A DNA stretch of 60,029 nucleotides from Acrasis kona. Taxonomy: Eukaryota > Heterolobosea > Eutetramitea > Acrasida > Acrasidae. Position 1 is the stretch's first letter; every line of letters starts with the position of its first letter. Both the position numbers and the translations under genes were made by a program. Of the stretch, positions 1 through 60,029 are shown one piece after another. Under the pieces are notes generated by a model. The model was not told the origin of the DNA and did not search any database. It was given only the letters and a program-made list of their open reading frames with translations. The stretch is from NCBI GenBank assembly GCA_026419775.2, contig JAOPGA020001436.1, positions 1-60,029 on the forward strand. Direction: 5' to 3'.

Positions 1-621
1 TTGTGAAAAATTATGTACTGTTAGGCAGGCCGCTAGCGAGGCTATCTGTTTGGACGTTGTGTTTAACTGGCTCCATTCAAAGCAAGAGCACTTCCAACCT
101 CTTCATACACACTCTAATAATGTTAACAAGAATACAAACAAGATGCGTACCTTGAATAAATACAAAACAACAGCCACCACAAGCAAGCACACTGGTGCCC
201 ATACTCCTGCGTAACTTGTACAAAGACCAATCACATATAAACATGATGATGTTATATCGTTTCCACATATTGCAGTCGCTGGTAATTCCGATAGCTTTTT
301 GTGATCTTGCTTCTTGGGTTTGATTGTGCCTTGGTCTGTGGATTCTTGCTCTTCTACAGATTTTCCGAATAAAGAGAGGATGGATTGAACAATTGTTTGG
401 TCCTGTGGAACTTTGCGAAATTCTTCATTATCAATGTCAGTAACTACAAATTCTTGGCCATCGTGAGCCATATCCCAGTTAATTAAAGCATCTACATCTT
501 CTGGAAGTTCATCGTTAACAGACATTCTCTTTGAATTCTCGGAAGCAAGCAACGCTGAGTTTTCGCTTGGAGAGTATAGTATTGTAGAACCTTCCACAGT
601 CAGGTCGTCATAACTACTCAT
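1..621 (-). pseudogene. APC-superfamily amino-acid permease, 5' part, frame broken
   Basis: This is the N-terminal part of an APC-type amino-acid transporter; the rest lies off the left edge. Exon 1 (151-621, 157 codons) has a long acidic cytosolic tail and then a first membrane region with AICGNDITSSCLYVIGL, typical of this permease group. A 37-bp intron (114-150) leads to exon 2, which starts SVYEEVGSALALNGAS and then meets a TAA at 63-65. The family motif continues in another frame as LNTTSK...SLAACLT, with a few codons missing between LNG and LNTTSK. There is no room for an intron at that point, so it is a small deletion with frameshift or an assembly error. Family membership is from recognised motifs; pseudogene status is inference. 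Confidence 0.55.
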
Positions 622-1090
622 TGAGTAAGTATCAGAGTCAACTTTGAACTGTTTTGATATAAATAATTTGATGTACGCCCGCCGGTCGGATTTTTTATTT
701 CTTCATGTTGATTGTGTTTTGAGAGGTTCTGATGTTTGTAACTGTCATATGAAACTCCTCTTCCAAGTCCGGTGGTTGGGATTGTAAGTGATGGTGTGTC
801 ACAACATTAACAGCGTGTACTACCATTCAACAAAAACCATTATTAACGAGTAGGACAATTACATGACAGAAAGAATGGAAGAATAAATCCGTGTACCTAG
901 CTAGACAATGTTGCAAATATCAAACTAAGAAGATTATGATAGAAATCGGATTTGTTTATTTGATCACAATTTTGTGAATGTCAACTCTGGTGTATAGTCG
1001 TGCCTCTGATACAACAACTTGTATCTTTAAAGTTGAGAATTAATATCATCTCCCATTGGTTGGCTTCAGCTTTAAACAAATTATAGCGTG
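622..1090. other. Intergenic, no gene seen
   Basis: AT-rich spacer of about 470 bases between the permease start and the 3' end of the coiled-coil gene. I found no open frame with coding character on either strand. Confidence 0.5.
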
Positions 1091-2580
1091 TTACTTTTTG
1101 TTCATATCTGCAACGATTAAATCTTTGATCTTATCAATGATTTTGTATTTCGATGAACAGTCTTGAGCATTCTTTAAAAACAAATCCACCAATACTCTAA
1201 CTGATGCTGTATCAGAATTGAACGATACAGCTTCGGTTGTGAGGTTTCTGATCCTCTCATATGAAGTTGAAAAATTATCAGTGTCAATTTGCCTCCGAAG
1301 TACTTTAGTGTACTGGTCCAAACTGATTTTGGTCAATTGACCAAGACTCGGATGGCATTTGTCATGTCTCTCAGGCCTGGTGAAACTTATATAGCAGGTC
1401 CTAACTAAGTTTACATCCAAGACCGTGCATAGTGACAACGAGGAACTAACATCTTTGTATTCGAACGTACCTAGAATTGTTGTTATACTTCTGTTACGTG
1501 AACTTGTACATACCTGTTTGAGGATTTAATTCGCGGAACGCCTCTTCGCATGCTTCCCAACATAATTTGAGGATTTCGGAGATGTTGATGAGGATGTCCT
1601 TTTCAACAACAGAGATGATTATGTTGTCCATCTTGTTTTTCACTGTGGCCAACTCAACTGATTGAGAATCACATTGGATTTCTAGTCCTCTGATAAGTTC
1701 ATCATGTACTTCACTAGAATTTTGAAGATCCAGAACTCTTTGCTGGAGCACTGCATTCTCCGAAACTAGGGCACTGATTTCCTTTTCAGAGTCCTTCCTT
1801 ACCGCTTGCAATTCCTTGCTCATGGTTTCAGAGTCTGTCCTTACCGCATGCAATTCCTCGCTCATGGCTTGCAGTTTGTTTTCGAGGGACTTGTGCCTGT
1901 CTTCGGCGAGAAGATTGGCTCTTTCTCTATCGTACTGCATGCCTTTTATTAAATCTAGAGCACTTTGCATGTTTTCGAGTGCTTGCTCTGCGAATAAAAC
2001 AAAGTTTTTGATGAGGGGCTGGTTGTTATTTCATGTAAACTTTATGTGACTTACTGGTTGACTTAAGATGAAACCGTACCAAACAAGATTGTAGTTGGTC
2101 CACCTATTAGGAACAACCATATCCTTTAAGTGCCCTATAACAACTAACTTAAGATTATAATTATCAGAAGGTCTTTCATCGAAATTGACCAATTCAGCAA
2201 CGTCAGACCCCAAAGAGGTTTCAGACTGATCAGACGCATAAAGTGCTTGAAGGCCTTCTATCGCAATGTTATAAGGTTCATATAACTTATTTGCGATTTC
2301 TCTATCGCTAAGTCCTTGCTTGGTGAGGTCTGTAAAATTATCCAAGTAAATGTTGATGACTTCGTAGAACTACGAATATATTAGTGGAACAATCTAAAAA
2401 AGTATGTACGTTAGAGTTTAGAATCAGACTTGGATTATTAAGTTCGCTCTCAATCATCCCACTGAGTTGAATTGAAACCAGCGTCGAATCTTGTTTGAAG
2501 ATTTCATTTATGCGCCCTATTCTATCCAATATTTGGGCCCTTCTGGATTTTTCTTTCTTGTTTATCTTACTTCCTTTCAT
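1091..2580 (-). CDS. Coiled-coil protein, four exons, unknown function
   Basis: A 456-residue protein pieced together from four exons: 2410-2580, 2055-2369, 1514-2018 and 1091-1470. The introns are 40, 36 and 43 bp, all GT-AG, and every junction keeps frame. The N-terminus is lysine/arginine rich (MKGSKINKKEKSRR). The middle (about residues 165-310) is a strong coiled coil with heptad-like QAMSEELHAVRTDSETMSKE repeats. No catalytic motif is visible and I do not recognise the family. The start was chosen as the first ATG in the most upstream exon with coding character. The exon structure is well supported; the function is unknown. Confidence 0.75.
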
Positions 2581-2894
2581 AGTTATAATAGCACAAGAGT
2601 TGTTCTAATAATTTTGTTGAATTGTAAAAGAACAATTTAATTTTCATAATTACTTCTTCAAAAGTGGAGAATTTCCCAAATGACTCATTTGTCACTTTGA
2701 AAAACTACGTCTGCACAGGAACAATAGTTCCAGTAACCAAGAAGGACGAAATTCGAGTAGAAAAGGCCAGGCATCAACATCTTACCTTGCATCACCAGAC
2801 TGGTATATGTTGGTACCGTTGCTAAACCTTGTTGTGGTAAGCAGCATTTCAAGTCTTTGAGACAATAAGATATAAAAGAAAATTTATTAGATTA
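2581..2894. other. Intergenic, no gene seen
   Basis: About 310 bases between the start of the coiled-coil gene and the 3' end of the adhesin-like gene. No coding frame is supported. It presumably holds the promoter of the coiled-coil gene. Confidence 0.5.
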
Positions 2895-3699
2895 TCATAT
2901 TAATAATACTTCACTGGAACCCAAGGAACCTTCTTTCGACGAGATGTCATCCATTACTTTGTTCTTCTTCTTTTTCAAAATAATACCTAGAATAATAATG
3001 AACAATAAAAAGAACAACAAAGCTCCAACCGACACACCAATAATCGAAGCTATGATAGCAATACTGCTGTTGCTCACATTTGGAGTAGAATAAGCAATGT
3101 CAGGAGAAAATGCATTACTGCCATCACTAGAAGACATACTCATTCTCATAATCTCAATTGTAGCCGATACATTGTTACTTTTTAAACTGCGTTCTGAATT
3201 ATCCAAACTACTAACTTCATAGTTACTCTGCGACACGACCATCGAAAACTTCTCATTGAGGAAAGAACTTAAAGAAAAGGCAGATTGTAGTGGCACATTA
3301 AAAGTACTCACAGGACCTCCATTAGCAGTGATAATGATTCTGGTCATAAGTACTTCCCCCATGTTAGTAATAATCATATTCACGTCATAAGTAGTCGACA
3401 AAGACAATGGATATGTTTTTTCTCCCGAGAATTCAAATGTTCCTTGTTTAACAGACAAGTGTAGGTACGAGGTCGTATCATAAACAGAGATCAATCTAAT
3501 AAATGAATTATCTGAACTCATTGAGAGCTCTGCTGGATTAACTCCATACGAACTACTAGTGATGCGGAAAGTACATTTCAATGACGTGAGTATTTAGCAG
3601 AAGATGCTAACACTCTTCTACTAGAGGTATCATACATTGGTGATGATGATACATTGAAAAACACTTGATCAACTGAGCTCATGATACTAACAGGTACAT

Positions 3700-6360
3700 C
3701 AATAGAGGGACTCGAGATACTAGGCTCCGAGGTAGTAGCCATAGTCGTTAACAATGGCGTTGATATCGGTGTTGATGTAGAAGTAGGAGTAATTGGTGAT
3801 GATGTAGGTGTAGGAGTTGGTGCAGAGGTAGTAAAAATAGAAGGGATAGAGGTGGGGGTTGGAGTAGGTACCACAATCACTTTGATATTCAAAGTAGTGC
3901 TACTATTGCTTGTTGTGCTTTGAATTACAAGCGCTGTATTAGTTCCAGTACATACAGAGTATCCTGAACTCGTGATTGTTAACACAGGCGTGTAACCTGG
4001 AGTCACATTAATAGTAGTAGATGCAGAAGTTGTTTTAGAACTAGTGTCGTAGCTACTTATAGTGGCAGTACTGCTTGTATTACTTGATGCTAATATATAT
4101 GCAGTTGTGATACCAGTAACGTTGTTGTACACAGTAAACACAAGGAGGCTTTCACCAGGAGATGCAACTGATATGGTAGATAGATTTCCAGTTGGAACTG
4201 CTGCTTCTACTAATGTTGTAGTCGTAGATTGTGAGATATTGGTATAGATACTGATGCAAGTGTTGCTGCTCCACTGCTACTAGAACTAGTAACAAGAACT
4301 GTTGTAGTTTTCGTTGTAGGATCATAAACTGGTACAACACTGCTTGTTTCTCCATTTATCACTGCAACAAGGGATATATTACTGTTTGGTAATATATTTA
4401 ATTGCGAAAGAATTGTAGAACCACTAGCACTACTATATGTAGATACCACAATATCAGTCTTGTTGGTAGATGTTGTAGGTACAATTTTAGCTATTGCACC
4501 TTGTATATTAGAACTTATAGTCGTGGTTATTTGTACTCCATTAACAATCGTTGACGACAATATAGTGGATGTATTTGACGTGCTATTAAAATAATACATT
4601 ACAGTAACACCATTCTGAGAGAATGCCACGATGTATTGTAACGAAGGGGTAGGCGTTGGAGTGTTACTCATTGTAAGAGTGGGTGTAGCGGTGGGAATAT
4701 GCACAACTGCAACATTCAAGCTAGTAGTACCATTGCTACTACTTACTGTATTAGGTATAGTAACTGCAGTATTAGTTCCAACAGTAACAGAGTATCCTGT
4801 ACTAGTTGTAGTCAGCACTGGAGTGAATCCAGGCGTTACATTAACAGTAGTAGAAACTGATGTTGTTTTGGAACTGGTATCAAAACTACTAATGGTAGCA
4901 GTACCACTGTTTGTATTCGAATTCATAACATAAGCAGTAGTTGTACCAGTCACGTTGTTGTAAACAGTAAACACTAAAAGATTACTACCAGGCGAAGAAA
5001 CTGAAACGACTGTTAAATTAGCAGTAGTTGTAGATGAATCAGTTAAAGTACTAGTTGTCGGTTGAGAAATACTTGGTACTGAAACAGAAGATAGTACAGT
5101 GGACCCATCACTACTTGTACTAGAAATTAAAACAGATGTAGTTTTTGTAATGGGATCATATACTGGAACGACATTACTAGTAGTACCATTAAGCACAGCA
5201 ACTAAAGAGATGTTACTATTCTGTACTATATTTAGCTGCGATAGAACTGCCGTCGTTCCTTCGCTACTAATTGTAGAAACAATAATATCAGTATTATTGG
5301 TAGTGGTTGTAGGAATAATTTGAGATATTATGCCCTGTAAACCAGATGTGATCACTGTTATTGTTTGTACTCCATTTACAACAGTTGAAGACAACACAGT
5401 TGATGTATTTGTAGTGGTATTATAATAATACATAACTGTAACACCACTCTGTGTAAAAGCAACAGTATTGTAGGGGAGTAGAAGTAGATATTGGAGTGGA
5501 TGTAGTAGGTATGAAAGTTTGTGTGTATGTTGGTATTAATGTGAGGGTAGTAACCGGTGTTAATGTAGGAGTGGGTGTGTTAGTAGAAGTTATCGGAGCA
5601 GTAGCAACATTGACTACCGCAATATTCAAGTTAACACTCGAGCTATTTGAGCTGACCGTACTTGGTATAACAACTGCGGTGCTTGAACCCAACGAAACAG
5701 AACAACCAGTGCTAGTGGTAGTCAACACTGGTGTGTAGCCGATTGTCACATTTATACTGGTAGCAACACTAGTTGTTTTTGTATCTGCATCAAAGCTACT
5801 AATGGTTGCAACGCTACTGTTAGAATTGGATTCCAAAACATAAGCAGTTGTTGTTCCAGTTACGTTATTATAGATGGTAAATAACATGATGTTACTTCCA
5901 GATGGAGCAACCGATACAACAGTTATATTTGCAGCACCAGAGTATGATGATGGATTAGAGATGCTTGGAACAGATACTGAACTTAACACTGTCGATCCAT
6001 CAATGTTCACTGTAGAAACAAGTAAAGATGTTGATTGTGTGATAGAATTATAGATGGGTACTACATTATTTGATACACCACTAATCAATGCAACAGTAGT
6101 TACGTTACTGTTGGATACGAGATTGAGTTGAGCGATAGTTGTAATTCCGTTATTGTATGTAGATATTACGACATCAGTATTGTTTGAATTGGTCGTAGGA
6201 ACAATTTGTCCGATAATGCCTTGTATATTAGACTGAATAATCGTGGTAGTTTGTACTCCATTGATTATTGATGTAGATAGTACTGTTGAAGTATTTGTTG
6301 TGTTATAAAAGTACATCACAGTAATTCCATTCTGAGAAAAGGCAACAGTATATGGCGTCA
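3700..6360 (-). repeat. Three tandem adhesin modules
   Basis: Modules near 5480-6360, 4640-5470 and 3830-4630 share the same order of landmarks: [13 protein letters not shown] or VNGVQT, IVPTT, ATISSFD and a GYTPVLT or GFTPVLT-like string. Each ends in a short TPTPT spacer. They look like internal duplications of one extracellular domain. I do not recognise the domain. Confidence 0.65.
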
Positions 6361-6369
6361 AAGTTGAAG

Positions 6370-7432
6370 TAGGCACTGGAGTATCTGTGTGTGTAGGTGA
6401 TGGAGGGGAGGTAAGTGTGGAAGTTGGAGGGGTTGTAGATGTAGGAGAAGGAGTAGGTGTGGGTGTTAAATTTGGTGTGTTGGTTGAAATTAGTGTAGAG
6501 GTAAATGTTGAAGTATGAGTGAGTGTATGAGTAGTTGACGTAGTGGGAGTTTGCGTCGGAGTAGGTGTGAGAGTTGATGTTGAAGTTGGTGTGGAGGTAA
6601 ATGTAGGTGTAGGCGTGGGAGTTGATGATACAGAACCAGGCTTACTTGCAAGAGGTGCTGCAGTCGGTGCTGAGGTTTGTGTGAAGGTAGGTGTTGATGT
6701 GGTCGTGTAAGCGACTGTTAATGTAGCAGAAGCCGACAAAGTTGGAGTGGGTGTATATGTAAATGCCGGTGTTGGAGTTGAGGTTTCGGTCGGAGTTAAT
6801 GTGGATGTGGAAGTAGACGTAGGTGTCTGAGTAGGAGTTGGGGCTGACGTAGGCGTTGGTAATGGGATAGGTGTGGAGGTAGATGTTTCAATTAGTGTGG
6901 GTGCAGGAGTTAGTGACTGTGTAAGGGTTGGAGTAGAAGTAGGTGTAAGTGTGGTGGTTGGTGTTGATGAAGGTGTCGATGTAGGTGTCAAAGTGGGTGT
7001 TGGTGCCGAAGTAGGCGTTACAGTAAGTGTTGGCGTTGGATTTGGTGTAGCCGTAGATGCCGAAATAGGGGTGGGCGTTGGTGTGGGGGTAGGTGTTGGT
7101 GACGGTGTGGGAGTTGGATTAGGTGTGAGAGTAGGTATTGGAGTGGGTGTCGGTGTTATAGTGAGTGTTGGTGTCGGTGTCGTGGTAGGTGTTGGAGTGG
7201 GCGTTGGTGACGATGTGGAAGTAGGTGTTATAGCGGGAGTTTGAGTCAATGTCGGGCTTGGTGTGGGAGTCGGAGCAGACGTGTCAGTGAGTGTTGGTGT
7301 TGGTGTCGTTGTAGGTGTTGGAGTGGATGTTGGTGTAGGAGTCGGAGTGAGGGTGGGGGTGGTTGTTGGTGTTAAAGTGAGTGTAGGTGTAAGCGTAGGT
7401 GTTGGTGTAGGTGTAGGTGAATTTTTGCAGTT
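6370..7432 (-). repeat. Thr/Pro/Ser-rich low-complexity stalk
   Basis: Roughly 350 residues of TPTPT/TSTPT-like sequence, coded by degenerate 6-nt units (GTAGGT/GTGGGT on the + strand). It is mucin-like and O-glycosylation-prone, and a typical rigid spacer of surface adhesins. The antisense strand stays open as VGVGV runs, which are artefacts of the repeat. Confidence 0.8.
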
Positions 7433-7433
7433 C

Positions 7434-7972
7434 ATTCCACTATATCCAGCGTTACAAATACAAACATTAGGGGCCATGCATGCACCCTTACCGCTACATG
7501 TAGTTGTAGAATTATATATCACACCATAACAGTCGTATGCCCCGCACTTTTGTCCATAAAATCCAGCTTTGCATGAACATTTATCGACATCCACGCATGT
7601 TCCATTTCCACTACATACAGCGGTGGAATTATACGCATTGCCATAACAGTTATAAACTTCGCACTGTTGACCATAAAACCCTTGTTTACAAATACACTTA
7701 TCGACATCAACACATGTTCCATTACCACTGCATACAGATGTAGAGTTATACAAGCTACCATAACAATTATAAGCATCACATCTTTGACCATAATATCCTG
7801 ATCTACAGGCGCAGTTATCAACATTAATACATGCCCCATTTCCACTACATACAGAGGTACTGTTAAAAATGCTACCATAACAACTATATGCTTCACATCT
7901 TTGACCATAAAACCCTTGTTTACAAACGCACTTATCGACATCAACACATGTTCCATTACCAGAACAAACTCG
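7434..7972 (-). repeat. Five tandem EGF-like units (~39 aa period)
   Basis: Units of about 117 nt repeat the pattern [21 protein letters not shown] followed by QRC, then YNCYG and NSTS. Each unit has EGF-like cysteine spacing with N-linked glycosylation sites in the linkers. The last unit ([19 protein letters not shown]) is the most divergent and joins the Thr-Pro stalk. Confidence 0.75.
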
Positions 7973-8709
7973 GTCTTTTTGCCCTTACCAGTAATCTTTA
8001 AATCAACTGGTTTAGATTTAGTTGTTGTAACAAACAGGACATCACCTCCTTTTGCGTCAATCTCCTCACCGGGACCGTGACTTATACATACACAAGGGTC
8101 ATCTGCTTTTTGTACAATTTGTATCAAACATTTGCGACCTGGAGCTACGTGATATGTTACAGAATTATCCAACTCTAATATAGATGCGAACATTGTTAGA
8201 TCTTGATGTATTTTTATGGATCTAGTTTCCTCCTCATTATCTATTGACGAAATTATTGTGCAGAGTTTATTCTTCTTGTCCGAATCAGCAAAGTTCATTG
8301 TTGCGTAAGAGGGTACGAGTTTCGATTGATTGGGTTCAACCCATATTTGTAAGAGATGTGTGTTTTTACTCTTTTGTCCATTGCGTTCGCTGTGTTTGAT
8401 ACCGGTCCCCGCGGATGTGAACTGCACATCTCCTTTTTTACAAACCTCCTTGTTCCCCATCGAATCCTCATGGTGGAGCTCACCGGAAACAATATAAGAA
8501 AATATTTCTAATTCAGAATGTGCGTGCATTGGAAAGCCTTTCCCAGCTTTAATTTTGTCTTCATTTATAACCTTAAGAGGTCCAAAACCGTTATAGTCGG
8601 GGTGGTAGTAGCTACTAAAAGAAAATGTGAACCATGAATCTAACCAAGCGTGACTATCATGACCTCTGTCAGCGGACTTCAACACTCGCACATTCCCTGA
8701 ACTTCGCAT
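7960..8709 (-). CDS. Pirin-family cupin (YhaK/YhhW-like), 3' end lost into adhesin
   Basis: A 250-codon pirin-like bicupin, close to the usual family length. The N-terminal cupin is clear: [37 protein letters not shown] and the metal-ligand pattern H-x-H...E...HSE in GIKHSER. The C-terminal half ([10 protein letters not shown]...KKTEFVL) also fits the family. Pirins bind Fe(II) and have been described as transcription cofactors or quercetinase-like enzymes; the substrate here is unknown. No stop follows FVL. The same frame runs on through the EGF repeats as meaningless sequence to 7519. The annotation therefore stops at the point where homology ends (about 7960), and the true stop codon seems to be missing. 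Confidence 0.75.
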
Positions 8710-8777
8710 CCTAATTGAGAACAGTTATTACAAGAGCAAGTCAATCAAGTGACATGAAATTACAATGTAACGAATGT

Positions 8778-8996
8778 TTATTCAATATTGGCATCCATAT
8801 GAGATTTCATGTCTCTCTCATCAACAACTGCGATAGTTGGCGCACCTTTACCATATATATATAAAGCTGGATCAACCCAAAAAATTATTCTAACGAAAAA
8901 ACATATCATGTTACCAATCAGCTTCAGAGTCTCAACGTTCTGCATTTCAATACAAACCAAGCCGATTTATTATGTTGATACCACAGAATTCAACAT
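8778..8996 (-). CDS. Small single-pass membrane protein, two exons
   Basis: A 58-residue protein from a 5-codon first exon (8982-8996, MLNSV) and a second exon 8778-8939, joined across a 42-bp GT-AG intron (8940-8981, phase 0). It has one hydrophobic segment around IGNMICFFVRIIFWV and a charged C-terminus ending MDANIE. The stop overlaps an AATAAA-like signal, as at many gene ends in this window. I do not recognise the family. Short organellar subunits look like this, but that is only a suggestion. Confidence 0.4.
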
Positions 8997-9077
8997 ATTT
9001 GGTTAGATTCTTATGAAGCTTCTGACGCTTGGAACCGTTCACAATTCAAGAGGCACGCAAGCAAAAATAAAACAAGG

Positions 9078-9843
9078 ATGGAGCGCAACGGTGAATATGA
9101 TTTAGAGGGGCTGTTAGAAAATGAACAGCTTCGCTTACACTTTCAGCGATTTATGGTCTCCACACACAATGAAGCACGTTGGTATAAGAACAAGGTACAA
9201 CTCAGCATTACACATTATAAATGAATATTTGACGATTGGCGCCATCCAAGAAATAAATATCAACGATAGATTAAGAAGTTCTGTAGTTAGGGATTTTAGC
9301 AACTCCTTAAACGGTATCCTGCTCAACAATTTGTTTGACGAGATTAAGCTTCTTGTCAGCATGGACATTAAGCAACACTGTCTGCCGGACCTTTTATAAA
9401 GATTACGTGCATGAAAATCGCAAGAGAAGGTATTTCAATAGAATGAGTGTTCGCGTCGGAACGCCGTGCTCTCCCCGCTTCTATAATTGTGAGCATCCCG
9501 AAGCAACCGATAGAGATTTCGACTTGCTACTGTCAAGACTCAAAGATGAAGATTCGTGGAAGTTCAATGAATCCCATCAATACCTTAACGATTCACTTCA
9601 AAATACAATTTATACCAGATGGAATCGAAAGATGTTTTTACGTTTCCCTTCCATCACGAAGAAATCTTCAACATTGTGAAATGCTCGGAGCATTCCACAT
9701 ATGTCGACGAACTACAAAGACTCAAGTCACACCACTTACTTTAATCACATTAAAGATGACACTTATTGCTCAGTAGAGACAATAACAGTCATGTCTTGCG
9801 ACTTTCCAATACGTGATGTTCAACATTATTTTGAATCTCTGTG
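9078..9843 (+). pseudogene. RGS-domain plus START-like protein remnant
   Basis: Reading across frames recovers an RGS box (LLENEQLRLHFQRFM, then YNSALHIINEYLTIGAIQEI, then LFDEIKLLVSMD). It is followed by a region reminiscent of RGS-START proteins (DEDSWKF, then VFTFPFHHEEIFNIVK, then DDTYCSVETITVMSCDFP). At least four frame changes are needed, near 9135, 9390, 9630 and 9740. Each is a 1-2 base indel, and none can be an intron of the size used elsewhere. RGS domains accelerate GTP hydrolysis by G-alpha and START domains bind lipids. This copy cannot make that protein as it stands. The RGS call is fairly firm; the START call is tentative. Confidence 0.6.
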
Positions 9844-9949
9844 AAGAATTCTTTTGTAATCTCAAAGATAATTGACCGCACTTCAACACATGTGCAAAAA
9901 ATTTAATGACAACATTACAACCCACTTTATTGACATGTACAAAACAGTT

Positions 9950-11290
9950 TTAGTATGGTTTAAATTGGTGTCTCTTCCTCGCAATTTTGAATAGACCATT
10001 AACTATTCTAAATGCTGGACGTTCAATAATTCTACGTCTATCAACATTAAAAATGAGGCGCTGTCTGAGTGATAAATCATCATGGTTCACACACCTCATA
10101 TTTATTGTGCCTTGATATTTATCATCAGATTTGGATCTAGGCTGTGCAAAGTATGTGGTTAAGAATGTACCTTCTCGATATACCAATGCTGCAATAACGG
10201 TCTCTGTATCATCATCCGTTGTTGAAAAATCAGAGTAAACTACATCTCGAGGGCGATAATATAACAGATTGCACTCATCTGGGCATCCTTCCCTTCCTAT
10301 TGAAAACACCCTCTTCCTCCTGTCGTTTCTGTATATAGTATCCTCGAAATCAACATCAAACGGCACATTACAGTCGTGTGGTAGAACAACAGGTCGGACT
10401 TTAGGTGTGTACTTATTGTTATTATTCTTGTCGTACAATGCATCTCTTATTTCATTTGCTAATTGAGATCCACCCTGCCTGGTTTCTAAATTTACTGGCT
10501 TCAGGGTGTTAATGTCCTTGCCGTTCCCTACTGTTGCTACTACAAAGTCATCATCTTTATAAACGATATGCTTTCTTAAGGCAACTGGAAGTCTCACATC
10601 CGCACAGTCTAAACAACCTCTTTCTTTCACAACACTATTAGGATTAGCGTCAAATATAACTTCGTTGATAACAAAAAAACTGGGATTGGCGACTAAATTA
10701 TAATAATTGTTGTAGACCATCCTAGCTGCGTTCTCAACATGAAGCCAGTAGTTTTGGTTTATGTAGGAACGTTGGGGAACTGAATTTATAACAGAAAAAG
10801 TAGATATTTTGTCCTGTAGCGTATTCATATCAGAGTTTGCAACCAAATGTCCTCTATCGAAGCCTGACGGATAAACACCGCCGCTTCTTTTCTGGATGAA
10901 CTGTATGGGTGGAGAAAACCATTGGGGTATACTTGGTCTCATGCCAGATTGTTCCAATCTTTCATTATATATGTGCATAGTTAAGACAGGCGAGTTCAAT
11001 GATTGGCTGTAGCAAGAAATGTATGGGCTTTTCCCATTGTCGATTGAAGGGGCCTCAAAAATTAATATGTCCGTTCCTGTGCATTCATTATTAATCTTGT
11101 CGATTACGTACTGTGGTGCATTTATGTTTCTTAATGTTTGTATTAAGGCTGTCAGGCTTATTATAAGAGAATCACCTACATCCACAAATTGATATTTCGT
11201 AACATTATCTCGAATATACCTTATCCTCGTTTGTACTGCTATGATCGGCACGAAAAGACAAGCTAATAAGGGTAAACAAAGCTTGTGCAT
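9950..11290 (-). CDS. Secreted DNA/RNA non-specific endonuclease (EndoG/NucA fold)
   Basis: A single-exon protein of 446 residues with an N-terminal signal peptide (MHKLCLPLLACLFVPIIAV). The beta-beta-alpha-metal nuclease signature is visible: FDRGHLVANSDM at about residues 145-156 supplies the catalytic His, and the downstream SYINQNYWLHVE supplies the metal-binding Asn. Family members cut DNA and RNA without sequence preference. With a signal peptide, this one probably digests nucleic acid in the phagosome or outside the cell. The C-terminal ~200 residues (Cys-containing, with a basic tail) are not part of the core fold and I do not recognise them. Its neighbours show no obvious functional link. 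Confidence 0.8.
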   Translation of the reverse strand: MHKLCLPLLACLFVPIIAVQTRIRYIRDNVTKYQFVDVGDSLIISLTALIQTLRNINAPQYVIDKINNECTGTDILIFEAPSIDNGKSPYISCYSQSLNSPVLTMHIYNERLEQSGMRPSIPQWFSPPIQFIQKRSGGVYPSGFDRGHLVANSDMNTLQDKISTFSVINSVPQRSYINQNYWLHVENAARMVYNNYYNLVANPSFFVINEVIFDANPNSVVKERGCLDCADVRLPVALRKHIVYKDDDFVVATVGNGKDINTLKPVNLETRQGGSQLANEIRDALYDKNNNNKYTPKVRPVVLPHDCNVPFDVDFEDTIYRNDRRKRVFSIGREGCPDECNLLYYRPRDVVYSDFSTTDDDTETVIAALVYREGTFLTTYFAQPRSKSDDKYQGTINMRCVNHDDLSLRQRLIFNVDRRRIIERPAFRIVNGLFKIARKRHQFKPY

Positions 11291-11843
11291 ATTATGAGGA
11301 TTTTATTTTTGTTCAGGATGCCTCGGGCAATTATTTGTTTAAAATCATCTATTATTAACCTGTATTATGTACATATCTGTAAAATCGTTACAATGCCAAC
11401 TCAACCAGTACTTTGAAGTTTTGGGCCCTCAACACATACAATATATTTTTGGTCAACGAAAGACACCCGGGTGTGTGAAGTTAACCCTGTAAAGTATCAC
11501 TCAAGCAAAAACTATTTGAGCCATCTTGCTCAGCAAATAAATCAATTAGGCTTCAATTTAATGTGAAAAATATCACGTCCCACCTTACCTTGAAAATTGT
11601 AACTTCTGAAATCTAGTTCCAAAAGAGAAACCATCAGTAGCTATAAGCGCAGATAATCAATTACTCCCTAACTTCTAGGTTTTGCCGTAATGCTGTAGGA
11701 ATAACGTCGTGTACATCCAATAATCTCAGTAAGGTAAACTATAGGTGGATGGTTAGGTTTGGCTGGTTGAGAATGTCCAACCTTGATTTGAAGACAACAA
11801 TTGTAACGATTGATTCGGATTCGGATGAAAAGGAGAAACGAAA
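11291..11843. other. Intergenic between divergent genes
   Basis: About 550 bases separating the start of the nuclease (minus strand) from the start of the kinase-like gene (plus strand). No coding sequence is supported. It presumably contains both promoters. Confidence 0.5.
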
Positions 11844-13725
11844 ATGTTACGTTCTCGCTCAACTTCTACTAGTAGGGATAGAAAGCGTCAAAAGTGTGAA
11901 GAGGTATTCGATGATCAACTATCAGATAGTGAAGAAGAGTCTGATCATCTACTAAAAGAACTTATTCGGGAAGCAAGAACTACAAGGGATGAAGAAATAA
12001 GGGTTGTGAATTCAATAAAAAACTACGAATCAAAGGTTTTGATCAGAGATTTTATAACAAAAGAACGTCCCTTCGAACAGATTGATCCAGATTTTAGGGT
12101 GAGAAATATTATAATAAACAACAATCTCGAATTGCCCGAGAAGGTATGTTAAATTGCAATTATGATTAACGCGATGGCAGGACCTATTCATATTGGAACA
12201 ATTATATGTAAAAGTGGCGAGGGAGGTGCTTTCTCAAGGAGGTCCCTACTATAGAATAAAAGGTCATCCTGATGACAAATACTTCATTGAAAAGGAACTC
12301 TTGGGTGCCTTAAAACAAAATAGTCGAAGCATTAATAACAATCTCTTCGAGGGTCTAAATATTTGGGACTTTAGAGAACACCTGGAATTTGTACCAAAAA
12401 GCAAACAAGACGCAGAAGAAAGGTACAATAAATCCATCGATCTAGTCAAAAGCATTGATAGCTCCTGCATAACCTCATGCAGAGCACAAATGTTGGGTGC
12501 AGTCGAAAAGTACCGAACTGCAATAGAGCAACTTTGTTTTTTGCCAACTCTTGATAATAAACTTGTTGATGATTTTGATTTTTGTAAAGATCACATGAAC
12601 AACATTCCTTACTTTTTTTGTGAAGCATTGTGCATTGCATTTGCAGTGCAAGATAATTTGGACCAAATACTAACTATCACTAAATCTGCAATATTGTGTA
12701 TTGACTGGAGTGTGTTTACTTCGGAACCAACAGTTATGAATTATTTGGCCACCATTTTATGCTATAGAGGCACCGTTCTTTATCAATCAGAACATCAAAC
12801 CTCAGCTATTGTATTGTTTAAATACATCAATTACTCGTTGATAGATTTTCTGAACGATTACGACCAGAAATATCACAAACGCAATTTATATAACGCCATG
12901 GATACTACCGTGTCTTCTCTCGCTATTGTGTTGCCATATGACACGGCAGTAATTGAAAGGAAATTCGGCCAATGCGAATTCTATCTGCCTATCCAGGGTG
13001 GCTATGGTCTCGTAGATTTTATCGCGCCGTGGGTCGTTAGAAAGAGCATAGAGTACCTTGATGAAAAGGATCGAGCAGAGAAATTAATGGAGGTACAAGT
13101 GCTGCTGAAAATGAATGGCAAGCATTTTGTCAAACTATATGATTACTACACTACGTGTTTCGAAGGTCTCAATGTCATTTTCTTGTTCCTCGAAAGAGTT
13201 GATTACTGCTTAATTGATTTGCTGTACGATGGCCAGACGTTATATAGTAGGAGCCAAGTTTTTGATATTGTTGATCAAATACTACTTGGTTTGGAGATTT
13301 TACATGGTGAAGGACATGTTCACAGAGACATCAAACCGGATAATTTGGGAATAAAGGAAAGCAATGGTAAACTCATTGTGAAGATTTTAGATTTGGGACT
13401 TGTGGCCAGAGTGGGTGAACGTGTTTATGATAATAACTTACCTTGGAACCGAGTTTTGAAAGATGACAATAGAATTGCGTCGTACCTTGACGATTTGTAT
13501 AGCGTTGGTGTTATATTACAACAACTTTTGATTAACACCAATACGGACCAACAAGAAACGAAATGCGTCAATATGATGAACAATGTGGTAGAAAGGGCTT
13601 GTGAGCTCGGTGATGCAGTCATATATGCATCAGCTTCACATATGCGTCAACACCTCAAACAAGTTTGGAATAACAACCAAGAGTATTATTACACCCCCAA
13701 TATTTATTTTGATGAACAATTTTAA
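11844..13725 (+). CDS. Divergent protein kinase with long N-terminal extension
   Basis: Exon 1 (11844-12143, 100 codons) and exon 2 (12181-13725) join across a 37-bp intron in phase 0, giving 614 residues. The N-terminus is Ser/Arg and acid rich. The middle ~240 residues are helical and unrecognised. The C-terminal third is kinase-like: a glycine-loop remnant (PIQGGYGLVDF), a candidate ATP-lysine (VVRKSIEYLDEK), the catalytic loop HRDIKPDNLGI, and DLG in place of DFG (KILDLGLVARVG). The catalytic Asp, Asn and metal-binding Asp are present, so it may be active. The substrate is unknown. It converges on the next gene with only 15 bases between stop codons. Confidence 0.7.
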
Positions 13726-13740
13726 ACTTTAAACATTAAT

Positions 13741-14886
13741 TCATTGTTTCTGAAAAAGTTTCTCTTTTCTGTCTTGCATAACAATCTCTAATGTGCCAGT
13801 TTTTTCCGATTCTGTTCCACTCAACTGTATTTCAATCGCATCATGGTTTCTGAATGGTACCTTACTTGATTCTTTAAGCTCAAATCCAGTTCCCAAGTGT
13901 CGACGTATAGATACAGGACGTTTTCCGTTCTTGTTACCAAGTTCAACTTCTACATGTTCACCCTCCCATTTTATTTTTATTCGAAGTGATTGGCTGATGC
14001 CATCTATTTGAAGATCGATCTGCGGATACTCTTCGCGGTTTCTACCAATAAATAAATGACCGTTATCAGCACTTAGTGATAATATTTTGTCACTTATTCC
14101 TTCTGCATCTGCTCTCTCTTTGTAACATGCCACATCTTTATCTTCTAACATTACTTTGGGTTTTATCACCAAACATTTAATATTGGATGATATATTTGGC
14201 CTCTTACTTGGAGGTTGTTTCTCTTGATGTCGAACAACACTGGAAGATTTTCGGGATTTGGATGACTTTATTGGATCCTCTTGTGGCTGCTGATTCGAAT
14301 TGTTTTCGGTGGGGATATCAGGGTAAAGTTCTGGGTGTTCTTTTCGATGTTTATCCGCCTCAGAAAAGTATATTTCCATATCAACTTGTGAAACTGATGC
14401 GCGGATGTTAAACGACATGGAACATTGATTAAATTGAGGTAGAACCAATCTTACTTTTCTATATTTTATGATTGCCCCATTTTCCTTATCATAGAATGAG
14501 TTACCGTAAAGACAGTGCATGAAGCGTAAGCTCACTTTAAATTCATTTCCTTCCTCCTTGTGTTCGGTACCCTCAACAATTAAAAAGAATGTATTCGTCG
14601 CACCTTGGCAATATGGATAACTCTTACCAACATTCAATTTATTGACCTTGGTTTTGCATAAATAATGCCAGCGCGAATTTCGATAACCCTCAAGAACCAA
14701 TGTGGTTTCACTACAGTCGTTCAAGGTGAATGATGCTACAACTTTGTCAACTTTTTGGACTTGGAGAAGATGATCTTTGCTAACTCCTTTATAATCTATT
14801 TTTATGTTCTCTTTGGGTTCCTCATTGTTGAAAGGGTCAGTAACCACACAGGATTCCATGCTTTCCTCGGATATTTTTCCAGTCAT
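13741..14886 (-). CDS. Unknown protein with possible C-terminal FHA-like domain
   Basis: A single exon of 381 residues. The N-terminal ~170 residues form a beta-rich region (VVASFTLNDCSETTLVLEGY). A basic, serine-rich linker follows (KSSKSRKSSSVVRHQEK). The C-terminal ~110 residues (LFIGRNREEY, ELGNKNGKRPVSI, FRNHDAIEIQL) have the spacing of a forkhead-associated domain, but the conserved Ser/His pair is not clear. A short stretch (IYFSEADKHRKEHPEL) resembles the end of an HMG box. None of these is firm; I would call it hypothetical. It is transcribed toward the kinase-like gene. Confidence 0.6.
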   Translation of the reverse strand: MTGKISEESMESCVVTDPFNNEEPKENIKIDYKGVSKDHLLQVQKVDKVVASFTLNDCSETTLVLEGYRNSRWHYLCKTKVNKLNVGKSYPYCQGATNTFFLIVEGTEHKEEGNEFKVSLRFMHCLYGNSFYDKENGAIIKYRKVRLVLPQFNQCSMSFNIRASVSQVDMEIYFSEADKHRKEHPELYPDIPTENNSNQQPQEDPIKSSKSRKSSSVVRHQEKQPPSKRPNISSNIKCLVIKPKVMLEDKDVACYKERADAEGISDKILSLSADNGHLFIGRNREEYPQIDLQIDGISQSLRIKIKWEGEHVEVELGNKNGKRPVSIRRHLGTGFELKESSKVPFRNHDAIEIQLSGTESEKTGTLEIVMQDRKEKLFQKQ

Positions 14887-14945
14887 TTGTCAAAGTTTTG
14901 TAAACCAATCACAATTTTTTGAATCAACCAATACCCAGTCTGGCT

Positions 14946-14994
14946 GCAGGAACTGCCAGGCCTGGCAGGTTTGTCGCAGGAACTGCCAGGCCTG
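14946..14994. repeat. GC-rich 19-bp direct repeat with 16-bp perfect palindrome
   Basis: The 19-bp unit GCAGGAACTGCCAGGCCTG occurs at 14946-14964 and again at 14976-14994, 30 bp apart. The first copy continues into a perfect palindrome, CTGCCAGGCCTGGCAG (14953-14968). It lies just upstream of a small membrane-protein gene and 60 bp from the divergent start of the FHA-like gene, so a dimeric regulator site is plausible. Confidence 0.6.
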
Positions 14995-15062
14995 AACCGC
15001 AGACTATAAAAGGAGCATGTTTTCAGCAATTTCTCCAAACAATCACAAACAGTTATTCGGAT

Positions 15063-15458
15063 ATGAAGGAGGGTATCGTGATACTGTGCCTAATTCAGTG
15101 GATATTTCAGCAAGTATTATCAGTGATAGCCATTGAATACATTTTATCAAACTTGGACCATGAAGCATCACTTAAGACCTGGGTGGTATTTATCATTCGA
15201 ACCATGTGTTCATTTGTGAGCATTTTAATCGCCTTACTTGCTATCGAGGAAGAGGTTTTTAAAGTGAATGCCATTCGCTTGAGGTTGCTCGGAAGGATTA
15301 CGTTTTCTATTTTCATCCTGCAATTCTTCATAACCATCATCCTGCCATTCACAGACAATATTCCATTCACAAAAGATGTACAAATATGGTGCGCTGTCGA
15401 CTTGGCATTTTCGATAGTTAACTTTGGGGCATTCTTCATCTATTCACTTCAACAATAA
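15063..15458 (+). CDS. Small four-helix membrane protein
   Basis: A 131-residue protein starting at the ATG at 15063 (MKEGIVILCLIQWIF). The frame stays open upstream, but that stretch encodes the GC-rich repeat and looks non-coding. It has four hydrophobic segments: VILCLIQWIFQQVLSVIAI, WVVFIIRTMCSFVSILIALL, ITFSIFILQFFITIILP and WCAVDLAFSIVNFGAFFIY. The loops are short and there is no signal peptide beyond the first helix. The stop is followed by AATAAA. I do not recognise the family; its role is unknown. Confidence 0.55.
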   Translation: MKEGIVILCLIQWIFQQVLSVIAIEYILSNLDHEASLKTWVVFIIRTMCSFVSILIALLAIEEEVFKVNAIRLRLLGRITFSIFILQFFITIILPFTDNIPFTKDVQIWCAVDLAFSIVNFGAFFIYSLQQ

Positions 15459-15556
15459 AAACATTAATTTCATAGAATTCTTCTTCATTACTTTTTTCAA
15501 AACTAGACAAAGACATGTGTTTATTATTAAGAGTATTTTTGGTCCAGATCCAATTA

Positions 15557-15613
15557 CCCTACCCTAAACCCTAAACCCTAACGCATTTGGTAGCAATTAG
15601 GGTTCCCCTAACC
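15557..15613. repeat. Interstitial telomere-like repeat (CCCTAAA)n with inverted flank
   Basis: 15557-15581 holds about three consecutive CCCTAAA units. Only 16 bases on, 15598-15613 carries TTAGGG and CCCTAACC in opposite orientations. CCCTAAA is the plant-type telomere repeat, also found in various protists. The tract sits inside the window between two genes, so it is interstitial. Confidence 0.7.
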
Positions 15614-15622
15614 TTTTTATGA

Positions 15623-16153
15623 TTAGAACAGAACTACAGACAATATACGATTAAACATGCTCAATACTTGTTTATTTTTTTTATATAACATTATATATAT
15701 ACGAAACATGTCTTCCCCATTAAAATATGCATCGACTACCATGTTATAGTCTACTTCCCCAAGGAAAGCCCACCGTCTTTCCATGTACTCTATCAATTCT
15801 TCATCTGAGATATCTAAGCTTGTATCACATCCCGTGAGTGGCACTGATATACCTCCGCACCGTCTTTACTTGTTTGATGCTTCGATTGAAACACAAAACC
15901 ATTTAATTGCAACTGTCGAGCGGTGGGATGTGTTACACTAGTGCTCGGAACTACAATACCCTCTTCATTACGTATGTTCGCCGATCTTTTTGTTGTGATC
16001 TGAACATCAACGTCGTCTTTGGCGGAATTACTAACATATTCATCTTCATTTAGTAAGCTAGTAGCTACAATATTACTATAGTGAACAAAAAGAATTACCT
16101 TCTGTAGAATGAATTTTTAACAAACCGATACTCTGTTCGTCATCGGTATTCAT
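15623..16153 (-). CDS. Hypothetical protein, three exons, one junction uncertain
   Basis: Begins MNTDDEQSIGLLKIHSTE at 16153. A probable 34-bp intron, in phase, leads to a polar exon (EDEYVSNSAKDDVDVQITTK, ending near QSKHQTSK). A last exon contains ISDEELIEYMERRWAFLGEV and ends at 15623. For the second intron I see two frame-keeping choices, 56 bp (ending GCTTAG) or 26 bp; the longer fits the sizes seen elsewhere better. No known domain. The isolated minus-strand frame 15623-15844 alone is not the gene. Confidence 0.4.
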
Positions 16154-16304
16154 TCTTAAAGAAAGATGTAAGAAAATGACCACCAGAAGAGTCAATTTAC
16201 CTGACAGAACCTCTACGCATCCTCTACATCATAGTTACACCACAAAAAAACCAAATTTGACCAGGACAAAAAACATATAACCTATTTTTGTAACAAACAA
16301 TTTA

Positions 16305-17371
16305 TTATAAATCAGGATAAATCTGTTGATGGTAGCCGTCCCTCAAAGGAGGCTGTATGACACTAAGTGATGGTTGGTCATCCGTTACCACAAAGTAAAT
16401 ATTTTCTCTGCTCCTAAATGCAATTATAACCGTAAGCAGCGAAGCAGCAATTACTATGCTGGTTGATCCAACGGTCGTCAGAATTAATTTCAATGTAGTT
16501 TTGGTAGGGAATCAACATCTTGAAGTAAACGCTTATGACAATGTGGATTGCAATTTTGGCTAGACACAGCAAGATTCCGAATAGAGAAATAAGTAGAATG
16601 ACCAGAGTGAACTAAACAATTCTCAGCACTAGAAACATTAAATAAAAATTACTTTTTTCAATACACTTTCTACACTTACTTCACCACACATCATGTGACG
16701 TTCTTTTCTAAGCCGAATATGAACTATCAATGCAGATATAAAAATGATGCATAGTATAAAAGCAAGTACGGACGCTGTCGTGTACACGTAAACAGCTCCT
16801 GTAGTGAGTCCCTTGATTGCCACTAGTAAGGTAGAGATTACAGAAACGAATTCAGACAACACAACCAAAGACCCGAATATAATCAAGATTATGGTGTAAA
16901 TCGTGGAGTTAATCACAGTTCCATAAATCATCGTTTTTTGTACATTGCTATCAAAAGTCAATTATTTTTGTTTGAAATTGTTAACTTACTAGCAATATGC
17001 AATGTATAAAATTAATACTACTAACAGAACGATTACCAATTCACTTCCAACAGAGTATGATGTGCTTAAAACGGTTTGAAACACTGATGACTCTCTTGTA
17101 TCGGACAACAACAATGTAAGAAAAGAGATTAAAGGGAAGGATGTCAAGATGGCTTGTACTATTAAAAATTAGTTTAATGTTGAATGTGCGACTCACTTGT
17201 ACTTGTTAATATCACTAATGTCCATATAGGCGAATTATTCCAAAAGCATTTGTTAGATCTGTTCAGACGGAACTGCCAAATTGAAGTAAATAGTGCTATC
17301 GCCACCAAAACGACGATTGACACGGCGCAAACCAACAAGTGCGCTAGTTCGAAGTCGAGTATAAAGATCAT
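16305..17371 (-). CDS. Seven-transmembrane receptor-like protein, last helix out of frame
   Basis: Exons 17197-17371, 16990-17158, 16653-16947 and 16305-16611 join over introns of 38, 42 and 41 bp with correct phases. Together they contain seven hydrophobic helices, for example LVCAVSIVVLVAIALFTSIW (1), VIVLLVVLILYIAYC (3), TASVLAFILCIIFISALIV (5) and LVILLISLFGILLCLAKIAI (6). Helix 7 (SIVIAASLLTVIIAF) and the C-terminal tail are open but one base out of frame with helix 6; the break lies near CCCTACC at about 16503. The short N-terminus, seven helices and polar tail suggest a GPCR-like receptor, but I see no family signature. Either a 1-nt indel or a truncated six-helix product is possible. 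Confidence 0.45.
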
Positions 17372-17426
17372 TTTTTTGTTGTATTTTCATGTTCATCTTT
17401 TTGAAACTCTTTTAAATGTAGTTTAG

Positions 17427-17845
17427 TTGTTGTAAAAGTATTAAGAAAAAAGGTGGAAGATTCTATGACATCCTAATAAAGATGTGGTGAAGGTCTTGAA
17501 TTGTAAACTCAACATGCTCATCTGACAATTCTTTGATTAACGAAATATCCATGGCATGAAGCAGTTAATAACTAAATTAATGAGTCGAGTTGCAAGTCTC
17601 CGAATGATACTTTCGAATGTGTCAATTTGATCTCTTAGTTTTTATCACAGGTCTGCGTAGCTATTTCCTTGATTTTGAATCACATGGTGCTCTCACTAAC
17701 GATTCTTGCTTCGCATGGGTAAGAACTACAGGAATTTCTAGGTTGTGTCAAATATTGTAAATCAAATTCTGTAACTATTTAATACAAGTTTCGTTTTGTA
17801 AAAGTAGTAAGAGAAAATGCGGAAAGACGCAAAGTATACGTTTTA
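17427..17845. other. Intergenic, nothing clear
   Basis: About 420 bases with no supported gene. Two short similar strings (around 17432 and 17795: GTAAAAGTA plus a purine run) hint at an old duplication, too weak to call. Confidence 0.4.
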
Positions 17846-18643
17846 TTAGTTTTGCACAACCACCGGGAACAAATCTCTTGTACTTGCTCTAATTTCAAAG
17901 AAGATATTTTCAATAACCTGTTTGATTGCATCTCGTTGGTCATCGACTATCTCCTCATTCATTTCAAAGTGAATACCAGTATAGTCATGTTGAATGTGTA
18001 CGATTGAGAGGTACCTCTAACTTTGCCAGTACTGAAAGCCTTTTGCGCAGAAGGTTGATCTACGTGAATTGTAGAAAACCCTCAAAGTAGTAGACAAATA
18101 GCACATGGTCCACGCTGGTTGATTGACTGGCAGAACCGGAACTTTAGTTCAAATTTGCTAGTGACTTCGAAGCACAGAGTCGATTTGATTAAGGGCGGCC
18201 TTACTGAAGTTGAACCCTTCGTCTAAGAACTCCAAGTGTAAAGCGTCGGCACATACACTCTTGTTGAGAGATTGATTGAGTTGGTCCACTTTGGTAAGGT
18301 ATGCAGTAAGAGACTGAGTGAGTGCAATGTTCAAGTTCTTGGCAAATGAAACGAGTGCATAGGGCAGCTTCTTCTGGATCAGAAATATCGTAACCTTTTG
18401 GGTTCTCTTAGAACACTATTTGCTCCGCGTACACATTGGCAAATGAAGACAACAGCTGAATGTCTGAAAGCTGTCTCATGACGCCACTTTGCTTTGTGGC
18501 ATCATCTGGCAAAGCATAGATGGAAGAAGTTCCAGGTGTTTTTCCGTTCATCTGATTCTCTTTGAGGAAATCAGCCAATGTTTTTACTGGAGGATCGTTA
18601 GAAGGTGCGGGTGGAGCTTTTGGACATTTTGTGATCTGAAATC
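17846..18643 (-). pseudogene. Decayed protein-coding gene, family unknown
   Basis: Conceptual reading on the minus strand gives protein-like stretches. ITKCPKAPPAPSNDPPVKTL leads into SGVMRQLSDIQLLSSFANVY, an in-frame TAA near 18420, then GYDISDPEEAALC. After a frame change comes LTAYLTKVDQLNQSLNKS, and later EEIVDDQRDAIKQVIENIFF ending in TAA at 17846. At least one nonsense codon and three frame changes are needed. No intron of ordinary size repairs them. The intact-looking segments argue for a recently dead gene. I do not recognise the protein. Confidence 0.5.
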
Positions 18644-19005
18644 ATCACAGTGGTACATTGAAATTTAAAACATTAAAATTTTTGTGCCCTCTGTATTCTT
18701 GATAAATCCACCTGAATGTAAAGTAAACCTTCTCCACCTGATTATATTAAGTAATGTGTTTGGACCTACTTGATTCAACAAAGTCACACTGCAATCTCCG
18801 GAGTCTGTGGTCTTGCAAGCAGAACAAACCAGGTTTATTGTAAATTGACAATATTACCCGTTGTATTATTTGCGTCGTTACGAGGATAAGGACAATTTTA
18901 GTCATCATCATAAATTCCCCGACATTTATTAAAAGATTCTTATGTGATGGATTGGAGTTAACAATTCCTAAGCAACAAACGCAACTGGCGAACCTTGTGA
19001 ATAAG
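18644..19005. other. Upstream region, possible missed first exon
   Basis: About 360 bases before the HtrL-like start. The frame of that gene stays open back to 18952 without an ATG, so a short first exon could lie here. I could not identify one with confidence. Confidence 0.35.
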
Positions 19006-20316
19006 ATGGCCAAAGTAACAAACAAGCATGTCTTCGGTGATCCCCATCACAACAAAGGCTTTACTATAGAGATTGAGTGTGACAAGGACACTTTCGAGGA
19101 TCAATGCCTTCTACAAGCTGCAAAGTCAATACAGGATATATTCCCTGTGACATCGGAGTTTATAAGTGAGACAGAGATAGAACCCATCTCTGATACCACC
19201 ATTGTTTCAATTTTTTACCCACCACCAGCCCATAGCAAAAGACCAGAGTGGACCACACATCGTCCTATCGAGATATATATGGAGTCCATCAGGAAATTAG
19301 CAAATCTCCCGGTACAAGTAGTCATTTTCGTACCTCCCAACCTTAAGGACTCAATAGAACGCTTACGCCCAGCTACTCACCCCCTTAAGGCTTTTTGGGT
19401 CGTGTTGTCCCACTTTGAAGAAATCTGGAATGTCCCATTTGTTGGTAAGAATGGAAGAAAGGACGTATTCTATACACAGCAATGGGATATAGACATCCAG
19501 AGATATGGCAATCCACATTTATATGGTGTCTGGAATTCGAAATTCTACATCATTGCAGAAGCAGTTGCGCGCAACTTGTGGAAGTCAAAATACTTTGTTT
19601 ATGCCGATGCAGGCATAATGAAGACCGACGAAATTACCGAGTGGTGCAAGCCAGGCAAAGTAGAGAATGTCATGAATCAAATGTATTTTAGAGATGTCGC
19701 CACAGGCAAGCTTGACGTTCCTTACAACGCAACTTGCCAAGACAGAGTGGTCGTAGGAATGATCACGCCGCTCACCCCAACATCACATTCGTGCTGGAAT
19801 TTCTCCAGATTGCGCCCATTAATGACCCACACATTTGGCTCCAACATTTTCTTCGGCACAGCAGCTGCCATGTCACGCTACGCATTTGCCTACATGACGT
19901 TTGTGGAGCAACAAATGTTATACCACGAGAATAATGGAGGAACGTTCATTGGAAGAGAAGAATTGAACATGGCCTTTATGGAGGCAGGTGCAGTCGGTAA
20001 TAGATTTAGAGACTTGGTGGTTGGGGTCCAAACATGGAGAGAGAAGACTACTACTTTTAGATGGACAAAAATGTTACATTTGCTTACGGAGAATCAAGAG
20101 GAATGGAAATCCAAAGGAATGCACGTACTCGAGGATAATAAAATAGAGGTTGTGATACCGTGGAAAGAAGAGGGCCAAAGGGATTGGTCGGCTTACTGGA
20201 AACAAAGTAGCGTTGAGAAGGACAGCAGGTGGCATTTTGATTTTAATTTGAATGAGGATCAGTGGATGGATAAGTACTTGCTACATGACCTTGCTTTTAT
20301 GTGGTCCATACCGTAA
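19006..20316 (+). CDS. HtrL/YibB-like protein (putative glycosyltransferase-type)
   Basis: 436 residues from the ATG at 19006 (MAKVTNKHVFGDPH). The family pattern is visible: TTIVSIFYPPP near the N-terminus, PVQVVIFVPPNL, then VWNSKFYIIAEAVARNLW followed by YFVYADAGIMK, and later GSNIFFGTAAAMSRY and REELNMAFM. Members of the HtrL/YibB family occur in LPS and glycan loci of bacteria and in some eukaryotes, and are thought to be nucleotide-sugar transferases. The direct substrate is unknown. No signal peptide is visible in this model. An upstream exon cannot be excluded. Confidence 0.65.
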   Translation: MAKVTNKHVFGDPHHNKGFTIEIECDKDTFEDQCLLQAAKSIQDIFPVTSEFISETEIEPISDTTIVSIFYPPPAHSKRPEWTTHRPIEIYMESIRKLANLPVQVVIFVPPNLKDSIERLRPATHPLKAFWVVLSHFEEIWNVPFVGKNGRKDVFYTQQWDIDIQRYGNPHLYGVWNSKFYIIAEAVARNLWKSKYFVYADAGIMKTDEITEWCKPGKVENVMNQMYFRDVATGKLDVPYNATCQDRVVVGMITPLTPTSHSCWNFSRLRPLMTHTFGSNIFFGTAAAMSRYAFAYMTFVEQQMLYHENNGGTFIGREELNMAFMEAGAVGNRFRDLVVGVQTWREKTTTFRWTKMLHLLTENQEEWKSKGMHVLEDNKIEVVIPWKEEGQRDWSAYWKQSSVEKDSRWHFDFNLNEDQWMDKYLLHDLAFMWSIP

Positions 20317-20616
20317 AGGCGTTTGTTTTGTATTTGATATAAAATTTTGTATTTTCTTAGAAGAGTTTCTTGTGTTGGATGGGATGGTGCGAACGAAGAG
20401 TGACTTTTATTACACAATCCTCTATTCAATAAACAATGTTTTGGTACGGTTGATAAAAGTTTTTTTTTATTAGAGAGCATTACAGTATAATTAAGGATGC
20501 AAGGCTTTTAAGGTTTGATTCTCTCCCGTGTACTTTGCGGTATTGTATTTGAAATTGATTTTAGGCGAGGATACACTACAAATTCTGCGTACCCTTGTAT
20601 AAGTGCGACTGGTACC
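20317..20616. other. Spacer between convergent genes
   Basis: 300 bases between the HtrL-like stop and the IMP2-like stop. AT-rich with poly-T runs; no gene seen. Confidence 0.45.
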
Positions 20617-21165
20617 TTAAGAATTACTAATTATCGTTGCAAATATGTCACATACAGGTCCGTAGAAGTTTGAATCTGTTGAACTTTTTTCATTGTCTCC
20701 CTCTACCCAGCAGTACCCTTTCGGAATTGTTACAGGATCATCCTCCACAAAAGGATCGTCATTTGTATAGTGATGGAGTTTATCTTTTCTGGGGATAATT
20801 TTCTGATGTTCTGTGGCAACAATACGCTTGACAACTGCTTTATGTGGATCGGATGGAGAGCGGATTATTGCAACTTTCCCACGCTCAGGGACTTGAAATG
20901 AACTGAGTTGCATAGGAATATGATTAATTATGATAATGTCTGTGTCTTTTTCAGTGACATTTAGCTCTGGTTGCATGGACCTTCCTCTGCCACTGTGAAT
21001 AGACGATGATAAATTATCCTCACTTGATAAATCCTATAGAAAATACCTTTCTGGTAAACACATATCCCATTGACATGATACCTACAAGTTCTGCAATCTG
21101 TCTGGGCCTTATCTTGAACATCTTGTACAAAATTTGTAAGAACTCTTTCGATCAACCAGCATCTA
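20617..21165 (-). CDS. Mitochondrial inner-membrane peptidase (IMP2/S26-like), start unresolved
   Basis: Exons 20617-20992, 21024-21097 and a first exon ending at 21129 join over two 31-bp introns with matching phases. The product contains a hydrophobic segment (VGIMSMGYVFTRKVFSIGFI) and then the S26 signature: catalytic Ser in GRGRSMQPELN, catalytic Lys in HKAVVKRIVATE, and the box PKGYCWVEGDNEKSSTDSNF followed by YGPV. IMP1/IMP2 cleave bipartite presequences of intermembrane-space proteins. The first exon reads CWLIERVLTNF in phase but has no in-frame ATG before the divergent F-box gene. The ATG at about 21165 is in another frame. The start is therefore open, and a further upstream exon is possible. 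Confidence 0.7.
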
Positions 21166-21220
21166 TTTTTATTTATTTCTTGTAATGAAAGTCTTTGAAA
21201 AGGTTGAATACCTTTGAAGG

Positions 21221-22216
21221 ATGAAAAGAACTAACAGCAATAAGGACGATTCCGTTCCTACGAAGAAATATAAGAGCGATGACATTTGCGTGACGCCTCC
21301 CCCGTCAGACTCCGCCGTGGAAAGTTTGATTTTCGACTGTGAAGATATTCTTCTTCACATTGCAACTTTTATGTGCACAAGGAGTTGGATTTCATTATGT
21401 AGTTCGTGCACCAGCATTAATAGATATAGTAGAGATTCGAGGGTGACAAAATATAAGAAGTACACTGTTAGCAAAAAAGCCACGGATGCAGACATTAGAA
21501 AGGGGCGTCTTGAAGGTATACATACTCTCGACATGAGTCTTCGCAATAAAATCACCAACAAGGCATTCACCCACCTCAAACGTATACATACTCTTTACAT
21601 AAATAACTGCTATGATATCACTGACGCTGCATTTGTTCATCTTGAAGGCATACACACACTTGGCATGAGTTATTGCACCAAAATCACCGACGCTGCATTT
21701 GTTCATCTTGAAGGCATACACACACTCGACATGAGTTTTTGCACCAAAATCACCGATGCGGCACTTGTACACCTCAAAGGTATTCATACTCTTATAATTA
21801 ATGGTTGCAATTATGAAGAATACTTTACCGGTTCAACATTTGAATATCTCAAAGGCATACATACTCTTAAAATGAAATATTGCTATCAAATCATTAAGGA
21901 TTCGTTCGTTCATCTTAGAGGTATACACACTCTTGACATGAAAGATTGCAGTCAAATTACTGATGAAGAGTTCGTTCATTTAAAAGGAATACATACTCTT
22001 AAAATAAGACACATGGAACTAATCACCGACGCAGCCTTTGTTCATCTTGAAGGCATACATACTCTTGACATGTGTCATTGCTATCGTATCACAGACGCGG
22101 CACTTGTACACCTCAAAGGGATACATACCCTTCACATAGGCGGTTGTCATTCAATTACTGACGAAGCACTCAAGCAGCTCACAAGAAGATCTATGGACGA
22201 CGATGATGATGTATAA
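21221..22216 (+). CDS. F-box-like protein with ten near-identical leucine-rich repeats
   Basis: A single exon of 331 residues. An N-terminal basic stretch is followed by an F-box-like segment (residues ~36-85: CEDILLHIATFMCTRSWISL). Then come ten tandem LRRs of mostly 24 residues of the cysteine-containing (AMN1/FBXL) type, with the consensus HLEGIHTLDMSYC followed by ITDAAFV. The motif GIHTL (or RIHTL) occurs ten times, and some copies are almost identical at DNA level, which suggests recent homogenisation. The tail is RRSMDDDDDV. F-box/LRR proteins usually recruit substrates to SCF ubiquitin ligases. Similar LRR arrays are common in giant viruses of amoebae and in protists, so transfer in either direction is possible but not shown. 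Confidence 0.75.
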   Translation: MKRTNSNKDDSVPTKKYKSDDICVTPPPSDSAVESLIFDCEDILLHIATFMCTRSWISLCSSCTSINRYSRDSRVTKYKKYTVSKKATDADIRKGRLEGIHTLDMSLRNKITNKAFTHLKRIHTLYINNCYDITDAAFVHLEGIHTLGMSYCTKITDAAFVHLEGIHTLDMSFCTKITDAALVHLKGIHTLIINGCNYEEYFTGSTFEYLKGIHTLKMKYCYQIIKDSFVHLRGIHTLDMKDCSQITDEEFVHLKGIHTLKIRHMELITDAAFVHLEGIHTLDMCHCYRITDAALVHLKGIHTLHIGGCHSITDEALKQLTRRSMDDDDDV

Positions 22217-22349
22217 ATAAAAGTTTTTAAAAATTATGTTTGTAAGTGTTCTTTTTCAACTTTAACGAGATGACAAACTAGCACAACCTCAAAAAAGACT
22301 TTCACGAATCAACCGAAGAACAGTTCGAACAAATAAAAAGGGAAAAATA

Positions 22350-22934
22350 TTATAATAACTTTAGGTGTCTTGTCACCTCATTTATTACATCAATTGGCGC
22401 TGGTCCAATCGCAAGGACTGTCTTGCTGTTCGCAGGTATTTGTGTCCTCCCCTGATCTATAACCATGTATGTAATTATGTTTTTACTTTCGGCAACCGTG
22501 CGCAATTCTTCCATTTCCTTCTCGCTGTTACACTTCACAGCAACCTTTGCCTCACCAAATGTTGACCACGCAGACAGCCAACTTTTGTGTTGTGGATTTT
22601 TGCTTGACGCTATGATTCTGTACGCACCCAATACAGCATGTCCACATTGTGCCGCTATTTTACCGTTTTTCATGCCAAGATCTGTTCTGACCACCATAAC
22701 CATTTTGCATTCCTTTTGTGCTGTGTCAGTAGACACGGATGCTAAGGCGCTTTCAAGGATTTCCTGTGTTATCAAGTTTTGTTGTGCTGTTGTTTCTTGA
22801 CTAGTACCATCGTCGGATAATATATACTGAATGGCGTGCTCAAGAGACACGCACCCTGTGGCCCTCATACCAGCCTCTGTTTGTGCGTTTGTGAACCCCA
22901 TCTCAAGTAACCCCCTTCTTATCTCATCTTCCAT
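22350..22934 (-). CDS. PTH2: Peptidyl-tRNA hydrolase 2 with N-terminal UBA-like domain
   Basis: 194 residues in one exon. The N-terminal ~45 residues are UBA-like (LLEMGFTNAQTEAGMRATG, then LEHAIQYILS). Residues ~78-194 form a complete PTH2 domain: KMVMVVRTDLGMKNGKIAAQ followed by CGHAVLGAY, WSTFGEAKVAVKCNS, VIDQGRTQIPANSKTVLAIG and PAPIDVINEVTRHLKLL. PTH2 cleaves peptidyl-tRNA to recycle tRNA. The UBA-PTH2 arrangement is known in eukaryotes and may link it to ubiquitin. All expected conserved residues I can check are present. Confidence 0.9.
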   Translation of the reverse strand: MEDEIRRGLLEMGFTNAQTEAGMRATGCVSLEHAIQYILSDDGTSQETTAQQNLITQEILESALASVSTDTAQKECKMVMVVRTDLGMKNGKIAAQCGHAVLGAYRIIASSKNPQHKSWLSAWSTFGEAKVAVKCNSEKEMEELRTVAESKNIITYMVIDQGRTQIPANSKTVLAIGPAPIDVINEVTRHLKLL

Positions 22935-23072
22935 CTCTTCTTGATTTCGTTACAATCCTGAAATTGACTCAATCACTTGCATTTTCAATAGTCAACACCT
23001 AAGAAACGGATGATGCAAGTTCTAGTAAGCCAAACTACTTTTAAACAATAAAAGACAATTAGTACATGACAT

Positions 23073-23810
23073 TCATTTTATTTTTGTGAAGGTGTCCAGC
23101 GATATCAATCTCTTGAGGGGACTAAACTTTGGAACAGTGAGTGATGACGGCGACGGTGTCTTTGATGGGGACCCCCTCCTCGTGGTTTTTAGATGCAGAC
23201 ATCTTCTATCCATCTCTCTCATTCTACCTTCCGTTAAAACTCCTGAAGTAAACTCTACGTAAACAATTTCACAAATTACTTTCCTGAATACTTCTTCTAT
23301 TCCATTGTTGGTTCTGGCACTAGTTTTGAGAAGAGGGTATGCTATCCCAAAATTCAAAGTTGGTCTTATTTGCTCTTCTGTATCGCACTTGTTCTGAACA
23401 ATGACGGCTGCAATGGGGCCTTCCTTCAACCTCTTCAAATAGTCAATGTATTTGAGACACTCACTAAAAGACGATTTATCCTCACAGGAGCAGACAACTA
23501 AATAACCATCGCACTTCTTTAGATGGTTTTCACTCACACTACTCTCCATGGACCCACCAGTGTCAAGTATGTCTACGGAGCAAGATATATTGTCCTTCTC
23601 CCCAACATAACCAGTTGCCTCTGTTATATCGACGTGTATTTTTGTTGTGTATATCTCCTCTATTGTTTCATCGTGCACCTCACTGAACGTCTTTGATATG
23701 AATTGTTTTATTATCGATGTCTGTTTGTTTAGGACCACATTAACGTTAGAACTTACCTTTCCACATTGTCTTGGCCCCACCACGCCGATGAGATAGTCAA
23801 ATTTTAGCAT
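23073..23810 (-). CDS. Ras-like small GTPase, no CAAX tail
   Basis: Exon 1 (23757-23810) and exon 2 (23073-23720) flank a 36-bp intron (23721-23756). The intron has no stop and keeps frame, so it is easily read as coding. Splicing restores the P-loop GPRQCGKTSII; unspliced, the essential Thr/Ser after GK becomes Val. Downstream are the G3 box (DILDTGGS, with Gly for Ala and Ser for Gln of DTAGQ), the G4 box NKCD and a G5-like TSA. The spliced product is 233 residues. It has a Ser/Pro/Lys-rich tail (SPSKTPSPSS) and ends without a prenylation box, so membrane attachment is not expected. The G3 change at the catalytic Gln position suggests altered GTP hydrolysis. Confidence 0.75.
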   Translation of the reverse strand: MLKFDYLIGVVGPRQCGKVSSNVNVVLNKQTSIIKQFISKTFSEVHDETIEEIYTTKIHVDITEATGYVGEKDNISCSVDILDTGGSMESSVSENHLKKCDGYLVVCSCEDKSSFSECLKYIDYLKRLKEGPIAAVIVQNKCDTEEQIRPTLNFGIAYPLLKTSARTNNGIEEVFRKVICEIVYVEFTSGVLTEGRMREMDRRCLHLKTTRRGSPSKTPSPSSLTVPKFSPLKRLISLDTFTKIK

Positions 23811-24928
23811 CTTTCATTTGTTTGACATGTTTCTGAGGCTAATTGCTTATAAAATAAACCAGGTATTGCGGGAATTGTAACGGATATTGATCTTGATAAA
23901 TTTAGTACTATCACGAATCCAGATTTCGAAGCTGATTGATATGGTTTTGAGCTGATGGCTGATGCTTTTGAGAACCAATTGCATTTTATCAACGCTAGCT
24001 AGTTACGGGGTTTTAGGCTGATGTATTGCGGTGAATATATAGCTACTGTCCAACAAACCTCAGAGGTGAAATCAAAATTTATTCTTTATTCAATCAATTC
24101 ACAATCCATATTCAATAGAAAAGACATGTCGGAATCATTGACTTTATGTTCTCATCACCGTCGACCTGATAAGATTTCTTTTTTCATAATCATTTTAACA
24201 CGAAAAGAGCAAGTTGAATAATTTCATTGATTAGTGGTGAATTTTTTAGTACCCGCAACAAGAACTGTAAATCCCTTACGCTGGCAAAAAATGTTTTAAC
24301 AGACAATCAAAATTTGTTAATTATGTCCTCTGATTTAGGGCCCTCAACGGTGTAGTCTTGTCTACTTCCTTGCCATGTATTTATCGAGTATTGTGGTATT
24401 TGAACCAGCGTACAAGCGCGTATGTGGTTGAGTCTAGAAAGTCACCTGCAGTCATTTTTAACGTTTTTTTGTAAGCAATCAACCATAACCAACACAAAGC
24501 CACAAAACTTCATGAGAAGCACAACAGTTGAATGAACGCATAGGTCGAAATTAAAGTAGCGCCCACCAAAGCATCAACAGTATCCCTAAATTACCACACA
24601 TAATTTTTTTCGAATAATCGAAATCATACAACTTTGGAGCATGTATGCAATTTCTGCGAATAAATACATCATATCATTTTACATTAAACAAGTCTTAGTT
24701 GAATTATTGTTAAAATACTCATTGTCACCATTTTGCTATATCTGTTCCACTTTGGCTAATCACATTATATCACATTATGTTCTCCTCTTCGCTCAATCTT
24801 TAATTCTTTGTCTTCTTCACAATTACAACCTTACACAAACCACGCTTTACAGCATACCAAACGTCCATTTGGTCTAGGTCCTCTCCTCTCCGGGGATGTC
24901 CGGGGTTGACATAGGAATTCCGATGAGC
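23811..24928. other. Long gene-poor stretch
   Basis: About 1.1 kb with no gene I can support. Short frames on both strands lack coding character. It holds the promoter of the GTPase gene at its left end. Confidence 0.4.
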
Positions 24929-25168
24929 TTAACGGCAATGGCTTAATTCTACGATTGGAACAAAATAAGTCATCGCATTCCACTCCCTGTATATTTGTGT
25001 GAACAATGGATTGCAGGTGGTACATTGCGCTGAGTTAGTCATGTTTTGGAACGGCTGCCATAACAAGATGAAAGCCAACATTGAAAGGAATCGGTAAGGT
25101 ATTATTGTAGTGTGATGGGGAGAACGATTTGGAAACTGAACTCCAATGTTCCGAAAGAGAGGATTCAT
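24929..25168 (-). CDS. Possible small membrane protein, weak
   Basis: A 79-codon frame from the ATG at 25168 (MNPLFRNIGVQFPNRSPHHT). It has one hydrophobic segment, FLSMLAFILLWQPF, then NMTNSAQCTTCNPL. It could be a short type II protein or a first exon. No homology is recognised and the surroundings are gene-poor. Confidence 0.25.
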   Translation of the reverse strand: MNPLFRNIGVQFPNRSPHHTTIIPYRFLSMLAFILLWQPFQNMTNSAQCTTCNPLFTQIYREWNAMTYFVPIVELSHCR

Positions 25169-25353
25169 TTTCCTAAAATCGGACGTTATATACTCAAAAT
25201 TACCAAAAACAAAAAATGACCTGGTCAATTCTCATGGAACATTGTTTTGTGGTTTGGCAAAACTAGCCTTTTTAGAAATTATTCGTTGGTGGTTGGCCTA
25301 ATAAATTATGTGAACAGAGTAAATTTTTACTACCCAACAACACACAAAAAAAC

Positions 25354-27039
25354 ATGCGTAAGCCCTCCCTTAAGATTGACACATCCATTGCCCCAGTTGT
25401 GGACACTCGCAAGGAGGAAGTAGCACCTGCGTTGGACATTGTGCACGAGGAGGAACTAACAACATCCAAGAGTTACGCATCAGGCTTCGATGACGTTGCC
25501 ACATTCCACACCGCCGTTGAACCCTTCACGCCATCCACTGCAACAACCGTCACGTCAGGTCATGCAGTGTGGGACACACAATTGCACAAGAAGGAGAAGA
25601 GAACCATCAGGGATGCCATCAAAGACCTACCAAAGCGCAAACTCATGGCCACCGCTATTCTGTGCTGCATGTTTGTGTTCTACGGAGCAGCGTTCTGCAT
25701 GATGGGTCCTAGTTTAAACATGACGATACAGAGAACCGGAACCGACATCTCGAATTCCGGATGGTTGTTCACCGTGAGAGGCATTGGAGGAGCAGTTACT
25801 GGCGCTTTCGCGGGCAAGATTATGGACAGGTTCTCATCGTCCCTCGGAAGGAAGATCTCAATCATTGGCTGCATTCTGATTAGTGCATTGTGTTTGATTG
25901 GAGGATGTGCACTAAGCGTGAATTTACCGATGGCATTAGCACTCAACGGGATCGCAGGAAGTGCCTCGAGTTACATTAATGTTTTCGCCAACACGATGAT
26001 TGGGTACTTGTGGAAGGACAACATGGGAACTTTCCTACAGCTACTACACTTTACGTTCGGAATTGGAGCGGTTTTGGCACCTTTGATACTCACTGCTGTG
26101 GGTAACTTGATGGGAGGAGGATTGATGCCAAACATGTGGGATTCGTTGACAGTGAGCTACTTGCTTGTGTTGGGAATGTCCCTGGTGGTTTGCGTGCTAC
26201 TTGCTATTTCACCCGAGATGGACGCCTCCAACGTTGAGGTTGTGGAGGTCACTGCACATGAGTGTATTGAGGTCACGAGCGTGGAGACACCTGCTACTCC
26301 GGACGTCAGCAGTCCTCAAAGCCTTATTTCAAGCGAGGAAACAAAGTCGCCACTACAAATGATTCGTGCTGGAATTGACAGGAAGAACATTACGACTTAT
26401 GTTGGATGTGTGCTGTTGTTTATGACTCTATTTGCTTATGCCGAAAGCTTCTTCTCCTCATTTGTAGCCACGTTCGTTACAAGAAAGGGCTTGATGGATG
26501 ATTCTGGTGCTGCTCTCCTCAATTCTTTATTTTGGTTGAGCTTTACAATTGGAAGATTGGTGGCCATTTTCGTTGCAACAAAACTTTCCTCTAGAACGAT
26601 CATCATTCTTGACTTTTTCGGTGTTTTGGGTTCATTGACAGGCATGATTGTGTTTATGAACAACACAAACGTGTTTAGTGTATGCACAGCTATTTTGGGT
26701 TTCTCTTTTGCAAGCGTCTATCCTGCAACAGTTTCATTACCAACGACATATATGGGAGTGAAGATGACTGGTCAGATGACAAGTATGGTTATGCTTGGTA
26801 GCTCAATTGGTGGTATGGTTTTACCTGTTATTATCACAAACATGCTTGAGAATGTTGGTGCCGATTCATTTATTTTCTGCATCTTAATATTGGCAAGCAT
26901 TTCTTCAGTTTTATACACATTATTGTTCGTATTCTTCAAGGCTCAGCAACATGATCAAATGATTAGCAAATCTGTGGAATCCTTCACAAAATCTCCACAA
27001 ACACCTGTAAATAATAATATGGAGCAAAACTCAATGTAA
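25354..27039 (+). CDS. Major facilitator superfamily transporter (MFSD4/NaGLT-like)
   Basis: 561 residues in one exon. A cytosolic N-terminal tail of ~90 residues precedes the first helix (LMATAILCCMFVFYGAAFCM). About twelve helices follow in two halves, separated by an acidic loop (residues ~290-350). The loop-2 region SLGRKISIIGC after helix 2-3 and the pattern GSASSYINVFANTMIGYLW resemble the MFSD4/NaGLT1 sugar-transporter branch. The C-terminal half has FTIGRLVAIFVATKLS and SFASVYPATVSLPTTYM. Substrate is not determinable; glucose or another small polar solute is a family-based guess. Codon use is more GC-rich at the 5' end than in neighbouring genes. Confidence 0.75.
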   Translation: MRKPSLKIDTSIAPVVDTRKEEVAPALDIVHEEELTTSKSYASGFDDVATFHTAVEPFTPSTATTVTSGHAVWDTQLHKKEKRTIRDAIKDLPKRKLMATAILCCMFVFYGAAFCMMGPSLNMTIQRTGTDISNSGWLFTVRGIGGAVTGAFAGKIMDRFSSSLGRKISIIGCILISALCLIGGCALSVNLPMALALNGIAGSASSYINVFANTMIGYLWKDNMGTFLQLLHFTFGIGAVLAPLILTAVGNLMGGGLMPNMWDSLTVSYLLVLGMSLVVCVLLAISPEMDASNVEVVEVTAHECIEVTSVETPATPDVSSPQSLISSEETKSPLQMIRAGIDRKNITTYVGCVLLFMTLFAYAESFFSSFVATFVTRKGLMDDSGAALLNSLFWLSFTIGRLVAIFVATKLSSRTIIILDFFGVLGSLTGMIVFMNNTNVFSVCTAILGFSFASVYPATVSLPTTYMGVKMTGQMTSMVMLGSSIGGMVLPVIITNMLENVGADSFIFCILILASISSVLYTLLFVFFKAQQHDQMISKSVESFTKSPQTPVNNNMEQNSM

Positions 27040-27099
27040 AAAACAAATAAAATATAACTTTTGGTTTTATTTACAAGTCAAATCAGTAATGTACACAAT

Positions 27100-27436
27100 T
27101 CAATTAGTTTGTCTGTTGTGGGATGGTATCTTTTGGTGACGGAAAGCAGCTATAAATACAGTTAATATGTTTGTAGGACGTTGATGTACCTTCTGGACCA
27201 GGAGCATTATCACGTTTTGGTATGTTCGGTGGAAGATCTTTGCTTTCAGCTTTAAGATTTTGTTCCTTTTTGTCAAGTCCAAGCACATCCTCTACATGCT
27301 GATCACTTTCCTGTACGTCGGCTGTTTTCAAATGATTTATTCCCTGACTGAATTGTCTATATAACCTCTATGAAAGTTAGATTAGAGTGCTTTTAATGCA
27401 TACCGATAATTGATTCACCTTCACCCTTTGTATCAT
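27100..27436 (-). CDS. Short hypothetical protein, three exons, possibly mitochondrial
   Basis: Assembled from MIQRVKVNQLS (ATG at 27436), then after a 36-bp intron RLYRQFSQGINHLKTADVQE continuing to NAPGPE, then after a 40-bp intron AAFRHQKIPSHNRQTN ending at 27100, about 87 residues. The basic, hydroxylated N-terminus resembles a mitochondrial presequence. The rest is polar and probably disordered. No family recognised. Confidence 0.5.
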
Positions 27437-27734
27437 GTCTCCTATTATTATTCTTGTTCTATTCTTGTACTTCCGGTTGTTCGATACAAAAACTGCAATC
27501 GCAGTTAACAATCAAGGATGATGCAATATTCACAACGAACGAAGCAACTTACTTACTGCACTGACCAAGATCGAACGATTTTATAAAAAAGTTTTCAGAT
27601 TATGCAGGAATTTTGATCTTGCAACTTTAATCAAAATACATTCAAAGTATTAAAATCGAAAATGGGTACTTGATGAAACAAAGATACAAAGAACTTCCGA
27701 ATTATTTACATTTGGATTTATTAAAATCACACAT

Positions 27735-27989
27735 TTATGGAGCAGTTGGAGCTTCGTTCAAATCCTTGTTTGGCGGTAAACCATAAAATTCGCGGTTGTC
27801 ACTCCATTCCTCATCTACGATGCAAAGTAGATTGTTTTGTTTCATGCATTTTGTTAAATCATCGAATAAGCAGTGACACCCCTCAAGGTTTATGCTATTT
27901 TCAAAACATGTCACACTCTTTCTCATAAAGTCGCCACAAACTGTATCCTTCAGTTCATCTTGAATTTCTTGGTCTGTTTTCATTTCCAT
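27735..27989 (-). CDS. Twin CX9C (CHCH-type) small protein
   Basis: 84 residues starting MEMKTDQEIQDELKD. Two helical Cys pairs are visible: CGDFMRKSVTC (C-x9-C) and CHCLFDDLTKC (C-x9-C), the twin CX9C arrangement. Such proteins are typically imported into the mitochondrial intermembrane space through the Mia40 disulfide relay. They serve as assembly factors or subunits of respiratory complexes. Which family member this is cannot be told. It starts at an ATG closely after a T-rich leader and ends GLPPNKDLNEAPTAP. No intron. Confidence 0.65.
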   Translation of the reverse strand: MEMKTDQEIQDELKDTVCGDFMRKSVTCFENSINLEGCHCLFDDLTKCMKQNNLLCIVDEEWSDNREFYGLPPNKDLNEAPTAP

Positions 27990-28570
27990 TTTGAAACTTG
28001 ATTGTAATTGTCAGCTTTACAATTTATTATATTAGAAGGCAACAAAAAGAATGCAAGCATTCATCCTCATAAAGATTGGAATCTTATTATAAACAATCAT
28101 CTACTTGACCAATTTTAGCCCTAGTGTGTCTTTGCATCTAGTTACCTCTCTGTGTTTTTTAATTCATGATTTCCAATTTTGATTTGGAAAGTTGAAAATC
28201 AAGAGGATATATTAATATTGATTAAAGGTAAACCACAGTTTCGTCTGTCGTTGCGTTCAAATTATTACATGCCCTTAATGAATCTACATCTGGTTGTTCA
28301 AAAAAGGAGTTAACAGAGAAGTGCGAATCGCTTGCTTGTCAAGTGTAGGTTTTTTATTGCTACCGTTCAAATTGCACGTGGTGACAAATTATCGATCCGA
28401 TTTCGCAAGCGATTAGAAGATATCACAAATGTTGAACACTGTTGCTCATAATACTGTCATCGATAGTACAGGGCCTCACTGGTTCTCCTTCAATTTTCGT
28501 TTCACCCAAATTATGATGACGTGCGGGTCATTTTGTAAATCAAAACAATCGGAGAAGTCTACTCCGAGAC
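27990..28570. other. Intergenic promoter region
   Basis: About 580 bases between divergently transcribed genes; no coding sequence supported on either strand. Confidence 0.45.
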
Positions 28571-30832
28571 ATGAGCAATGCACACCACCCTCTTGAATTT
28601 GATCTAGAGAGGAAACCAATCAAAGAGAGTCGGTTCGAGACTTACACTCCCAGTCCCAATCCCGACAACTACAATGGTTTCGGATCTCTCGACGAAGAAG
28701 ACAAAATGGAAACAAGAGAAGCGCTAATCACCGAAACAAGTGCGGAGTACAAAAAAAGAATAATCAAGCTTTGTTTAAGGATCCTAAAAACATCCATCAT
28801 TTTCGCCGTGCTCATGGTTGGAGTTATATGGTTCGCAATGTACGACGAAGTACATCACTCATATAGCTTCGCTTTATCAAAAACAACGCCGCTCACGTTA
28901 TACCTTGACAACACCAAATCAAAGTCCTACATTGAAGTCACCGCAACAGAACCAGTAGATGCCAGGAAGTACTTTTCGGATCCCCACCACCCCCTTCAGT
29001 CAGGAGGAGGATCCTCCATGCAAATGCACATTCCCATCAATTCCATACTTGTAGAGCTACAAGCAGTGAGATATGGCGAATACGACGAACCGACTTATTA
29101 CTTTGTGAACAACCACACGTTATCGTTCAGGGGAGAGTTATCGCAGACATCAAATTCCACAAAGCCACCAACCACCTTTGTGTTCAAAACGCCAGACGAG
29201 CACCTCGGAGATACGTTGCGGCTGCTCGTCTCTGGTGTTTTCCACGACACGCCAGACGACAACATCCCATTCGCTCTCAATCTCGACATTACGCAGCACA
29301 GCAACGTTTATGGAAACAGATTGATCGTCGCTCTCTTGGTTCTCATTTTTGTGTACGCGCTGATCGTATTCGAATTGGTGGATAGAACGGTGGCAACCAT
29401 CATCGGAGCCTTCCTCAGCATATCGGCAATGGCCCTCATGGGTCTACGCCCCACCGTTTATGAAATGGTGGACTGGGTCGAATTTCACACATTAATTTTA
29501 CTTTTTGGAATGATGTGCATTGTTGCCATTTTATCATCCACTGGTTTCTTCGAATACATTGCACTCAAGGCTTATAAACTATCCAGAGGTAGTATTTGGG
29601 TATTGGTGGTCATTTTGTGTTTATTTGTTGCGGTCACCAGCGGAATGTTAGATAACGTTACCGCCATGTTGTTGTTGACGCCAGTGATTATTCGATTGAG
29701 CAAGGTGGTGAATATATCGCCCGTGCCCATTCTACTCTCCACCGTGTTGGTGAGTAACATTGGTGGGTGTGCAACTGCCGTAGGTGATCCTCCGGTCACC
29801 ATCATAGTCAACACACCAGAAATCAAAGCCGCTGGTATCGGTTTTAACGAGATTCTATTCTTCATGGCACCTGGTACCTTCTTAATGGTGATTGCTAGCT
29901 TGTTCGTGCTTCGATTTCAATTTAGATCCTTTTGGAACACCAAACCTACCGAAATGTCTCCGGAGACTGCTAGGTTGGTCCAAGAGGTGAAGATTTGGTT
30001 GCAGAGCGCGTATCGCCTGAACGAATTGTTACCTGACGAAAAGGAAGTCAAAGATAAGTTGATGATTCATGTTCAACAGGTAGAAAGAGAGTTGAATGAA
30101 GCTCACGAGAGAAATGCAAATCAAAAAGTTGATTTGACTGATTTGGAAGCAGAGTATAAGATTAGAGATAAGCCTCTTTTTATTATTTGTGCACTTGTTT
30201 TGATTGTCGTGATTACAATGTTCTTCTTGGAGACTTTCATTCATCAGTGGGTGCACTTTTCTCTTGATTCCGTTGCGCTCATTGGTGCCTTGTGCGTGAT
30301 CGTGTTGGCCGATACGAAACACTTTGATCATATTCTCGAAAAGGTGGAATGGTCTAGTTTGTTGTTCTTTGCTAGTTTGTTTATAATGATGGGTTCGTTA
30401 TCTCGATTGGGTCTTATTGATTTTGTGGGAGATTTGATTGTCTCTGCTATTCAAAAGGTCCCTCAGGAGGGTAGATTGCCTCTTGCAATTACAATTATTG
30501 TGTGGTTGAGTTCCATCATTTCTGCAATTATTGATTCTATTCCATATACCACTGCGATGATTCCTGTTGTGTTGTCAATGTCTTCTCAGTTGGGCCTTCC
30601 ATTGAAACCGCTGGTGTTTGCATTGGCGTATGGTACTGGACTTGGTGGAAATGGTTCTATTATTGGTAGTACTGCTAATCTTGTGGTATCTGGTCTTAGC
30701 GAGAAGAATGGATATCCGATATCGTTTGCGTCATTTTCTTATTATGGAATTCCCATCATGCTGCTGACCACAGCAATGGCGAATGTTTATTTGTTATTTG
30801 TGCATTGTGTATTTAAATTGGGTCTATCATAA
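28571..30832 (+). CDS. P-protein/OCA2-like anion or Na+/H+ transporter (IT superfamily)
   Basis: 753 residues in one exon. A cytosolic N-terminus and first helix (SIIFAVLMVGVIWFAMY) are followed by a lumenal domain of ~170 residues with N-glycosylation sites. The ArsB/CitMHS-type membrane domain comes next. Hallmarks are LFGMMCIVAILSSTGFFEYI, VTSGMLDNVTAMLLLTPVII, SNIGGCATAVGDPPVTIIVN, and in the second half SSIISAIIDSIPYTTAMIPV and GTGLGGNGSIIGSTANLVVS. This matches the mammalian P protein of melanosomes and its protist relatives, thought to move chloride or other ions across acidic organelle membranes. The charged loop at ~470-530 separates the two halves. It converges on the STPGR gene with 41 bases between stops. 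Confidence 0.85.
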   Translation: MSNAHHPLEFDLERKPIKESRFETYTPSPNPDNYNGFGSLDEEDKMETREALITETSAEYKKRIIKLCLRILKTSIIFAVLMVGVIWFAMYDEVHHSYSFALSKTTPLTLYLDNTKSKSYIEVTATEPVDARKYFSDPHHPLQSGGGSSMQMHIPINSILVELQAVRYGEYDEPTYYFVNNHTLSFRGELSQTSNSTKPPTTFVFKTPDEHLGDTLRLLVSGVFHDTPDDNIPFALNLDITQHSNVYGNRLIVALLVLIFVYALIVFELVDRTVATIIGAFLSISAMALMGLRPTVYEMVDWVEFHTLILLFGMMCIVAILSSTGFFEYIALKAYKLSRGSIWVLVVILCLFVAVTSGMLDNVTAMLLLTPVIIRLSKVVNISPVPILLSTVLVSNIGGCATAVGDPPVTIIVNTPEIKAAGIGFNEILFFMAPGTFLMVIASLFVLRFQFRSFWNTKPTEMSPETARLVQEVKIWLQSAYRLNELLPDEKEVKDKLMIHVQQVERELNEAHERNANQKVDLTDLEAEYKIRDKPLFIICALVLIVVITMFFLETFIHQWVHFSLDSVALIGALCVIVLADTKHFDHILEKVEWSSLLFFASLFIMMGSLSRLGLIDFVGDLIVSAIQKVPQEGRLPLAITIIVWLSSIISAIIDSIPYTTAMIPVVLSMSSQLGLPLKPLVFALAYGTGLGGNGSIIGSTANLVVSGLSEKNGYPISFASFSYYGIPIMLLTTAMANVYLLFVHCVFKLGLS

Positions 30833-30873
30833 TAAATTATTTTCAAATTGTAATTTTTATTTTTTTGTCAATC

Positions 30874-33538
30874 TTAATTACCGGTTCCAAATACATGTTT
30901 GGGTCCAGATAGGGTTGTGCCTAGATTATATTGACCTGGACCAGGTTTGTAGGATTGATGAACAACCTCGTGGTCCTTGAGCTTTCCTTTGATGGTAAAA
31001 CCTCCAAAATCATTACCAATCGTCGATGGTATGGAATACTGTGCAGGACCAGGCGATACATCTGCTGTGTTCACGTAAGTTCTTCCTTTTAATGTAATCT
31101 TTCCGCCATCCCCTCCAATATGATGCCTCACATCATAAGCACCAGGTCCAGGGTTATTTGCCTTTGGAGAGTGCTCTCTTAATCTACTCTTCATTGATAT
31201 TGCTGGAGAATCAGCACCAAACTCTCCTTTTGTTGGCGAGTACTGCCCAGGACCAGGTACATAATCTCTGGCAGTAGTGTTCAAGCGAGGAGAAAATGAA
31301 AAAGCTGCACCACCTCCAATGGATGTGTTATAGTTGTAAGCACCAGGTCCAGGAGATAAATGAGAAGGACTGCCAGGATCTGTTCTGCCTTTCAATGTGA
31401 CCTTTCCGCCTTCTCCTAGTGTAGATTTGATCTGATAAGACCCAGGTCCAGGCACATGATCTTTTGATTTTGGATTACTAGTCCTACCAGATATCGATAT
31501 CTTGGCTCCATCTTTTCCTATACCTTGACTATGTGTATCATAAGCACCTGGTCCTGGTACAAGTAATTGAGCATTTGCAATATTAGTTCTACCGGACATT
31601 GACATTTTGGCGCCATCGTGCCCAATAGGTTTCGAAGTATCGTAAGCACCAGGTCCAGGATTCAAATCCTTACTGCTCATGGACTTTGTGCGTGAACCAA
31701 GAGAGAAAGAGGGTCCTTTTGTGGATTTATTTACAGAGTAGGCACCTGGCCCTGGACTGTTCTCTGCGCTGTGCGTCTTTGGAGCAGTTTTTGGTCTTAG
31801 TGAGAAGCTAGGTCCTTCGCTACCGACCTTTGATTTATAATTATACTGACCAGGTCCAGGAACTGAATCCCTACCTGAAGTTGTTTTCGGTCTCATGCTC
31901 ATGCTAAATTTGGGTCCTCCACTTCCAATTTTGTTATGTTGATCTACGTCGTACTGTCCCGGACCCACTACGTTTGATCCTACTCTTTATTTAAAAATTT
32001 TAAATTTATTTTTCACATACTTTTGTCAGATGATGTGGTTCTTGATTTCATGGAAATTCCAACATGTGTAGACTTTTGATTCAAATCGTAAGCTCCAGGA
32101 CCAGGAAACAATTCCTTAGTGGACTCCTTGTGTCTGCTCTTCATTGTAATGGAAGGACCGCTATTAATAGATTTTTCAAGTGATCTTGAATCGTCGTAGG
32201 CACCAGGTCCTATTGTGATTGTTAATAAAGAGAGAAGAAGATATTTACGTACCGGGCGACAAATAACTACTCTTTTCCTCATGTCTTCCTTTCAGAGTAG
32301 GTCCTTTACTAGGGTCAAAACTAGATTGTGAAACGTAAGCTCCAGGTCCAGGTACTAATGATTTATCCCTTGGATCGGTCAATCTGCCATGCAAACTGAC
32401 TCCTTTTTTCAATGTCCCTATAGCACCATGTTCCAAGGAATAAGATCCAGGTCCAGGTACATTTTCAAATTTTTCTGATTTGGTTCTTCCACCAAGAGAA
32501 AATCTAGGTGTTTCTGTTCCAAACGCATTCGATGCTTCGTATTGTCCAGGTCCAGGAACGTTCTTAGCTGGAGATGTGTCTCTAGTTCTTCCAGAAAGTG
32601 AGTAGGATGGTGCACCGTGACCAATGTTCTTTTCGGTGTTATAAGCTCCTGGTCCAGGTACGATTTTAGTATCAGTTCCATCAGATAATTTGCCTTTGAG
32701 TGTAGCTCCTTGCGTAGAGAGCGTTGATCCTGTAGAATACGTTCCTGGGCCGGGTACTCCAGCATTCGGGTTGCGCCTCTCTGGAGATCTCCCACTCATG
32801 GAAAATTTGGGTGCATCACCGACAGTATTTCTTAGTTCGTAGGCTCCTGGCCCAGGCAACGACGCGCTTTGTAGAAAAGATCCATCCGATTCTCTACCGC
32901 TCAAAGATATACCAATTGCTGTTGAGTTTCCAAATCCGCTTGAATCGTAAGCGCCAGGTCCGGGTCCCAAAGTTTGCATTTCTGATTTTATTTAATGAGA
33001 TTATACTTCGTTTGCTTACGCTTTTTATCTAGTCTAGGAGACATTGTAAATCCTTTCCCACTTTTAGGTGAGAAAGAAGAGTTTGTGGCGTATGTACCAG
33101 GTCCTGGATTGTCTCCTATTTTTGTCGAGTCGTACCTCCCAGACATTGAGAACTTCACATTGTCACCAATACTACTTTTTAAGGAGTATTCACCAGGTCC
33201 CGGAACTCCTTCTCCTCTCGGTGTTAATGTACTATTTCCCTTACCAAGAAGAGAAAATTTATAATTATTCTTATCGGGGCTAACGGGATTGTATTGACCT
33301 GGACCTGGATTAGAAGCCCTTAACTGTTCAGGATATCTCCCTTTCAGTGTGATTTTGGGGTCGGTTCCGATTGAGCGAGGATCATTGTATGTGGCAGGTC
33401 CAGGAGAGTCTTCAAAGTTTAGTAAATCGAGATTTGAAATTTAGCCATACAAGGTACTGCGTGAACAGGTAGTGGTCTCCCTGATTTCTCTTTAACAGCT
33501 CTTAATCTTTCTTTTGTAATGTTCAAATAGCTACTCAT
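30874..33538 (-). CDS. Sperm-tail PG-rich repeat (SHIPPO/ODF3-like) protein
   Basis: Five exons (33451-33538, 33020-33409, 32253-32981, 32021-32209, 30874-31979) separated by introns of 41, 38, 43 and 41 bp give 833 residues. All phases agree. I count 24 STPGR units, each opening with PGPGAYD, PGPGQY or a variant and closing with a FSMSGR/ITLKGR-type strand, about 30-40 residues apart. STPGR proteins lie along axonemal or cortical microtubules in cilia and flagella. The start MSSYLNITKERLRAVK was chosen because it reads directly into the first exon; an upstream ATG (MSQSPG) ends at once. One unit, VVGPGQYD at the exon 4/5 junction, lacks the first Pro. Confidence 0.85.
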
Positions 33539-33691
33539 CAAAAAGCTACATACCTGGGCTCTGAGACATTCAGTTTCTAAATCCAATTCAATTACTGCTC
33601 AACTAAATTTTTGTAATGTAACGACTTTTGGTCCCAACACCAGACATTTACAAATATTCGGAAAGACATTTATTTCTATTTGAACTAATTT

Positions 33692-35271
33692 TTATTTGTT
33701 CAGCCATTCAGGTTCGGTTTGAATCCTATCATAGAACTTCCTTATGTACTTCACTTGTTTAGAGTTAGGACCTAATCTCCTCAATTTATAAAAGTGATCA
33801 ACAGCGTCTTTAACATTCTTTACCTCCTTGGTCCAAAGAAGATGACAAACACATATAATACCGGTCCGACCTATACCTGCATGACAATGTACTAAAACTT
33901 TTTTTCCTTGGTTCGTATATTGATCTATGACCTTCATGATCTGGTGAAAGTAATTCAGTTTTGATGAAAAAGTGGAACATACGTTAATTGTATGATCAAG
34001 ATTAAGAGGGATTGAATTATCTCGCCATCCTACTGTGTGTACATCAATGTCGCCGTCGTTGAATTCTTTTAACGAGTAACTCCAACCCTCTTCATGTAGT
34101 TCGTTATGACCACAAAGTGGATGCTCGTGTGGTTCTTGTAGGTTTATTATGGCTGCAATATTATTATTTTTGAATTGTTCAACAACACAATGCTCTTTTA
34201 TCAGATGGGAACTAGGCCTTTGCGATGCAATAACCATTGGCGTAATCCAAACAGAATGAAGTCCTTCTATCGCAGGATTCACCCAATCCATCAACGATAC
34301 ATCTTCGTACTCACAATACATACACTCTGCAAGTGAGAGATTACAATTTTAAAACATCTAAAAGTTAAATCGATTGTTTATTGACCTGGAACACAATCGC
34401 TTGTTATTTTATCTTCTAAATAGTTTTGTATCTTGACTTGCACCAAAAATTGTTCTTGATCCCTCATAGGAGATGTACACTTGCCACCAACAGGTAAACA
34501 TTTCATCGCACGGATTGCTTCCATCATCATCACTTCTACTGTATTACTTGATTTATAAACAATCTTGGTGTCTCGTATATATTTTAGAGGATTTGATTTT
34601 TCTGCCAACTCTTCCAATCTACTCAAGGCAACAGATTGCAAACTAAATTTACTATGTTCGGAAGAAATTATATCGGCTTGTTCATATGTAAAATTGGTAA
34701 TTTTGGACGCATCAATATAAGCTAAACATATTTTTTGACCACTTTTTTTCAATGCAATATATTCATTACTATACGGTAGCACAACAGTCAAGACTAGTTT
34801 ATATTTATCATCAGAACAAGATAATCCAATTTTATTAAACAAGTATGTTTCTTTGTAGGCATTCTCTACAATAGAATTGTACAATAAAGGTTGGTCCTGA
34901 GTAATAAATGCTGAGGGATTTGCTATATGTACATAAACATTCTCATCATCTATACTTAGTCCATCATCAATTACAATTGCGTTGGCAGGATCTATAGTAT
35001 AAACGGGAAGATGAGAAAAGTTTCTTCGTCTCTTGATTTGAGAGTCAATCAAAGTGGGCATCTTTTGTACAATACCATCCACCTCCAATTGGATATTTGA
35101 TTCTTTATTACGGGTGAACACTAATTTTTTAAGATTACTATCAACAACTACCTTATTCTTGTTTTGATCATGGTCACTCGCAACCTTCCTCAATCTACTC
35201 AAAAAGTCATTAGAATAAAAACATGGCCGAACAGTTCGTTTCACAACACATTTCACACTCAACCTAATCAT
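33692..35271 (-). CDS. RNase II-like (RNB) domain fused to PTPDC1-type phosphatase
   Basis: Exon 1 (34386-35271) and exon 2 (33692-34326) flank a 59-bp GT-AG intron in phase 1; the joined frame is 506 residues. Residues ~1-30 look like a mitochondrial presequence (MIRLSVKCVVKRTVRP). Residues ~90-290 resemble an RNB domain: TIDPANAIVIDDGLSI, YVHIANPSAF and CTSPMRDQEQFLVQ. The second of four catalytic Asp is replaced by Val and the middle of the domain is short, so nuclease activity is doubtful. The C-terminal ~210 residues are a PTPDC1-like phosphatase with the CX5R loop HCHAGIGRTG and ASQRPS, INLQEPHEHPLCG and GWRDNS boxes. PTPDC1 relatives are linked to cilia and centrosomes. The alternative is two genes: the first could end VPGQ-TAA and the second start at 34321. 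Confidence 0.65.
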
Positions 35272-35303
35272 GTAATAACTGATTACAACAAAAAGAAAAT
35301 ATT

Positions 35304-36370
35304 TTATTGGCTTGGTGCTGTTGTCGAATTTTGATCAGTCAATGTGGATACATTCGTCCAGTTTCCATCCAATCCCTCCTTCCATAAAGTGACTTGATTG
35401 TCGGCGGTACTGACGGCTAGTAGATTTCCCATTAAACTCCAACTGACTCTCCAAACAACAGTATTGAACTTGTTAACTTTAGTAGCATTCCAGTTGCCAG
35501 TAGAGTTGGTGTCTCTCCTCCATACATAAACGTTTTGATCTTGAGAACATGAAGCGATGGTGTCATAGGGGAGACCAATGTTTGAGGCCCATGCGACATC
35601 TCTTACCCAGTCAGAGTGTTTATCTAATTTGAACTCGCACTTCCATTCGTTACCTTCCAAAACCCATACTTTAACAAGGTGATCTCCACCGCCGCTAACA
35701 AGACGTGTTTGTAGTGTTTGTTGCGCTTGTTGATCTGGTTGATTGGTCAACGAAGCCAAAGGAGCGCTTGGTGCCCAACTAATGGCATTGCAGTTAATGT
35801 CGTGTGCGTCCTTAATGACCTTAGGATCCCAAGTGTTGGTTTGTTCGCGGTATGTGTTGACAACGATGGTGCTGTCGGAACTTGCGCTTGCTAAAACTAG
35901 TCCCAACTCATGAGGAGCCCATGCGACAGCATTTACTATAGAAAAATGAAAAGATGAATTTTGGTTGACTTACCGGACGATAGGTGCTTATACTCGTAAA
36001 TTTTACTCCATTGGTTGTTTTGCCCTTCCCTCCAGATGAATACCTTGTGATCATATGAGCATGAGGCTAAAATTGAGCCAAATTGAGGGTGAGCCCATGC
36101 AACTTGCCAAACAGGTCCCTCGTGACTACATTACAAGTAAGCATGGGTTATAAGATTAACATACCCTTTCAACTCTGCGAGTGGTTTGTTGTCTTGGGTC
36201 ACGTCGAAAATTTTAATTGTTCTGTCTGAGGAACAGGTCGCAAGCCTCTTACCGTAGTAATCAAACTTGGAATCATGCTGTATAACAGTTAATTTTATTA
36301 GCTTTTTTCATCAAATAATTACGATCATGTCCTCATGTTTGGTATCAAAGGTTGTTGTTGCGGTCGTCAT
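35304..36370 (-). CDS. SEC13: Sec13-like WD40 protein
   Basis: Four exons (36323-36370, 36165-36277, 35974-36125, 35304-35935) with introns of 45, 39 and 38 bp encode 314 residues, the normal Sec13 length. WD repeats cover the protein: [93 protein letters not shown] and [20 protein letters not shown]. Sec13 pairs with Sec31 in the COPII outer coat and with Nup145C/Nup96 in the nuclear pore. The start [16 protein letters not shown] matches the family N-terminus. It is divergent from CCDC40, with 143 bases between the start codons. Confidence 0.92.
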
Positions 36371-36513
36371 GGGTTGATTTGTCCTGGTTGGGTGAAAATT
36401 TGAAATCGTCACCAACAAGCCATTTCAAGTAGTCAACTGCTATGATCCAACGTGGCGGTAAACATTTTTGCTCAATAACGTAGCCACCTGATTTTTTATT
36501 TGAAGAACAAATC

Positions 36514-39287
36514 ATGGGTGCTGAGGACTACGACGAGCAGCCTGAGGGTGAGGTTGTGGAAGAAGTTGAAGAGGAACAAGTCTCCTTCATCAATCCTCAT
36601 GACGTAAATCATTTCACATTTTTTTACAGCATAATAACATTATATAGCCTAGATTTATTGGTGTCCAGGCGAGGATCACAGATCAACTCCAAGCCCAAAT
36701 GGATGAATTGACCCAAGAATTGAAGAAGATTGACACTGAGACAAAATCTAGTGAAAAGGAATACATTGCAATGGGTGTTGAATTGTACGATTATCAACGA
36801 AAAACTGCAAAACTCCAGACAGACCTAGATATGGTGAGTTGCCTAATAAATTGTTTCAATTTCTCATTCATTAGTCCCAAGATCACATGACCGCAATGCA
36901 ACAGGCTCGCGACATTTCTGAGCAACACAGAAATGAGTATTATCACATGGCCACAGAAAAGAAGAGAGCTCTAGAAGAGCATAGAAAAAAATGTAATTAA
37001 AATCTTCAACGAACGACAATAATATTTTCAAGATTTAAGTTACCAATCAGAACTCGACAAACAATCTGCAAGATTAAATTTGGTGATGGATTTTAATAAA
37101 AATTTGGTTGGTGAAATTTCGACAGTCAGGAGAGAAACATACAAAGCAGAAGAAGATATGGAACGTATCGAAAAAGGAAAAAGAGATCAAGATTTGTTAA
37201 TAGATAGAATGAACGAACAAATCAAAGCTCTAGAGACTTCCTTCGCAATGTACGATTCTCAATATCAGCAACAAAGAGAGGAAACAAAACTAGCACATGC
37301 CACATTATCAGATGCTCAAACAGAAATGGACAATACCAATTTCGAAAAGAAACAACTGATGCAAGCATGGAAGGCATCCGTAATCGGAATGCAAAGACGC
37401 GACGAAGCATTGAAAAACACAGAGGATGGTTTAAAGAAGCAACTGGAGCAGCAGTTGGAAATCGATAACGAGATTCAAGGCTACAAAACTTCGATAAACG
37501 AGGAGAAGGACAAGCACGAAGAGCTGACAGCCATTCTCATAAAGAACGAGAATGAAAAGGCTTACATCGACAAACAACAAGAAGAGCTCGATCAAATGTT
37601 GCAACAAAAACAACAACAATACTTGAACTACAAAAACACATTGGAGCAAACTGATTTACAGATCAAAAAAGCAGAAGTAGAGGCCAAAATTGTTCGCAAC
37701 GAACAAAAGGGAATTGAGAACAGCATCATTGAGTTGAGCAACGAGATGAGAGGTCTAGAGGACTCAATGTTGCACATCCTAAGCGAGCAAACCACTTTCA
37801 AGAGAGATTACCACACCACCATTCAAGAGATTGAGAAGAGGCGTAGCAATATTAGAGATTTACAGGTCAACATCGCTGACACTGAGAATGAGTTGGCGCG
37901 TATCACTATCGATAAGCTACAAGCCGAAGACCACAATAAACAATTGATTGGTATTTTGGATCAGCTAGAGGACGATTTGAAGATGAAGGATGGATTGCTA
38001 GAGAAGTATGAGGTCGAGATTAGGCGCAAACATGACGAGATTGAGAGGAAACAATCTTATCTAGATAAACTAAATCGTCAGTACGAAAAGCTGATAGCTA
38101 ATCAACAAGAGGAGAACTACGGTCCATTGGAGGCAACCATACACAACTTACAAAAAGCAATTGACTCAAAGATTAGAGAGAATGAACAATTGAAAAAGGA
38201 TTGGACCAGGTATCAAAATGAGTTGGTCGTGATGGTCAACAGAAGCGACGAACTAAATGGTGATTTACAAAAAATAAGGGCCAAACAGACTGTATTGATT
38301 CAAAAGAAGAATAGATTGGATGCCGAGACCGAAAGGGAGAGGAACAGAGTTGTGGAACTTGAAAATGGAATGCGCCACATGCACATTGAAATGACAAAAC
38401 TCAACAAGGAAATATCCTCCAACTCCAAACTAGAGAAGTACCTGGCGGATACTAACTTTGACATTGAGAATAAAATTCTGTCAAACCTCCAACAACGTGA
38501 AAGAGAAGCTCTGCAGCTGGAAAATGACATTAGAGAAAATAGGGAAGATAAAAGACGCATTATGGATGACCTTCTTGATGTAGAGAGGCAGATGCTATAT
38601 TGGAGCAAGAAGATTGAACTCCAAAAGGAAATCAAGGAGGCAGTTGATCCAGAAGTAGGTCAAGAAGAAATCACCCGCATGAAGAAGGAAATTCACATTA
38701 TGGAACAGAGACTTGAAGAATTGAAAAGGAACCAAAAGAAAAAGATTGAAGAGATGGAGAAGGCAATAAATAAAAGAGCAACACTTCATGTCAAGGGCAG
38801 GGCTGCCATCAAGAATGCCAAAACAAAAGCCAGTAACATTAAGGTCAATATTCAGAGAGAAGTACAACTATTAACCAATGAAGTCACAAAGAGAAAGAAG
38901 GAGAGTCAGGCCGAACATGATTTAATTAAAAGAATCCAAGATGAGTCCATGCAAATAGCCAGGAACGTAGAGCACATTAGGTTGGAAAGTGACGACATTA
39001 ATCAACAAACACAAGCAACCAACATTGACATTAGACGTCTTAGTGTGTCAAGGATGAAACTCAACTTGGAAAAGGAATCAAACATGAAGATTAGTGAAAA
39101 GTACCAATCCATCGTTAAGGGAAAGAAGTACACATCCACAATTAAAGGCACGGATATGGAGACGATTGAATTAGAGTTCAGGAAACAGAGTGATAAGAAG
39201 GAAAGAATTCTTGGTGGTGTAGAAAGTTTGAAGAAGGAATTTGACGCTTATGCTGAAGACTTTGATGTTGCAGTCCAGGCCATGTAA
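36514..39287 (+). CDS. CCDC40: CCDC40-like axonemal ruler protein
   Basis: Four exons (36514-36603, 36648-36833, 36875-36992, 37033-39287), introns 44, 41 and 40 bp, 882 residues. After an acidic N-terminus (EVVEEVEEEQVSFINPHD) the protein is almost entirely coiled coil. The stretch TNFEKKQLMQAWKASVIGMQ followed by RRDEAL is the recognisable CCDC40 signature. The end MDFNKNLVGEISTVRRETYK region and the C-terminal EFDAYAEDFDVAVQAM also fit. CCDC39/CCDC40 form the 96-nm ruler on doublet microtubules that sets the spacing of radial spokes and inner dynein arms. Its presence implies a motile flagellum at some life stage. Confidence 0.88.
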
Positions 39288-39320
39288 AGTTTGAACATGA
39301 TGTATATTAAAAAATGTTTA

Positions 39321-40016
39321 TTAAAGTTTCTTGTATTCGTACTTGTATTCCTTCAAGTTTTCAACCTCCGAACTTGTTGTTGATATAATGTAAAGTGCAT
39401 ACTCTGTTGAGATGGCAAGCGCAGGTAGAATCAAAGGGAACAGGAGGAGAGGAACCTTGAAGCCAGCATCAAATCCAAATATTCTAACATTGTCAAAAAG
39501 CGGACCTGCCCACATTAAAAATTGTATCACGGAGATGACGACCACTAAAATAAAGCTTTTGCTGAACCTAGTTGTTATTGAGTTTGAATGTTTTTCAAAG
39601 GCAGATGCTGAGGAGAAGAAACTAATTATTGAGGAATTTGGATCTACGTCTTCATCATATAGAGTCTCATTGGTATCTTTGTCTGATAACGCTCTTATGG
39701 ATGTTAGTAGTGCCCCTATTGCAGTAAGAAAATGTGCCAATTGTGATCTACGCTTCCCCGTAAACTGTCCAAAGTCTTCGCTCTCGTAGGAGAGGTAAAA
39801 GAAAAGTAGGGATATTATAAGTCCAGCTGTAAAAAATAAAATTCTATAAACAAAGTTGATTGATCTAGATTGTTTGCGAAGTCCGTTGATGACGGCATCT
39901 TGCTCTTCTTCATCAAGTAGTTCGACTTTGTTTTCTTCTTCTTCGTTATCCGAGTATACTGGCTCTTCTGAATCGGTTAGTTTATAGCCTACTCTTGTTC
40001 GTGTTGTTTCAGACAT
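39321..40016 (-). CDS. Multi-pass membrane protein of unknown function
   Basis: 231 residues starting MSETTRTRVGYKLTDSEEPV; the upstream in-frame ATG at 40121 would overlap the neighbouring gene and was not used. The N-terminal ~60 residues are acidic and cytosolic-looking. There are about four hydrophobic segments: RILFFTAGLIISLLFFYL, HFLTAIGALLTSI, FILVVVISVIQFLMWAG and VPLLLFPLILPALAISTEYA. A loop with many Ser/Asp residues separates helices 2 and 3, and the tail is charged (KEYKYEYKKL). Not recognised. It converges with CCDC40 (33 bases between stops). Confidence 0.7.
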   Translation of the reverse strand: MSETTRTRVGYKLTDSEEPVYSDNEEEENKVELLDEEEQDAVINGLRKQSRSINFVYRILFFTAGLIISLLFFYLSYESEDFGQFTGKRRSQLAHFLTAIGALLTSIRALSDKDTNETLYDEDVDPNSSIISFFSSASAFEKHSNSITTRFSKSFILVVVISVIQFLMWAGPLFDNVRIFGFDAGFKVPLLLFPLILPALAISTEYALYIISTTSSEVENLKEYKYEYKKL

Positions 40017-40056
40017 GGTCAAGTTCTTAATAAAATTACAATTTATTACAATAACT

Positions 40057-40387
40057 TTAATCGAACGCTTCGAATGACTTTCCAATATCGTTAAGTTCCT
40101 GCTTATATATGGCGCGCTCATATTCTAACTTATTTCTTAGCGCTTCTTGTCTACTTATAATTAATGCATGATCTTTTCCTTCAGATAATTTATTTGTTGA
40201 GTAGATTCTTTTAGAATCTCTCCCGTGGTTCCATAGAACGTTCAGCGAAGTTTTTTGCTTTCTTTATAGAAAATTAATTTTCATGAGGTCTAGCTTAAAC
40301 GTACTCTTTTGTATATTTCGAGAATTCAGCAATACGATTATCAGTTCTTATTCTCTTCTCAATATTCTGAGGCCGGTTTGAGTCCAT
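40057..40387 (-). CDS. CFAP141-like axonemal protein, two exons
   Basis: Exon 1 (40305-40387, MDSNRPQNIEKRIRTDNRIA and on) and exon 2 (40057-40261) join over a 43-bp intron in phase 2, giving 95 residues. Each exon is short, so ordinary ORF length cut-offs miss the gene. The C-terminal half (IISRQEALRNKLEYERAIYK, then QELNDIGKSFEAFD) matches the pattern I know from CFAP141 (C1orf189): a run of Arg-Gln-Ala-Leu followed by YxxELNxMGxAF. CFAP141 is a microtubule inner protein of the doublet A-tubule. It lies immediately upstream of the four-helix protein and 250 bases from a divergent CIMIP2-like gene. The call rests on short motif similarity and small size. Confidence 0.6.
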
Positions 40388-40639
40388 GGTAACAAATACG
40401 ATTGATAGACCTTGGTTGGCGCCGAAATCTTTACAAAAAATGCTGAACTTGAAGGATCTTCAAAAGAGACAATCTCTGTATTTCATAAAGCACCTGTCAT
40501 CTCTCTAAGTATACAACATTATTGCAAATGATGTCGAAACATACAAAATTGCCTCATTCCCGCTGACGCTTTGGGTATAAAAACCGTTATTTGGTTAGTT
40601 GACTACTTTGTCTACAGCAGTAATTTTTAAATTTGAACT

Positions 40640-41914
40640 ATGTACCCTACTACATATCATGGGTTCAAGAGCTATTCAGAATTACCTTTGATTCCACTAA
40701 AGATAGGATGTGCAACAAGAGACACACTGACAATGAGACGTGAATCTCCAAACCTGAATACAGCAAGAGACAACACGATGACCCAATCAGTGTATTTACA
40801 AAAGAGACCACAAACAGTGTATGGGAGAGATTTTGATAATAGAAACACAGTTTCAAATTCAACTGGTTTATCAGAGAGAGTGACGAATGCAAATTCTTTG
40901 GAATTCTCAAAAATAAAACATAACCACCAAAATTATCGGCGGAATTTACCTGAAGTAAAAGATAAACCCGAAGCACTTCACACTGCAACATTTAAAACTA
41001 CCACAGATCACTTTCAGGAGAGATCTCAGAGGCACCAAAAGTAAGTGTACATTATTACTATAAATAACAAAATAAAGTCAAAATGGAGCCCTTGGTGATT
41101 ATAATAAAAGAAAGTGGACGATTGAGAACGAATTTAAACCTGCGACGACTCCAAAACTACCTGATAACCATACTCAAAAGACGTTAAAATCAAACGCAAC
41201 CACATTTGCTGCATCTGTGAATGCAGTAAAGGATCATCGCTCCCACAACAGAGTGAAATTGAAACGAGACACGCCTTTTGATAGTACCTTCAGCAGAGAT
41301 ATAGGTTTACACACAACAAACCCTCGCAACCGCTTAACAAATGAAACACAAACACTCAAAGATACAGCAACAACCTCTGAACTATTGTATGTACCCAAAT
41401 ATTCTCAATTTACTAACCATGACTAAGCACTGGTACAGCGAAGTCCACGAACCTCACTGTCTCTTACATGGGACATGTCCCCTCTAACCAAAAGAACAAG
41501 AACAAAATGTTCGAGGCTTTCGAGGATAAGGTCAAGGACCACTCAAAGGATCATATGGTCTATACTGTAGAACATAATATTCCAGGTTATGCCGGTCACA
41601 AACCACACGCAGTAGACAATGATAGGGGACCAATAAGGCCAGGTGTGCAGACAACGCACACATCGTCATACCGTGATAATAATGTAAAGAAGCAAGAGAA
41701 CGAACATCACAAAAAAACCATGATTCTTAAACATTTCTTCACAGAACCAAAGACAAATGCTGTATTAAGTGCGGATGGACGTGCTGACGCAGAAACCTTC
41801 TTCAGAAAATACAGACCAAATGAGGCTATGTTAAAAATAGGACATCCAGAGAGTAGACAGTGGGTCGATGATCAAACACTGAAGCGATCATATATATTCA
41901 ATTCAACCATGTAA
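40640..41914 (+). CDS. FAM166/CIMIP2-like ciliary inner-junction type protein
   Basis: Three exons (40640-41040, 41078-41386, 41428-41914) with 37- and 41-bp introns in phase 2 encode 398 residues. The protein is basic, polar and low in hydrophobics. Its recognisable parts are LTVSYMGHVPSNQ and HNIPGYAGHKPHAV followed by RGPIRPGVQT. These resemble the tandem IPGYxGxxP motif of FAM166/CIMIP2-like (DUF2475) doublet-microtubule proteins. It also contains TTFAASVNAVKDHRSHNR and the end RQWVDDQTLKRSYIFNSTM. An axonemal role is inferred from the motif and its CFAP141/CCDC40/STPGR neighbours. Confidence 0.55.
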
Positions 41915-41943
41915 AATGTACAGTACATTAATTTTTATACAAA

Positions 41944-42328
41944 TTATTCCTTCTTTTTCTTCCTCTTTTCATCCTCCTCTTGGTTGATGTGTCGTAGAGT
42001 TGGAAGCACCCTATCAAATTGTTACTTTATGAATGAGAATTACGTACATTTGTAGCGAGAGGAATAGACCTATCACGATTACCAGCATAATACCAATGTA
42101 CCATTTGTTGACGTTTGGTAGGGTGCACATGAATATCATAATTCCGATGAGTCCAATAAACACAAGGTATAATATGGTTATAGTTTTTGGATGAACAGAT
42201 GATCCTGGTGTAAGTACAAAACCCACAGCGGTGTCGTTAAGGAATGGCATTTCATCCAAAATATACTCCGCAGCGCTTTTCTTTTCCTCCACTTTCTCTG
42301 CTGCTGGTTGTGTGTTAACAACAGACAT
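41944..42328 (-). CDS. PKR1-like V-ATPase assembly factor (tentative)
   Basis: Exons 42048-42328 and 41944-42010 with a 37-bp intron encode 115 residues. An acidic N-terminus (MSVVNTQPAAEKVEEKKSAA) is followed by GFVLTPGSSVHPKTITILYL, a second helix IGIMLVIVIGLFLSLQMVLP, and a charged lysine-rich end (DEKRKKKKE). The TPG...helix-short loop-helix-LFxSLQ pattern is like yeast Pkr1, an ER protein that helps assemble the V-ATPase membrane sector. The similarity is weak. It shares a 38-bp promoter with the Ski2 gene. Confidence 0.45.
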
Positions 42329-42366
42329 TGTTTGTGTTCTTTTACAACGGCAAAATAAGATAAAAC
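42329..42366. promoter_or_regulatory. 38-bp bidirectional promoter / 5' leader space
   Basis: Only 38 bases separate the start codons of the PKR1-like gene (minus) and the Ski2 gene (plus). Both 5' leaders and any core promoter elements must lie here or overlap coding sequence. The stretch is T-rich on one side and A-rich on the other. Confidence 0.55.
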
Positions 42367-45300
42367 ATGACAGATGCACTCTTGAAGGAGATTGCAGCGG
42401 TTCACGATCAAGTGATCACCCCCGAGATGGAGGAGATACAATTTGATATACGAGAAATAGGAACAGTTGGCGAAGCGATAATTCAGACTCGCACATCACA
42501 AACAAAAAGCATCATTGGACCAATACATCCTAGACTTACCAAGCCACAACAAAATATAAAATCAGAAATTGAAGAAGAATTCCTGAAACCAAAAGCACTC
42601 GGTAGAGAGGATCACATACTGCTACCCAACAAGTTGGACCTCGACAGGATATATGAGTCATTTGCATATGAAGTTTCAAGACCCAAGCACAACATTACAA
42701 TTATAAAGGACGAGATCACAGGAGGAATAAAAATGTTTGATGAGGTTTACCAACCAGAAAGTACCGAGACTAGTAGTGAGTCAATGTCCCTCATGCGTCA
42801 GCCAGCGCCTTCGAAAGATTTCGTCAGGGGCAGTTCTCAAAACGTTCCTTTCCTTCCAGGAGGTATCAATGATAACGAAAAAGTAGTGAGTCAAATGCTA
42901 GGTACAAGCAATGCACCACCACAACAAAAAATTTCATTTAACGTGGATGAAGAAATTGATCTCCTTTTAGGTAAAACCGACGCTACTTTGCAAACGATTC
43001 CTCCTGGTTTCGATCATGGATTCGGTGGATCTGCTACAGACAAAACAACAGTTACTGTGGTCGGAAAAAATCCAGTTGGACTTTTATCACCTTACATGGA
43101 AGCCTTCAAAGATAACATCTCAAAAAGTGTCCAATCCGCACAAGGCAACGGAACGTCCAATACATTTGATGACTTTACAGAAGTCAACCAACATTATACC
43201 ATGGAGGCACAAAAGAAGGAAAAAGAACGACAGTTGAAGTTTGATCAGAGAAAACAAAACATTATACAGTTACAAAACGTATTTGGAATGGATGATGACG
43301 ATGACGACGAAGATGAAAATCATCAAGATGAAAATGGTTCACCAATAGATCAAAAAGAAGAATTAACACCTGAAGAACAAGATGACTCACAGCACATTAT
43401 CGAAACCAACCAAGAATCACTTCAAGACATTGATCAGCTGCTTGCACAGGACACATCCGCACCAACCGATAAGAATGATCTCGGACTGCCAATCAACAAC
43501 CAAGCCTTTACAAACTTTCTCAAAAACAAAAAGAAGAAACAACAAAAGGAATGGGCCATCATGGGAGGAATAGACGTTACCAACTTTAAAGACATGGTAC
43601 CAGAGATGGCCATGCATTTTCCATTCGATCTCGACACCTTTCAAAAACAAGCCGTTTACCATTTGGAAAACAACGAATCAGTATTCGTATCCGCACATAC
43701 ATCAGCCGGTAAAACAGTCGTTGCAGAATATGCGATCGCGTTAGGACAAAAACATTTAACAAGAGTCATTTACACATCACCCATCAAAACATTGAGCAAT
43801 CAAAAATTCAGAGAGTTTAAAAAAACGTTCGGAGATGTCGGAATTTTAACCGGAGATGTTCAAATCAACCCGACCGCCACATGTTTAATCATGACCACCG
43901 AAATTCTAAGAAGTATGTTATACAAAGGAGCCGATATCATCAGAGACATTGAATGGGTCATTTTCGATGAGGTCCATTACATCAACGATCCCGAAAGAGG
44001 AGTGGTGTGGGAAGAAGTCATCATCATGTTGCCAGAACACGTAAACTTGATTTTGCTGAGCGCCACCATTCCCAACACTTATGAATTTGCAGATTGGATC
44101 GGAAGAACGAAACGAAAGAATGTACATGTGGTGGGAACGAAAAAAAGACCAGTACCTCTCGAACACCACTTGTATTACGGCGGTAACATTTATAAAATCG
44201 TAGATGCACAGGGTCACTTTTTATCGAATGGTTACAAGAGCATATTGGAGGCTCAAAAAGAAACCAATCGCTACAACAAGAGTTTGGGCAAAAGACCCGA
44301 ACACAAAAGCGATTGGGTAAAGATTTTGGAATTACTCAAAAAGAAAAAGTTGTTACCCGTCGTAGTATTTAGTTTCTCCAGAGCCAAGTGCGAAGAAACA
44401 GCATATGGACTCACCAGAGTCGATCTGACCACTTCTGGCGAAAAGAGCGAAATTCACATTTTTATGGAATCGAGCATTTCGAGATTAAAATCAGAAGATC
44501 GACAATTACCTCAGGTGTTGAGAATCAAAGAGTTATTAAAGAGAGGAATAGGCGTTCATCACTCTGGGTTGTTGCCCATAGTAAAAGAAATGGTAGAGAT
44601 ACTCTTTTCTAAGGGTCTTTTAAAGGTGTTATATGCAACGGAGACGTTTGCAATGGGCGTAAATATGCCTGCACGTACGGTCATCTTTAATCAAACGCGT
44701 AAACACGATGGTAGAAATTTTAGAGAGCTATTAGCTGGAGAATACATACAAATGAGCGGTAGAGCAGGTCGAAGAGGTTTAGATACCGTAGGTATGGTTT
44801 TAATCAATTGTGAAGGAATGAAGGAAGTACCAGAGGAGATGGTACTCAATAAAATGATTTTGGGAGAAGCAACAATGTTAGAGAGTCAATTCAGACTTAC
44901 TTATAACATGATGTTGAATCTATTTCGATTGGAAGACTTTAGAGTCGAAGATATGCTCAAGAGAAGTTTTTCTGAAGCTGCAAGTCAAAAATTATTACCC
45001 AACCACGAATCGCTCGACAAGAGCGCTGTGAAATTGCACGATTTGAAGAAACAAGAGCAAGATTGTTTGTACGGGACGCCAGCCATAAGAGATTACTATG
45101 ATTGGGCGGTTCAATTACAAAGTTCTAACCTTAATATTAACAAACACATTTTGCAAATGTCTTCCAGAAGAGATATAAGAGACTTGTTGTGCAATGGAAG
45201 AGTGGTTGCGGTGAGAATGGACGATGGGTCGGTTACTATGGCCATGTTACTTTCTACATGTGACATTAAGAAAGCAGAAGGTCACCAAATGAACCCAAAT

Positions 45301-46383
45301 GATATTTTATTGAATGTGTTGGCGTTAAGGTTAAACGTAAAATCCAGAACGTTGTATCCTTCTGTTTCTGGTTTACCAGAGTATTCTCCATTGCTATTTC
45401 CACAAGATTCCAATTCTCCATTCTTGTTGTTAAATATAACTGCCGAGAATCTATCTTGCATTTTTAATTCGAAATTGAATTTCTCGATGGGTAATGACGT
45501 GAATCAATCTCACTTATCCGCTGCCAATCAACTGAATCACTTGTGGGAGAGTCATCCTCATCAAGGTCCTGATGTGATTGATCCAAAACGTGATTTGAAT
45601 TTGAAGATTAGTTTGGATCTGAACGATGACTTGACCAGACGTGCTCAATTGTTAGATAGGATGAGAGATTCGAAATGTAATAAATGTCCGAAATTAGATG
45701 TTCAATTTGCTCAGGTCAAGGAGCAAGATCGAATTGAACGTGGTCTTCACCAAATCCAAATGGCACTTTCGGATCAAAATTTGAGTTTGATGCCGGAATT
45801 TGAATGTAGGAAAAATGTGTTGCATACTTTGAGATATATCGATAGGGACATGACGGTACAAGTAAAAGGAAGAGTTGCTTGCGAGTTGAATTCGTGTGAT
45901 GAATTGATTGTAACCGAAATGATTTTTGAAAATGTTTTTACTTCCTTGTCTTCCGAAGAATGTGTTGCAGTGTTGTCTTGTTTGATTTGTCAGGATAAAA
46001 CAGAGGCTCTTCCAGAGTTGACTGATAATTTAACAAAAGCAAAAGAGAATTTGATTCAGTTGGCAATGTCATTGGGTAAGATTCAAATGGAGAAGGGACT
46101 GGATACTTCGCCTTCTGAATATGTAAAACAAGTGTTGAATTTTGGTTTGATGGAAGTGGCTTATGAGTGGGCGTTGGGTCTGCCTTTTGCCGAAATTTGC
46201 AAGTTGACTGAAATTTTGGAAGGAAGTATTGTAAGGAGCATTACCCAAATCGATCAAGCGTGTAGAGAAGTGAGAAATGCTGCAAGAGTTATTGGAGATG
46301 CAGATCTATATCAAAAGATGGAGGAAGCCTCTGCTAAAATTAAGAGAGACATTGTGTTTGCTGCAAGTTTGTATGTTGTGTAG
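42367..46383 (+). CDS. SKI2: Ski2-like DExH RNA helicase
   Basis: 1338 residues in one exon, the usual length for Ski2/SKIV2L. A long acidic N-terminal arm (residues 1-400) leads to RecA1: AHTSAGKT (~residue 443), TSPIKTLSNQK, DEVHYINDPERGVVWEE (~533) and LLSATIPN (~563). RecA2 holds GIGVHHSGLLP, FAMGVNMPA and QMSGRAGRRGLD (~795). An insertion and a C-terminal helical DSHCT domain follow. Ski2 is the motor of the SKI complex that feeds mRNA to the cytosolic exosome in 3'-5' decay. It is distinguished from Mtr4 by the DPERGVVWEE box and the long N-arm. There are no introns despite its size. Confidence 0.92.
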   Translation: MTDALLKEIAAVHDQVITPEMEEIQFDIREIGTVGEAIIQTRTSQTKSIIGPIHPRLTKPQQNIKSEIEEEFLKPKALGREDHILLPNKLDLDRIYESFAYEVSRPKHNITIIKDEITGGIKMFDEVYQPESTETSSESMSLMRQPAPSKDFVRGSSQNVPFLPGGINDNEKVVSQMLGTSNAPPQQKISFNVDEEIDLLLGKTDATLQTIPPGFDHGFGGSATDKTTVTVVGKNPVGLLSPYMEAFKDNISKSVQSAQGNGTSNTFDDFTEVNQHYTMEAQKKEKERQLKFDQRKQNIIQLQNVFGMDDDDDDEDENHQDENGSPIDQKEELTPEEQDDSQHIIETNQESLQDIDQLLAQDTSAPTDKNDLGLPINNQAFTNFLKNKKKKQQKEWAIMGGIDVTNFKDMVPEMAMHFPFDLDTFQKQAVYHLENNESVFVSAHTSAGKTVVAEYAIALGQKHLTRVIYTSPIKTLSNQKFREFKKTFGDVGILTGDVQINPTATCLIMTTEILRSMLYKGADIIRDIEWVIFDEVHYINDPERGVVWEEVIIMLPEHVNLILLSATIPNTYEFADWIGRTKRKNVHVVGTKKRPVPLEHHLYYGGNIYKIVDAQGHFLSNGYKSILEAQKETNRYNKSLGKRPEHKSDWVKILELLKKKKLLPVVVFSFSRAKCEETAYGLTRVDLTTSGEKSEIHIFMESSISRLKSEDRQLPQVLRIKELLKRGIGVHHSGLLPIVKEMVEILFSKGLLKVLYATETFAMGVNMPARTVIFNQTRKHDGRNFRELLAGEYIQMSGRAGRRGLDTVGMVLINCEGMKEVPEEMVLNKMILGEATMLESQFRLTYNMMLNLFRLEDFRVEDMLKRSFSEAASQKLLPNHESLDKSAVKLHDLKKQEQDCLYGTPAIRDYYDWAVQLQSSNLNINKHILQMSSRRDIRDLLCNGRVVAVRMDDGSVTMAMLLSTCDIKKAEGHQMNPNDILLNVLALRLNVKSRTLYPSVSGLPEYSPLLFPQDSNSPFLLLNITAENLSCIFNSKLNFSMGNDVNQSHLSAANQLNHLWESHPHQGPDVIDPKRDLNLKISLDLNDDLTRRAQLLDRMRDSKCNKCPKLDVQFAQVKEQDRIERGLHQIQMALSDQNLSLMPEFECRKNVLHTLRYIDRDMTVQVKGRVACELNSCDELIVTEMIFENVFTSLSSEECVAVLSCLICQDKTEALPELTDNLTKAKENLIQLAMSLGKIQMEKGLDTSPSEYVKQVLNFGLMEVAYEWALGLPFAEICKLTEILEGSIVRSITQIDQACREVRNAARVIGDADLYQKMEEASAKIKRDIVFAASLYVV

Positions 46384-46432
46384 AATCTCTAATAAATTAC
46401 AATATTTTTCAAAGACTTAAGCGGGAAGTTTG

Positions 46433-49400
46433 ATGTCATTGACCGTTGCAGATAAAGTCCCAGATGATTATGACATTGAGGACTTTGATTTTGATTATTT
46501 AGATGACGAAGATACCCCGCCACCTTCGACAACGCAAGAGGAACAAGCAGATAATTTAAATAACGAGCAATCTGTTGCTGTAGATGATGAAAATAATGTA
46601 CAATCGAACATTACGATAGAAGATAAAATAGAACAGCCAAATATTAATCAGGATGCTACCGCATCAACTAATGACGAGCATACAGACCTATCTAGCGTTC
46701 CCACTTACAGTTTTGATAATCACGACGCTTCTGAGGAACCATCTACAGCAGAAAAAGATGATAGCGACGATGATTTTGGTGAATTCGATTTCTCAGAATA
46801 CTTGAAGAATGACAAGGATGAAGCTCAAACAGATAATTTACCTTTGGAACCAATCTCTACAGATAAAATAGTCGAAGAGTCAGCGCAAACACCAACATCC
46901 CCAGTTACCCCTAGCACACCTTCTACAAAACGGACTCGAAAAGGATCCGTCAAAAAACCAAAACCACAAAGTATGTTGACAACATCTTACATCGTACAAA
47001 CAAATTGTAGTAAAAATAGAGGAGGAGAAGAAACAACCTTGGTTCTACAAAAAAGTAGTTGCACCAGAGGAAAAAGAAAAAGTTCAAGAGTTCATGAAAA
47101 AGAAGAGAATTGAAGTCACGAAGAAGATTAAGGCTGAAAAAACTGCAAAACAACAATGGAGAAAAGAAAGGAAGGAGATGTTGCACGTAAGCACAAAACA
47201 AACCCATGCTGACACTTTTAGAAATTGGATCAATTTGTCAAGCAGAGCTACAAACCAGTTACAACACCAACTCAAAATCCTGACATTGAAAATATTATTC
47301 CAGTTTCTGCACGTAAGAAATCTCCACCAAAAATCACTCTAGGAAACTCTTTCAAATCACTACACGAAGCCAAAAGAGAGAAATTGAAAACCATAAAACA
47401 ATATGGAGATCAAGTCAGACAAAGAGCCAAACAATACATGAAAGAGAGTTTAGAAAAGAGAGACCTATTTTCGAAGAAGATTACCAAAACAAGAATAAAC
47501 AAGAGAAGGAAGGAAATGGACAGCGTTGATTCAGATCAAGAAGACTCTACTAGCGAATTGTCCGATTATCGACCCATGTCAGCTCCAGTCATTAACAACA
47601 AAAATGCGTATATCAAGAATCTAGAGTTCGACTCTTCCAGCACAGATCAAGATCAAGACACATTACTTTCTTTAGATCTCGAATTCGAACAAGTCAAACA
47701 ACTAATGAACAAATCAAACCAAATCACACCACCCGATCTACGAATACTTAAGCTTCGTGAAACAGCAGCTGACCTCGTACTTCGTGTCCAAAACGTACTT
47801 GATAAAAATAAACAAAGAATGCCATCGCCGGTGTCACGCAATCGTTTGGAACGAATGCATCACTTTGAACATTCCCATCAACAATCAAAATCAAAAATCA
47901 GTTCACCTCAAAAATCAATTCAAAACACTAAACAAGAAGACATTCAAGTCATGTCACTTGATTTGGAATACGAAAGAGATTTCAAATACGTACCAAACGC
48001 ATGGGAAGTTTTTTCATCAAGGGATAATTCCATCGAAGATGATTCCGAGGACGATTCTGAACAAATTGAAAAAGTCACGATAAACGATTACTTTAAAGGA
48101 AGATCTTTATTGGAAGTAAATGATGATCATGATGATGAAGATGATGACATGAGTGACGATCAACATTTAAACGAACACGATGAAGAATATGAAAGTGACC
48201 ACGAGACCATTTCGTTACAAGATTATAGGAGATCGCAACAATATTCAACAAGTGAAGATGATTACATTGAACGTGTTCCCTTTACAACAAAATATCAACA
48301 CTCTGAAGGATCTGATTCTGAAAGTGATTTTAATGATTTTACATTTTTGAATCGTGTTGGAATGAGCAGACCTAAATCATCACCAGCTGCTTCTGAACAT
48401 GTTCCCAAGTCTTTTAAGAATGTGAATGAAATGAATCATGACTTTACAGAGTTGTCTCTAAGTGCCATCTCTTTCGATGCTTCCGACCAACACATCACAA
48501 CGAGTCCCCCCGAAGCGAGAAAGTTAAATTTTGATCTCGGTGATGTTGATGATGAAGAAATGATAGTTGAAGAAAATGATTCTAATTTTCCCATCTTGAA
48601 TCACTTGATAAATGGAACGATAACATCTGATATTAAAAGTCAAATCAAGCAAGTCGATAGAGGTGCCTTACAAGTATTAAAACAAAACTTACAGAATGAA
48701 ACTGATTCCATCTTGACTGATCCTGAGTGGTCCTCCAACAAACATCAGCCGAAAACATCCCCTTCAAAAAAATTAAATTATTTATTCGATAGTGACGACG
48801 ACGATGAATATAACGTGATTAATACGATAACTGAATTTTATAAGAAGAATTCACAATTATCGTCGTTACAATCAACTTTAGGTCATGACCGTCAAAGAGA
48901 GGAGGAAACACAAACAACTTTCACACAGCACCATGAAATACAATCAATTAAAAATACTAGCATGAATACTGAAGATCAGCAACAACATCATGTAAATATT
49001 CCTCATCAAGCGTCAAGAAGCATTCAAACAAGTAGTCCATCATCCGGTGAAAAACCAATCCAAGATCCTCAAAATGCAAACATTTCGCCCACAACAAATA
49101 CAAAACATTACATCTCCACCTCTGCACAATATTCACCCATCCCATCACCAAGAGTCATCAACACCACATCCGAAATGACAAACAATCCAAGATTAAAATC
49201 ATTCCAAGAATATGGTTATGATGATTTTCATTACCCAACATTTATTCCCAACCATCATCAATCCCATCATCAACCATCATCATCTCAAAATCAAAATACA
49301 AGATTATCGCCAAATACTCTAGTGAGGACATTATATCAAACAGTTGACATGCTTGATGACATTCAAGAAGAGAGAATCAGATTAGAATTCTTGGAGCGTA

Positions 49401-50002
49401 CCTACGCAGTTTCAGCAGCACAACAAGAAGCAGCTAAATTCGAAAGCATGTTACATTCCATCAAAAACAAGAATGAACAATCGACATCAACTCAACCCAA
49501 ATTATTCCAAACCATCGAATTCATCGCCGATAAACCACCCGTCGTTCCGACCACATTAGAATTACAAGATTTCAATGATGATGATTTTGATCATTTCTCA
49601 TCAAGAAGCGAAATCTCAAGGGAGAATGTAGAGGAAGGAAACGAGGAAAATGAAAGCGAGTTGGAAGCTTTTATAGATGACCATGATAGAGAGGGAGAGT
49701 TGATGGATAGAATGCAACAACAAGAGGAAGAAGAGATTAAAAATGAAATCAAAAATGTGAAACATGAACTTTTAAAATTAAAACAAAATTCAATCGAAAT
49801 GTCACCTAGAATACAAGAAGAATTTGAAAATGATGATGATGATGATTCATCTCTCATTGGTGAAGATTTTAAATTGAGCGAAAATGATAATGTTGATGTG
49901 ATTTCGAAATCTTCAAAGAATAGTATTATAGATGAGTTGGAATCTCTGGATGATGATTTTTTTAATTCTGAACCATCATTTACATCTGATTCTTTTTCAT
50001 AA
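46433..50002 (+). CDS. Large acidic, mostly disordered protein with coiled-coil segments
   Basis: Three exons (46433-46970, 47011-47186, 47222-50002), introns 40 and 35 bp, 1164 residues. The first ~180 residues are acidic (DYDIEDFDFDYLDDEDTPPP). They are followed by a basic helical region (KEKVQEFMKKKRIEVTKKIK) and a conserved-looking stretch LHEAKREKLKTIKQYGDQVR. That last motif is reminiscent of ciliary proteins such as JHY, but I would not name it. The rest is Ser/Asp/Gln/His rich with poly-acidic runs and short coiled coils near the end (ERIRLEFLERTYAVSAAQQE). It was chosen from the second in-frame Met-like codon, which is the true ATG. It converges on the NlpC-like gene, 38 bases apart. 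Confidence 0.7.
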
Positions 50003-50040
50003 AAAAATGTACAAATAGTGAATAAATTTAAATAATTTTA

Positions 50041-51066
50041 TTAGATTCTGAAAATTCTGGCAATGTCTTCGTTTTCTTCTTGTTCATCATCGTCGTCTTC
50101 TTCCTCTTCTGTGGGTCTGGTGTACATGCATTTGCCATCATTGGTGTATTTAGCTCCGGATGGTTGGTCTGGGTGGTCCAAGGGACCAATGTTAATCAAA
50201 CGTCTTGCGAAAGTATATGCACCAGTATACCATCCTGCAAAAGGACGATAGTTTGGTCCATTGTAATGACTATCTGCAATAACATAAATGGGACCACCGT
50301 GCTCGTCAACATATTTCTGGGCAGCTTTTCGTTGGTTGGGAGCCAAGTTATTTATTAGAGTGTCAATGCCAAATGTACCGTTACCCTTTACCGCCACAAT
50401 ACCGGTCCATATAACAGCATGAGTAATTGTTAAGGGGTTGCTTGCAGAATTACCTCCGATGAATAAAATGTCACCAATCTCGAATTCTTCGGTTTTGTTG
50501 ACGTTGATGGTTAGGGATTTTCCTGGGGCAAAGTCAACACCACACGCTTGCATGGGAGTGGCAGTGTTTAGGTGAGCACCAAAAGCATAGTTATATACTA
50601 GTGATGTGAAATGTGTACAATCTATGCCGTTCCAGAAGTTCTTCTTCCTTGATTTCTCGGGTGGTGAACAAATCTTGCTGTTTCTGAATTCTGGAGTGTC
50701 GGGAGGAGTCCATTTAGGTGCATGGTGGTGGCAATAGTTGTACTCCTTTGCTATTATTTTCTCGATTACTCTTAGAACACGGGTTTGTTGCCATCTTGTG
50801 TTGTCGCATTGTTCTTTGATTGATGCGCGTGGGTACTCGTAAGCTTGAGGTCCCCAAGTGTTAACTGGAGTACAGTTTTGTTCATACTCAGGAAGAGAAT
50901 CACGGTAGGCAAAGTCGGCAGTGGTTGATGCTTCACATGCGCTGGACCAAGCTCCAGACTTGCCACCAGTTACTACATAGGAGATATTGTTGGGTGGGTG
51001 GTATGTACACTTCCTTGAAACTACAAGGGTGATGAAAAAGCACAAAAGCGCAAGTGTAAGTTTCAT
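50041..51066 (-). CDS. Secreted NlpC/P60-like cysteine hydrolase
   Basis: 341 residues in one exon with a signal peptide (MKLTLALLCFFITLVVS). The catalytic domain spans residues ~145-290: Cys in NGIDCTHFTSLVYNYAFG, the beta strand FEIGDILFIGG, His in LTITHAVIWTG and a further polar motif VIADSHYNGPNYRPF. This matches the NlpC/P60 papain-like fold. Members cut peptidoglycan stem peptides, and eukaryotic copies are often acquired from bacteria and used on ingested bacteria. Many Cys residues in the N-terminal part suggest disulfides. The tail is strongly acidic (EEEEDDDDEQEENED). The family call is good; the substrate is inferred. Confidence 0.7.
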   Translation of the reverse strand: MKLTLALLCFFITLVVSRKCTYHPPNNISYVVTGGKSGAWSSACEASTTADFAYRDSLPEYEQNCTPVNTWGPQAYEYPRASIKEQCDNTRWQQTRVLRVIEKIIAKEYNYCHHHAPKWTPPDTPEFRNSKICSPPEKSRKKNFWNGIDCTHFTSLVYNYAFGAHLNTATPMQACGVDFAPGKSLTINVNKTEEFEIGDILFIGGNSASNPLTITHAVIWTGIVAVKGNGTFGIDTLINNLAPNQRKAAQKYVDEHGGPIYVIADSHYNGPNYRPFAGWYTGAYTFARRLINIGPLDHPDQPSGAKYTNDGKCMYTRPTEEEEDDDDEQEENEDIARIFRI

Positions 51067-51238
51067 TTTTTGATCTAAAAATCAAAAATTGATGCGTCCT
51101 TTATGGGTATCAGCTTGACATGACACCACTGATGCCAATAGCCTTTTTGGTCCATAATCTTTGAAACGACGTTGTTCTTGTAATGAAAAAAACAAATTTG
51201 ATTATAAGAGATGACAATGTTAACATGAAAAAACAAAT

Positions 51239-52272
51239 TTATTTAAACTTCGACAACTCTTTCTCTGTTACCTCCCACAACTGCTTTCCAAGTTTCTCAT
51301 TTCTTGCATTTTCAGTTGGGGTCTTCTCAGCACAGTCGGATAAATAGGCTCCAGGTCTAATTTTGGTCGCGTCACACAAACAAGCAAATAATGTTGTTTG
51401 ACAACCTTCCCAAGGCGTCTTTAGTACAAAGTAACTCAAATAACCAGAAATGTTATAAAGTGTGAAATGTCTAGCAAGCTCAGTGGCGACGTTTCCCGGG
51501 TGGAGAGAATACGAAACAATTCCATCGGCTCCATACCTTCTTTGTAATTCATTTGTGAATAAAATGTTTGCGAGTTTGGATCTTCCGTATAGGTAATAGG
51601 GATTGTGCATTTTGCATGGACCTTGAATGTTATCAAAATCAAAGGTGTTGCAGAATTGATGGCCGAGAGAAGAGACATTGACAATTCTTGCCTTGTTCTT
51701 CTTTAGGTTATCTATTAATAGTTGGGTTAGGTACATGTGTCCAATGTGGTTGGTTCCCAACTAAAAAAATGAGTTAGAAAAGTAGAGAGTAAAAATTACC
51801 TGGATTTCTAAACCATCCTTGGTGGTGTTGTGGGGGCACATCATGATTCCTGCGTTATTAATCAAATAATTGATATCCTCCTTTTCTACAGATTTTGCGA
51901 AGGCTTTGACTGAGCTCAAGTCCCCAAGATCCAATTTGGAGAAGGATACTTGATTGCTTCCAGTTGATTGTTTTATTCTGGATACTGCGTCTCTGCCCTT
52001 TCTCTCATCTCTGCATGCGACGATAACTGTGGCCTCTGTAATTTAATTAATAACAGATTTATTTATTAAATTGACTTACTTTGTTTTGCAAGCTGTTGGG
52101 CAGTTTCAAACCCAATGCCTGTATTAGATCCGGTGACAATGACAGTCTTTCCAGAAAGATTTCTTGATAAAAGCTCGCTGCTTACTTTGCCTCCTTGTTT
52201 CCATTTTCTCAAGAACAATATGATACCGACCACAACAACCACAATGGTCAATGGATTAGTCAAAAGTGACAT
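51239..52272 (-). CDS. Short-chain dehydrogenase, retinol-dehydrogenase-like
   Basis: Exons 52080-52272, 51800-52035 and 51239-51760 join over introns of 44 and 39 bp, giving 316 residues. An N-terminal membrane anchor (PLTIVVVVVGIILFL) is followed by the Rossmann glycine motif VTGSNTGIGFETA, the NNAG box (YLINNAGIMM), catalytic Ser in VNVSSLGHQF and the YxxxK pair in YLYGRSKLAN. This is the RDH11-14/WWOX-like branch of SDRs. These are microsomal NADP(H)-dependent enzymes that act on retinoids, steroids or fatty aldehydes. The substrate here is unknown. The next gene is a fatty-acid elongase, which may be coincidence. Confidence 0.87.
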
Positions 52273-52482
52273 GATGTTTTTTGGTTTACAAAGATCATTG
52301 CAGTGGTTGAAAATTGGATTGTAAACAACAGCGGTTGTTGGGACCGTATAGGACAGAGAATTGGATATTAACGTCTAGTCAAGAATACCAATAAATAGGG
52401 GATGTGATGAACAAAACAAAATGAATTGATGAACAGGACTGGTACAATAACATTTCAATAAATCTGGAATTATTTTATGACT

Positions 52483-53316
52483 TTAGTTTTGTTTGGGTTT
52501 AACAACCTTTGGACCCAAGTATTTAGAAATGAAGAACTGCACAAATAGATACAAGTATGAGCCATACATAACGACAGCTGATGCTACCATAAAATCTGAG
52601 TTCAAGCAGTTGCACTTTCTCTTTTGGTAATAAACCTGATATGCGAATATGGCGTTCACGGCAATACCAATCATCATTTGAATAATTTGACCTACCGTCA
52701 AAATAATAGCACCTGGGGGCTTGATTCCAATCTCCATCAAGAAGTAGTAAAGATACATGAAGCTATGTATAAGTGTGTTGGTGGCCATAAATGCAAGAGC
52801 TGCCATTGTGTAAGTATGAATAATTACTCATGAGAAACTATACTTACATGGACTAAATTTGTAGTACATGGAATACCAAGCGACAAGTAAAACAGTTGTG
52901 TGGTGATACCAGTGCAAGAATGGAACCTTTCTTTCAGGATTCTTAAGAATCAAGAAAACAGTATCGAACAATTCGGCGTATTTGCTCCATAAAAATACTG
53001 CCATCCAAAACTGAAGAGTAGAAGGTCTCTCAAAAAAGTAACCAGTTTCGTCGCAGAGTAAATTGAGCAGACCTACTTCCTTCCATCTGCCAAACCAAGG
53101 CCCTGCCATTCCTACAAGCATAGCAACGGATATTACTGTCAAGAACAAGTTCCATAGTGCCATCGGTACCTTAACGTTAAATCCTTTGATTCCTGCAGCT
53201 CTCATTGCTTTGGGTAGAAGATAAATTGTTGATAGATATAGTGCCAAACTAATTAACGGAGTGCTGTGTGTATGGGTATGAAGCAACGGACATTGCTCGC
53301 TGCTGATGGCAATCAT
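52483..53316 (-). CDS. Very-long-chain fatty acid elongase (ELOVL6-type)
   Basis: Exons 52848-53316 and 52483-52799 with a 48-bp intron encode 261 residues. ELO features are present: KYAELFDTVFLILKNPERKV, the catalytic histidine box FLHWYHHTTVLLVAW, and after the intron TNTLIHSFMYLYYFLMEIGI and QIIQMMIGIAVNAIF. There are seven hydrophobic segments and a lysine-rich ER-type tail (KVVKPKQN). ELO proteins condense malonyl-CoA with acyl-CoA in the ER. The WYHHxTVLL and TNxxIHSxMYxYY spacing is closest to the ELOVL3/6 group that extends saturated C12-C16 chains. The intron falls directly after KFSP, where an unspliced read would stop. Confidence 0.88.
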
Positions 53317-53410
53317 GGTTTTACGAGTATTTTGGTGTGAAAATTAGAACGTTTGAAATTTTTACAACGAACGCCAAAACATGAAAAGACAAGTTTTATT
53401 ACAATAATTA

Positions 53411-54752
53411 TTAGTTCATGATGAAACTCTTCCTCAGACCACTCCATGCAAATGTTTCTTTTGTTCTAGGGTCTGTCACCTTATTGTCTACGCATATGCT
53501 TTCTAAGCCTTTCATACTATATACATTACCGTTAGGAAGCACCATGGCAGGGTTGCGGTCATCCATGACTTGGTTTGATATTCTACATACTAGTTTTGAG
53601 TGATTGTGAGTGGCATATGGTAAGTCATTGCTAATGTCTTGGAACGTCTTGTCGCACAGAGGGTCGTTCACATTATAATGATCCTCCTGGTAAGCCAGTC
53701 TATGAAACGTTAAAAAAAATAAATTCATCATTAAAACTGCATACGGTGTTTTGAGTGCGGATAGACCTGCTTGCAATGTGATTGTCAGTAATGGCTTGGT
53801 GGTTAGGCTGTACAACAAATAAAAGTCCTTTTTAAACATTTCTTCTAGTTCCGCCCATCTTTCATCTTGAAACAGCTCTCTGTATGGGGATAAGGAAGTT
53901 CCTGGGCCAAACGCAAGCGCCGCCATGGATCGTTGTACAAGGGCCATGTTAGAAGCATCAATGGCCTCTGTTTGTTAACGAAAGAATGTAATGTTGTTTA
54001 CTTACCATTCCTTTCTTCCTCTGGCTTCTTTGCCGTTAAATACTTTCTGGCATAATCTATCGCTTCGTGTTTCTTCTGGCTCCTGACAAGCTCAAGGAAT
54101 TCTTGCAGACGCAATTGGAACTCCAATGTGGAATTTGATTTTTTCAGTTTTGATTTGTTGTCTACGCACCACTGGAGTGCTGCTGTACAGGTATGCCCAC
54201 GGAGCCCATCAAGAACATTTTTGGATTTTATAAAGACCTCAACGTCGACAAGATTCTAAACAATAAAAAACAAACACGTGATCTATAATACCTGAATGTT
54301 GGTTGTCTCGGCCATTTTGTTTGCGGAGTCATAGTACCCCTCCCTCAACATGTAATCAACCAAGATTCGGTTGAGGCGTACGTGGCTATACCTCTTTTCC
54401 CCTTGACCCTCACTTGCAGAGTCAAGATGATCTATTCTACATCTTATAATGGATAGTTGTTTAACTTCCTCAGCATTAGTCTCCTCCAGCTACATAATCG
54501 TCAATATGAGCAGGCAGTTAATCTAACCTTTCGTTTCACACCACGTAATCTACTCACAACTTTCCCAATTAGTTCTCCCGCTTCCTTTGGCTTCTTTTTA
54601 CTCAAGTCCTTCACTGCCCTCTGCACAACACTCAAATCTTTATCAACTGCTTTTTGTGAGCTTCGGAAAGTCAGATTTAGTTGCTCAAAAGGAACCTTCA
54701 GCAAAGGGTGTTCTAGATCTCTCACAGAGCCATACTTTGCTCGGTTTGACAT
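53411..54752 (-). CDS. MAEA: MAEA/Gid9-like subunit of the GID/CTLH ubiquitin ligase
   Basis: Exons 54528-54752, 54292-54489, 54006-54255 and 53411-53967, introns 38, 36 and 38 bp, 409 residues, close to human MAEA. The N-terminal part reads EHPLLKVPFEQLNLTFRSSQ. LisH/CTLH helices follow (RILVDYMLREGYYDSANKMA, then LEFQLRLQEFLELVRSQKK) and a CRA region. The C-terminal degenerate RING has NPAMVLPNGNVYSMKGLESI followed by KVTDPRTKETFAWSGLRKSF. MAEA pairs with RMND5 to form the catalytic RING dimer of the CTLH complex, which degrades gluconeogenic enzymes in yeast. It is divergent from the SPF45-like gene with 38 bases between start codons. Confidence 0.88.
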
Positions 54753-54790
54753 GACTGAACAATTTTCTTTAAATTTTTTGTAATTTAGTA
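54753..54790. promoter_or_regulatory. 38-bp bidirectional promoter / 5' leader space
   Basis: The start codons of MAEA (minus) and the SPF45-like gene (plus) are separated by 38 bases, the same distance as in the PKR1-like/Ski2 pair. The sequence is T-rich (TTTAAATTTTTTG). Confidence 0.55.
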
Positions 54791-55258
54791 ATGTCTCTTT
54801 ATGATGACTTGCCAAGCCCTACAAAGCAAAATGGCGAAGACAAACTGAATCAAATCCAAACCAAACAACCACAACCCATTATATCGAATAAAACCAACAC
54901 ACACCTGTTACATTGCAATGGAGACAGAATTACGAAAAGTGAAAAGCCCAATCCTCCCAACAGTATCGAAACTCCGCCCCAAGATATTAAACCTATCATT
55001 GTTAAAAAGAAGCCAATGAATGCAATGATGGCGCAACAATTGAGATTAAAACAATTGCACACAAAGGCAGCCCAGCAAACACCGTCAAGCACATCATCTG
55101 TCGCCCTTCTCAAAGCCCAACAAATCAAAAATAATTTAAACCATTTTCCCACCAAACTAGGGGACATTAATCCTTACGTCGGACCCGACCTCTACGATCC
55201 ATCCATACCAAATGAGTACGAGGAATACAAAAGAACACAACAGAGAAATGAAATTTAA
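54791..55258 (+). CDS. Free-standing SPF45/RBM17 N-terminal-like protein
   Basis: 155 residues in one exon. It starts MSLYDDLPSPTK, which matches the start of splicing factor 45 (MSLYDDL). Later it has LRLKQLHTKAAQQTPSS, and near the end GPDLYDPSIPNEYEEYKR, like the DPMFPNDYEK segment of SPF45. The G-patch and UHM-type RRM that follow in SPF45 are absent: a stop comes at once, and the opposite-strand gene GPN2 ends three bases later. It may act as a partial competitor or belong to a different short family with the same N-terminal motif. The function is inference from two short motifs. Confidence 0.5.
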   Translation: MSLYDDLPSPTKQNGEDKLNQIQTKQPQPIISNKTNTHLLHCNGDRITKSEKPNPPNSIETPPQDIKPIIVKKKPMNAMMAQQLRLKQLHTKAAQQTPSSTSSVALLKAQQIKNNLNHFPTKLGDINPYVGPDLYDPSIPNEYEEYKRTQQRNEI

Positions 55259-55261
55259 TTT

Positions 55262-56289
55262 TTATTGGTCATCATCTTCGCTCACCTCATCATCGTCCTG
55301 CATGTATTGCCTACCTTCATCAAACCTGTCATGATCCCATTGCACATCACCAGAAGCAAGATCCATAATTGATCTATTATCAACTTCACAAGCGCCAAAC
55401 ACATATCCATTACATTTATCAACATACTTGCATACATTATAAACTGATTTTTTATCTTCAATGTTTAATGTTAAAAATGAAACCAATGAAAATTCTTCAA
55501 CAACGTCCGCAAAGACTAAAAAAGTTAACATGTCAAATACGTATGTATGCTGTACCTTGATTAAGCTTTGTGAATTTTGTACTTTTTCCTTCCTTGTTCT
55601 CCATTCCATCAATAAGATACCTAAGGTCTTGAACATCCGTGTAGTAACTAATGTCAAATCCAAGTTTTCCGTATTGTTCGACAAGATCAATCTTGGAGAG
55701 GATGTTGACGTGTGGAAGTTCCAGCCGTATCATTGTACTCAGAGAGACCATAAGAGCTGACATGAATTTTGAAGGATCGCTGCAGTGGTGTGCATCTATC
55801 AAGTGTACAGCTGCCATCTGTAATTTAATGAAGAATCTTACTTGAAAGTGCTTACTCTATAATTCCATTCGTTTGAAATGGTGTCACAAAGATCTTTTAA
55901 AGTTTCATGGTGTGTGAACAGTTCAATTTGACCTGGACAATCAAATAGTAAATATACATCATCTCCAATCTCTTTAATCCGATCATGCAGCCAGTTTTTA
56001 TTCTATAAAACATAAACGAATGTCGAAGGTTGGAACCAACCTGTACTAGATATTCCATACAGTATAATAGCCCGCCATTTGGGCCAAGATTTAACTCCTC
56101 CATCACTACATTTAAATCGCACAAGTCACGGACATCAATCTGAACACCATCAAAAGTGTTTTCATTTGCAGGATCGAGATTTACAACTGCACATTTTCTC
56201 CCTATCCCATCCAAAAATTGTTTCATACCATTGCAATAGGTAGTTTTTCCTGAACCAGGAGGACCGACGACAAGTTGTGCAAAGCCCAT
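55262..56289 (-). CDS. GPN2: GPN-loop GTPase 2
   Basis: Exons 56041-56289, 55856-56002, 55556-55817 and 55262-55515 with introns of 38, 38 and 40 bp encode 303 residues, the family length. G1 is [10 protein letters not shown], the GPN loop is [18 protein letters not shown]3 is [15 protein letters not shown], and G4 is [37 protein letters not shown] is the family-specific box. GPN2 works with GPN1/GPN3 in assembly and nuclear import of RNA polymerase II and III. The C-terminus is acidic ([11 protein letters not shown]). All exon phases agree. Confidence 0.92.
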
Positions 56290-57394
56290 TCAATTTTTAA
56301 AGTGAGGCTTTATTGTAATAATCGATTGATTAGATCGTGAGGTCTGAAATCTAGAATATGAAGAGGATGGTGGTGCGAGGCATATATGTTATGATATGTT
56401 TGTTAGAGTGGACAGATACAAGCATCTTGACTCATTTAATAATGTTTCTTCATCAAGTTTTTCTATCGCATATTCTAACAATGATAAAGACAAATTATCC
56501 TAACAGAATAAACGGTAACCATGTTAAATTAATACATCATCTTGGTCAAGACTTGGTAATTGCTGGAACTCATATATTATATAGCATCTTGTGTCTGCCC
56601 TAGTAACGCAATAGGGTGTATCAGTGTAAAATCGATTGCACTTCAATCTCCGTTCTATTATTATTCAATTTTCGAACTCTGTTCGACATTACTTCGATTA
56701 ATATTCAATAATTGATGCTTATTCGATTTTGATTCAATTTTTTATCAATAAATGATAATCGATTTTAGTTCAATAATAATTCAAAATATTATCAATTTTA
56801 TATTGAAGTTAAATCGAAAACCGTGATACTGCCACCATTACCGCCTAGATGTCGAGTGTATGGTGAAATGGTGAGCATTGGACAGTGGATATCTTAATTA
56901 AATGGCAATGTTTATTGTGTTCATCTTTTCTGATTGTCTAAAATGTAGGTCCAGCATTACAAATGCTTGTGTACTATAAAACTATTGCGGATATATTTGT
57001 GAAGCCTCAAACATTTCTGTTCGCCACTCCTCAACTTCTGTTTTGCATCATCAATTTAGAAATCGAGAAAGCCCTGCGGGAGTATGCTTGCTTGTTATTC
57101 TTTTAAATCCCATTGAGCATAATGCATTCCTGTGGCCATGGTTCAAGGCCGTGATGTTCAAATGCCTTGTGTTTACTGTGCAGCATTTATTAGCAGGAGT
57201 GGGTATGCTGCCGTTTGAAAACAAAGGAGGTAGTTATTTATACGGTTGTTCGTACAAAACATGAGATTGTTTGAAATCGCTGGTGCATGCTACTTTGGAT
57301 CCAATTCCAATGTTATGGTGGTGTAGTGTTATTGTATGGGTACCGAAGGGCGCTTGTGTTGGTTCTTGTAATCATCACAGAAGAAAAGCGCATA
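56290..57394. other. Gene-poor, decayed stretch with AT-rich low-complexity DNA
   Basis: About 1.1 kb without a supported gene. 56358-56603 has a plus-strand frame whose neighbouring frames also look protein-like, which suggests old coding sequence. 56640-56815 is low-complexity, built from ATTCAAT/AATCGA-like strings. 57005-57260 has scattered short protein-like bits on the plus strand (FATPQLLFCIINLEIEKALR). Nothing is assignable. Confidence 0.4.
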
Positions 57395-57531
57395 ATACCA
57401 AAATCTTCCAGAATTTGACTGCGGATTGTTGAAGAGCACAATGTATTTGATTTGGATCCATCACTTCACTCTGTACATTGTTGGTTGTATGGTAGTTTCG
57501 AGCAACTCGAACTCTGTGAACGTTTTGTAAC
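57395..57531 (+). repeat. Direct repeat copy 1
   Basis: A 137-bp segment with a second copy at 59193-59321 in the same orientation. The first 28 bases are identical in both; the rest is about 75-80% alike by eye, ending in TTGTAAC. The two copies bracket the 2OG-oxygenase pseudogene. Confidence 0.65.
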
Positions 57532-58690
57532 TAAAAAGATTGGTAGTTTTGAAGGTCAAACACTAACGAAAGTATCCATAACAAATGTTTATTTAAAAAA
57601 TAAATTCCTGTCTCGAATAAAACCAAGCAATATCTTACCCCGTCGTACTCTGAGGTCTCATGTTTAATCAAGCGACTTTTGAATTGAGCAACAGAACCAG
57701 GCTTCATCACATAGACCATATGAACGCATTTTAATTTTAGTTTTCCTCCTTCCTTGTAATTGTATGACCCGAATGTATACAATGCAATGACACCCAGGGC
57801 TGTCATTAAAATCTTGATGCAAAAGGCAACGAAAGTTTAAATTTAATGCTACTGCCTGAAATGCGCCAAAGTACCTACTGTCTCCTTTTGTAATTTCCAC
57901 TTTCAAAAAATGTTCGTACATTGGTGACAGGCTTTCAAACAAATACTGATTTAAAGAGTCCCAAACACCTAAAAAAGTTAAATTGAAGCATATGATGAAC
58001 AATACCTAATTGTGCGAGCCTTTGAATCCAGCGTTGAACATGCGGGCCGTCAGTACCTTTGATTTTAGAAATTTTGTTGTTGTACCTCCTCCAATGTCCA
58101 GCATGTATTCCTTTTTCAATACCCCTCTTTGTTTTTTTTGGCTTCAAATCTAACGCTGATTCTAGTAGCATGGTTTCTTCTTCCATACCTTTCAGCTGAG
58201 CTTCGCTCAAAATGGGAGGGTCGCACCTGTACTCGGACAAAAGTCCAAGATCAACCTGGTGAAGACAGTGATTGCTGCTGAACTCTTTATCAATCTTTCG
58301 GAACGTTTGGTCAATTTCTTTTCTGGATCAATCATATTTAGTGCTTGATGATGGAGCGGTTGTATACTCAATTTCAAAGTCCATTTTCCTCATGTATTTT
58401 AGCCTGTGTTCCATGTGATCAATGGGATTTACAATAAGCGGGACCTCAAGATTATATGTGTTGGAATAAATTAAGTCAAGATCTTCTCGGCTTAACAGTT
58501 TTCGGTTGGGATCTACCTTAAACGGTACCCTTGGTGTGTCGATTGCAGTGGTTTCAACATCCTCAAACTCAAAAAAATCGTTGTCATCCAAGTCCCTGTC
58601 CATAGTAATGAATGTAGTGATATCTGTATAATCAAAATAATCGGTCGCTCTTTCATCATCCAAATACCATTGGATGAAGGCTATGAGGAC
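57531..58690 (-). pseudogene. 2-oxoglutarate/Fe(II) oxygenase (TET/JBP-like fold) pseudogene
   Basis: The minus strand encodes an acidic N-terminal region (from about 58690), then an in-frame TGA at 58328-58330. The same frame continues directly as SRKEIDQTFRKIDKEFSSNH. After a 37-bp intron comes the oxygenase core: FGAFQAVALNLNFRCLLHQD followed by FNDSPG, which carries the HxD iron ligands. A +1 frameshift near 57787 separates CIVY from GSYNYKEGGKLKLKCVHMVY, and the distal ligands follow in LIKHETSEYDGVRYCLVLF (His and 2OG-binding Arg). The nonsense codon plus the indel make it non-functional as read. The core pattern is that of TET/JBP-type 2OG oxygenases, common in fungi and protists. The start is uncertain. 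Confidence 0.6.
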
Positions 58691-59050
58691 AACATCTCAG
58701 ACGATACAATTCCAGCCACTATGCTCCTCTCCGATGGCCAGTATTACTCATTTCCAACATGCAGATTTCCACCTGATGACAGTTCAGAAGAATGCAATAC
58801 TGAACTTGCCAACACTGTTTTTCTCTAGCAATAAAAAAACTCTTCTGCGGAAGGTGCACTCTGTTAAGGATTTCCTGCTTACAAAATATGCTAATAAAAG
58901 AAGAACCCTCTATCTTCCTGAAAAATATGAAGCTTCTAGAGTCAACAGCACTGCAAAGCACTTCAATCTTCGATATTCATTTATTATCGAGTATTGGATC
59001 CACTTATCATAAACGGCAGAAGGAAACAGACAGAGTGTTGTTGAATTATG
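58664..59050 (+). pseudogene. Possible coding remnant opposite the 2OG pseudogene 5' end
   Basis: Plus-strand frames contain protein-like text: DNISDDTIPATMLLSDGQYY followed by SFPTCRFPPDD in one frame, and TLLRKVHSVKDFLLTKYANK in another. Changes of frame every 100-150 bases suggest a dead gene fragment. No family recognised. Confidence 0.3.
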
Positions 59051-59192
59051 GAATACTCAAAAATTATACAGCAAATAAATTTATTTATTTTGTTTGTCTA
59101 ATTTACATGAAATTGACAACCTACTTGCATAAAACGAACTGTTTATGAAACAAAATTTCGCTCTTGTCATTGTAAAGGCAAAAGAGCACTTT

Positions 59193-59321
59193 ATACCAAA
59201 ATCTTCCAGAATTTGACTGCAAATTGTTGAAGAGCACAGTGCATTTGGTTTAAATCCTTCATTGAATTCCGTACATTATCGGTTGTATGGACAGTTTTGG
59301 TCCGAAATACAAATTTGTAAC
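59193..59321 (+). repeat. Direct repeat copy 2
   Basis: Second copy of the element at 57395-57531, same orientation, beginning with the same 28-bp string and ending TTGTAAC. It lies about 1.8 kb from copy 1. Confidence 0.65.
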
Positions 59322-59794
59322 AAAATGCTTGAAACACGCGGTGCACTTCATGCATGTTCCAAACATAACAACAGGAAAAGATAAAGGAATATGAAAATTA
59401 ATCTAAACAGGTGTTTGTTGTAGCTGAACATTCAACACTCTGGTCCAGAAACTGCGACCAAAAAGAATGTTACGTTCGTAAACAACCAAGACTTCAAAAC
59501 AATCCCTTCAACGGGGCAAAACAGTGACAAATACCCGATATCAATTTATTCGAGGGCAAAAACAATTTTGTGAGCTGAGATTTCTGGTTTCCTCTGCAAC
59601 TAACTTTATAGAAGAATCTGCTGGAACTACAAACAAAGCCACGCGTAACATTTAACTTGTACAAACAAAGACAGACAAATTCAAATAACAAAAACATTCC
59701 GGTCATCAAAAGATGACCATTCAACATTAATCACAATCTTTGATTCACAGTACTCTTGTGGCTTGCATCTGTTGGACTTTTGGCCATAGCTGGT
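59322..59794. other. Intergenic, no gene seen
   Basis: About 470 bases without a supported coding frame. The last 100 bases before the SAM-domain gene may include an upstream exon. Confidence 0.4.
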
Positions 59795-60029
59795 ATGTCA
59801 TCTTCTGTTAATAATTTAACACTGTCAGAAATACTGTGGAAGAATGATGTAGACGGCTATGTGCTCTCGAAATTGACAATGGAGGACCTTGCTGAGCTTG
59901 GGTTATCGCTTGGTCAGAAACGCAAGCTTGTTGAGAAGATAAAAGGCGCCCAGCAAGACGCTTTGACATTGCCAACTCCCCATCTTACAATACCAAGCGT
60001 ACCTCTGTTGACAACATCCTTGAACGATC
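59795..60029 (+). CDS. SAM-domain protein, 5' part, runs off the right edge
   Basis: An open frame of 78 codons reaches the end of the window. It starts MSSSVNNLTLSEILWKNDVD and continues GYVLSKLTMEDLAELGLSLG followed by QKRKLVEKIKG. This is the pattern of a sterile alpha motif: xxxDVDGYxLxxLTxEDLxELGLxLGxRxKLxxxI. SAM domains mediate protein-protein oligomerisation in signalling proteins. The same bases (59794-59831) also look like a 38-bp GT-AG intron in phase. An upstream exon reading ...LLAIA could join at EILWKNDVD instead of the ATG start. The remaining domains are off the window. Confidence 0.55.
   Translation, partial: MSSSVNNLTLSEILWKNDVDGYVLSKLTMEDLAELGLSLGQKRKLVEKIKGAQQDALTLPTPHLTIPSVPLLTTSLND

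Follow-up and report, generated by a model that had tools for sequence, protein, structure and literature searches.

Phosphatases of the PTPDC1 family (Pfam DSPc) are linked to cilia, and the proteins of the RNase II family (RNase II, RNase R, Dis3L2, and Dss1) share an RNB domain, in which the four-Asp pattern D-x5-D-x-D-D presumably binds metal. To our knowledge, Ssd1, a fungal member of the latter family, carries no phosphatase. Ssd1 is described as a pseudonuclease with a regulatory role (structure 7am1) that retains its CSD and S1 domains (PMC8934651). Among the papers found on PTPDC1, cilia, and RNB–phosphatase fusions, no title or abstract opening describes an RNB–phosphatase architecture.

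We analyzed a window of Acrasis kona DNA (i.e., the whole stretch of 60,029 nucleotides, whose positions are used throughout) in which a first-pass annotation had joined an RNB domain to a PTPDC1-type phosphatase. Both domains are real, and their presence is more than chance; the earlier interpretation as a whole is partly supported. The features of the locus are listed in Table 1.

Table 1. Features of the RNB–phosphatase locus (window positions)
Feature	Coordinates	Strand	Basis or comment
Possible mitochondrial presequence, first 18 residues	35218..35271	-	Charge and hydrophobic moment only
RNB-like coding exon	34386..35271	-	Residues 1–295 and first base of codon 296 of AKO1_015562
RNB domain, N-terminal portion (residues 82–129), containing TIDPANAIVIDDGLS	34885..35028	-	Pfam RNB and alignment A5
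Remainder of the RNB domain, degenerate	34402..34881	-	Profile score, alignment, and predicted fold
AATAAA containing the RNB stop TAA (34380–34378)	34377..34382	-	Register enriched at A. kona ORF ends
GT–AG stretch of 59 nt	34327..34385	-	Intron (public and earlier model) or gene-to-gene spacer
Peptide across the RNB/phosphatase junction in the joined reading, VPECMYCEYEDVSLMDWVNP			
Lead-in Cys codon TGT with ATG 34321 directly after	34319..34324	-	
Phosphatase exon, N-terminal half	33983..34326	-	Public model
In-frame intron of 42 nt, GTATGT...CACCAG	33941..33982	-	Public model and family alignment
Phosphatase signature HCHAGIGR (Cys-x5-Arg)	33866..33889	-	
Phosphatase exon, C-terminal half, up to stop 33692	33692..33940	-	Public model

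The RNB and phosphatase domains and their relatives

Like the proteins of the RNase II family, the product of this locus has an RNB domain, an identity on which the profile and the predicted structure agree. Pfam RNB matched residues 82–129 with 33.0 bits (cut-off, 29.3), over positions 1–53 only of the 326 in the profile. The motifs and residues known from RNase II were placed on an alignment, of which eight rows were inspected in full. Of the catalytic Asp residues, three are conserved and the second of the four is replaced by Val (D.....V.DD), which leaves the four-Asp pattern of this domain incomplete. In the remainder of the domain, the landmarks LTYEQAD, LRSMK, and TSPxR are recognizable, with TSPMR at the right place, and the motifs LP..LSN.CSL, EEFML.AN, HFGLA, and RRY.DL (including its RRY) are lost. 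Taken alone, this second half scored 6.0 bits, a value exceeded in 2 of 1000 shuffles, and most of the RNB part lay below a pLDDT of 50 in the first structure model. Deletion of core segments further sets the product apart from the RNase II family, as does the lack of a match to CSD or S1 domains among the Pfam families listed up to E = 1. The exchange of one Asp for Val and the loss of core motifs agree with the earlier description of the RNB domain as probably catalytically damaged, and the RNB part may be a pseudonuclease whose nuclease activity has been lost. The first 18 residues, with a net charge of +5, no acidic residues, and a hydrophobic moment of 0.53, suggest an organelle presequence, as had also been claimed.

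A search for relatives of the RNB part among 1773 candidate proteins returned only the public A. kona protein AKO1_015562 itself as significant, the next matches being P0013 (E = 2.2) and P0014 (E = 4.7). Our searches of the A. kona genome covered 37.35 Mb in 1021 contigs, and the best match of the N-terminal RNB part was a weak one (E = 0.019), to an RNB protein on contig C676.

The phosphatase part was recognized by Pfam DSPc at residues 344–494 of the 506-residue version of the product (62.9 bits; gathering cut-off, 33.5), and its fold was confidently predicted by the structure model. In the alignment with 11 relatives, the HCHAGIGRTG signature is intact and the general-acid Asp of GWRD is present. 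With the PTPDC1 family, the window copy shares a Cys-containing lead-in and the motifs GLHSxWI...QRPSS, EHPxCG, WRD, and HCHAGxGRTG, and its assignment as a CX5R phosphatase of the PTPDC1 type is thereby upheld. The stop codon at 33692 follows directly after the domain, and the window copy lacks the C-terminal extension (LHGxE...VPK...) of the canonical PTPDC1 of A. kona, a 420-aa protein as spliced here, with introns of 37 and 39 nt. That gene, on contig C317, occupies locus L010 from about 1456, and its product is 43% identical to the window copy over 183 residues; the other best matches reach about 36–45%.

Besides AKO1_015562, two protein searches (yielding 11 and 32 more) revealed 43 distinct phosphatase relatives, 39 of them with the phosphatase signature and 11 of them ≤232 aa long and maybe fragments. 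None of the 43 matched an RNB profile at E values up to 10; fewer than 8000 candidates were scored per search under set length limits, so the absence of RNB-fused relatives is not proven. In a tree of 37 phosphatase domains, from which 8 of 42 proteins (no signature match or too short a piece) as well as P0046, P0013, and P0014 were left out, the window copy is sister to a second A. kona paralogue, on contig C904, with a support of 0.88. Neither the C904 nor the C317 copy has an RNB domain. The C904 protein (252 aa) resembles the window copy in being short and in having only two lead-in Cys residues; it is a stand-alone phosphatase, the ORF upstream of it appearing by eye to be acetyltransferase-like and not RNB. 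A 92-base tRNA-Ile (aat) gene detected by ARAGORN lies near the C904 phosphatase (L009:928-1019), and its length suggests a short intron.

Gene models and the lead-in cysteine

The RNB ORF runs on the minus strand from ATG 35271 to TAA 34378 and, without splicing, encodes a 297-aa protein ending in ...VPGQ. The public model AKO1_015562 (P0001; 492 aa) joins the RNB and phosphatase parts across 34385–34327, and the translation of the window without the 59-nt and 42-nt stretches equals it letter for letter. The first-pass annotation had predicted 506 residues, with the 42-nt intron (33982–33941) left in, having overlooked it because it is in frame. The 14 residues encoded by this intron are absent from all 11 aligned relatives, and without them HTIN–IMKVID of the window aligns closed against MLN–IMHVIG of P0002; therefore, the product, if joined, would have 492 residues and not 506. 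As for the 59-nt join in phase 1, a frame-keeping GT...AG pair is indeed available at 34385–34327; the fusion itself is unproven.

Several observations speak for an obligate fusion, in which one mRNA would encode one 492-residue chain of presequence, RNB pseudonuclease, and phosphatase; we regard this as a serious candidate, albeit one with the greater weight of probability against it. The public model has the same junction, and according to the genome paper (PMC11589745) A. kona genes were predicted by Maker with RNA-seq and curated manually, and introns measure 9–95 bp; the evidence behind this particular model is not visible in that source. Directly 5' of ATG 34321, where the phosphatase frame has its first ATG, lies the codon for a Cys that all 12 rows of alignment A1 share and that C904 and C317 retain as well; we estimate the chance of a Cys codon at this place at ~3% (2 of 61 codons). 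Since this conserved Cys precedes the first in-frame ATG, coding seems to extend upstream; a separate phosphatase gene starting at ATG 34321 would leave the Cys outside the protein. We looked for an ATG in the phosphatase frame between the upstream stop and the lead-in Cys and found none, whereas the C904 paralogue has its own ATG 11 codons before its first Cys. The first two ATGs of the phosphatase frame also lie in poor start contexts: ATG 34321 is worse than all 48 of 48 reference starts, and ATG 34291 is as low as the lowest 6% of them. However, this context test is hardly an argument that ATG 34321 is an internal codon rather than a start, as its score is reached or exceeded by 99% of 158 internal ATGs.

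The first-pass annotation had further held that the junction resembles the Cys-rich lead-in of PTPDC1 proteins. The phosphatase exon contributes CxxC only, whereas the PTPDC1 lead-in has three Cys residues (C-x2-C-x4-C) and is longer and differently spaced. In the joined reading, exon 1 adds one Cys, another point for the fusion, and the lead-in becomes C-x3-C-x2-C. The family counterpart of the second Cys is ambiguous.

The 59-nt stretch as intron or spacer

We put at about even the chance that the locus consists of two tandem same-strand genes, the 59-nt "intron" being a spacer and the fused model an annotation merge. The evidence for it comes from the RNB stop codon and from the splice sites. 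Among the 103 long ORF ends that were counted in the window and in loci L022–L041, 27 have AATAAA at register -2 to the stop, as the RNB ORF does, and in 61 the stop is TAA followed by A. Outside inferred introns, the AATAAA register was found at 27 of 99 ORF ends (26 of 98 without the RNB ORF), whereas within 28 inferred introns only 4 of the 60 stops encountered had it (Fisher p = 0.001, the stops not being independent). In downstream non-coding DNA, it accompanied 26 of 531 stops, and among other stop triplets 578 of 27,042. The same ending is present in the WD40 gene upstream (among the 98) and in the phosphatase downstream (not among them). The signature at the RNB stop favors a separate gene end and hence two genes. 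The intron of a young fusion could retain the old stop and AATAAA, so this main argument for two genes is weakened and tells more strongly against an old fusion than against one of recent date.

The donor of the 59-nt stretch, GTCAAT, is off consensus and scores -0.17 bits, a value above the 10% quantile (-0.29 bits) but below the 25% quantile of 18 reference introns with a posterior >0.9 (median, 3.6 bits). Two of these have a GTC donor, and at 112 and 116 nt they are doubtful. A GTA donor is found in 15 of the 15 reference introns of 36–52 nt, whose selection relies on the same donor model and which include one probably false join. In addition, 26 of 37 candidate introns with a consensus donor measure 36–46 nt and one falls at 54–63 nt, and the three introns placed by family alignment (37, 39, and 42 nt) all have GTATG donors. 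Compared with the usual 36–46 nt, an intron of 59 nt is long. Its acceptor, ...TCTCTCACTTGCAG, looks good by eye, which fits the fusion, while the donor and the length depart from the habit of A. kona.

A frame-keeping join is also cheap. When the bases of the 53-nt spacer were shuffled (20,000 shuffles), a frame-keeping GT–AG join was allowed in 54%, and one with its acceptor ≤12 nt from the first ATG of the phosphatase in 25%. Of 26 same-strand neighbor ORF pairs (a table without the RNB–phosphatase pair, the phosphatase ORF presumably falling below the coding filter), 10 had a gap of ≤60 nt and 4 of these could be joined, although exons belonging to a single gene may be among them. By itself, therefore, the frame-keeping join proves little and amounts to no more than chance. 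Our intron scan, which yielded 33 ORF pairs, also proposed a 41-nt GT–AG intron (35351–35311; posterior, 0.94) between the WD40 gene and the RNB ORF. This join is likely false; it is absent from the public model, and therefore ORF joining yields false hits at this locus. A 58-nt GT–AG stretch was also seen at window positions 46371–46428, where it separates a Ski2-like helicase ORF from the neighboring one, and may be either a long intron or a second chance join.

A fusion is further disfavored by the fact that no relative with an RNB–phosphatase architecture was found in these searches. It could have arisen by read-through past the RNB end: weak splice sites would have been recruited, the former stop codon and poly(A) signal spliced out, and the upstream RNB gene connected with a duplicated phosphatase at the latter's lead-in. 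A recent origin of this kind would account for an intron that has a weak donor, is of atypical length, and still contains AATAAA. That the locus is such a recent read-through fusion, observed to date in Acrasis only, with a PTPDC1-type phosphatase carried by a dead RNase II domain and its organelle presequence, we judge possible but not the likelier outcome; the RNB part would then address the phosphatase to RNA or to an organelle.

The presence of a poly(A) signal with a stop and of a usable GT–AG pair within the same 59 nt also leaves room for a dual output, in which splicing competes with use of the internal AATAAA and both an RNB-only protein and the fusion are made. Nothing in the sequence demands two products, and we consider this arrangement unlikely. 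A decaying locus, with the RNB ORF and/or the phosphatase a recent pseudogene whose remains the public model strings together, would account for the lost RNB core motifs and Asp, for the loss of the phosphatase start relative to C904, and for the low coding score that the phosphatase exon obtained (0.008 per codon, for a segment that included the 42-nt intron and began one base early, with the coding frame listed second). It is very improbable, however, given that the 297 RNB codons are open with a typical coding score (0.092 per codon versus a long-ORF mean of 0.08) and that the phosphatase is intact in its signature and general-acid Asp and has a confidently predicted fold.

Gene neighborhood and implications

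The locus had been placed in a ciliary gene neighborhood. This claim did not hold: among 18 ORFs scanned, the sole cilium-linked gene is one with sperm-tail PG-rich (SHIPPO) repeats (window 30874–33440; short introns), which lies among unlike neighbors, and a ciliary gene cluster was rejected. The string "flagell" does not occur in the main text of the genome paper (PMC11589745). Upstream, the WD40 (Sec13-like) gene has its stop only 32 nt before the RNB start codon (window 35271–35304), which shows that closely spaced tandem genes exist at this locus.

With two tandem genes, the upstream one would encode a 297-residue, probably organelle-targeted and catalytically dead protein of the RNase II fold, ending at TAA 34378 in AATAAA, and the downstream one a PTPDC1-type CX5R phosphatase of about 195 residues starting at ATG 34321. 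For this arrangement, we infer the transcript boundaries and the localization. With its metal site altered and core segments missing, the RNB protein would not cut RNA and would at most bind it, like Ssd1. The phosphatase would act through a cysteinyl-phosphate, with the Cys of HCHAGIGRTG as the predicted nucleophile and the Asp of GWRD as the general acid, and its substrates are expected to be phosphorylated proteins.

Should the fusion be produced, a single chain would unite an RNA-binding fold with protein dephosphorylation, a combination that none of the 43 other phosphatase relatives shows, and one intron would preserve relics of its origin (the stop codon and poly(A) signal of the former gene end). 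It would be new as a phosphatase tethered to RNA or located in mitochondria, and would offer a clear snapshot of neighbor fusion in a compact genome. Otherwise, the locus illustrates the merging of neighbors by gene models across gaps of a few tens of bases. For the phosphatase, one chain would mean being carried to RNA or to the mitochondrion, and two chains an ordinary short enzyme. In addition, a stop codon inside AATAAA provides a usable check of gene ends in A. kona, considering its frequency at ORF ends relative to stops inside introns (26/98 versus 4/60).
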